From: Deltaproteobacteria bacterium
Lineage (GTDB): Bacteria > Desulfobacterota > GWC2-55-46 > UBA9637
Length of the DNA: 33,041 nt
Assembly: GCA_016219285.1 (NCBI GenBank)
Contig: JACRNJ010000056.1
Location: 1 to 33,041 of the forward strand
Direction of reading: 5' to 3'
In this document: positions 1 to 33,041 of the stretch, piece after piece
Numbering within the stretch: position 1 is the first letter of the stretch
How the letters are laid out: the number at the start of each line of letters is the position of its first letter
The notes under the pieces: generated by a model
Seen by the model: only the letters and a program-made list of their open reading frames with translations
What the model was told of the DNA's origin: nothing
The model's database searches: none
Made by a program: the position numbers and the translations under genes

Positions 1-138
1 AAAGAACTTATTAAGGTTATCAAACAATATATAGAGTCTCATAACCAGAACCCTAAAATATTCGCTTGGACTGCTTCCGTCCAATCTATTATGAGCAAAA
101 TAGCTATAAGTAAAGAAGCGTTGGTAACACCACACTAG
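1..138 (+). CDS. IS630-family transposase, C-terminal 45 residues
   Basis: This is the C-terminal tail of a DDE transposase of the IS630/Tc1-mariner superfamily, entering from the left edge. The open frame has no start inside the window and ends with TAG at 136-138. The recognisable part is the tail motif with NQNP followed by a phenylalanine and tryptophan, then a lysine-containing helix. The catalytic DDE residues lie outside. It runs opposite to the conjugation operon and its last 35 bases overlap the apparent end of the cysteine-rich gene. Family call rests on the C-terminal motif only. Confidence 0.65.
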   Translation, partial: KELIKVIKQYIESHNQNPKIFAWTASVQSIMSKIAISKEALVTPH

Positions 139-150
139 CAGTACCCTGTA
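1..150 (+). mobile_element. IS630-family insertion sequence, end fragment
   Basis: Positions 1 to 138 read open on the plus strand in frame 1 and end at TAG (136-138). The peptide contains ESHNQNPKIFAWT, which matches the C-terminal hallmark of IS630-family transposases (their usual form is close to HNxNPKPFxWT). The IS terminus is probably near the TA at 149-150, since IS630/Tc1 elements insert at TA and the adjoining minus-strand bases read TACAGGGTA. The rest of the element lies outside the window. It cuts the 3' end of the cysteine-rich gene that runs leftward from 871. Confidence 0.7.
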
Positions 151-871
151 AATAATAATAGGTAAACTTTTCGGTGGAACCCGCAGGGCATGAAGTTACT
201 ACTGCACACTGTCCATATTGGTCATTAAAAGTGTAATTGTCCGGGCAAATCCTTGAATAAGAAGTGTAACACTTATTTAAAAAGGTATTATAGATGCCTT
301 GGCTGCACTGCACCGGGGATTCACATTGTCCGCTTGTTATATTGTAAGTATATTCCGTAGGGCATGAATATATAATACTAGCCTCGCAGGTATTTGTGTT
401 TGGATTATACGAACCACTGCTTGGACATACAATATTTTTCCAGCATATATCTTGTGCCCCGTTATATTGATAGCCGCTGTAACAAAGAGAAGCCATATCA
501 ATCCCGCACGAGTCGGTTAAACTGTCAAACTGTCCCCCCCTGGGGCAATACACATCTTTTACACACAGATAAAGTATCGGGTTATATATGTAATCGTTGC
601 CGTTCGGGTCCGGAGCGCTTGGGCAAGACACATCGGGGTCAACTACACATTTATCAGTTGTTGTGTCTATCCACCCGCCTGCAGGACAACTGGGATCGGT
701 ATAGTTTGCACTGCAGTCCTGCGCAGAAAGAGGGCAAAACTCGCCGGTAGGGGTTGTCACACACTGTTGCTGTGTGGTTGTATTACCGCACCACCAATCA
801 GGAGGAGCAGCATACGTGAGAGAAACAGGCATAAAAAGTGATAAAAACAGTATTATAATTATTGTGTACAT
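104..871 (-). pseudogene. Secreted cysteine-rich repeat protein, 3' end cut by IS630
   Basis: I do not recognise the family. The start at 871 overlaps the traN end by 13 bases. Residues 1-21 form a signal peptide ending near TYAA. The rest is a series of roughly 25-35 residue units, each with a C-P-x-G or C-P-x-x-Y element followed by a turn rich in N, D and G and a second cysteine. This layout suggests disulfide-bonded repeats on the cell surface, fitting the DsbA-like gene in the same operon. The last 15 or so codons, after position 150, appear to come from the IS630 end, so the native C-terminus is missing. A role in mating-pair contact is an inference from the position next to traN. Confidence 0.55.
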
Positions 872-2730
872 ATGAGATCCTTAGTGCCCGCGATTAGACC
901 ATACATTGCAGCAGCCGTTTCACCAAAAGTGTTTATGCATGAGCAATCAATGACAACCGTTTCATCTGCCTGATTGGGGCAGGTGGAGCTATTTGCGCAG
1001 CTAATATAATAAACATCAACAGAGCTGAACGAATTCAGATATGTGGATGTATTACTTCCGCTTGCGTTAGATTGTGTGTTTGTGGTTGGTTTTGAGACCT
1101 TGCATGCCTTTGAGCATCCTCCAACCACAGTTCCACTGCCGCCATCCGAAAAATTTACAGTATTTGATACGCCATTTTGTGAGTATGTAACTGTTGTTTG
1201 GTCAGGTGAAAGAGTTGTTGTCTGGACAATTTCTGCACTGGGTTGGATAAGTGCATTTATGTCGTACGAAGGGTTAGTTATACAGTAGTAGGTCCTTTGT
1301 TTACTCCACCAATCTTTACAAACAGATTGATTAACAGTAAGTCCGGTTACATTTTTACATGTGGGAATAAGTGTGGCGCTTGTAGGCTGCCCTGATATAT
1401 ATGTTTTTATGTCGCCGTCCACAGTTTCACTGTTTAAAGAGCAATCAGTATTATTCTCGTAAGTTGTGCATGTATTATTTGTATCTGTCTGTACATATTC
1501 GTTTATAAAATTAAATCCATAGCTGTATGTGTATGAAATATTTGCAGGAGGAGATGCGCATGAGCCTATAGCCGCCGAATAGTTAGTGGTAGACGTACAT
1601 GATGTAGCGTTATACAAAGAACACCCCGGAGCTGAAGGGGTGATACAGAAGCTAAAATTATTAAGAGTGCCGGCGGCGGAGCTTGTGTCAACAGAAGCTA
1701 TAGTATTCCAATTGTTGTTGACTATGTCCGGAGAATAATTAAATGTATAAAGGGAGCTGCCCGTAACGTAGCCAACGCGTATAAACAGGAACTGTCCGCC
1801 GGGGACAGTTCCGCTGCCGGTGCCGATAAGCGGAGTTATTGTTGAAGCAGCAGAAACTTGAATATCTATAGAGCAGGAGACAAGCTTATTTGTGACGCCG
1901 GTGACATTGGAAGAATTGTAAACAGCGCTGTAAGCGCTTGTACTCTGGGCAAGCTGACTAACAACCGCAGACTGAGCAGCAGAGCTAAGTCCTGCAGGGT
2001 TGTTTGAATATTGGCTTAAGTTTTGAGTTCCTTGCTGAAGTTGTCCCTGGCACTTCTGTGTGTCCTGCCCATAATAAATGATAGAGTTACCCGAACTTCT
2101 CACATTTGTAATTGAAAAATTAGGGTTTGATGATTGTATTGAGCCTACAATCCCGCCTCCCGTATCGCGTGTCACCCTTGAAATTTGTGATGAAGATACA
2201 TTGCCGCAGCTATTATTAATGCAATAACAACCACCAAGATTATAAGACGTAGTGGAATACAGCCCTATATAGCCGGAGGTGTCTACACCCCATCTCCAGT
2301 ATTGGCAGTTATTCCATGTTCCTGGATTGCATGCGATAACGCCGTTTGAACAGACACCGCTTAGACCGTTAAAAGAGTTGGTAAAATCAACAGCGCCGTC
2401 CATATTGGTATCCTGTGAAACATCAACCTTGATATCACCCAAAGTGCCCACGGTTATAGAAACATCTACAAACTTATCTGAGGACGGGCAGGAGACCTGG
2501 GTGGTAAAGGATATTGTGTTATCTATTGTAGACATAGGTGAATTTTTAGAGGTAAGAGGCGTGAACATCTTACTTTTCAACTTATCAGGGTTGTTATAAA
2601 CGTTTAGTGTGTTATTGGCGGCATTTATTCCTGCATCTCTTGCTGCAGTGTTTACCCCAAAAGAAAAAGAAGGTATATATAGATGTAATATAAGAAGAAG
2701 CGACAAAACCGGCAAAAAGATTTTGGACAT
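859..2730 (-). CDS. traN: TraN-like mating-pair stabilisation protein
   Basis: Large exported protein (about 623 residues) with an N-terminal signal peptide (SKIFLPVLSLLLILHLYIPS) and many cysteines spread over the chain, including a C-S-K-A-C-K cluster and a D-W-W-S-K-Q-R-T-Y-Y-C segment in the last 200 residues. TraN proteins of F-type systems are cysteine-rich outer-membrane proteins that bind receptors on the recipient cell. The ATG at 2730 is preferred because GAGGG lies 6 bases upstream; the longer frame would need TTG at 2742. It follows traC directly. N-terminal half has low similarity to anything I can name, so the call leans on the C-terminal motifs and operon order. Confidence 0.6.
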   Translation of the reverse strand: MSKIFLPVLSLLLILHLYIPSFSFGVNTAARDAGINAANNTLNVYNNPDKLKSKMFTPLTSKNSPMSTIDNTISFTTQVSCPSSDKFVDVSITVGTLGDIKVDVSQDTNMDGAVDFTNSFNGLSGVCSNGVIACNPGTWNNCQYWRWGVDTSGYIGLYSTTSYNLGGCYCINNSCGNVSSSQISRVTRDTGGGIVGSIQSSNPNFSITNVRSSGNSIIYYGQDTQKCQGQLQQGTQNLSQYSNNPAGLSSAAQSAVVSQLAQSTSAYSAVYNSSNVTGVTNKLVSCSIDIQVSAASTITPLIGTGSGTVPGGQFLFIRVGYVTGSSLYTFNYSPDIVNNNWNTIASVDTSSAAGTLNNFSFCITPSAPGCSLYNATSCTSTTNYSAAIGSCASPPANISYTYSYGFNFINEYVQTDTNNTCTTYENNTDCSLNSETVDGDIKTYISGQPTSATLIPTCKNVTGLTVNQSVCKDWWSKQRTYYCITNPSYDINALIQPSAEIVQTTTLSPDQTTVTYSQNGVSNTVNFSDGGSGTVVGGCSKACKVSKPTTNTQSNASGSNTSTYLNSFSSVDVYYISCANSSTCPNQADETVVIDCSCINTFGETAAAMYGLIAGTKDLICTQ

Positions 2731-2761
2731 AGAATCCCTCAAACTTTAAATTTTACATTTG

Positions 2762-5191
2762 TTAGTTTGAATCTTTTGCCAAGTTTTCTATGGCTTCAAG
2801 ATAGGTTTTCCCGCTGTTGAGCAGCGCATTGATTTTGGAGTTATCACTTGCGTCTGATGTGTACATATAATACAAGAATGGGCTTAAAAGCAGCCTTAGA
2901 GCCCCTGTACCCATCGGCGATTCAAGAAAAAATTCTGAATATTTAGGGCGGTTGGACTTTATGCTTTTTAGCATTTCAAAAGCAAAACCGTCAAAATCTA
3001 TAAGATCTTCTTTTTTTGCCCTTTCGTAATCTGACGACTCAAGATAGAATTTATGTGCCGAGTTGCTTCGCAGGACATTGCCTATATTGCCGAATTGTTT
3101 TACATCCATAATGCTTTGCACCACTTTAATAAAACTTCCCTTATATTTTCTTGCGCGTCTGTCTCCATCTTCTATAACATCTGCAAGGTAGCCTCCTTCT
3201 TTAAAAAATTGCCATGCCTCATCGAAAACCACCATTCTGGAATCCTCTCTATTGGATAAATAAAGGTCGAAGGTTACATAATTCAGGACTTGGAGGACGA
3301 TAACGTTGAAAAGTTCTTTTTTTTCTTTTAAATGCTCAAGTTCAAGCACCACAAACTGGTTTTTGGAGATATCCAGAGTGGATTTTCCGCAGAACCATCT
3401 CCCATATGCGCCTTGTGATGTAAAATCCCTAAGATTGCGTGCAAGAGTTGATGCTGTTTCAACAAGGTCATCGCTTGCGTCTTGTGTATATTTACGATAA
3501 TCAATGAGATATTGATATACCGTATCTATTGTTGCGTCCTGACCTTGAGTGTCATATGCCCAGCGGACTGCGTCTTTGATAAGAGTTGCCTCTATTTCAA
3601 TAGGGGTTGCCTTTGTAAAGGAATAAACCATCTGGAGTACTATTTTGGCAATAGTATGTAAGTCTTCGTTTATCTCTTTAATGTTGGAAAAAGGGTTCAA
3701 GCATATATTGGAATTATTGGTAAACTCTATGAATTTCCCTCCCAGCATAGAGCATGTCTTCTTATACGACCCTCCTATATCTACTATTCTTATATATGCC
3801 CCTGAGCCGTAGTAGCTAGATATAATATGATTGACAAGAACGCTCTTTCCTCCTCCGCTTGCTCCGACAATAAGGGCATTCATATTAACAGACCCCATAT
3901 CATAGATGTCCAATCCTACAACCTCACCTTTCCTGCCTATAAACAGAGTCTGCGGTTTAATACTGATGCTCTGGATATCAGCCTGTATTGGGAGAAGGTC
4001 AACTATTGTTTTGGACGGAAGGTTAAAATCCCTGTCCAGCATCTTGACGTTATCGCCGATGTTATATAGCCCAAAAGGAATGCACGACAAAAACAGTGGA
4101 GGGAGAATCCCCTTCTCTTCCTGCATTACATAACCTTTTTGTTCCCACAACCTTTTTACGCGGACAATAGATTCTCTAGCCTTCTCCTCATTACTGTCTA
4201 TTACTGCTACAACAGGTATTACCCTGAAAAACATCTCCCCCCTTTCCATCTCATCGGTTGCCCATAAAAACTCTTCCTTGCGTCTTGTAAGAGATGCGCT
4301 TAAACTACTGACCGTGTGTTGTTGCATTATCCATGCTGTCTTACGGCCTATAGCCGACTTAAGGTCATCAAAGACAATATTATAAACAAATATGAAGGGG
4401 CATTTTATCTGGTTATTATCGGAAACAACCCCCCATATGTCGCCTGAAAGCGTATTACTTGCAGACATAGAGGAAAAGGCGGGTGTTGATTTAGGGGTTG
4501 TAATTTTGCACACACGTGAACCGAGTGTAAGCTTATTAACGTCGTGGATTATGTCAGTATCGGCCAGTATAATTTGTTTAGATATCTCTTTATTATCGGA
4601 GTACTTCTGATGCCTCGGCGGTGTATCGTTGAAAATTCCCGAAAGCATACTTATTAACCCTTCAGGCGGTAAACATGAAGGGTTAAGATGCGCGCCTTTC
4701 AGGATGTCATACATTGAAGCCTTAATATCATCAAGGGTTTTGCCGACTGCGGACCATGACGGGATTTTAATAGATACAAATAGTCTGAAATTTCTTAAAG
4801 GGATCCCTTGTAATTTAGAAACTCCCTTTGTTCCTTCTGTTAAAAACCGGGCATATTCCTCAACACTTTTCTTTATAAGAGGGTTATTTCTTGTTTTTAA
4901 TTTTGTGTATTCGTCCATTATATTGTCTATATAAGGATCGGCATATAAGATAAACTGGAGAACAGATTCTGGAGGAATACCTGTCTTAAAAATGCCCATA
5001 AGGGTTTGTGTAATCTTCTCTGAAGAAGAATAGAGAGGGATGCATTCCCATATAAACCCTACAGTATCGTCAGTATTGTAGTAAGCATTTGTATCAGGGT
5101 TGTATGATAAGTATGGAAGATAATCGGAAAATTTATCTCTCTCTACCATTGTCCGAAGCTCCCTTTTTGACATGCCGAGTGAAAGTCCCAC
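2762..5191 (-). CDS. traC: Type IV secretion ATPase TraC (VirB4 family)
   Basis: Cytoplasmic motor ATPase that drives pilus assembly and DNA transfer. The 809-residue length is normal for TraC. Walker A is GASGGGKS at residues 443-450 and Walker B is MVVFDEAWQFF at about 650; the segment after it, D-R-R-A-R-K-Y-K-G, is typical of the family. The N-terminal half is the TraC-type domain that docks on the secretion channel. The likely start is GTG at 5191, with GGGAG 7 bases upstream; the ATG at 5173 has no ribosome site. It begins 3 bases after traV and is followed by traN. Confidence 0.93.
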   Translation of the reverse strand: MGLSLGMSKRELRTMVERDKFSDYLPYLSYNPDTNAYYNTDDTVGFIWECIPLYSSSEKITQTLMGIFKTGIPPESVLQFILYADPYIDNIMDEYTKLKTRNNPLIKKSVEEYARFLTEGTKGVSKLQGIPLRNFRLFVSIKIPSWSAVGKTLDDIKASMYDILKGAHLNPSCLPPEGLISMLSGIFNDTPPRHQKYSDNKEISKQIILADTDIIHDVNKLTLGSRVCKITTPKSTPAFSSMSASNTLSGDIWGVVSDNNQIKCPFIFVYNIVFDDLKSAIGRKTAWIMQQHTVSSLSASLTRRKEEFLWATDEMERGEMFFRVIPVVAVIDSNEEKARESIVRVKRLWEQKGYVMQEEKGILPPLFLSCIPFGLYNIGDNVKMLDRDFNLPSKTIVDLLPIQADIQSISIKPQTLFIGRKGEVVGLDIYDMGSVNMNALIVGASGGGKSVLVNHIISSYYGSGAYIRIVDIGGSYKKTCSMLGGKFIEFTNNSNICLNPFSNIKEINEDLHTIAKIVLQMVYSFTKATPIEIEATLIKDAVRWAYDTQGQDATIDTVYQYLIDYRKYTQDASDDLVETASTLARNLRDFTSQGAYGRWFCGKSTLDISKNQFVVLELEHLKEKKELFNVIVLQVLNYVTFDLYLSNREDSRMVVFDEAWQFFKEGGYLADVIEDGDRRARKYKGSFIKVVQSIMDVKQFGNIGNVLRSNSAHKFYLESSDYERAKKEDLIDFDGFAFEMLKSIKSNRPKYSEFFLESPMGTGALRLLLSPFLYYMYTSDASDNSKINALLNSGKTYLEAIENLAKDSN

Positions 5192-5194
5192 AAC

Positions 5195-5656
5195 CTATCT
5201 CCCTTCTTTAATCAGATAATCACCAACAACCCATTTGGGGTCATCGATAAGTATGTATATATAGCGGGGCATATAAAGCTCTGATTTGCTTGCGTAAGGA
5301 AATATCAACACCCTTAATGCCTTTGGTGGAATAACCACAGGTGTGACAGGATTATCTATAAGGTTTGTAAGTTTTTTTTGGAGTGTTGACTTGTAGCCTG
5401 GTTCAGTATCATCTTTTTTGTTTTCTTTTTTGCTGTCGTTCTTAACCCCCTCTTCTCTGTTTTTTTTCCCGCTTCCATTAAGAGAATCATTAAGAGATTC
5501 TTCATATGCCTCACTTACAGATACACATTTACCCTTATCCACATCAGGGCATTGAAAACTCGAAGAATAAGGCGTAAGAGCCGAGCAACCCGACACAACC
5601 CCCAAAAATGCTGGCAAAAGTGATAAGAATAAAAAATTTTTTATTAATAATCGCAT
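5195..5656 (-). CDS. traV: TraV outer-membrane lipoprotein of the T4SS core
   Basis: Small lipoprotein (153 residues) that anchors the TraK/TraB core complex in the outer membrane. The signal peptide ends in the lipobox VVSGC, so Cys24 would be acylated. Next comes FQCPDVDKGKCVSVSEAYE, the TraV family signature with two further cysteines, then a charged linker rich in K, E and N (about residues 60-85) and a C-terminal beta-type segment starting VVIPPKALRVLIFPY. The start overlaps the traB end by 13 bases and the stop lies 3 bases before traC. Confidence 0.9.
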   Translation of the reverse strand: MRLLIKNFLFLSLLPAFLGVVSGCSALTPYSSSFQCPDVDKGKCVSVSEAYEESLNDSLNGSGKKNREEGVKNDSKKENKKDDTEPGYKSTLQKKLTNLIDNPVTPVVIPPKALRVLIFPYASKSELYMPRYIYILIDDPKWVVGDYLIKEGR

Positions 5657-7005
5657 TCAAGACCTCCAAGGCAATAATCTTTTACTGCCAACACAACCCC
5701 TTCCTCTATTACAATAGTAATGTCCTTAACTGCGCCCACTTCTACCACAGGGAATGTTTGCCTGGCCATATCCAGGTAAAAATCCTGCAGTTTATCAAAC
5801 CCTGTACCGATTCCCTTACCAACCCCTGCTGTCAGTATCTTTTCAGGATTTATGTTTTGAGTTGTTCCCAGTGCAGACACAGATGTTATTCTTGTCGAAT
5901 CTTCTACAGCGCTTCCGACGCCTCCAAAAAAACCTGCCAACACTGACCGCCCAAGCAATGCGCCTGCCCTTGTTACGACGGTTCCGGCAAGTCCTATTTG
6001 GCCGTCTTCATCTACAATATATCCTTTAACCTTAGCTTCTATGACTGATTCGCCGGTTTTAGAAATACAGGAAAGGTTTTCGAGCCTGGCATGTGCCCTC
6101 TCATCAGAAAGGTCTCCATGTACAGATGCAATAACAAAACAACCCTTGAGATTGCTCTTGATTTCGTTGGGGAGTATTGCAAGGTCTTTTATCCGTATTA
6201 GAAGGGGTTTCTCTTTTCCCTGTCCCCCCTGCATTGTTGCAGCCCTTGCCCCTGTTAGAAGAGTAGCCGGCATAAATGATGGGGGAAGGTAATATCTTAA
6301 TCCTTTTTCTGTTTTAGCTTTTTGTTGTCCAGCGGTGGTTCCGGCGCTGCCGACAGAAAACACTTCTATACCGTCTGCCTTAATATCTGCCTTTACTGTC
6401 TGCCCTCCGCCCTGCATCTTCTGATTTTGAGCCTGTTGTGGGTCTTTTTTTGGGATTCCGGTGTTTACAGGAGCTTCCCCCGTGATAATGGGAGAAGGTG
6501 GATAAGGAGGGGTGTTGGTTTTATTATTAGTATTATTAGTATTATCGTTATTAGAACCCGGCAGAGGTGCCTGCGGCAGGGGTATGTTTTTATTTACAGG
6601 CGCTACACCTGATTGTTTTTGTGCTGAACCGGGCTGCTCTATACTTTTTTTTCTTTCCTGCCCTTGAGAGTCTATTTGTTTCTTAATATCCTCCAACATA
6701 CCCTTAAGTTCATTAATCATGCTATCACGTTTTTCAATTTCCTCTTTAATTGTGTTTGTATACTGCCTGTCTAAAAGCTTTTGGTCTATAAATAGTTCTT
6801 TTGCTTTTTCCTGTTTAATACCTGTCGGATGCTGTTCTTCAGGCGATATTGTTTTTTTAATATAAATTGCTCCAACAAAAACAAGGAATACTACTACACA
6901 GGCCATAGCAACAGCCTGTTTTTTTTGTTTAGGATTGAGTTTGTTCCATATTTTTTTTATCCCCTTACTTGGTTCGGGATCTATATTATTATTAAGAGAT
7001 GCCAA
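5644..7005 (-). CDS. traB: TraB inner-membrane scaffold of the T4SS (VirB10 family)
   Basis: VirB10-type protein that spans the periplasm and links the inner-membrane motor to the TraK/TraV core. Order: short cytoplasmic tail, one membrane helix (about residues 31-50), coiled coil rich in E, K and Q (65-115), Pro/Asn-rich linker (130-185), and a C-terminal beta-barrel domain with the GGVGSAVEDS stretch seen in the family. The start appears to be TTG at 7005, since GGAGG lies 9 bases upstream inside the traK end and no in-frame ATG is near. Length of 453 fits F-type TraB. Confidence 0.92.
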   Translation of the reverse strand: MASLNNNIDPEPSKGIKKIWNKLNPKQKKQAVAMACVVVFLVFVGAIYIKKTISPEEQHPTGIKQEKAKELFIDQKLLDRQYTNTIKEEIEKRDSMINELKGMLEDIKKQIDSQGQERKKSIEQPGSAQKQSGVAPVNKNIPLPQAPLPGSNNDNTNNTNNKTNTPPYPPSPIITGEAPVNTGIPKKDPQQAQNQKMQGGGQTVKADIKADGIEVFSVGSAGTTAGQQKAKTEKGLRYYLPPSFMPATLLTGARAATMQGGQGKEKPLLIRIKDLAILPNEIKSNLKGCFVIASVHGDLSDERAHARLENLSCISKTGESVIEAKVKGYIVDEDGQIGLAGTVVTRAGALLGRSVLAGFFGGVGSAVEDSTRITSVSALGTTQNINPEKILTAGVGKGIGTGFDKLQDFYLDMARQTFPVVEVGAVKDITIVIEEGVVLAVKDYCLGGLECDY

Positions 7006-7009
7006 ATTT

Positions 7010-7801
7010 TTATTCCTCCCCCCACCTTTTTGTGTCTTTAATGGTATCTTGATTGCTTGCCTCGTTATCGTTGTACATATCCATAGCGCTGTCTACGATA
7101 AACAGCCTATAATCTGTGTTTTTGACAACAGCGCTATGTGAAAATGCTATAGCCAGAGGTTTTTTGGCAAGCGGCATAAAGTCTATTTCCCGTAATTCAG
7201 TATCTATCTTAGGGGTTATTATATATTCTCTTATTTCTACCCCCTCTCCCTCCACGCGGATTATTCTCTTTAAGAGAACATCTATATTGTTATATTCTAT
7301 ATGAGGTTTTCTATCCTCTTTTTTGACTTCCACTACCCTGAAGCTATCCGGATATTCCTCTTTATAAGCCATTCTGATGAATCTTAATGCCTTTTCTTCT
7401 GTGGGAACCCCTTTATATACGGAGATATTGCCCTTAATATTCTTTTTATTTTCAAGCTGTACCGTAACGGCAGGCACATTTCCCGATTCCGTTATAATGC
7501 TGTATAAAGTATCATTGCAAACAATATATATATCCATTGTAAGCCCTGCCTTTGACGCAATTGGGAACCTGATAAAGACATTCTCTCCCACAGCCTTGAC
7601 TGTAATTTCCTGCTCTTTTGCATAAATGACATCTTTTATCTCACCGCCAGTGCAAGCAACCCTATTTATGTTTGTGGCGCTCATTATAACTCTTGTAGGA
7701 ATATCCGGCGGCACAGAAACAAATGCGAATAAGTAATCTGTGATGAGAAGAAATGAAAAGAACGAAAGAAGCACAGTGATATATATTTTTTTACTTTTCA
7801 A
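7010..7801 (-). CDS. traK: TraK periplasmic secretin-like T4SS core protein (VirB9 analogue)
   Basis: Exported 263-residue protein; a signal peptide covers residues 1-27. Directly after it comes a beta-rich domain with a conserved TNINRVACTGG stretch and IYAKEQEI, typical of TraK N-terminal domains. In F-type systems TraK forms the outer-membrane-proximal ring with TraV and TraB. The start is TTG at 7801: AAGGAGG sits 6 bases upstream, and this TTG overlaps the traE stop as TTGA, suggesting coupled translation. The next gene, traB, begins 4 bases past the stop. Confidence 0.9.
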   Translation of the reverse strand: MKSKKIYITVLLSFFSFLLITDYLFAFVSVPPDIPTRVIMSATNINRVACTGGEIKDVIYAKEQEITVKAVGENVFIRFPIASKAGLTMDIYIVCNDTLYSIITESGNVPAVTVQLENKKNIKGNISVYKGVPTEEKALRFIRMAYKEEYPDSFRVVEVKKEDRKPHIEYNNIDVLLKRIIRVEGEGVEIREYIITPKIDTELREIDFMPLAKKPLAIAFSHSAVVKNTDYRLFIVDSAMDMYNDNEASNQDTIKDTKRWGEE

Positions 7802-8382
7802 AATATACCTCCTTTTTTGATGTCATAAAGAGATAATTTGCCGTTGTCTATACGTGTGGAGAAAGTATATTTCTCATTTTCTTCGTGTACCTTTTGGTCT
7901 TTGTTATATAATATCTGTGTACCTGTAATCTCTATTTTCAACATACCACTACCATCTGTTTTATATTTTATAGCGTAAATGAAAAAAACACTTACAATCC
8001 TGGAATTTGCAACATTGTCGGCAGCGTCTGATAATTTTGTTTTTGTGTTTACGTATAATGAGGGAGTGAACAATCCAAGGAGTTCAGCGTATTGAGCATG
8101 GATAGTAGAAGGGGTATAGCTCAAAAAGAGCCCCGCCATATATTTGCCCATCATATGTATATACTTTTCATCGGCCCATGTTGTTCCGACTTCTATTTTT
8201 TCGTGCAGTGGAGAATTTAATGCAGACACCGGTATAACAACTATACGCTGATTGTAGATAGCCCTGTATGTAAAATAGCTGTTTACTGCGACAACAACCC
8301 CAAGGGCGCACAGAAGAACAGTCAGAATTATATTCTTAGACTTAATGTTTGCAGTTTCATTAAGAAATATGTCAAATTTCAT
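7798..8382 (-). CDS. traE: TraE inner-membrane T4SS protein (VirB8 analogue)
   Basis: A bitopic membrane protein of 194 residues: short N-terminus, one membrane helix (about residues 19-40, NIILTVLLCALGVVVAV), then a periplasmic domain with the family-like segment DEKYIHMMGKYMAGLFLSYTP. It belongs to the TraE family that bridges the inner membrane platform and the core complex. The ATG at 8382 overlaps the traL stop (ATGA), which favours it over the longer frame that begins at 8415. Stop overlaps the TTG of traK. Confidence 0.92.
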   Translation of the reverse strand: MKFDIFLNETANIKSKNIILTVLLCALGVVVAVNSYFTYRAIYNQRIVVIPVSALNSPLHEKIEVGTTWADEKYIHMMGKYMAGLFLSYTPSTIHAQYAELLGLFTPSLYVNTKTKLSDAADNVANSRIVSVFFIYAIKYKTDGSGMLKIEITGTQILYNKDQKVHEENEKYTFSTRIDNGKLSLYDIKKGGIF

Positions 8383-8645
8383 TCTGTAAACCTTTTTATA
8401 AAAAACATGGGACAACCTTTAAAATCCTTTAGCCCTAACATATATGGGAGATGGCCAACAAAACCCCTATTATATTTGTTTTTTATTTTTGAATATGTAT
8501 AAGGGAAAACAAACAGAAAAATAAATTTTATTCCAAACACAAGAAGAAGTGTAAGAGATAACAATATTAGTGCGAATTCGTCGCTTTCCCACCATAAGGT
8601 TTGAGAAGGTTTATGAAGATATTGGGGTATTTTCTGTTCAGCCAT
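8379..8645 (-). CDS. traL: TraL pilus-assembly membrane protein
   Basis: Short membrane protein (88 residues) of the TraL family. It starts MAEQKIPQYLHKP, a typical TraL beginning of the form IPxxLxxP, followed by WWESDEF and two hydrophobic stretches (about residues 27-52), then a C-terminal segment with HLPYMLG. The ATG at 8645 fits family length better than an upstream frame reaching 8699, which would run into the hairpin behind traA. Order traA-L-E-K-B matches F. Confidence 0.9.
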   Translation of the reverse strand: MAEQKIPQYLHKPSQTLWWESDEFALILLSLTLLLVFGIKFIFLFVFPYTYSKIKNKYNRGFVGHLPYMLGLKDFKGCPMFFIKRFTE

Positions 8646-8682
8646 TTTGTATTCTCTTACTACTATTTTTTCTATACTTAAT

Positions 8683-8723
8683 ATATATAGCCCCTGCAAG
8701 AGTATTCTACAGGGGCTATATAT
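8683..8723 (-). terminator. 14-bp hairpin between traA and traL
   Basis: Perfect inverted repeat: ATATATAGCCCCTG at 8683-8696 and its complement at 8710-8723, loop 13 bases. On the minus strand it begins 7 bases after the traA stop and before traL. It lacks a clean U-run after the stem on the minus strand (TATTAAGTATAGAAAAAA follows), so it could be a partial terminator or an mRNA 3' stabiliser that keeps pilin message above that of the downstream genes. Confidence 0.6.
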
Positions 8724-8729
8724 TAGGCA

Positions 8730-9043
8730 CTATATTATTGCGCCGACAGACTGGATAATAGAGTCTGAATTCAGGGCAACAACTCCACCCAGAATTGAAG
8801 GAACACCGACGTAATAAAGACCCTTGGCGGTTTCGTATCCGCCATACGCAAGAACTCCGATTGAAGCAGCGATACCAATCGGACCTTTGACTATCTGGTT
8901 TACAAGTGTGTCGTAAACGTTATAGCCAAAAGAACCTGCAACGGGCAGAGTAACTGCCAGAGCATCCTGCGGCACAACAAGAACCGCAGCTGCCGCAAGA
9001 AAGAACGCTGTAAAAGCCCATGCCTTTTCACATTATAGTTCAT
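8730..9043 (-). pseudogene. traA: TraA-like pilin, apparent 1-base deletion in signal-peptide region
   Basis: Pilin subunit gene. The mature part, VTLPVAGSFGYNVYDTLV and onward, has two hydrophobic helices and an alanine/glycine-rich middle as in TraA. It is preceded in frame by a perfect signal peptide (WAFTAFFLAAAAVLVV, cleavage after DALA). That frame has no usable start: an in-frame stop lies just upstream. A fine start, ATG at 9043 with AAAGGAGGG 7 bases upstream, is one base out of frame. Adding one A to the AAAA run at 9025-9028 joins both into a 104-residue prepilin (MNYNVKKAWAFTAFF...). Either a sequencing error, a true mutation or phase variation. A shorter GTG start at 8975 would lack the signal peptide. 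Confidence 0.75.
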
Positions 9044-9074
9044 TGAACAACCCTCCTTTCGTAGATTTTTGTTC

Positions 9075-9815
9075 CTACTCTTGGCGAGTTATGATTTCAA
9101 CTCTTCTGTTTTCTTTGTCCTTGCTATCACCCACGTAACAGCACTTCCCGGTCCCTGATAGCATCACCAAACGAGAGTCTATGCCGCTTTTAATCAGATC
9201 CTCGTAAACCGATAATGCCCTTTTTATAGCAAGGATATTGTTATGCTCTTTTGTGCCGACATCACATGTGTAGCCGCGCACCACTATCTTTTCACCGCTC
9301 ATTTTCTTTGCGGCATCACGTAATTTATTCAGTTCGGCTCCTTCGAGAGCAAAACTGTCAAACCCAAAATGCACTGTTACCATATTTTCAGTATGTTGTT
9401 TTAAAGCCTGCGGTTGGACAGGTGAAGCAGGACAACCCTTAACTTCTTCTTTAATTTTAATATCGCCTGATGATTCTTTCGGCAAGCTTAAAGACTGCCC
9501 TGTCTTAAGTTCTGCAACTATCTGTTTAACCTCACTAAGATTAAGATTGCTGCCTGCAACAGGATCCACATATGTAGCAGGCATAGAAGCCTTCACCCTT
9601 ACAACCATGTTTTCCACATTTGCAGGGTGGTACAAAATTTTAGGTATAGGAGAACAGCTGCTACATATAACATGGGCCGGTATAACCTGCCATGTTACTG
9701 CACTGTCATTGTCATTATAGAAATAATCAAGTTCTCTTAAAGCAGAGGCTCCTGCTGTATGGACCGCCGCTACGAGGGGTAAAACAGTAAAAAAAAGCGT
9801 TAAGATATTATTCAT
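9075..9815 (-). CDS. OmpA-family peptidoglycan-binding protein
   Basis: Exported protein of 246 residues with signal peptide (1-24) and an OmpA C-terminal domain over roughly residues 145-246: VHFGFDSFAL, then L-x-x-A-A, VVRGYTCDVG, the helix NILAIKRALSVYEDL and the ending NRRVEI, all typical of the fold that binds peptidoglycan. Many F-type-like conjugation loci carry such a protein, possibly to anchor the secretion channel to the cell wall. Four cysteines in the first 160 residues (two in ICSSCS) may be targets of the DsbA-like protein encoded just upstream, with which it shares an ATGA overlap. Confidence 0.8.
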   Translation of the reverse strand: MNNILTLFFTVLPLVAAVHTAGASALRELDYFYNDNDSAVTWQVIPAHVICSSCSPIPKILYHPANVENMVVRVKASMPATYVDPVAGSNLNLSEVKQIVAELKTGQSLSLPKESSGDIKIKEEVKGCPASPVQPQALKQHTENMVTVHFGFDSFALEGAELNKLRDAAKKMSGEKIVVRGYTCDVGTKEHNNILAIKRALSVYEDLIKSGIDSRLVMLSGTGKCCYVGDSKDKENRRVEIITRQE

Positions 9816-10675
9816 TTCCCACCAGAGATAGAGTCAATCTCGGTCTTAAAAACACTATATGGAACAGCGCCGGCAATGAGTTTACCCTTAACCGTTCCAT
9901 CAGGGGATGTTTTTGCTATAATAAAAGATGGAGTTCCTCCGACGCCTATCTGTCTGCCGTCGTTTGTGTCATTTGCTATTTTGTCGGCATATTTGTTTGA
10001 GGAAATGCATGTATTGAGTTTTGCAACATCAAGCCCGGCCTTTTTTCCAATGCCATCTATATCCGCAATGTCTTTTTGGTTTTCAAATATGGCAAAATTC
10101 ATCTCCCAGTATTTACCCTGTTCCTGGGCGCAATTGGCTGCTGTAGCAGCCTTCATTGCAGATTGGTGAAACGGAAGAGGGAAGTCACGGTATGAAAACC
10201 TTACCTTACCGGTATCTATATAATCTTTTTTAAGTTGCTTCATTGTATCAATGTGGAAGCGGGCACAGAATGGACACTCGTAATCAGAGAATTCTACAAT
10301 AGTAACCTTCGCGCTTTGATTCCCCAAAATAGGGCCATCGCCAGTGGTTGTAGTTGCTTCAGTAGGAATAGGGGGTCTGGCTTGAGGCTGGTTAGGCTGT
10401 TGTGGCTGAGGGTAAGGATAATTAGGAGGAAGCTGCTGCGGGATATCAGCAACCTGACCAGGCGTTCCTCCCCCTGCTGCAACTCCTGCAATAAAAGCCC
10501 CAAGAAGCATCTTCAGGTCTTTTATGTCATTTTTCAATTCCTGTATGCTTGTTTTTACCTCTGCAAGTTCGCTCTTTTTTTGTGACTTTTTATCTGCCGC
10601 GTTATCTGCCGCATAAACTCCTGTGGAAAACACCAAAAACAAAACTCCAACTACTACTGATATTGCCTTTCTCAT
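9812..10675 (-). CDS. DsbA/DsbG-like thiol oxidoreductase (thioredoxin fold)
   Basis: Periplasmic disulfide enzyme of 287 residues. Order: signal peptide (1-22), short coiled coil (about 28-58), a Pro/Gln-rich linker (about 75-105), then a thioredoxin-like DsbA domain with the catalytic CPFC in SDYECPFCARFH and the cis-proline loop GGTPSFII. Domain pattern resembles the BdbD/DsbA subgroup fused to a membrane-distal coiled coil. In this operon it likely folds the cysteine-rich TraN, TraV and the repeat protein. Ribosome site AAGGAGG lies 6 bases before ATG. Confidence 0.88.
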   Translation of the reverse strand: MRKAISVVVGVLFLVFSTGVYAADNAADKKSQKKSELAEVKTSIQELKNDIKDLKMLLGAFIAGVAAGGGTPGQVADIPQQLPPNYPYPQPQQPNQPQARPPIPTEATTTTGDGPILGNQSAKVTIVEFSDYECPFCARFHIDTMKQLKKDYIDTGKVRFSYRDFPLPFHQSAMKAATAANCAQEQGKYWEMNFAIFENQKDIADIDGIGKKAGLDVAKLNTCISSNKYADKIANDTNDGRQIGVGGTPSFIIAKTSPDGTVKGKLIAGAVPYSVFKTEIDSISGGK

Positions 10676-10702
10676 TTTATTCCTCCTTTTACTTTTTTTA
10701 CT

Positions 10703-10948
10703 TTACACGTTTGCAATCTGCCCTACCTCTCTCTCCATAGTGGCTATAAGTTTTAATTTTGTTTCCTCTTGTTCTTTCTGTGATGATATATCAGGCGCTA
10801 AAACCCTATTGCAAAACCTGCATATTTTTGCTTTCACCTTAATTGTCTCGGCACAATATGGGCATTCTTTCGTATCTGATATTATTTTTTCGTTATTTTC
10901 ACTTTTGTCTTCTGATTTGTTTTCCGGGCTGGTTTGACGATCCATCAT
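10703..10948 (-). CDS. Small zinc-ribbon protein
   Basis: An 81-residue hydrophilic protein with a charged N-terminus (residues 1-27 mostly S, E, K, D, N) and a single zinc ribbon ECPYCAETIKVKAKICRFCN (two C-x-x-C pairs 12 residues apart). This short ribbon (ECPYCAExIKxxAxxCRFC) occurs at the ends of many bacterial membrane or PH-domain proteins. Here it is a separate gene whose start overlaps the stop of the PH-domain gene as ATGA, so the two may form one complex. Function unknown. Confidence 0.7.
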   Translation of the reverse strand: MMDRQTSPENKSEDKSENNEKIISDTKECPYCAETIKVKAKICRFCNRVLAPDISSQKEQEETKLKLIATMEREVGQIANV

Positions 10949-11421
10949 AACTTATTATCCTGGCACCGAACTATAGTAGTCTGTAAAAGCTCTGGATCTT
11001 TAATGAATTTAATTAAGGCTACACCCTGCTCTGCGGCAGTCTGTACTTCCACATCTCCAAAACATAGAACCAACCCTAAAAAAGATTGATTAAACGAAAC
11101 ATTGTTTATTTTATCCAGAGGACTTTCTTTTACATTACGGGCGAAAACCCCCCATACGTTGATAATGCGGGCATTTGTTACAGCCCATATATCTGCCTTC
11201 CAATCATAATATCTGTAGAAAAGTATGCAGCCTAATATACTAGAAATAAGTTCCGTTATTTTTACAAAAGAAGAGGATTTAGGGGAAGTGTTGTAAACAA
11301 ACAAAAATAAATATACAAAAATAAGAGACACTAACAACCCTAACGAGACAGGGACAAGAACCATCCAATGTTTCCGTGATTCCAATACAAGTGTTTCGTT
11401 TTCTCTTAATTTTGTCCTCAT
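10945..11421 (-). CDS. Membrane protein with bacterial PH domain (YdbS-like)
   Basis: Protein of 158 residues: an N-terminal LRENETLVLESRKHW stretch, two membrane helices (about residues 21-45 and 60-78), then a bacterial PH-like domain (DUF304/bPH_2) with AVTNARIINVWGVFARNVKESPLDKINNVSF, a clear family signature. Such proteins are envelope components of unclear job. It is the first gene of the minus-strand conjugation operon, divergent from the toxin gene at 11549; the 127 bases between must hold its promoter. Confidence 0.8.
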   Translation of the reverse strand: MRTKLRENETLVLESRKHWMVLVPVSLGLLVSLIFVYLFLFVYNTSPKSSSFVKITELISSILGCILFYRYYDWKADIWAVTNARIINVWGVFARNVKESPLDKINNVSFNQSFLGLVLCFGDVEVQTAAEQGVALIKFIKDPELLQTTIVRCQDNKL

Positions 11422-11512
11422 GGGAAAGAAATCTACTACAAGGGGCGAAATAAAAAAATAGGGTTAATAGGCAAAAAAGGGGTATTTATTTTTTTGAAAG
11501 TAAAAGAAAAAC

Positions 11513-11541
11513 TTGACAAACATACGGCTTTGCCGTATAGT
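11513..11541 (+). promoter_or_regulatory. Toxin-antitoxin promoter with overlapping operator
   Basis: TTGACA at 11513-11518 and TATAGT at 11536-11541 are separated by exactly 17 bases, close to the sigma-70 consensus. The perfect inverted repeat ATACGGC-TTT-GCCGTAT (11522-11538) covers the spacer and the start of the -10 box, a natural operator for autorepression by the antitoxin. Expected transcription start is about 11548, almost on the toxin ATG (11549). Confidence 0.75.
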
Positions 11542-11548
11542 TAAAATA

Positions 11549-11857
11549 ATGGAATTTATAGAATCTCCACTCTTTACCAGGATAATAAGCAATTATATTG
11601 ATGACACTGAGTATGCAGCTATGCAGATTGAGCTTGCCTTAAGACCCGAAGCAGGTTCAATAATTCCTGGAAGCGGCGGGCTGCGAAAAATACGATGGGC
11701 AGGCAAAGGAAAAGGGAAACGTGGAGGTTTGAGAGTTATCTATTACTGGCAAGCAAGAAAAGGTGAGATATGGATGCTTACTGTTTATGCAAAAAACGAG
11801 GCCGAAGATATACCAATAAGTGTTTTACGAGATATTAAAAAGGAGGTTGAGAAATGA
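11549..11857 (+). CDS. higB: HigB/RelE-family toxin
   Basis: RelE-superfamily mRNA interferase-like toxin, 102 residues. It shows the HigB2-type pattern: ESPLFTRIISNYI at the start, then PGSGGLRKIRWAGKGKGKRGGLRVIYYW, with the basic strand and R-x-x-Y-Y core of the RelE fold, and a final L-T-V-Y-A-K-N-E. The ATG at 11549 is chosen by family length; no Shine-Dalgarno precedes it and the predicted transcript begins about there, so the message may be leaderless. Toxin-first order with ATGA overlap to the antitoxin is usual for HigBA. Confidence 0.88.
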   Translation: MEFIESPLFTRIISNYIDDTEYAAMQIELALRPEAGSIIPGSGGLRKIRWAGKGKGKRGGLRVIYYWQARKGEIWMLTVYAKNEAEDIPISVLRDIKKEVEK

Positions 11858-12120
11858 AGAAGAGAAATATCGGTCAAGAGATCCTTGAAGGAATAAAGGC
11901 AATTAAAAAGGGGGCAGGTAAAAGATTTAAAATAGATGTTGCTGATGATGTGAAGAAAACCAGGGATCATTTACATCTTAGTCAATCTGCATTTGCAGCC
12001 CTTATGGGTGTTAGCGTAAGGACTCTCCAGGAATGGGAACAAGGCAGGCGAAAGCCTTCCGGCCCTGCATCTGCATTGCTGCGTATTGCCAATAAGCATC
12101 CGGAATCTTTACTTACCTGA
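11854..12120 (+). CDS. higA: HigA-family antitoxin (XRE helix-turn-helix)
   Basis: Antitoxin of 88 residues. The C-terminal two thirds is an XRE domain: LHLSQSAFAALMGVSVRTLQEWEQGRRKPSGPA, with the recognition helix VSVRTLQEWEQG. The N-terminal 30 residues are basic and probably bind the toxin. The gene overlaps higB by 4 bases and AAAGGAGG lies 8 bases upstream of ATG. It likely represses the operon by binding the palindrome at 11522-11538. Confidence 0.9.
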   Translation: MKKRNIGQEILEGIKAIKKGAGKRFKIDVADDVKKTRDHLHLSQSAFAALMGVSVRTLQEWEQGRRKPSGPASALLRIANKHPESLLT

Positions 12121-12677
12121 CCTGCCTACACGGTTTTACAAAAAAGATGGGCAAAACATCAAAGCGCAAAAAAGAAACAGCCGAAATGAGAATGGAAGAT
12201 TATTTCGCAAGGAGGCAATAAGATGATTACTTGCAAAAGAACACAGGAAATAATCCTTAAAGATTGTTACACTATCCATCCACAATGGCTCCTTCCGAAC
12301 CATTTAATTGTCCTGATGATACTTTAGGATGGTCGAGGTATTTTAAGACGATAAACGGGTTGAACTATTAGAGACTGGGGGAGATGATGGGCCGGGACCC
12401 TGAGCAAATGACGGACCGGTTGAGTGGAAGGATAAGGCTATATAAAAGGACCCGGACTTTATCGAGACCTTTCTTTCGGGTCGGTAGCAATAGGGTGAGA
12501 GGTGAGTTCCATATCATCGGTAGGGTGGTTAAGAAGATATACTGAGGGCTCGGGTCTGACCGTTAGCCCTTCCCCTCTACAACCGCAATCTGTTCCCTCC
12601 CTTTTCGGATAATGTGCCTGTGCCTTTCTCACTCTTGCAAGGTATCGCAAAAGCGCCTGTTCTGATTTTCATCTGTT
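12121..12677. other. Stretch without a recognisable gene
   Basis: Two very short plus-strand frames follow the antitoxin: 12147-12221 (24 codons, basic, MGKTSKRKKETAEMRM) and 12223-12327 (34 codons, with GGAGG 7 bases before its ATG). Neither resembles a known family. From about 12330 to 12650 the base composition shifts to higher G+C than the neighbours. A 63-codon minus frame (12459-12650) is open there but shows no domain. The stretch separates the toxin-antitoxin pair from the broken defence-like remnant and is probably recombined debris. Confidence 0.4.
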
Positions 12678-13052
12678 TTATTTCTCTGTATTTTTTCTTT
12701 TTTCTAAAAGTATCTCTTTTAATCTCTCCTTATTTAAACCAAAGTGGATTTCTCTATGATGTTTAGGGCAAAGACATGCTACATTTTCCAAAGTATCTTT
12801 CCCACCATCTGCCAGCCTCTCGATATGATGAACTTCTACATAAGGCAGGTTATAAATGCCGATAAATGGTTCGTAATCACAACCTTGAATTTCACATTTG
12901 AAACCTGCTCTTAACTTAGCAATGGCTGAAACTGTCGGAATCCTGTCATGTTGTTTAACTGTCCTATATTGCACAGAGGGCGATAAATTGCCAATCTCTG
13001 CTGTGGTCCAACCTTCCTTTGTTAATCTTTCTATTTCTTTGTCCCCCGCCAT
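12678..13052 (-). CDS. HNH endonuclease (McrA-like), possibly N-terminally truncated
   Basis: 124-residue protein with a helix-turn-helix-like N-terminus (EIERLTKEGWTTAEIGNLSP) and a complete HNH nuclease domain: KCEIQGC, YVEVHHIERLADGG, then ENVACLCPKHHREIHFG. The C-x4-C and C-x2-H pairs bind zinc, and the VHHI histidine is the general base. Such nucleases act in restriction of modified DNA or in mobile elements. The start codon lies exactly where the truncated cysteine desulfurase loses homology, so the gene seems to have been joined to it by recombination and may have lost upstream sequence. Confidence 0.75.
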   Translation of the reverse strand: MAGDKEIERLTKEGWTTAEIGNLSPSVQYRTVKQHDRIPTVSAIAKLRAGFKCEIQGCDYEPFIGIYNLPYVEVHHIERLADGGKDTLENVACLCPKHHREIHFGLNKERLKEILLEKRKNTEK

Positions 13053-13740
13053 TCACTAAAGGCTGCACCTTGATTTTTGGTGTTTTCTTTCTTATATAAA
13101 GTCCGCCAATCCCTTTTGGTCCATAAATTTTATGCCCAGAAAATGAAAGCATATCAACCGCTATTTTTCTAATATCTATTGGAATCTTACCCACACCTTG
13201 TGTAGCATCACAATGGAAAATTATATTCTTTCTATAACAAATCTCGGCTATTTTATCAATTGGATTTATAGTGCCTAATTCATTATTGGCAAACATAATT
13301 GAAACGAGAATGGTATTTTCTGTTAATGCTTCTTCAATAGCCTCTACCGAAACCTTTCCATAATGATCTGGCCTCACATATCTGACGCTAAAGCCGCTTT
13401 TTTCCAACTCTTTAAAAGGGTCAAGCACGCTTCTATATTCAATCAACGAGGTTACAATATCTTTGCCTTTGTTTGAGTTGGCTAAACAAAACCCTTTTAT
13501 AGCAATATTATTTGATTCGGTAGCACCACTTGTAAAATAGATTTCTTGTGGCTTTGCACCTATTAACTTGGCGCATTGAACACGACTTATTTCAACTGCT
13601 TTCTTTGCTGTTTCAGCCAACGGATAATATCTGCTGGTAGGGTTGCCGTAATGCTGTGTGAAATAAGGCAGCATTTCTGCAAGCACCCGTTCATCTACCC
13701 GAGTCGTCGCATTATTGTCTAAATAAACAATATTCTTCAT
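12964..13740 (-). pseudogene. Truncated cysteine desulfurase (IscS/NifS/DndA family)
   Basis: PLP enzyme family that takes sulfur from cysteine. Residues 1-234 match the family: IVYLDNNATTRVD, FTSGATESNN, HCDATQGVGK and SFSGHKIYGPKG with the PLP lysine at 204. Homology stops at VNGGGQ (about 13039); the remaining 24 residues are out-of-frame HNH-gene sequence. The C-terminal third with the catalytic-cysteine loop is missing. The histidine that normally follows the Glu in T-x-x-E-H-x-x-V-L is Tyr102 here. It is therefore dead for two reasons. In a defence-type setting it may derive from dndA of a phosphorothioation system, but iscS origin cannot be excluded. Confidence 0.8.
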
Positions 13741-13771
13741 TACACCGCCTTTCTCTATAAATTCTAAATTA

Positions 13772-13921
13772 TCAATCAGTCCTGCCTGTATGAAATCCAC
13801 TGGCATAGAAATATCCTACAAGGCAGTCGAAAAATGAGGTGTCTTTTATCAGCACTTCAAATCTGTCTTTCAGGCTATGATTTTTTTCGTTTGTTATGAA
13901 TGTGAGGTCTATATTTTTCAT
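13772..13921 (-). pseudogene. N-terminal fragment of PLD-like/helicase defence protein
   Basis: A 49-codon frame starting MKNIDLTFITNE and continuing L-K-D-R-F-E-V-L-I-K-D-T-S-F-F-D-C-L-V-G-Y-F-Y-A-S-G-F. This is the opening of large proteins with an N-terminal phospholipase D-like domain followed by an SNF2-type helicase, seen in defence loci. Homology ends after SGFHTG, near 13795, and the frame stops at TGA (13772-13774). The cysteine desulfurase start follows 31 bases later. So only the first 5% of the original gene remains. The family call is from memory of the motif, without alignment. Confidence 0.5.
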
Positions 13922-14076
13922 TATATTTTAGGATGTGTATTTCCGACCATTTTCCCTTCCCTAATTGTCTCTGATAGATGACTGCAAGGTGTGCGACATT
14001 AAGACCTTCTCTTCCTCCGGCAAAGCCGCTCCTCGCTGTACGCTCAAAGCGATTTCATTATTGTATATCACAAGGT

Positions 14077-14286
14077 ATGCAAATAAAACAATACTATCTC
14101 AATCACCACTCTTGGGCAGCTTGGCAAGGCACTGAGGGAATCGTTGAGCATCTGGGGACAGCGATAAACGGATACGGCGAGAAAGAATATTTGCGGTTCG
14201 TAGATGACAGCGGCAAGAAATGGCTTATCTGGTGCGACATCGTGCTGCACAACACCATTGCCGCAAAGGACGTAGCATTTCTATAA
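14077..14286 (+). CDS. Small hypothetical protein
   Basis: 69-residue protein, MQIKQYYLNHHSWAAWQGTEG onward, not recognised. It is mixed alpha/beta looking, with aromatic residues (YLRFVDDSGKKWLIWCDIV) and one cysteine. The frame stays open upstream to 13978, but the first 33 codons look like non-coding sequence, so the ATG at 14077 with AAGG 2 bases upstream is proposed; spacing is short. It is convergent with the next gene, stop to stop 5 bases apart. Confidence 0.45.
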   Translation: MQIKQYYLNHHSWAAWQGTEGIVEHLGTAINGYGEKEYLRFVDDSGKKWLIWCDIVLHNTIAAKDVAFL

Positions 14287-14291
14287 CCTTA

Positions 14292-14753
14292 CTATAAAAA
14301 CAAAGACCGAAACAACACCTCGACAGCATCCTCGATAGTATTATTACTGGTATTATAATTGCCTTCTTTAATCCTCTCTATCTGTTTTGCCAGGACAGTA
14401 TTATTGGGGATAAGTAAAAGAGGGGGATGAGCGAGAGTATGTAATTCGCCATCCGTAACATTGCCTATCTCTTTTCCTGCGCCAAGCATCTCTCTTACAG
14501 ACGGCTCGTCTATAAGCCCGCAGACGATAGCAGCCATTGCTTTTTCGTTTCCCGATCCCTTATTGGCCATCAGCTGTATTAACTTGAGAAAAGAAAAGTT
14601 AATGGCGTGAATGAGAGATATCGCCTGTGCGGACAATGCCCGGCTCGTCTCATCATATTTCTCTATGTCCTTCTTTATCTTTTCCGCAAACTTTTGGTTT
14701 GCCTGTGCTGTATTGACGATTCTTCGTTCTAAAACGTTTCCTTTTTTAGTCAT
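14292..14753 (-). CDS. Hypothetical helical protein
   Basis: A 153-residue soluble protein without signal peptide or membrane helix. It is mostly helical by composition, with charged first 50 residues and a middle helix ALSAQAISLIHAINFSFLKL. No domain recognised. GGAGGG lies 5 bases before the ATG. It is the last of three closely spaced minus-strand genes (16214 to 14292) that probably form an operon of ICE accessory or regulatory genes. Confidence 0.6.
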   Translation of the reverse strand: MTKKGNVLERRIVNTAQANQKFAEKIKKDIEKYDETSRALSAQAISLIHAINFSFLKLIQLMANKGSGNEKAMAAIVCGLIDEPSVREMLGAGKEIGNVTDGELHTLAHPPLLLIPNNTVLAKQIERIKEGNYNTSNNTIEDAVEVLFRSLFL

Positions 14754-14771
14754 TTACCCTCCTTAAAAAGT

Positions 14772-15227
14772 TTACAACGACAAACTTCTGAAATCTTCTT
14801 CAAGCGCAACCGCCTTACACTGCTTTTTACGATTAAGTTTAGGGGCACAGTCTAAACAATACCTTTTATCGTTTCCAACATAAACAAAGGGGACCAGACA
14901 TTTAACACAGCGCCCAACCCCAAAGGGTGTGTTATCTTCAGTCAGAAAATGATATACGCTGTTAATATCCACTTTTAAAACCTTTACTATAGTTATAATG
15001 TCAAAACCAACGATAAACATCTTGGCCACGCGTTCCTTTTCCGCCTTGTGTAGGTTTGTAAAATTTTCTTGAGGCCTGCCCTTTTTGCAGGGAGAAAGAC
15101 CGATTTCTACCGCAGCACGGCTTACCTCGGATATGCCGACATTAGGCAAGAACTGAGTGATATTGTAATGAGACATGCCTGCTTCTAAAAGCATCTTGAT
15201 TACCTTATCTATCTTTTGGTCTGGCAT
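14772..15227 (-). CDS. Helix-turn-helix protein with C-terminal zinc finger
   Basis: 151 residues. The N-terminal part (about 8-45) reads like a helix-turn-helix: KVIKMLLEAGMSHYNITQFL then VSRAAVEIGLSP. A second helical unit (65-95) may be another DNA-binding helix-turn-helix. The C-terminus carries a zinc-binding C-x-x-C pair in RCVKCLVPFVY and another in RYCLDCAPK. The plan recalls FlhC-type or master-activator proteins of ICEs, but I cannot show homology. GGAGGG precedes the ATG. Confidence 0.6.
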   Translation of the reverse strand: MPDQKIDKVIKMLLEAGMSHYNITQFLPNVGISEVSRAAVEIGLSPCKKGRPQENFTNLHKAEKERVAKMFIVGFDIITIVKVLKVDINSVYHFLTEDNTPFGVGRCVKCLVPFVYVGNDKRYCLDCAPKLNRKKQCKAVALEEDFRSLSL

Positions 15228-15257
15228 ATACCCTCCGTTTTCCGGGGATTCTGTTTG

Positions 15258-16214
15258 TTACAACAGCCTATCTATTTTGTTCCATGCTTTTTTAATACCT
15301 TCTACAGAGACAGCCAATTCTTCAGGAAGCCCATGATCTTCGTCCGGATTGTCTTTATCCTCTATTGCCTTTTGTCTTTCTATCTCTGAAGCTGCCTTGG
15401 CGAGAATACCCTCGCACAATATGACACATTGAGCCGGATACAGAATGGCAGTAAAGAGCTGTCCTAGTCTGTCTATCCCATTCTTATCGGGAACGATAGC
15501 GCTGCTGACCGGCAGCCAATGCATATTTTTATGCGTATGCTTCAGAATGGCGCCCATGATAGCCTGTAGTTCTGATACAAGAGAGGCGATTGTTATTTCT
15601 TCCGCCTCTCCACGAGCTTCTACCCTGTCCATCATTTTGTCCATGGACTTTTCCTTTTTTCTTTCGGCCATAAACTCTTTGTATGGGTCGCTAATATTTT
15701 TTTTATTTTCTTCCTGGGTTTGGGCTGTTTCTCCACCGTTACCATTATCAGAAACGGCCTTTAAAACACTATCCTTCCCTCCTTTTTTTTCTTCCACATA
15801 TTCTTTAAATTGGTGTCCGGGCATTGACTTTAATTTCTCCACACTGCTGCTGTTGTTTACAACCTCTTTTTTTGCACCATCGGGACACGACACAAGAGCT
15901 ATTATCCGTCGTAAAGGCAGGTTAGAAAGTTTATTGCCAAACTCGCGATAGGCCTTTACCATGCTGTATATATACCCGGGAGTTATATTGTGAACCTCTG
16001 TAATATAATCGTCAAACTTCTCATACCCAGCAGCAAGATATAACTGCTGGTCAATTATCTTGATACATGCAGATGCTACTACCACCCAGCCTGCAGCCAG
16101 CCTTGCCCTGCCTTCTTTAATCTCCATCTCACACTCAAGCAGCTTTGATTTCATCTCCGGCGTAACTTTTATACCCGCCACATTATCTTTTTTTTGTTCT
16201 GCAATATTTTTCAT
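15258..16214 (-). CDS. Hypothetical ICE protein with helical N-terminal domain
   Basis: 318 residues, soluble. Residues 20-110 form a helical domain, including LAAGYEKFDDYITEVHNITPGYIYSMVKAYREFG, reminiscent of plasmid or phage proteins of the DUF3102 type that contain a helix-turn-helix. A low-complexity acidic/basic linker (about 145-200) follows, then a C-terminal helical domain. It is the first gene of a three-gene minus-strand set. Regulatory or partition role is a guess. Confidence 0.5.
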   Translation of the reverse strand: MKNIAEQKKDNVAGIKVTPEMKSKLLECEMEIKEGRARLAAGWVVVASACIKIIDQQLYLAAGYEKFDDYITEVHNITPGYIYSMVKAYREFGNKLSNLPLRRIIALVSCPDGAKKEVVNNSSSVEKLKSMPGHQFKEYVEEKKGGKDSVLKAVSDNGNGGETAQTQEENKKNISDPYKEFMAERKKEKSMDKMMDRVEARGEAEEITIASLVSELQAIMGAILKHTHKNMHWLPVSSAIVPDKNGIDRLGQLFTAILYPAQCVILCEGILAKAASEIERQKAIEDKDNPDEDHGLPEELAVSVEGIKKAWNKIDRLL

Positions 16215-16304
16215 AACCCCACCTTTTTTAGCAATTTAGTATAACGCGTTATACTGACCTTATTAATGCTCTTTAATAATTACAATAAGTTACAAGGATA
16301 ACTG

Positions 16305-16589
16305 TCAATGTTCCACTCTGTTGGCATTGACAGTTTCAATTGCTTTTAAAACCTTATCTTTTAATTTTACCATCAGGGTTTTGGGGCCTCGGGAGGGCAA
16401 AATACTCATGCAGACAAAGCCCCTTTCTTCCATTAAAGGTAATAACTCCTTTAATTCTTTTCCTTTCCCCATCCAATAATAGCTTGAACGTTCTATTTCT
16501 CTGATAGTAGCCCTTCCTCCCAGCCTTCCCAGCGCTGCTATCACTTTTTGGAACTTATATCTTTTTTCTTTTTCCAATGAAAATTCCAT
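16305..16589 (-). CDS. Small winged-helix-like protein
   Basis: 94 residues, basic. LGRLGGRATIREIERSSYYWMGKGKELKELLPLMEERGFV has the layout of a winged helix: a helix, a turn, a recognition helix and a beta wing with PSRGPKTLMVKL. Probably a DNA-binding regulator. Upstream, 16616-16650 holds a 14-bp perfect inverted repeat and 16701-16754 three GCTATACC copies, which could be its operators. No family name can be given. Confidence 0.55.
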   Translation of the reverse strand: MEFSLEKEKRYKFQKVIAALGRLGGRATIREIERSSYYWMGKGKELKELLPLMEERGFVCMSILPSRGPKTLMVKLKDKVLKAIETVNANRVEH

Positions 16590-16615
16590 TTATGGCCGGG
16601 ATGTTTTCTCACACA

Positions 16616-16650
16616 CAATTTTGATTTTTGCTTTTTAAAAATCAAAATTG
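16616..16650. repeat. 14-bp perfect inverted repeat
   Basis: CAATTTTGATTTTT at 16616-16629 and its exact complement AAAAATCAAAATTG at 16637-16650, with a 7-base spacer. It is A/T only apart from one G per arm end and one inside, so a rho-independent terminator is unlikely. It sits 27 bases before the start of the winged-helix-like gene on the minus strand, which suits an operator. Confidence 0.55.
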
Positions 16651-16700
16651 AATGTATTTGTATTAGTATTGTTAATATATGTATTGTTAGGTAGCATGCT

Positions 16701-16754
16701 GTGCTATACCGTATGGCACGGTGTGCATGGGGTATAGCACAATATGCTATACCA
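16701..16754. repeat. GCTATACC inverted and direct repeats
   Basis: GTGCTATACC at 16701-16710 is mirrored exactly by GGTATAGCAC at 16731-16740, and TGCTATACCA follows at 16745-16754. Between the arms lies GTATGGCACGGTGTGCATGG. Possible operator or iteron cluster between a helix-turn-helix gene and the small winged-helix gene. Two parts, TACCGTATGGCA and CATGGGGTATAGC, recur in the same order on the opposite strand of the omega-RNA region near 18.5-18.6 kb. Confidence 0.5.
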
Positions 16755-17061
16755 CTCTTTTTTCCACTGCCGACAAAACAGTGTATTCATTCGATGTTGG
16801 GTCGCCATTTTCTGTGATACGGCGTTTCTTTTCTATAAGCCCCTTTTCTATCATCGATTTTATTGTGTCTGCCGCCTTCCTTTTAGAGAACCCTGCTGCT
16901 GTTGAAATTGCTTGTAGAGATGGACGGCACTTGCTATTTTTATCCACAAACCTGCAAAAGGTCATATACAGCGTCTTTTCGTATATATTCAGGTCATCTC
17001 TGTCTATTAATGCATTTTCTACCCAAAACCAGTTGCCGTTACGAGCATCTCGTATTTTCAT
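16747..17061 (-). CDS. Helix-turn-helix (HTH_36-type) protein, possible replication initiator remnant
   Basis: 104 residues from the ATG at 17061. NGNWFWVENALIDRDDLNIYEKTLYMTF opens as many phage/plasmid replication and helix-turn-helix proteins do; a winged helix follows: RPSLQAISTAAGFSKRKAADTIKSMIEKGLIEKKRR. Role in replication initiation or control, next to dnaC and parB, is plausible. The IscB element ends just upstream (about 17075), so the native promoter has been displaced and no ribosome site precedes the ATG. Extending the frame to 17100 would only add residues encoded by the IS end. Compared with initiator proteins the rest of the protein is missing or never existed. Confidence 0.65.
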   Translation of the reverse strand: MKIRDARNGNWFWVENALIDRDDLNIYEKTLYMTFCRFVDKNSKCRPSLQAISTAAGFSKRKAADTIKSMIEKGLIEKKRRITENGDPTSNEYTVLSAVEKRVV

Positions 17062-17083
17062 CAAAAAATTACGGCTTCGGAAA

Positions 17084-17104
17084 CCCCTGCCTTCAGGCAT
17101 GGGG
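17084..17104 (-). repeat. Right-end hairpin of the IscB element
   Basis: Imperfect palindrome CCCCTGCC-TTCA-GGCATGGGG (one bulged A), 26 bases past the iscB stop. Such hairpins are the recognition sites of TnpA in IS200/IS605 elements. Confidence 0.75.
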
Positions 17105-17129
17105 AGGAGAAGCCTGCTCCTTTCAATAA

Positions 17130-18368
17130 TCAGGCCGCCAGAAGCAGCCCGTTAGTATTTTGCAGTTTTCTGACTTTGTTAATAGAAGCGCCGTTATAAA
17201 GCTCCCTGCCTCCGGCATCCGCTATCCTTACCACCCCTCTTGAAAAGAGGGTGTTGACATAGCCGATTACTGTACGCTTATCCTTGGTTGTATATTCCAC
17301 AAGGTCTCCTTTCTGCAACCTCACTCCAACCTTATTAACCAGATACCTGTTTGCGTTGTAAGGTTCTCTATATCCGCCAGCCTTAGGGTTAGCATCGTGC
17401 AGTTTGCGGTTCTTGCGCCTTACAAATCTGCCTGTTAAAGAGGTAGCATCCGGTATGGAATCGACATCAGCTTGAACCCCAAACGCTGCCCCACATACAG
17501 ACAGAGCATCGTTTATATGGGATTTTTCAAGACCAAGCTCATTCCTTGCCTTGACCATATTTTCTGTGGATATATTCACTAACCCATGCCAGGATTTTCT
17601 CAGCATATTAACCCTTGCAGCCCAGATATAGTTTTCGTATATTTGCCTGTATTTAATCTCGCCCTTTTCTATCTTCCCGTGGCAGTCTTTACATAAGGTT
17701 ACGAGGTTTTTAGGTCTATCTGTCCCGCCCCTGAATCTCCATATAATTCTATGAGTCTCCCTCTGAACATCTTTGCCGCAGGCTATACAGCCATAGCCGT
17801 CTCTATGCAAAACATATTCCCGGACATCAAAGAATCCTTTCTGAGGGCCATTTTGGTATTCTTTGCCCTTAATATCAGGATTCTCCATCTTCTGAAAGTC
17901 GAATTTGTTGACCTCCACTGCATCAGAAGTTATAGGCAAGATGGATTTGATAAAAGTCCTTGCCTTATCGTGCTCGTGTTTGAGGTGACGAATAGAAGGC
18001 GGCAACTAGTTATTAGACCTGCCTCTGTTATCAAATCTTGCCTTGCGATAGCGGGTCTTTCTGAATCGCCTGCCTCTCCTATAGCTTCTCCTTTCCAAAA
18101 GATTATTAGAAACATCTGTTCTGCACTTGGCTTCTATTGTGAATAAAACCTTGCCGTCATTCCTTACGGCTGCTATCCCCTGAGTGAGTCCAGGTTCCTG
18201 ACCGAGATAGACAGGCTGGGTATGACTGTCTGTGTCAAAGTTCAGCTTTATAGTGAACGGCCTGAGCATGATTACTTCTGCCTTCCCTGCCCTGAGAAGG
18301 TGTTTAGCCTTTGCTGGTTTGCAGGGCATCAGGGGGCGCCCATCTCTATGTAGAACAAATACTAACAT
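17130..18368 (-). pseudogene. iscB: IscB RNA-guided nuclease with in-frame amber codon
   Basis: IscB, the ancestor type of Cas9, 412 codons with one TAG. Order: PLMP domain (RPLMPCKPAKA, residues 11-21), RuvC-I (LGQEPGLTQGIA, 55-66), arginine-rich bridge helix (RRSYRRGRRFRKTRYRKARF), RuvC-II with VEVNKFD, HNH domain (CIACG ... NLVTLCKDCH), RuvC-III (SHINDALSV), C-terminal binding domain. Codon 121 is TAG (18006-18008) in RGRSNN-stop-LPPS, where relatives have tryptophan (GWLPPS), so one G-to-A change explains it. The RuvC-I aspartate is Glu58 and the HNH HH pair is His206-Arg207, so both active sites look changed. AGGAGG precedes ATG by 3 bases. Read-through or reinitiation at the next TTG could still give product. 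Confidence 0.88.
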
Positions 18369-18700
18369 CTGCCTCCTTTCCGTGAATAATCGGCCTTAAG
18401 CCCCGCCTCACGATGCGGTTATTGCGCCCTTCGCCAATGACCGGAGGGGTTGCTCCCATAAGAGCAAGGCTCGCAAATCCTGTTTCTCTTATGGCACAGT
18501 TGCATGGGGCTTGGGCTATACCCCATGGTGTGTCTGACATAACCCCCAAAACACAGAGATTATGCTCACCCTCCAAGCGCAGCCGGCAGACAGAAGTCTT
18601 TGACTATATGCCATACGGTAAACCGACTTAGGCTAGTCAACCTATTTCCCTCGTGATGCCTCACAAGCCCCCGACTTTAGTCGTGGGGTGGTTGACCCAA
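18369..18700 (-). ncRNA. Putative omega-RNA of the IscB element
   Basis: About 320 non-coding bases lie directly 5' of iscB, from the left-end hairpin to the ribosome site, as in other IscB loci where this region is transcribed as the guide scaffold. Several G/C-rich stem candidates are visible, for example around 18420-18490 and the 18668-18688 hairpin. The guide would be the bases just outside the left end, here the 3' end of the dnaC-like gene. Structure was judged by eye only. Confidence 0.6.
18668..18688 (-). repeat. Left-end hairpin of the IscB element
   Basis: Palindrome CCCCCGACT-TTAGTCGTGGGG with one unpaired base, followed by TGGTTGAC (18689-18696). This is a common left-end form in IS200/IS605-related units and would also be the 5' part of the omega-RNA. 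Confidence 0.75.
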
Positions 18701-18705
18701 CCTGG

Positions 18706-19584
18706 CTATACTACAGAACCGGTCCTAAAGCTTTCCCAATCAAAAACCACAACCCTGCTGTCGGATGTCTTATCCAAAAACCTATCCATGATTCTCACGC
18801 CTAATATATCCTGCATTTCCTCATATGAGAGGTTTGTAGTGGCTACCACCGGCTTTTGTTCCTCATGTCGGCCATCCAGAATTTCATAAAGCACATCCTG
18901 CTCGGTTTTTGTGCCGAACTGCACCCCTATCTCGTCCAATACCAACAGGTCGACGCCTACAAGCTTGTTTATGATGTCACTTTCACTTTCTTTAACCCCT
19001 TTTGACCAACTGTCTTTTATTCTTCTTAAAAGGGGTCTAACCTTCTCATATCTCGCGGTGTGTTTTTGCTTTATTACTTCCCTTAAGATTGAGATGGCCA
19101 GGTGCCCTTTGCCTGTTCCGACATTTCCCGCAAACAACAGCCATTTGCCTATTTCCATTGCCTCGTTAAAGTTTGTCGCAAAATCCTTTACAATCTGAAG
19201 AGTCTCTTTCTGTTGTTGTGTTGATGCAACATAGCTGTCAAAACTTACCGTCCTGAATCTTTTCTTTACCTGTGCAGACTGCATGACGGATTCAAGCTTT
19301 ACGACCGGCGGAGCAGCAGGTTTGTCTTGAGCGTAAAGACACTTATTACAAATCCCCCGCCATCCCGGTTCTTTCAGTCCTGCATGTTGCATAAGCACAG
19401 GAATCCACACCCAAACAAAATACAAGGGATACTGACACACTATGCATGAACCTTCAGGTTTTGGGGACCTGAGTTCCGGAGGATTTGTTTCGGTCAAGAA
19501 TGTGCTGAGGGAAACCAAACGCTCCTGTTTTGATAGTCTGGCCCTCTTTTGCTCCAACAACTCCTGCCCTTGATGGATTTCCAA
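18706..19584 (-). CDS. dnaC: DnaC-like helicase-loader ATPase
   Basis: AAA+ protein of up to 292 residues. A zinc-finger-like part (CIVC, residues 47-50, with GICNKC about 45 later) precedes the ATPase core: Walker A GNVGTGKGHLA, Walker B LLVLDEIGVQ, sensor ATTNLSYEEM, and the arginine-finger region LGVRIMDRFLD. It matches DnaC/IstB-type loaders that bring the replicative helicase to an origin; with no IstA nearby, a replication role is more likely. The N-terminus overlaps parB by 131 bases, so the true start could be further in, but must lie before the CIVC motif. The IscB element begins just after the stop. Confidence 0.85.
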   Translation of the reverse strand: MEIHQGQELLEQKRARLSKQERLVSLSTFLTETNPPELRSPKPEGSCIVCQYPLYFVWVWIPVLMQHAGLKEPGWRGICNKCLYAQDKPAAPPVVKLESVMQSAQVKKRFRTVSFDSYVASTQQQKETLQIVKDFATNFNEAMEIGKWLLFAGNVGTGKGHLAISILREVIKQKHTARYEKVRPLLRRIKDSWSKGVKESESDIINKLVGVDLLVLDEIGVQFGTKTEQDVLYEILDGRHEEQKPVVATTNLSYEEMQDILGVRIMDRFLDKTSDSRVVVFDWESFRTGSVV

Positions 19585-20896
19585 TATGGACTCCTTTCTT
19601 TTTAATATAATATACTTCTATGTCTGCAAACTTAGCCCTGAACTTTATAAGGCTCTTTACGCTATCGCCGAAAAGCCACTGGTCTTCTTTTTTCCCCAAT
19701 AGTCCAGGTGAAGTGTTTTTGTAAAATGTGTAGAGGTTTTTAATGTAGTCTGCAGGGTCTTCAGTCTTTTTCTCCTCTAAAACCTCAAGCAGACTGTTGA
19801 ATATTTTTGCTACCCTTCCGCCGCCGTTGCCGTTTACCTTTTCGGGAGGGTTGTTGTCCCAAACATGGTAATACCAGTCCGTAAGTTCTTTAATCCGCGA
19901 ATCTGCTTGGGAAGAGCCAGTCGCGCCGAGTTTCTCGGCGGCTGAACATACCCTTTTTGCTTTTTTAAAGATTTCCAACATCGCCTCATCAACCTTATCG
20001 CCGGCCTTAACAGTATAGAGCGTCTCTTTAAGCAAAGATGCGCCAAATTCGGCCTTTGCATGCGAAGGGAGAAAAGCTGTTAATTTCTTAATGCCGGACA
20101 GATTTGTTAAAAGAAAATTCTGGAGTTTTTCTGTAAAAACATGGTCTTCTTTTGTATAGCCGAGGATGGTATCTATGGATGCTTTCAGAGACTTAAGGAT
20201 GTGTTCGGGAGCGGCTGCCTCTTTTGAGTTTGCGGGTTTGGTTTTGTCACTCAACCCCTTTTTCTTGCCCTCTATTATGCTTTTCACAGTTTCTTTTTGT
20301 TTTTCACCATCCAAACGAGCTAATTTTAAAAGAGCCGTTTTATTGTTTTCTAGGGGCGTGTTCCTAATAAGGTCTTTAACATCACCATTTATCTTCTCCG
20401 CAATCTGGAGTTCTCGTTGGATGGAGCGACGAGATAAGCCTGTGGAGGAGGCTGTATTTTCTGAAAATGTCTCCGTGGCGACACGCGTGTCGCCACGGTA
20501 CTGTTTTAACCCTTTTTTGCGCGCTTCGCCTTCTTTTGCTTCAGTATACAGCTCTTCATAAATATCTTTTCTTCTTTTGAGGTATTCTGCTTTCTCCAGC
20601 GCCGTAAGGTCATTTCTGATAAGGTTTTCGTCTATCTCTACAAGCTCACCCCTGAGGTCGTCAATGTCAATAACAACTACTGGAATTGTTTCCCAACCGA
20701 TGGATTTGACTGCCAGAAACCTGGATTTCCCTGCTTTAAGTTCGTAACCATCACTAACTCTTTTTACAGTAACAAGGTTTAATAACCCAATTTCTTTAAT
20801 TGAATCGCTTAAAGCCCTGATATATTCCTCAGTATGAGTCCTACTGTGTTTTTGTGATATCCGTATCTTGTTAATAGGAATTTCAATTATCTGCAA
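19454..20896 (-). CDS. parB: ParB/Spo0J-family partition protein
   Basis: 480 residues. The N-terminal ParB CTPase domain is clear: IIEIPINKIRISQKHSRTH, IREIGLL-type helix (IKEIGLLNLVTV), YELKAGKSRFLAVKSIGW, then ENLIRNDLTALEKAEY. A helix-turn-helix with STGLSRRSIQRELQIAEKI follows at about 155-175, then a long helical tail. It would partition the excised ICE or regulate transfer. The start appears to be TTG at 20896; upstream codons stay open without ATG, while an ATG at 20991 lies one frame off. A 26-base perfect palindrome encodes GDTRVATE in the linker before the helix-turn-helix. No parA is in the window. Confidence 0.87.
   Translation of the reverse strand: MQIIEIPINKIRISQKHSRTHTEEYIRALSDSIKEIGLLNLVTVKRVSDGYELKAGKSRFLAVKSIGWETIPVVVIDIDDLRGELVEIDENLIRNDLTALEKAEYLKRRKDIYEELYTEAKEGEARKKGLKQYRGDTRVATETFSENTASSTGLSRRSIQRELQIAEKINGDVKDLIRNTPLENNKTALLKLARLDGEKQKETVKSIIEGKKKGLSDKTKPANSKEAAAPEHILKSLKASIDTILGYTKEDHVFTEKLQNFLLTNLSGIKKLTAFLPSHAKAEFGASLLKETLYTVKAGDKVDEAMLEIFKKAKRVCSAAEKLGATGSSQADSRIKELTDWYYHVWDNNPPEKVNGNGGGRVAKIFNSLLEVLEEKKTEDPADYIKNLYTFYKNTSPGLLGKKEDQWLFGDSVKSLIKFRAKFADIEVYYIKKKGVHIGNPSRAGVVGAKEGQTIKTGAFGFPQHILDRNKSSGTQVPKT
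20473..20498. repeat. 26-bp perfect palindrome inside parB
   Basis: CCGTGGCGACACG followed directly by its complement CGTGTCGCCACGG. It is translated as part of the linker between CTPase and helix-turn-helix domains. It may be an inserted mobile palindrome or a binding site. Confidence 0.85.
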
Positions 20897-21108
20897 AGTA
20901 TTCCCGGACTTAAAGGCAAGATTTTTGACTTCTCCCCACGAATAAATGCAGAGGCTTCCGTAGGTATATTTTTGGTGAAAACCTCGCTCATGTTATGTAA
21001 AATTGTTGAGATATAGAGGTATTTTGCTATTTTTGTATTTAGGAAAAGAAGAATGGACATATAAACCCTATAAGTTTTCTTAAGGTTTTATTCTTTATAA
21101 GCGAATAA

Positions 21109-21288
21109 TTACACTACTGCCCTGCTTAATCTTTTCCTCATAAATTCCTTTAAGGCAGACTCTGGAATAAGCACTGGCCTGCCCTTTATGGCAGTTATCT
21201 GTTTTGCGCTTATGAGGTTTGAAATGCTCTTGGGCTTCTTTTTAAGGATATTAGCGGCCTCACTGATTGTGTAATGTTCTTCAATCAT
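21109..21288 (-). CDS. Excisionase-like MerR-type helix-turn-helix protein
   Basis: A 59-residue protein: MIEEHYTISEAANILKKKPK, then SISNLISAKQITAIKGRPVLIPESALKEF. This is the excisionase/AlpA-type HTH_17 fold, with YTISEAA as helix 1, the recognition helix around SISNLIS, and a short wing before LIPESALKEF. In ICEs such proteins are recombination directionality factors or regulators of excision. Start is ATG at 21288. It lies 1.4 kb from the tRNA-Met fragment, as expected for an excision gene, though no integrase is adjacent. Confidence 0.8.
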   Translation of the reverse strand: MIEEHYTISEAANILKKKPKSISNLISAKQITAIKGRPVLIPESALKEFMRKRLSRAVV

Positions 21289-21340
21289 AAATTTTCCATT
21301 GCATTTAGATTTTTTTTGTTATAAAAAGTAGTTTAATTTG

Positions 21341-21372
21341 GTCGCTCATATCACAGGAGCGTGGATTGAAAT
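21341..21372 (+). other. Solitary CRISPR repeat-like unit 1 (type I-C-like)
   Basis: 32 bases, GTCGCTCATATCACAGGAGC followed by GTGGATTGAAAT. Known type I-C repeats are 32 bases, start GTCGC or similar, contain a short stem, and end GTGGATTGAAAC. Here the stem is CGCTC/GAGCG and the 3' handle differs only in its last base. No second repeat lies within 60-80 bases on either side, so this is not an array. After it comes AGTCAA-N11-TTGACT, a weak stem. Confidence 0.7.
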
Positions 21373-21390
21373 AAGTCAATTTTGCTTGAG

Positions 21391-21419
21391 TTGACTCTTC
21401 TGTCATAATTTTATTTATA
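21391..21419 (+). promoter_or_regulatory. Putative sigma-70 promoter of the ribbon-helix-helix gene
   Basis: TTGACT at 21391-21396 and TTTATA at 21414-21419, spacer 17 bases, 54 bases before the ATG at 21473. The -35 box lies inside the right arm of the small stem that follows the first solitary repeat. Confidence 0.4.
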
Positions 21420-21472
21420 GTTTATTTTGGTTATATTTTACACCATATCAAACCATTGTCAAGGAAAACTTT

Positions 21473-21661
21473 ATGCCGGAAAAATTAACCCCCATTACTA
21501 TTCGTATTCCCGAACGACTAAAAGAAATTATTGATAAAACAGCTAAAACACAAAGACGCTCTATCAATAATCAAGTTATTTACATGCTTGAGCATGCTGC
21601 CGACCATCTGGGTCTCTTTCGCGAGGAATCCGTTCCTCTGAAAAAAAAGCCTCAAGCATAA
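21473..21661 (+). CDS. Arc-like ribbon-helix-helix DNA-binding protein
   Basis: 62 residues. LTPITIRIPERLKEIIDKTAKTQRRSINNQVIYMLEHA fits the Arc/MetJ ribbon-helix-helix fold: the beta strand PITIRIP, helix A up to TAKTQRRS, and helix B from INNQVIYMLE. It would bind DNA as a dimer of dimers and act as a regulator, possibly of the flanking solitary-repeat RNAs or of a lost toxin. AAGGAAAA precedes ATG. It sits between the two CRISPR-like repeats, tail to tail with a second ribbon-helix-helix copy on the other strand. Confidence 0.8.
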   Translation: MPEKLTPITIRIPERLKEIIDKTAKTQRRSINNQVIYMLEHAADHLGLFREESVPLKKKPQA

Positions 21662-21757
21662 GAATAATCTGGTTGTTAAACTTCTTCGTTCTTTTGAAGA
21701 GATTTTTTTAATTTTATTGTAAATACCTTCCGGTAACCGGATTGTAATTGGTTTCAT
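21565..21757 (-). pseudogene. Second ribbon-helix-helix gene, frameshifted, antiparallel
   Basis: From the ATG at 21757 the minus strand encodes MKPITIRLPEGIYNKIKKIS, then SKERRSL, closely parallel to the plus-strand partner (PITIRIPE, RRSI). After RRSL the frame goes wrong, but one base shift near 21681 gives NNQIILMLEAFF, the matching helix B. So a one-base deletion, probably in the A/C run there, broke a functional ribbon-helix-helix gene. The shifted frame would overlap the 3' end of the plus-strand gene. The two copies differ a lot in DNA sequence, so they are old paralogues rather than a fresh inverted duplication. Confidence 0.6.
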
Positions 21758-21766
21758 AAGTTGTCA

Positions 21767-21798
21767 GTCTCTTCCTACTTGGGAGCATGGATTGAAAC
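21767..21798 (+). other. Solitary CRISPR repeat-like unit 2 (type I-C-like)
   Basis: 32 bases, GTCTCTTCCTACTTGGGAGC followed by ATGGATTGAAAC. The 3' end GGATTGAAAC is the exact type I-C handle. The stem is CTTCC-TACTT-GGGAG with one G-U pair, at the place of the normal CTCCC/GGGAG stem. It lies 394 bases after unit 1 in the same orientation. Ten bases later a strong hairpin starts (21807-21861). Confidence 0.72.
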
Positions 21799-21806
21799 TC
21801 ATCTCC

Positions 21807-21861
21807 GCAAAAAAGGCACAGCAGCTACATCCTCGTGAGATAGTATCTGTGTGCCTTTTGC
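21807..21861 (+). terminator. Terminator-like hairpin after solitary repeat 2
   Basis: GCAAAAAAGGCACAG (21807-21821) pairs with CTGTGTGCCTTTTGC (21847-21861) with two small bulges; the plus strand ends in CCTTTTGC. It is placed so that a transcript through repeat 2 would be about 90-100 bases long and end here. It could also serve as a bidirectional terminator between the ribbon-helix-helix and repressor genes. Confidence 0.5.
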
Positions 21862-21995
21862 ATTCTGAAAGGGGCAATAGACTTGTTTGAGAGAACAGGC
21901 TCGCCCCGCTTCATACTTGGTTTATACTGTTTTGTTTTTCTTTGATTTGACTGCATGCCCTGTTCTCTCTTAGAGTGTATGGGAGATTATGCACT

Positions 21996-22035
21996 ATTGC
22001 GTATGCGTGTCAAGTAAAAAAATTACAATTGCGTA
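21996..22035. promoter_or_regulatory. ATTGCGTA direct repeats upstream of the XRE gene
   Basis: ATTGCGTA occurs at 21996-22003 and 22028-22035, 32 bases (three helical turns) apart, the second ending one base before the ATG at 22037. Likely operators for autorepression by the XRE protein. Confidence 0.45.
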
Positions 22036-22036
22036 G

Positions 22037-22465
22037 ATGAATACTTTTGCCAACAAATTAGACCGGGTAGTTAAAGAAAAATTCGAGGGTAAAGCTCGCC
22101 GTTTTGCTTTAGCCGCCGGTATAAGCGAAACAACATTAAATTCTTATTTTAAAAGAGGAAGTCTCCCTGGAGTTGAGATTTTATTAAAACTTGCTAAAGC
22201 TGGAGGGGTTACTGTTGACTGGCTCCTTACCGACGAGGACGAATCATATAAAAGAAAAAAACATCCTTCCTTACTTACTAAACCCCATGCCGAATACGGC
22301 TATAGCAAAAAGGAACGAGAATACGTCAAAATGCTCATTGACATTTTAAGGGGACAAAATCAGGAATGCGCAGAGGCAATAAAATCTAGCATTAAAGCAT
22401 TTTGGAAAAGCCGCGATCTGGCAAGCAATATATCTATTCATAAAAAAACAAAAAAAGCAGGGTGA
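22037..22465 (+). CDS. XRE/CI-type phage-like repressor
   Basis: 142 residues. The N-terminal helix-turn-helix is clear: RRFALAAGISETTLNSYFKRGSLPGVEILLKLAKAGGVTVDWLLTDED, the common opening of small phage and ICE repressors. The C-terminal part is helical, without a LexA-type peptidase dyad, so induction by RecA self-cleavage is not expected. No ribosome site precedes the ATG. As the last ICE gene before the tRNA fragment it probably controls excision or transfer. Direct repeats upstream may be its operators. Confidence 0.8.
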   Translation: MNTFANKLDRVVKEKFEGKARRFALAAGISETTLNSYFKRGSLPGVEILLKLAKAGGVTVDWLLTDEDESYKRKKHPSLLTKPHAEYGYSKKEREYVKMLIDILRGQNQECAEAIKSSIKAFWKSRDLASNISIHKKTKKAG

Positions 22466-22675
22466 TTTGTTTCAGGTGTAAGATTGATTTAAAAGATTGT
22501 CAATGCCAGATGAGGTTTTTTTGAAAAAAGGCAGGGTGTATGATTGGGGAGATTTGTTTGCGGCTTGCTGATATATTTTATTCTCTTTGGAGCTTACAAA
22601 GAAAAAGACAACTCACATTTAACTGACAGTATTTTTGTAACACTATGGAAAACATAGGTTTTTATGCTATACAAA

Positions 22676-22725
22676 GGGGTCTCATAAGCCCTTTGTCCGT
22701 GGTTCGAGTCCACGCACCGCCACCA
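22676..22725 (+). tRNA. 3' fragment of tRNA-Met(CAU), att scar
   Basis: The 50 bases carry an anticodon arm GGGGT-CTCATAA-GCCCT with anticodon CAT, a 5-base variable loop TTGTC, a perfect T arm CGTGG-TTCGAGT-CCACG, and the acceptor 3' strand CACCGCC-A-CCA. The upstream bases show no D arm and no matching GGCGGTG acceptor strand. So only the 3' half of an elongator tRNA-Met exists. That is the att duplicate made when an element integrates into a tRNA gene. It marks the ICE/chromosome border. Confidence 0.85.
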
Positions 22726-22732
22726 AAGTATT

Positions 22733-22797
22733 TACAAATTACGATTTATGAATTACGATTTAAAATCTGAAATCGTAAATCTACAATCGTAAATCTT
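22733..22797. repeat. ACGATTT/AAATCGT repeat cluster before ndk
   Basis: TTACGATTT (twice) followed by AAATCGTAA and AATCGTAAAT copies form inverted repeats between the tRNA scar and ndk. This A/T-rich repeat type also occurs between ndk and the next gene in another form, so it belongs to the chromosome rather than the ICE. Confidence 0.6.
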
Positions 22798-22814
22798 TCT
22801 TGGGAGGGTTTCTG

Positions 22815-23234
22815 ATGGAAAAAACTTTATCAATTGTTAAACCGGATGGTGTAAATAAAAACCTTATCGGCGAGGTGGTAAAAAGATTTGAAAGCGCCGG
22901 CCTTAAGGTGATTGCCATAAAAATGGCGCATCTCACAAAAAAACAGGCAGAGGGTTTTTATGCAGTCCATAAAGAACGGCCGTTCTTTGGCAGCCTTACA
23001 ACCTTTATGTGCTCAGGGCCTATAGTGCCAATGACGCTGGAAGGAAAGGATGCAATAAGAAAAGTGCGGGATATCATGGGGGCGACAAACCCAAAGGACG
23101 CTAAAGCAGGAACAATTAGAAAGGATTTTGCTGATTCAATCGAATCAAATATTGTACACGGCTCTGACGGTACAGACACAGCAGCCTTTGAGATAGGTTA
23201 TTTTTTTAATGCAACGGAGATTTCAAGACGATGA
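22815..23234 (+). CDS. ndk: Nucleoside diphosphate kinase
   Basis: Housekeeping enzyme that transfers the gamma phosphate from ATP to nucleoside diphosphates through a phosphohistidine. 139 residues, normal length. Signature parts: [13 protein letters not shown] at the N-terminus, [33 protein letters not shown], and the active-site histidine in SNIVHGSDG. The ATG at 22815 is chosen: GGAGGG lies 6 bases upstream and family proteins start M-E-K/R-T. It is the first chromosomal gene beyond the ICE junction. Confidence 0.97.
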
Positions 23235-23327
23235 GATTACACGGATTACAAAAGCAGATAACACAGATTTATACAAAAATATAAATCTTAATCTGTGAAA
23301 TAGTTTTTCAAAAATCTGTGTAATCAA
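23231..23327. repeat. ACACAGATTT inverted repeat between ndk and the globin sensor
   Basis: ACACAGATTT at 23261-23270 and AAATCTGTGT at 23312-23321 form 10-bp arms, with further GATTAC/GTAATC pieces outside (23235-23249 and 23319-23325). This is a common intergenic repeat style in some deltaproteobacterial and Nitrospirota genomes; whether it acts as a terminator for ndk is unclear. Confidence 0.5.
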
Positions 23328-23341
23328 TCATGGGAGTTATC

Positions 23342-24244
23342 ATGGAATCCATTGATAAAATAAAAGTCCATTACAATTTCACAACAGTGGATGCGGCTAA
23401 TCTTAAACAGCTTAAGCCTGCGATGGAAAAACATAAGGACGAGTTTCCAAAGGAGTTTTACAATTACATAAAACACCTTGAGGACACGCCAAAGTTTCTT
23501 AAAAATGAAGAAATTATCAAAAGGCACCAGGAGGGGCTCAAGGAATGGTTTATAAATCTCTTCTCAGGTGAATACGGCACTCACTATCTAAGAGATATTG
23601 AACGTATAGGATATGCCCACGTAAAAATAAAACTTCCAGCCCATTATGTCAACGCTGCCATGCACTTTGTAAGATTATACTGCCTAAAAATTTTGGAGAA
23701 AGAATTCTGCGCAGATATGAACAAATGCAGATATTTGGCAAAATCAGTTGATAAGATTATAGATATAAACCTTGACGTCATCACAAGCTCATTCATTGAG
23801 GAAGAAATAAAAACATTTTTCCTGTCCGAAAGAGTAGAATCATATCTTATACAATTTGCCAACAGATTTGTATACGGCTTGAATCTCATACTTGTTATGG
23901 GCCTCGTAATTATGGGCATAATGGTAATGGGTCTATTTGTCTATGATGTAACCCATATCTTTACAGGCGACATAGAAAAAGGGCTTCTCGGCACATTAGG
24001 CTCGCTCTTGATGATGTGGGTTGTTATAGAGCTTATGGACACGGAAGTCAAACACCTCAAGGGCGGCAAGTTTGCCATAAAGGTATTTATAAGTGTTGCG
24101 CTGGTTGCCGTTATCAGAAAGCTGCTGGTAAGCACTCTCAAGGCCGAAGCAGTGGATTCCCACCTATCGCTCATCCTTATAGCCGCAATAGCCGTTCTTG
24201 GAGCAATCTACTGGCTGATAGCCAAGACGGAGAAGACGGAGTAA
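23342..24244 (+). CDS. Protoglobin-PsiE fusion: putative heme-based gas sensor in the membrane
   Basis: 300 residues. The first about 170 form a protoglobin/globin-coupled-sensor domain: FTTVDAANLKQLKP, then RIGYAHVKIKLPAHYVNAAMHF, where the histidine of IGYAH (residue 93) is the expected proximal heme ligand. The last about 120 residues contain four membrane helices and resemble the PsiE family (phosphate-starvation-inducible), including LMDTEVKHLKGGKFAIKVFI. It would sense oxygen or another gas and relay to the membrane domain. ATG at 23342 has GGGAG 5 bases before it. The gene lies next to oxygen-sensitive nitrogenase genes. PsiE function itself is unknown. Confidence 0.8.
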   Translation: MESIDKIKVHYNFTTVDAANLKQLKPAMEKHKDEFPKEFYNYIKHLEDTPKFLKNEEIIKRHQEGLKEWFINLFSGEYGTHYLRDIERIGYAHVKIKLPAHYVNAAMHFVRLYCLKILEKEFCADMNKCRYLAKSVDKIIDINLDVITSSFIEEEIKTFFLSERVESYLIQFANRFVYGLNLILVMGLVIMGIMVMGLFVYDVTHIFTGDIEKGLLGTLGSLLMMWVVIELMDTEVKHLKGGKFAIKVFISVALVAVIRKLLVSTLKAEAVDSHLSLILIAAIAVLGAIYWLIAKTEKTE

Positions 24245-25285
24245 CCCAGCGCCAAAACCTAATCCTCTTTTATCATCTGTAATATATTGCAACTTTTCCA
24301 ATGTTTTTTGTCCGGTATGTTTGCCGATGTAAAATCCCCTCCTGTTTCCTGCCTCCTCTGGGAAAAACGGTTCGTAATTGGACGGCTCTTTCAAGACGCC
24401 GTCCACATGAATGCCTGACTCATGGTTGAAGGCCATGTCTCCGACAATAGGCTTATCGGGCGCAACAGGCCGCCCGGAAAATCGGGAGACAAGAAACGAG
24501 AGCTGCTTGAGCATTTTGGTATTGACGCCGGTTTTTATGCCTTCTAATTTTTCCAAAGTCATAACTACTTCTTCAAGAGCGGCATTCCCTGCCCGCTCTC
24601 CCATGCCGTTCACAGTAACGCTGGCATACTCCGCTCCTCCCTTTATGCCCGCAAGTGCGTTCGCTGTTGCCATGCCGAAGTCGTTGTGCGTGTGAATCTC
24701 TACGGGAATTTTTACATGCCTTCTGATATATGCAATAAGTTCAAATGTCTTGAAAGGCGTGAGGATGCCGACGGTGTCACATATCCTGATTCGGTCTGCC
24801 TGCAATTCTTCCAACTGTCTGCAAACCTCCAGAACAAAGGATACATCCGCCCTTGAAGCATCCTCAAGACCGCAGGCCGCATAACAACCCTCTTTTTTGA
24901 TTGCAGGGATTATCTTTGTAAATCTTTCTTTTACCCAGTCCCGTGTTTTTCTGAGTTTGTTTTGTATTTGAATATCGGAAACAGGACAGGAGATGTAAAG
25001 ATTCTCTGCGCCGCAAGAGAGAGAGGCTTCAATATCTTTTTCCAGAACACGATTCCATGTGAAAATTTTCACGGTAGGGGCGACCGCGTAGGGCGCCCCT
25101 ACAAAACCGATGACCGCCTTCACCGCCTCCGCCTCATCTCCACCCATAACCGGCGTGCCTGCCTCAATCTCCTTTATGCCGACGGCGGACAATGCCTTTG
25201 CAATCTCCACCTTCTCGCCGATGGTGAATGCAGCGCCCGGCGCCTGCTCGCCGTCCCGTAATGTTGTGTCAACAAGGGTAATCAT
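24164..25285 (-). CDS. nifV: Homocitrate synthase NifV
   Basis: Makes homocitrate from acetyl-CoA and 2-oxoglutarate; homocitrate is the organic ligand of FeMo-cofactor. 373 residues. Motifs: LVDTTLRDGEQAPG (metal and substrate binding), GLEDASRAD, IHTHNDFGMATANALAG with the metal-binding H-x-H, and NGMGERAGNAALEEVVM; all are hallmarks of the DRE-TIM metallolyase family. ATG at 25285. Odd points: a palindromic repeat inserted in frame adds about nine residues (VGAPYAVAPT) near residue 70, and the C-terminus after GKHTGQKTLE does not follow the family and overlaps the convergent globin-sensor gene by 81 bases, so it is probably truncated or out of frame. Confidence 0.92.
   Translation of the reverse strand: MITLVDTTLRDGEQAPGAAFTIGEKVEIAKALSAVGIKEIEAGTPVMGGDEAEAVKAVIGFVGAPYAVAPTVKIFTWNRVLEKDIEASLSCGAENLYISCPVSDIQIQNKLRKTRDWVKERFTKIIPAIKKEGCYAACGLEDASRADVSFVLEVCRQLEELQADRIRICDTVGILTPFKTFELIAYIRRHVKIPVEIHTHNDFGMATANALAGIKGGAEYASVTVNGMGERAGNAALEEVVMTLEKLEGIKTGVNTKMLKQLSFLVSRFSGRPVAPDKPIVGDMAFNHESGIHVDGVLKEPSNYEPFFPEEAGNRRGFYIGKHTGQKTLEKLQYITDDKRGLGFGAGLLRLLRLGYQPVDCSKNGYCGYKDER
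25074..25102. repeat. Palindromic repeat inside nifV
   Basis: GTAGGGGCG (25074-25082) and its complement CGCCCCTAC (25094-25102), loop 11 bases. The unit is of the GTAGGGGCG...CGCCCCTAC type common as intergenic dispersed repeats, here inside the reading frame. Confidence 0.8.
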
Positions 25286-25302
25286 AAATGATAGTTTCAA
25301 GA

Positions 25303-25375
25303 TGCAAGATTCAAGTTACAGAAATCAGGCTATGTGTTTTACTTGCAACTTGTAACTTGCAACTTGTATCTTTTA
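25303..25375. repeat. Low-complexity repeat at nifB end
   Basis: Tandem ACTTGCAACTTGTAACTTGCAACTTGTA-type pieces at 25341-25370 and an opposed TTCAAGATGCAAGATTCAAG at 25297-25316. They sit between nifB and nifV and form the last about 20 codons of nifB. Confidence 0.65.
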
Positions 25376-26204
25376 GCATTCCCGCCGCATCGCTCCTGCA
25401 CTGGCGGCAGTGTTTCATGGTTTCAATTTCACCGCCGACTATATCTTGCATCCGGCTGAGATCCGCCTCTTCCGGTCTTTTTATTTTTTCAAATGCGCTT
25501 CCCGGCGCAGGGATGAGCGGCATAATATTCACCAGATGCGCGCCAAGTTCCTTTACCTGTCTTGCAACCGTTTCTATATGGCTGTCATTTATGCCCGGGA
25601 TATAAAGGGAGTTTATTTTTAAAAATATCCCTTTGCCTTTGAGCTTCAAAAGCCCCTCTCTCTGCCGCTCCAGAAGCAGTGATGCGCCTTCTTTGCCGTA
25701 GTAATTTTTTCCTCTGAACCTCACCCAGCGATAAATCTTTTCCGCTATGGCGACATCCGTGCTGTTGATGGTAACGGTTATATAGCCGACCTTGAGCCGC
25801 AAAAGTTCATCCGCATAATCCGCCAACATGAGTCCATTAGTAGAAAGACAGAGGTGCAGCGATGCGGACATGCCCCGCACGAGTTCAAGGGTGTAAAAGG
25901 TTTTTTCAGGATTTGCAAGACTGTCTCCCGGGCCTGCGATGCCTACGGTGGAGATATACGGCATTGCCTTCAATGCCTGTTCGAGCCGGGTTTCAGCCTC
26001 TTCAGGCAGCAGTATCTCCGAGATCACGCCCGGCCTGCTTTCGTTGGCGCAGTCGTATTTCCTGCTGCAATAGTTGCAGGAGATATTGCACTTGGGCGCT
26101 ACAGGGAGATGAATCCTGCCGAAGTGCTTGCTTGCATCTTCGCTGAAACACGGGTGTCGTGTGAGTAGGGGCGGGGCTTGTCCCCGCCCGCTTGTTGTCC
26201 GCAT
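25311..26204 (-). CDS. nifB: FeMo-cofactor biosynthesis radical SAM protein NifB
   Basis: Radical SAM enzyme that builds the NifB-cofactor core (8Fe-9S-C) of FeMo-co. About 297 residues. HPCFSEDASKHFGRIHLPVAP precedes the cluster motif CNISCNYCSRKYDCANESRPG (C-x3-C-x2-C); later GIAGPGDSLANPEKT, STNGLMLADY and a final KHCRQCRSDAAGML are all NifB features. It lacks the C-terminal NifX-like domain found in many NifB proteins; two separate nifX-type genes lie upstream. ATG at 26204 with AGGAGG 10 bases before is preferred over TTG at 26213. Codons after SDAAGML come from a repeat. Its 5' end overlaps hesA by about 106 bases because a palindrome removed the hesA stop region. Confidence 0.93.
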   Translation of the reverse strand: MRTTSGRGQAPPLLTRHPCFSEDASKHFGRIHLPVAPKCNISCNYCSRKYDCANESRPGVISEILLPEEAETRLEQALKAMPYISTVGIAGPGDSLANPEKTFYTLELVRGMSASLHLCLSTNGLMLADYADELLRLKVGYITVTINSTDVAIAEKIYRWVRFRGKNYYGKEGASLLLERQREGLLKLKGKGIFLKINSLYIPGINDSHIETVARQVKELGAHLVNIMPLIPAPGSAFEKIKRPEEADLSRMQDIVGGEIETMKHCRQCRSDAAGMLKDTSCKLQVASKTHSLISVT

Positions 26205-26929
26205 AAGGCGCAATCCTCCTGTTTATGGATTTTAAATTTGTTCAGTTCCATCCTTCCCATATCAAAATGGAGGAGGGTGTTGAACATCGGCTCCTGAAAA
26301 CCGGAAATAATCTTTACAGCCTCAATAGCGGCAAGGCAGCCGAATACGCCGGAAACCGCGCCCAGCACGGGAAAGCCGTAAGGGTTCCAATCAGGGTCTT
26401 CTGGATAGAGACAGTGAAGGCAGGCGGTCTCTTTCGGAATCACGGAAAACAAATAACCCTCCATGCCATTCATTGCCGCTTCTATCATGGGTTTGCCTGC
26501 TTCTATACAAACACGGTTTATAATTCTGCGCTCCGGAAAGTTGTGCCGCGCGTCAATAACAATATCAACATCTGGGATCACGGCTTGAAGCCTTTCAAGT
26601 TTTATCGGCTCGTCAAAAATATCTATTTCAACATGAGGGTTGAAATTTTGTATGGTCTCTTTTGCCATGACAACCCTCGATTTTCCTATTCCGTCCGCTA
26701 TCATAAGCGCCTGCCTGTTGAGATCAGACGTCTCCAGTTTTCCTTCATGGATGAGAACGAGTCTGCCGATGCCTGCTGCGGCAAGGTACAGAGCCGCCGC
26801 GCCGCCAAGCCCGCCGATGCCTGCAACAAAGGCAGCGGAATCTTTAAGCCTCTGCTGGGCGCCTTCAGCAAAACCGTCAACAGACATCTGTCTTTTGTAT
26901 CTTTCTATTTCCTCTTTGGTCAGCATCAT
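26099..26929 (-). CDS. hesA: HesA/MoeB/ThiF-family adenylating protein
   Basis: E1-like ATP-dependent adenylating enzyme often found in nif clusters as HesA, assumed to help sulfur or metal handling for cofactor maturation. Motifs: ERYKRQMSVDGFAEGAQQRL, glycine-rich nucleotide loop GIGGLGGAAALYLAAAGIG, DLNRQ, DARHNFPERRIIN and zinc pairs CLHC and CALCG. ATG at 26929; its ribosome site GGAG is part of the repeat upstream. After CALCGQQ the frame runs through a palindromic repeat (GGDKPRPYS) and then out of frame across the nifB start, so the last about 28 residues are not native. Confidence 0.85.
   Translation of the reverse strand: MMLTKEEIERYKRQMSVDGFAEGAQQRLKDSAAFVAGIGGLGGAAALYLAAAGIGRLVLIHEGKLETSDLNRQALMIADGIGKSRVVMAKETIQNFNPHVEIDIFDEPIKLERLQAVIPDVDIVIDARHNFPERRIINRVCIEAGKPMIEAAMNGMEGYLFSVIPKETACLHCLYPEDPDWNPYGFPVLGAVSGVFGCLAAIEAVKIISGFQEPMFNTLLHFDMGRMELNKFKIHKQEDCALCGQQAGGDKPRPYSHDTRVSAKMQASTSAGFISL
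26169..26189. repeat. Palindromic repeat at hesA/nifB junction
   Basis: GGGCGGGG (26169-26176), loop CTTGT, CCCCGCCC (26182-26189). It is read as GGDKPRP in hesA and falls inside the first codons of nifB. Confidence 0.8.
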
Positions 26930-26934
26930 ATTTT

Positions 26935-27315
26935 TTAACTCCGAACTCCCAACTCCGAACTCATAACTGTTTTTATCCCTTCCTCTATCCAATCTGCTAT
27001 CATAAATGTCTTTACGCCCATCCGCTCAAGTTCTTTCTCAGGTCTTGCCCCGATCCTTGTTACCAGAAGGATTTGGCAATCCTTCAACGCATCAAAAATA
27101 TTTGCAGACCTGTTCTGGCCGTAGCGCTCTTCTTCATTGTCCGCGCAATATTTTTCAACCGGTCTTTCTTCAAGAAATTTTATTTCAAATCCCCCCTCCC
27201 CCCCTTTGCTCAAGGGGGGATTGATGGGGGTTGCCTCATAGATCAAAAATCTCTCTGCATGGCCAAAGTGCTGATTTATAACCCTTCCATCTTTTGAGGC
27301 GACCGCTATGAGCAT
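26935..27315 (-). CDS. NifX/NafY-type cofactor carrier protein 2
   Basis: A dinitrogenase iron-molybdenum cofactor family protein (the domain of NifX, NafY and the NifB C-terminus) that binds cofactor intermediates. 126 residues. Pattern: MLIAVASKDGRVINQHFGHAERFLIYE, with the cofactor-binding HFGHA motif, later DCQILLVTRIGARPEKELERMGVKTF. A G/C-run repeat is inserted in frame after YEA (NPPLSKGGEGG, residues about 31-41), and the last residues (SSELGVRS) come from another repeat. ATG at 27315 overlaps nifX by 10 bases. It may replace the missing NifX domain of NifB. Confidence 0.85.
   Translation of the reverse strand: MLIAVASKDGRVINQHFGHAERFLIYEATPINPPLSKGGEGGFEIKFLEERPVEKYCADNEEERYGQNRSANIFDALKDCQILLVTRIGARPEKELERMGVKTFMIADWIEEGIKTVMSSELGVRS
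26936..26968. repeat. CTCCGAACTC tandem repeat between nifX2 and hesA
   Basis: AACTCCGAACTCCCAACTCCGAACTCATAACT type sequence, matching the repeats inside nifN (28.86-28.95 kb) and nifE (30.04-30.07 kb). It forms the nifX2 C-terminus and supplies the GGAG before hesA. Confidence 0.75.
27188..27232. repeat. G/C-run repeat inside nifX2
   Basis: AATCCCCCCTCCCCCCCTTT, GCTCAAGGGGGGATTGATGG, GGG: an inverted repeat of C-runs and G-runs around TTTGCTCAA. In frame it yields NPPLSKGGEGG, a peptide seen in many unrelated proteins where this dispersed repeat has landed. Confidence 0.75.
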
Positions 27316-27692
27316 GTTTCCTTCTCCAGAATCTTTCTCAACCAGATTGGCGGTTTTTTCAGAACCTCAACCATCTTCCGCATCACCTCATCAATCTGCT
27401 CAGGCTGTGAAACCTTGATGGGATGGATTCTCTGTCGGATTACCCGCGCGGCAGCCACCGGACCTATCTGACTGCAATAAACGATGGCGCAATCCTTTAT
27501 GGTGGCAATCTGTTTATCAATCTTGTCCACTTCGTCATCCCCGCCGGGGACAGATTTTAAATCTGTCCCCGCCTCCCGCATTCCCGCAAACTGAAAACCG
27601 GAAGCCGTTACCTCATAGATCGCAAATTGCCTGCACCATCCGAAGTGGTCGTTGATAAATTTATTATCTTTTGTGGCAAAGGCGAGTTTCAT
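27306..27692 (-). CDS. nifX: NifX-family cofactor carrier protein 1
   Basis: Second protein of the same family, 128 residues: MKLAFATKDNKFINDHFGWCRQFAIYEV with the HFG motif, and later DCAIVYCSQIGPVAAARVIR and the tail KKPPIWLRKIL. It would carry NifB-co or FeMo-co precursors between NifB, NifEN and apo-NifDK. The ATG at 27692 overlaps the ferredoxin stop as ATGA, so the longer frame to 27746 is rejected. A palindrome of 27 bases is inserted in frame and adds the nine residues GTDLKSVPG around residue 50. Confidence 0.88.
   Translation of the reverse strand: MKLAFATKDNKFINDHFGWCRQFAIYEVTASGFQFAGMREAGTDLKSVPGGDDEVDKIDKQIATIKDCAIVYCSQIGPVAAARVIRQRIHPIKVSQPEQIDEVMRKMVEVLKKPPIWLRKILEKETCS
27545..27571. 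repeat. 27-bp palindrome inside nifX
   Basis: CGGGGACAGATTT, one base, AAATCTGTCCCCG: 13-bp perfect arms. Its length of 27 keeps the frame open. Confidence 0.88.
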
Positions 27693-27976
27693 GCAGCCCT
27701 CGCAGGTTCGTGAACATGGCACTTCTTCGCACATACCCGGGCGCACGCCTCGCAGCCGATGCAGTCATCAGGATTTGCGATGCTCATCACCATGTTGCCC
27801 ATATCGTCTCCGTATTCGTCCTTTCCTTCAAACGGCTTTTCAATAAGATTCAACACCCCTCTGCCGCATACCTTGAAGCACCTGCCGCAGGCTATGCAGG
27901 TTTCAACATTGATGCTCTGAATGAATTGCGGCGTCCATGCCTTGCCGCTTTGGGTGATTCCTGTGATATGATTCAT
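27689..27976 (-). CDS. nif-associated 2[4Fe-4S] ferredoxin
   Basis: Electron carrier for nitrogenase or for cofactor assembly, of the ferredoxin III/FdxB type. 95 residues from ATG 27976 (GGAGGG 6 bases upstream): MNHITGITQSGKAWTP, then cluster motif CIACGRCFKVCGRGVLNL and second motif CIGCEACARVCAKKCH. Between them lies an acidic loop (EGKDEYGDDMGNMVMS) typical of FdxB. The start overlaps the nifN tail by 74 bases; the stop overlaps nifX. Confidence 0.88.
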   Translation of the reverse strand: MNHITGITQSGKAWTPQFIQSINVETCIACGRCFKVCGRGVLNLIEKPFEGKDEYGDDMGNMVMSIANPDDCIGCEACARVCAKKCHVHEPARAA

Positions 27977-29267
27977 TGCGTCCCTCCTGAAATATATTCG
28001 CCATATCAAACAAAAAATTCAATGTCCCACGATAACCGACCCGCACCTTCAAAGTCTCTCCGAATCTGTCATAAACCGGAAAACCCATTCTTAACAGCGG
28101 TATGCCGAGCCTGTCTGAAATCTCTTTTCCGTGACTGTTTGCAATAAGCAAATCCGCATCCCGCGCCATATCTTCAAGGTCTTCTAAATCCCCCCTCTCC
28201 CTAACCCTCTCCCCGCTGGGGAGAGGGAAGGGTGAGGGGCAATCCGCAATCAGACTCATTCCCATCTCACGACAAAATGAGCTTATCCCCGAAGGCATGT
28301 CTCCGTCAAGGCCGATAGCAATCTTTTTATCCGCCATGATGAGATGCGTATCCACCATTCCGTCTATAAGTCTTTTTCTCCATCTCCTGATATTTTCAGG
28401 CGCATCCTTTCCACTGAGATTCATAAGAAGTTTTATAAACTCATCCATTGCCTCAAGGCCGGTAAGACCGCCAAACGAATAAAGCGGGGTTTTAAATTTC
28501 TGCCGAAGTATCTCTCCAGCTTTTTGCATAGACTTGCCTATGGCAATGGTGGCAGCGGCGCGGCCCATCCGTTTTATCTCCTCTATATGCAAGCCGTCCA
28601 ACGGAAGAATTCCGTATCGAGCCTTTGAGCCGTCCATTGATAAGGATAAATCCGGCAACACAACAGGCTTGAGGCCGAAGGCTGAAACCGTCTCTTTTAT
28701 CTCTTCCAAATCTCCGATGGTCAGAAATGCAGAGGGGAGTATGTTTATCTGATCGGAAATAACAGGGCCGGCCTCTGCCATATTTTCCAGCATAACCTCC
28801 ACCGCCTTTGCATAACCATCGTCGAAACCGCCCATGTAGTCAGGACAGGGGATGTAAATAAGTTCGGAGTTGTGAGTTCGGAGTTCGGAGTGAAACCCCT
28901 TTGATTGTTTGTTTTTACTCCCGACTCCAAACTCCGAACTCATAACTGTTTCCACATCTTCCCCTCTCACCTCCGAAAGCGCGGTGCCGATGACTCCTAT
29001 GACAGAAGGTTTGAATTTTTCAGTAACATCGAGAATCTTGTTTTTCAGTTCATCCAGTCCGCCCATGATGGTCGGCATTTCTTTTATATCAGTGCCGACA
29101 AGTCCTACCGGTTCTTTTACATGTTGTGTCATAAGAACCTTGCCGAGGAATGTGCAGCCAGGCGCAGCATGAAAAAGCGCAATCGCGCCCTTTATCCCCT
29201 GTAGCGCGTATGCCGCGCCCAATGCCGGGCTTGTCTTTAACGGGTTGACGGTTAAGGTCTTTCCCAT
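27903..29267 (-). CDS. nifN: FeMo-cofactor assembly scaffold subunit NifN
   Basis: Subunit of NifEN, the scaffold where NifB-co becomes FeMo-co. 454 residues. MGKTLTVNPLKTSPALGAAYALQGI opens as in NifN, with the P-cluster-type cysteine in GAIALFHAAPGCTFLGKV; YIPCPDYMGGFDDGYAKAV, SFGGLTGLEAMDEFI and the ending VGYRGTLNFLFDMAN follow the family. ATG at 29267 has AAGGA upstream and overlaps nifE by 16 bases. Two repeats are inserted in frame: SSEFGVGSKNKQSKGFHSEL before YIPCPDY, and PSPFPLPSGERVRERG near residue 360. Both look like additions to surface loops. Confidence 0.94.
   Translation of the reverse strand: MGKTLTVNPLKTSPALGAAYALQGIKGAIALFHAAPGCTFLGKVLMTQHVKEPVGLVGTDIKEMPTIMGGLDELKNKILDVTEKFKPSVIGVIGTALSEVRGEDVETVMSSEFGVGSKNKQSKGFHSELRTHNSELIYIPCPDYMGGFDDGYAKAVEVMLENMAEAGPVISDQINILPSAFLTIGDLEEIKETVSAFGLKPVVLPDLSLSMDGSKARYGILPLDGLHIEEIKRMGRAAATIAIGKSMQKAGEILRQKFKTPLYSFGGLTGLEAMDEFIKLLMNLSGKDAPENIRRWRKRLIDGMVDTHLIMADKKIAIGLDGDMPSGISSFCREMGMSLIADCPSPFPLPSGERVRERGDLEDLEDMARDADLLIANSHGKEISDRLGIPLLRMGFPVYDRFGETLKVRVGYRGTLNFLFDMANIFQEGRNESYHRNHPKRQGMDAAIHSEHQC
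28191..28239. repeat. CCCTCTCCC-type inverted repeat inside nifN
   Basis: CCCCTCTCCCTAACCCTCTC followed by CCC, GCTGG and the G-rich opposite arm. In frame it gives PSPFPLPSGERVRERG, a peptide well known from this dispersed repeat in many genomes. Confidence 0.8.
28859..28950. repeat. AGTTCGGAGT / ACTCCGAACT inverted repeat inside nifN
   Basis: Several GTTCGGAGTT units (28863-28893) face CGACTCCAAACTCCGAACTC (28923-28942) around a central A/T-rich part. The whole block keeps the nifN frame open and encodes about 30 residues. Confidence 0.8.
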
Positions 29268-30601
29268 ATCAATTCCTTCTTTGCCAATCCCCACACCGGG
29301 GAATAAATCGTCTTTGCAATATCCTTTGCCAGATTCACCAGCCCTCTGTAACCTGCATACGGCGTATGCCTCTCCTGGTTTATATCTATGAAAGGTATCT
29401 TTTCTTTATACGCGAGATACTGATTCCTTCCGCCTGCAATCAGAATGTCCGCCTTTGTTTTGTATATTGTATCAAGGAGTATCTTTGGGGTCACATCCTT
29501 TAATATCCTCTCCTCGCCGATAAGATCTTTAATCTTTGCAATGTCGGACAGGCTTGATTTTTTCACGCCGCAGGCCGTAACCTCCATGCCCAAATCATTC
29601 AGCGCCGAAAGCATGCTCCAGCTTTTTACGCCGCCGGTATAGACAACCGCCTTTTTGCCTCTCAGATATGGAAAATAATCTCTAAGGGCGTAACAGGCAA
29701 TCATCTCTTCTTCACTTACTACCTCATCAGCCCTTTCCATAATATCCCTATCTTGTAAGAATCTTGCCACTTCCACAATCGCCTTTCTTATATTGCGTAT
29801 TCCATAAAAGGATACTTCCCTGAATGGAATGCCGTATCGGGTCTCCATGCCCCTTGCCACATTGACAAGCGCGCGTCCGCAGATAAGAAGATTTAATTTC
29901 GCATGATGGGCATAGGTAATCTCTTGAAAAGTGGAATCCCCTGTTATCTTGGATAAGACACGAATGCCAATCTTTTCAAAGAGCGGCAAGACATTCCAGA
30001 GTTCCCCTGCTATGTTGTATTCACCTATCAGGTTAATGGTAAACTCCGAACTCCGAACTCCCGACTCCGAACTCTCTCCTGTTCCTATCACATGATTCAG
30101 CAACACATCCCCTGCCAGACGATTTCCCATATTCTTGTGTCCGAGAAAACCGGGCGCAATAACAGGAATTACCGGAATGCCGATTTTCGCGCGTGCCTGC
30201 CTGCACACGGTCTCCACATCCTCTCCGGTAAGGCTCGGGATGCAGGTGGAGTAAACAAAGATTGCGGCTGGTTTATATCGCCCGGCAATGTATTCAACAG
30301 CCTGCATGAGCTTTGCTTCAGAGCCGTAAATAATATTCATCTCCGTCATGTCGGTTGTGAAGCCGTAACGATAGAGCCTTGAACCGGACGACAAACTCCC
30401 GCGTCCTTCATAGCTGTTTCCGCAGCAGGCAATAGGCCCGTGAATAAGATGCGCCGCATCGGTTATCGGATTCAGCACGATATACGCGCCGTCAAATGCG
30501 CACGATTCGCCGCCTTTGGGCTTTTCGCATGCCTTATCCACAGAAAGATTATGTTCACATGCCGGCTGATCTAAAATTTCTGCTGTATTTGGCAACTTCA
30601 T
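29252..30601 (-). CDS. nifE: FeMo-cofactor assembly scaffold subunit NifE
   Basis: Alpha-like subunit of NifEN. 449 residues. GESCAFDGAYIVLNPITDAAHLIHGPIACCGNSYEG carries the P-cluster-like cysteines; YSTCIPSLTGEDVETVCR, FLGHKNMGNRLAGD, GEYNIAGELWNVLPL, KLNLLICGRALVNVARGMETRYGIPF and GGVKSWSMLSALNDLGM fit NifE throughout. A CTCCGAACTC repeat is inserted in frame and encodes ESSESGVRSSEF just before TINLIGEYN. ATG at 30601 is 132 bases after the nifK stop; that gap holds only inverted repeats. Confidence 0.95.
   Translation of the reverse strand: MKLPNTAEILDQPACEHNLSVDKACEKPKGGESCAFDGAYIVLNPITDAAHLIHGPIACCGNSYEGRGSLSSGSRLYRYGFTTDMTEMNIIYGSEAKLMQAVEYIAGRYKPAAIFVYSTCIPSLTGEDVETVCRQARAKIGIPVIPVIAPGFLGHKNMGNRLAGDVLLNHVIGTGESSESGVRSSEFTINLIGEYNIAGELWNVLPLFEKIGIRVLSKITGDSTFQEITYAHHAKLNLLICGRALVNVARGMETRYGIPFREVSFYGIRNIRKAIVEVARFLQDRDIMERADEVVSEEEMIACYALRDYFPYLRGKKAVVYTGGVKSWSMLSALNDLGMEVTACGVKKSSLSDIAKIKDLIGEERILKDVTPKILLDTIYKTKADILIAGGRNQYLAYKEKIPFIDINQERHTPYAGYRGLVNLAKDIAKTIYSPVWGLAKKELIWERP
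30041..30072. repeat. CTCCGAACTC tandem repeat inside nifE
   Basis: AACTCCGAACTCCGAACTCC followed by CGACTCCGAACT, read on the minus strand as SSESGVRSSEF. Same family as the copies at 26.94 and 28.86-28.95 kb. Confidence 0.8.
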
Positions 30602-30733
30602 AATTACCTCATAAAATTATTTCACCCTCCCCTCAATCCCCTCCCATCAAGGGAGGGGAAATAGATAGGAAATCTCCTCTCCCCCTGCGGGAAAGGCGGG
30701 TACCCATCCAAAGGATGGGTGGGGCGAGGGGGC
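30602..30733. repeat. Inverted repeats between nifK and nifE
   Basis: Two palindromes: CCCCTCCCATCAAGGGAGGGG near 30640-30660, and ACCCATCCAAAGGATGGGT at 30702-30720, within G/C-run sequence. They may weaken transcription past nifK, giving less nifEN than nifDK, or simply be dispersed repeats. Confidence 0.7.
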
Positions 30734-32146
30734 TTACCTCAACAACTCAAAATGCGCGTCATCGCTTGTTCTGTCAATCTCTTCAATAAAGGCGTTTGCA
30801 ATCCCCGTGATCAGATTTATCGTCCCTTGATAACCGATGATCGGCGACCGGTGGAGATTCACCCGGTCAAAGATCGGGAAACCGATTCTGAGAAGCGGTA
30901 TGCCCGCATCCCGTGCAATCCATTTTCCGTGTGAATCGCCGATAAGCATATCAACCGGATTAGTCATGAGCAGGCTTCTTAAATGCCAGAGGTCTTTGCC
31001 GATATATACCTGTGCCTCGTTTCCACAAGCACTTCCGCTTAACAGACTTTTCATTTCATCTTCGAATTGTTTCGTGCCTGTAGCTGTCAGGATGTGAACC
31101 GGCTCCCCGCCCATCTCCAGCAGGAAATTCACGATTGCATACACATTGTCAGGGTCGCCGAATACGGCAAATCTTTTTCCGTGCAGATATTGATGAGCAT
31201 CCGTAGCCGCGTCAACCGCCCTCCCTCGTTCAATCTCCAGTTCAGTAGGAATTGGTTTCCCCGTGAGCCTTTTCATCTCCATGAGAAATTTATCCGTTGC
31301 CCTGATACCCATCGGAGGATAGAGTTGCAGCCCTTCATGCTCAAAACTCTCCTGCGCAAATTTGATTGTCTGCATGGTGGAAAATTTCTGGAGCGCCACT
31401 GTTGCCGCGCTGTTGCCGGCGTTCTGAGCATCCTCTAATTTTGTCCCGCCGGCATACATCTCGAACTTGCCCATCTGCGGGGCATCCAGAATTTCCGAAT
31501 TATCCGCAAGCACGGTATATTCGACACCCATAAGGCTGAGCATTCTCTTGATTTCCCGGATATTCCCTGGATAAGGGTCAAAGCCGGGGATGATATTTAT
31601 TTTCTTGTTGCGCTTTGCCTTTTTATCGCGGGTCATGTTGAGAAGAATGCCCTTGAGCATATTGTCGTATCCCGTAATATGAGAACCGACAAAACTCGGG
31701 GTATGCGCAAAGGAAACCGGAAAATCCGCGGGTATCACGCCAAGCTCTTTTGCCTTTATCACAAAGCTGTTCAGGTCGTCGCCGATCACCTCTGCCATGC
31801 AGCTTGTTGAGATAGCTATCATCTTCGGCTTATAAACCGCATAGGCATTCTGAAGTCCCTCGATGAGGTTATTCATGCCGCCGAACACAGCTGCGTCCTC
31901 GGTCATGGATGTTGAGACAGCGGAGAACGGCTCCCGGTAATGCCGCGAAAGATTATTTCTGAAATACGCCACGCACCCCTGCGAGCCGTGAACAAAGGGG
32001 AGCGTCCCCTCAAATCCGACTGCGCAGAATACCGCGCCGAGCGGCTGGCACGCCTTGGGCGGATTGACCACAAGGGCCTCGCGCTTGAAATTCGCTTCCT
32101 TATATTCTTTTGTGTCTATCCATTCTTTTACCTCTGCGCAATTCAT
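30734..32146 (-). CDS. nifK: Nitrogenase molybdenum-iron protein beta chain NifK
   Basis: Beta subunit of dinitrogenase, holding half of the P-cluster. 470 residues, a short form lacking the extended N-terminus of the Azotobacter type. P-cluster ligands are visible: Cys in [10 protein letters not shown], Cys in [10 protein letters not shown], Cys in [12 protein letters not shown], and the serine in [23 protein letters not shown] and [27 protein letters not shown] also fit. ATG at 32146 overlaps the nifD stop as ATGA. No repeat insertion is seen inside this gene. Confidence 0.97.
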
Positions 32147-33041
32147 GCAACCTCCTTCCACGGCGCCTTGACCAGTCCCCATGTCGGGCTGTTGATTGCC
32201 ATATCCATGTCTCTCGCAAAAATGGAAAATCCATTCCAGCCGTGATACGGGCCTGAATAATCCCATGAGTGCATTTGCCTGAATGGCAGCCCGATTATCT
32301 CCATGCCCAGGTCTTCAAAGGCTTCTATGGTATGTCTTGGCCGAAGCCCGCCCACATAGAGCATCACCTTTTTCCCTTCAAGCCTCGGCCTGTATTTGGC
32401 GATAGTCTTATTCATCTCCTGCTCGTGCCTTTGAATCGCCTGCTCGGTTTTTTCTTTAATCACATCGTCAAAATGCCCGGCAAGCTTTCTGAGGCTTGCC
32501 TTTATCTTTGACGGCCCGAAAAAGTTCGCCTCTGTCCACGGGATGCCGTACTGCTCCTCCATGTGCCGGCAGATGTAGTTCATGCTCCGGTAGCAGTGGA
32601 TGATATTCAATTTCACATCCGGGGTCATAGCAAGGCCGTCCAGAGTCCCGTCGCCGCTCCAGACCGATACAACGCGGTAACCCGCCTCTTCCAGCAATTC
32701 CTTTGTAGCCCATGCATCGCCGCCGATATTGTAATCTCCGATGAGCGCCACATCATACGACGTTTTGTCTTCCAATTTTCTCTTGCCCAGCAGATGGTCG
32801 CGGATGGAGTCATTGGCAATATGATGTCCGAGGGATTGGGAAACACCGCGAAAACCCTCGCACCGCACAGGGATAACGGGCATACCCAATTCTTTGGTCA
32901 TCTTCTTTGCCACAGCCTCTATATCATCGCCGATGAGGCCGATGGGGCATTCGCTCTGGATGCTGATCCCCGTTGCCAGAGGAAAGAGAGATTTTATCTC
33001 GCGCAAAATCACCTCCAGCCTCTTGTCTCCTCCATACACGA
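32143..33041 (-). CDS. nifD: Nitrogenase molybdenum-iron protein alpha chain NifD, C-terminal part
   Basis: Alpha subunit; the N-terminal part lies beyond the right edge and the frame is open to the border. Seen: P-cluster Cys in [13 protein letters not shown]; the Gln and His near the active site in [11 protein letters not shown]; FeMo-co Cys ligand in [24 protein letters not shown]; and the His ligand region in [27 protein letters not shown]. These residues show a catalytic nitrogenase of the Mo type (Nif) rather than NifE. nifH is expected upstream, outside the window. Confidence 0.97.

Follow-up and report, generated by a model that had tools for sequence, protein, structure and literature searches.

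The stretch of DNA analysed here (the window, 33,041 nt) corresponds to contig C49 in a genome of 2.28 Mb that is 99% complete. F-type conjugation genes for TraC, TrbI/TraB-like, TraK and TraE proteins were identified with Pfam on its minus strand (2762..8415), with ParB-like and DnaC-like genes found on the same strand (18706..20896). At the right end of the element, beside ndk, lies a partial tRNA-Met(CAT) copy of 49 bp that comprises the 3' half (22677..22725, plus strand) and is presumed to be attR, while the intact tRNA-Met gene was located at G000:C5:3888-3963 with a tyrosine integrase gene adjoining it. Owing to these conjugation genes, the tRNA-Met 3' half and the integrase, the element can be categorized by its gene content as an integrative conjugative element (ICE) with an F-type type IV secretion system, within which contigs C5 and C49 presumably join. 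A phage reading was rejected, as the genes present are conjugative (TraC, TraE, TraK, TrbI) and an early PHROG terminase match was found to be a match to an ATPase domain only. No DNA relatives of the locus were found among 63 genomes of the class, plasmids or phages, and no protein relatives among viral contigs, genome contigs or plasmids. Other features of the element include a gene for an RRXRR plus HNH endonuclease on the minus strand (17130-18368), which occupies two frames with a probable frameshift, and a perfect 13-bp palindrome (CCGTGGCGACACG/CGTGTCGCCACGG) at 20473-20498 in the ParB-like gene region.

The control region of the ICE was found to contain several genes for small DNA-binding proteins. 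These are an HTH_17 (excisionase/MerR-like) protein (21109..21288, minus strand; PF12728, 1.8e-10), a 62-aa Arc/RHH-like repressor (21473..21661, plus strand; PHROG Arc-like repressor, 6.5e-7) and a CI-like repressor (HTH_3/Phage_CI_repr; 22037..22465, plus strand). A second, weaker RHH-like ORF of 79 aa (21518..21757, minus strand; PHROG Arc-like, 0.0016) overlaps the 62-aa gene in antisense, and these facing ORFs (21473-21757) may be the relic of an inverted duplication. No convincing gene was found over 21758-22036.

Of the promoters predicted here, the strongest (TTGACA-16-TAAAAT, 21435..21462, minus strand) scored 12.0, above the 95% level of shuffled sequences (10.9), and points leftward into the HTH_17 gene. 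A second strong prediction (TTGACA-16-CATAAT, matching 11 of 12 positions; 21986..22013, minus strand) scored 11.1 and is likewise directed leftward. The best rightward candidate, TTGACT-19-TATAGT with its -10 element at 21416, reached 9.8 and thus remained below the shuffle level.

Two solitary repeats of type I-C CRISPR character were identified in this region on the plus strand, 426 nt apart. Unit 1 (GTCGCTCATATCACAGGAGCGTGGATTGAAAT, 21341..21372) precedes the RHH start by 100 nt and is in the path of the leftward promoter at 21435..21462, to which it is antisense. Unit 2 (GTCTCTTCCTACTTGGGAGCATGGATTGAAAC, 21767..21798) is intergenic, 105 nt beyond the stop of the RHH gene and 9 nt from the start of the 79-aa ORF. 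Each unit matches its closest I-C-type repeat, among the loci collected here, at 26 of 32 positions (81%), with the top match of unit 2 being itself a degenerate unit (in locus L035). By comparison, 60 random windows with matched dinucleotide composition gave maxima of 18-23, and the third-best site of the real window gave 19 matches. The preliminary description had called unit 2 repeat-like, and these figures bear that description out.

The sequence TGGATTGAAA, the core of the I-C 5' handle, occurs at only two sites when both strands of the window are considered, namely in units 1 and 2. Unit 2 also retains the full 11-nt handle (TGGATTGAAAC, 21788..21798, plus strand), within which GGATTGAAAC occupies 21789-21798. 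An alignment of both units with ten other I-C repeats showed that the handle core is invariant (columns 22-31), while the stem varies with its pairing retained: 90.5% of stem cells were paired, and covariation was 0.38 compared to 0.21 in shuffles, of which 0/500 were as high. As the identity exceeds that of the random windows, and given the invariant core and the covarying stem, I-C repeat ancestry of both units is well supported by their sequences. In unit 2 the upper stem (pairs 5-9 with 15-19) is retained and the stem base (3-21, 4-20) is broken; in unit 1 the lower stem and cleavage site are intact and the loop is enlarged. Retention of the handle core in both units with drift elsewhere suggests selection. 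A remnant of an array was ruled out, as no further repeat was found at spacer distance of either unit and the units share no flanks. A known RNA family was also rejected, with no Rfam match above its gathering score. The unit 2 pattern CTYCCNNNNNGGGAGCATGGATTGAAAC gave no matches other than canonical GTCNCTCCCC-type repeats, almost all of which lie within ordinary I-C arrays, and a distantly related element in genome G026 (DnaC 38% identical) was found to carry no unit within 29 kb.

The sequence common to both units, GGAGCRTGGATTGAAA, could instead be a DNA operator for a repressor of the element, with the CRISPR likeness being secondary. Copies do lie in both divergent control regions, beside the RHH, HTH_17 and CI-like genes. 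However, no further copy was found in the window at up to 3 mismatches, and the likeness to I-C repeats spans all 32 nt, including the 5' GTC and the stem, so that we regard an operator as very unlikely.

Behind unit 2 lies a hairpin (21807..21861), with its arms GCAAAAAAGGCACAG (21807-21821) and CTGTGTGCCTTTTGC (21847-21861) and its ending CCTTTTGC located exactly as previously described, though the gap from the repeat is 8 nt (TCATCTCC) and not the ten bases given before. Computational folding, which the preliminary description had proposed as a check, gave -21.4 kcal/mol for the hairpin (z -3.9, with 0/200 shuffles as good) and z -3.8 for the whole stretch 21763-21865. The arms do not form a clean 15-bp stem, their pairing being interrupted by bulges and the loop being itself structured. 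Its strength as an intrinsic terminator was scored with a Carafa-type score D. Rightward, with the four-T tail TTTTGCATTC, D was -9.0 and below threshold; leftward, with the six-T tail TTTTTTGCGG, it was +3.7, which is above threshold but marginal. A simple terminator scan of the region did not include this hairpin among its calls. From these D values, the hairpin is at best predicted to terminate in both directions, with a preference for leftward transcripts. The earlier view of it as terminator-like thus stands as regards a real and strongly folding structure, and is weakened for the direction in which unit 2 would be read.

This asymmetry, together with the leftward promoter at 21986..22013, which points into the hairpin and is antisense to unit 2, raises the possibility that the hairpin terminates or attenuates a leftward transcript whose start, near 21984, lies opposite the CI-like gene. 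In that case unit 2 would lie behind the hairpin by chance and be at most an element of the 3' UTR of the RHH mRNA, a role that its position downstream of the RHH stop would permit, with no dedicated small-RNA gene. A single hairpin can nevertheless serve both directions, and this account leaves unexplained why one control region should hold a pair of I-C repeats whose handle cores are intact. We consider this account possible, if on the unlikely side. For rightward transcription, no convincing promoter was found immediately upstream of unit 2; a transcript from the candidate at 21416 would span the RHH gene, unit 2 and the hairpin, and given this candidate unit 2 would form the 3' UTR of the RHH gene. 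The dedicated small-RNA gene previously proposed therefore keeps the solitary repeat and the hairpin directly behind it in its favour, as well as the recurrence of this layout elsewhere (see below), and is burdened by the weak rightward terminator and the poor rightward promoters.

The flanks of the units were examined for their predicted effect on the handle. The 5' flank TCAGTCT of unit 2 (21764..21770, plus strand) is complementary, allowing G-U pairs, to the handle bases GGATTGA and is predicted to sequester them: the mean unpaired probability of GGATTGAA was 0.035, compared to 0.37 with shuffled flanks (p 0.023), and the handle in its context was predicted to be 0.06 unpaired, versus 0.85 for an isolated canonical repeat. 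In unit 1, the 5' flank TTTAATTT can pair with GGATTGAA, and the handle is likewise predicted to be sequestered (p 0.013 against shuffled flanks). Occlusion of this kind is uncommon, with 12 cases at p <= 0.05 among 88 other solitary repeats (median p 0.4). With a broken stem base and a paired handle, unit 2 may be a substrate that is bound and not cut, or simply a poor one.

Solitary I-C repeats were gathered from 2.9 million viral contigs (among the matches listed) and from the genomes of the class, and were screened for a terminator with D >= 0 starting within 35 nt of the repeat. Under this strict test, and among the matches listed, a terminator was found downstream of 8/87 solitary I-C repeats (loci L128, L155, L258, L136, L284, L177, L197 and L292), compared to 1/87 and 2/87 in two controls. 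When D >= -10 was allowed, nine cases were found among the matches listed, of which that of the window is the weakest. Two tandem I-C-like units with a duplicated 5' flank were found on the minus strand of L035 (7573-7700), the second being followed after a 9-nt gap by a terminator-like hairpin with a short T tract (D -1.5). Within 100 nt of solitary repeats there was no excess of terminators among the matches listed (28 downstream, 33 upstream). A repeat, a short gap and a terminator thus exist as a minority layout among solitary I-C repeats. The preliminary description had taken this layout to fit a dedicated RNA and not an array fragment; the exclusion of an array holds, whereas the layout alone is also compatible with a relic or a cis-regulatory role.

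Several further arrangements were observed among the collected viral contigs and loci. Contigs L094, L115, L145 and L164 each carry two dispersed solitary I-C repeats, several of them before gene starts, with compensatory differences in their stems. Contigs L044 and L062 have a leader and an I-C repeat in common with wholly different downstream sequences, in the manner of one-repeat mini-arrays with different spacers. At L080, L082, L088, L101, L115, L136 and L155, AAAC often directly follows the handle, as if the end of the repeat had been duplicated.

Screening of the 63 class genomes, in which a control pattern gave zero matches, also revealed solitary I-C repeats 0-33 nt upstream of chromosomal start codons on the same strand (loci L072, L074-L077, L079, L392, L393, L396-L398 and L400). 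The genes preceded include rpmC, secD, gcvT, uppS, adk, rpsK, porG (in two species), an MBL-fold gene and, in the carrier genome, vapB, among others; with the exception of vapB, these names are our own reading of the translations. In gcvT of genome G019 the repeat is placed between GGAGG and ATG. With strict gene criteria, a start codon lay within 35 nt of 7/17 repeats, compared to 6% of random positions, and viral contigs showed the same bias (27/74 versus 9/74, among the matches listed). An assembly error is unlikely to be the cause, and no published description of solitary I-C repeats before the starts of housekeeping genes was found in the literature searched.

Solitary repeats are accordingly not specific to anti-CRISPR elements, and one on a mobile element need not be an anti-CRISPR, as such repeats also precede housekeeping genes. 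Units 1 and 2 could be further dispersed copies of this kind, either relics or cis-acting leader or UTR elements that Cas5c may bind or cut, with no decoy function; they are of the same repeat family, are likewise solitary and come from the same class, and unit 1 lies upstream of the RHH start. Unit 2, in contrast, precedes no gene on its own strand and is followed by the hairpin, where the chromosomal copies directly precede a start codon, and the conservation of the handle core against drift elsewhere also speaks for more than a relic. We therefore hold this explanation to be rather unlikely. These leader repeats are the more surprising lead of the analysis and raise the question of Cas5c targets outside CRISPR arrays. 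In a broader and improbable scheme, I-C repeats would form a dispersed regulatory family of the lineage in leaders and UTRs, through which Cas5c would bind or cut mRNAs or be titrated, with the ICE pair around the RHH gene sensing host I-C immunity and unit 2 with its hairpin being the decoy end of the same transcript.

The CRISPR systems of the carrier and its congeners were also compared. In the carrier genome, whose arrays were examined around cas1 matches, a cas operon resembling type I-B and a further cas1 locus were identified; no I-C cas7 was found in this 99% complete genome. A genome of the same genus (G003) has an I-C cas7 (1.3e-83) adjoining an I-C array (GTCGCGCCCCATGCGGGCGCGTGGATTGAAAC), and genome G002 has a cas7 fragment with a longer array. 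Spacers of the I-C arrays collected here gave no convincing match to the window.

In type I-C systems the cut made by Cas5c falls 11 nt before the spacer (PMC3727216), and a Cas5c-Cas7.7 clamp on the handle nucleates the assembly of Cascade (PMC7684278). Racrs are RNA anti-CRISPRs of phages and plasmids that mimic CRISPR repeats, of which RacrIC1 is active and lies 11 nt downstream of a small gene, with which it shares one transcript (PMC10651486). It is tentatively proposed that unit 2 acts as a decoy for Cas5c in the manner of a Racr and is coupled to a bidirectional terminator, a reading that leads our list without reaching even chances. Rightward transcription would place unit 2 in an RNA, either a short one of its own or the terminal 3' part of the RHH mRNA, and this RNA would present an I-C repeat hairpin and an exact 11-nt handle, with a stable hairpin after 8 nt in place of the spacer. 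Upon entry of the ICE into a host with type I-C immunity, Cas5c, together with Cas7.7, would bind the handle, and the downstream hairpin would block growth of the Cas7 filament, so that Cascade subunits would be tied up in an RNA anti-CRISPR action. The same hairpin would double as a bidirectional terminator between converging transcripts.

This decoy proposal is favoured by the presence of two units in one control region, their invariant handle core beside a covarying stem, the ICE context, the I-C system of G003 in contrast to the carrier genome, the recurrence of the layout, the published Racr precedent and the nucleating role of the handle clamp in I-C Cascade. Against it stand the identity of the units, the broken stem base and predicted pairing of the handle in unit 2, which could hinder Cas5c, the weak rightward terminator and poor rightward promoters, the lack of a collected I-C spacer matching the window, and the repeats before housekeeping genes. 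The possible leftward terminator and the rather unlikely relic both compete with it. If true, it would extend RNA anti-CRISPRs to ICEs and to degenerate repeats missed by the published identity rule, and a hairpin that replaces the spacer would suggest a way of stalling type I-C Cascade assembly.

Comparison with RacrIC1 and other Racrs showed a shared arrangement, in which an intergenic, solitary repeat of I-C type is carried by a mobile element a short distance behind a small gene, with the handle kept and the repeat hairpin retained in part. Candidate Racrs are defined with SRUFinder by >= 90% identity to a known CRISPR repeat over >= 90% of its length (PMC10651486), and are taken as solitary when no second repeat occurs within 100 bp. 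The two TGGATTGAAA sites of the window are well separated by this measure, and unit 2 is intergenic on an ICE with a type IV secretion system, att site and integrase; as the best identity to the I-C repeats collected here, 81%, falls below 90%, the units are not filed as Racr members and are only suggested to work like one. They further differ from RacrIC1 in their ICE carrier, in being two dispersed units, in this lower identity and in a carrier genome that lacks an I-C cas7, and unit 2 differs in its broken lower stem and predicted handle sequestration, with the upper stem retained. The action proposed for unit 2 agrees with the activity of RacrIC1 and is unlike that of RacrIF1, which works by way of Cas6f, with a Cas7f filament on the RNA that precedes the cut (PMC10651486).

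Viral and plasmid CRISPR mini-arrays (PMC6858448, PMC11656645) are similar in that a mobile element carries CRISPR repeats unaccompanied by cas genes, whereas at this locus there is neither a second repeat at spacer distance nor a spacer matching the window. Degenerate ectopic repeats are also typical of CreTA addiction modules (PMC9458426, PMC8501985), and unit 2 might accordingly be a CreA-like guide RNA that partly matches a promoter. This is hardly credible for either unit, as a search of the whole window for 7-of-8 seed matches together with a TTC PAM found none, a spacer between two repeats is lacking and the hairpin occupies the guide region; nor was a guide match, a linked cas operon or a toxin RNA seen. 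At another locus (L011, G000:C71:25310-28220), genes for Cas1, a SAVED-domain protein and a CRISPR ring-nuclease-like protein were identified beside a two-copy repeat (GTCGCAATCCCTTCTACATAAGGTCTTAGTTTC).
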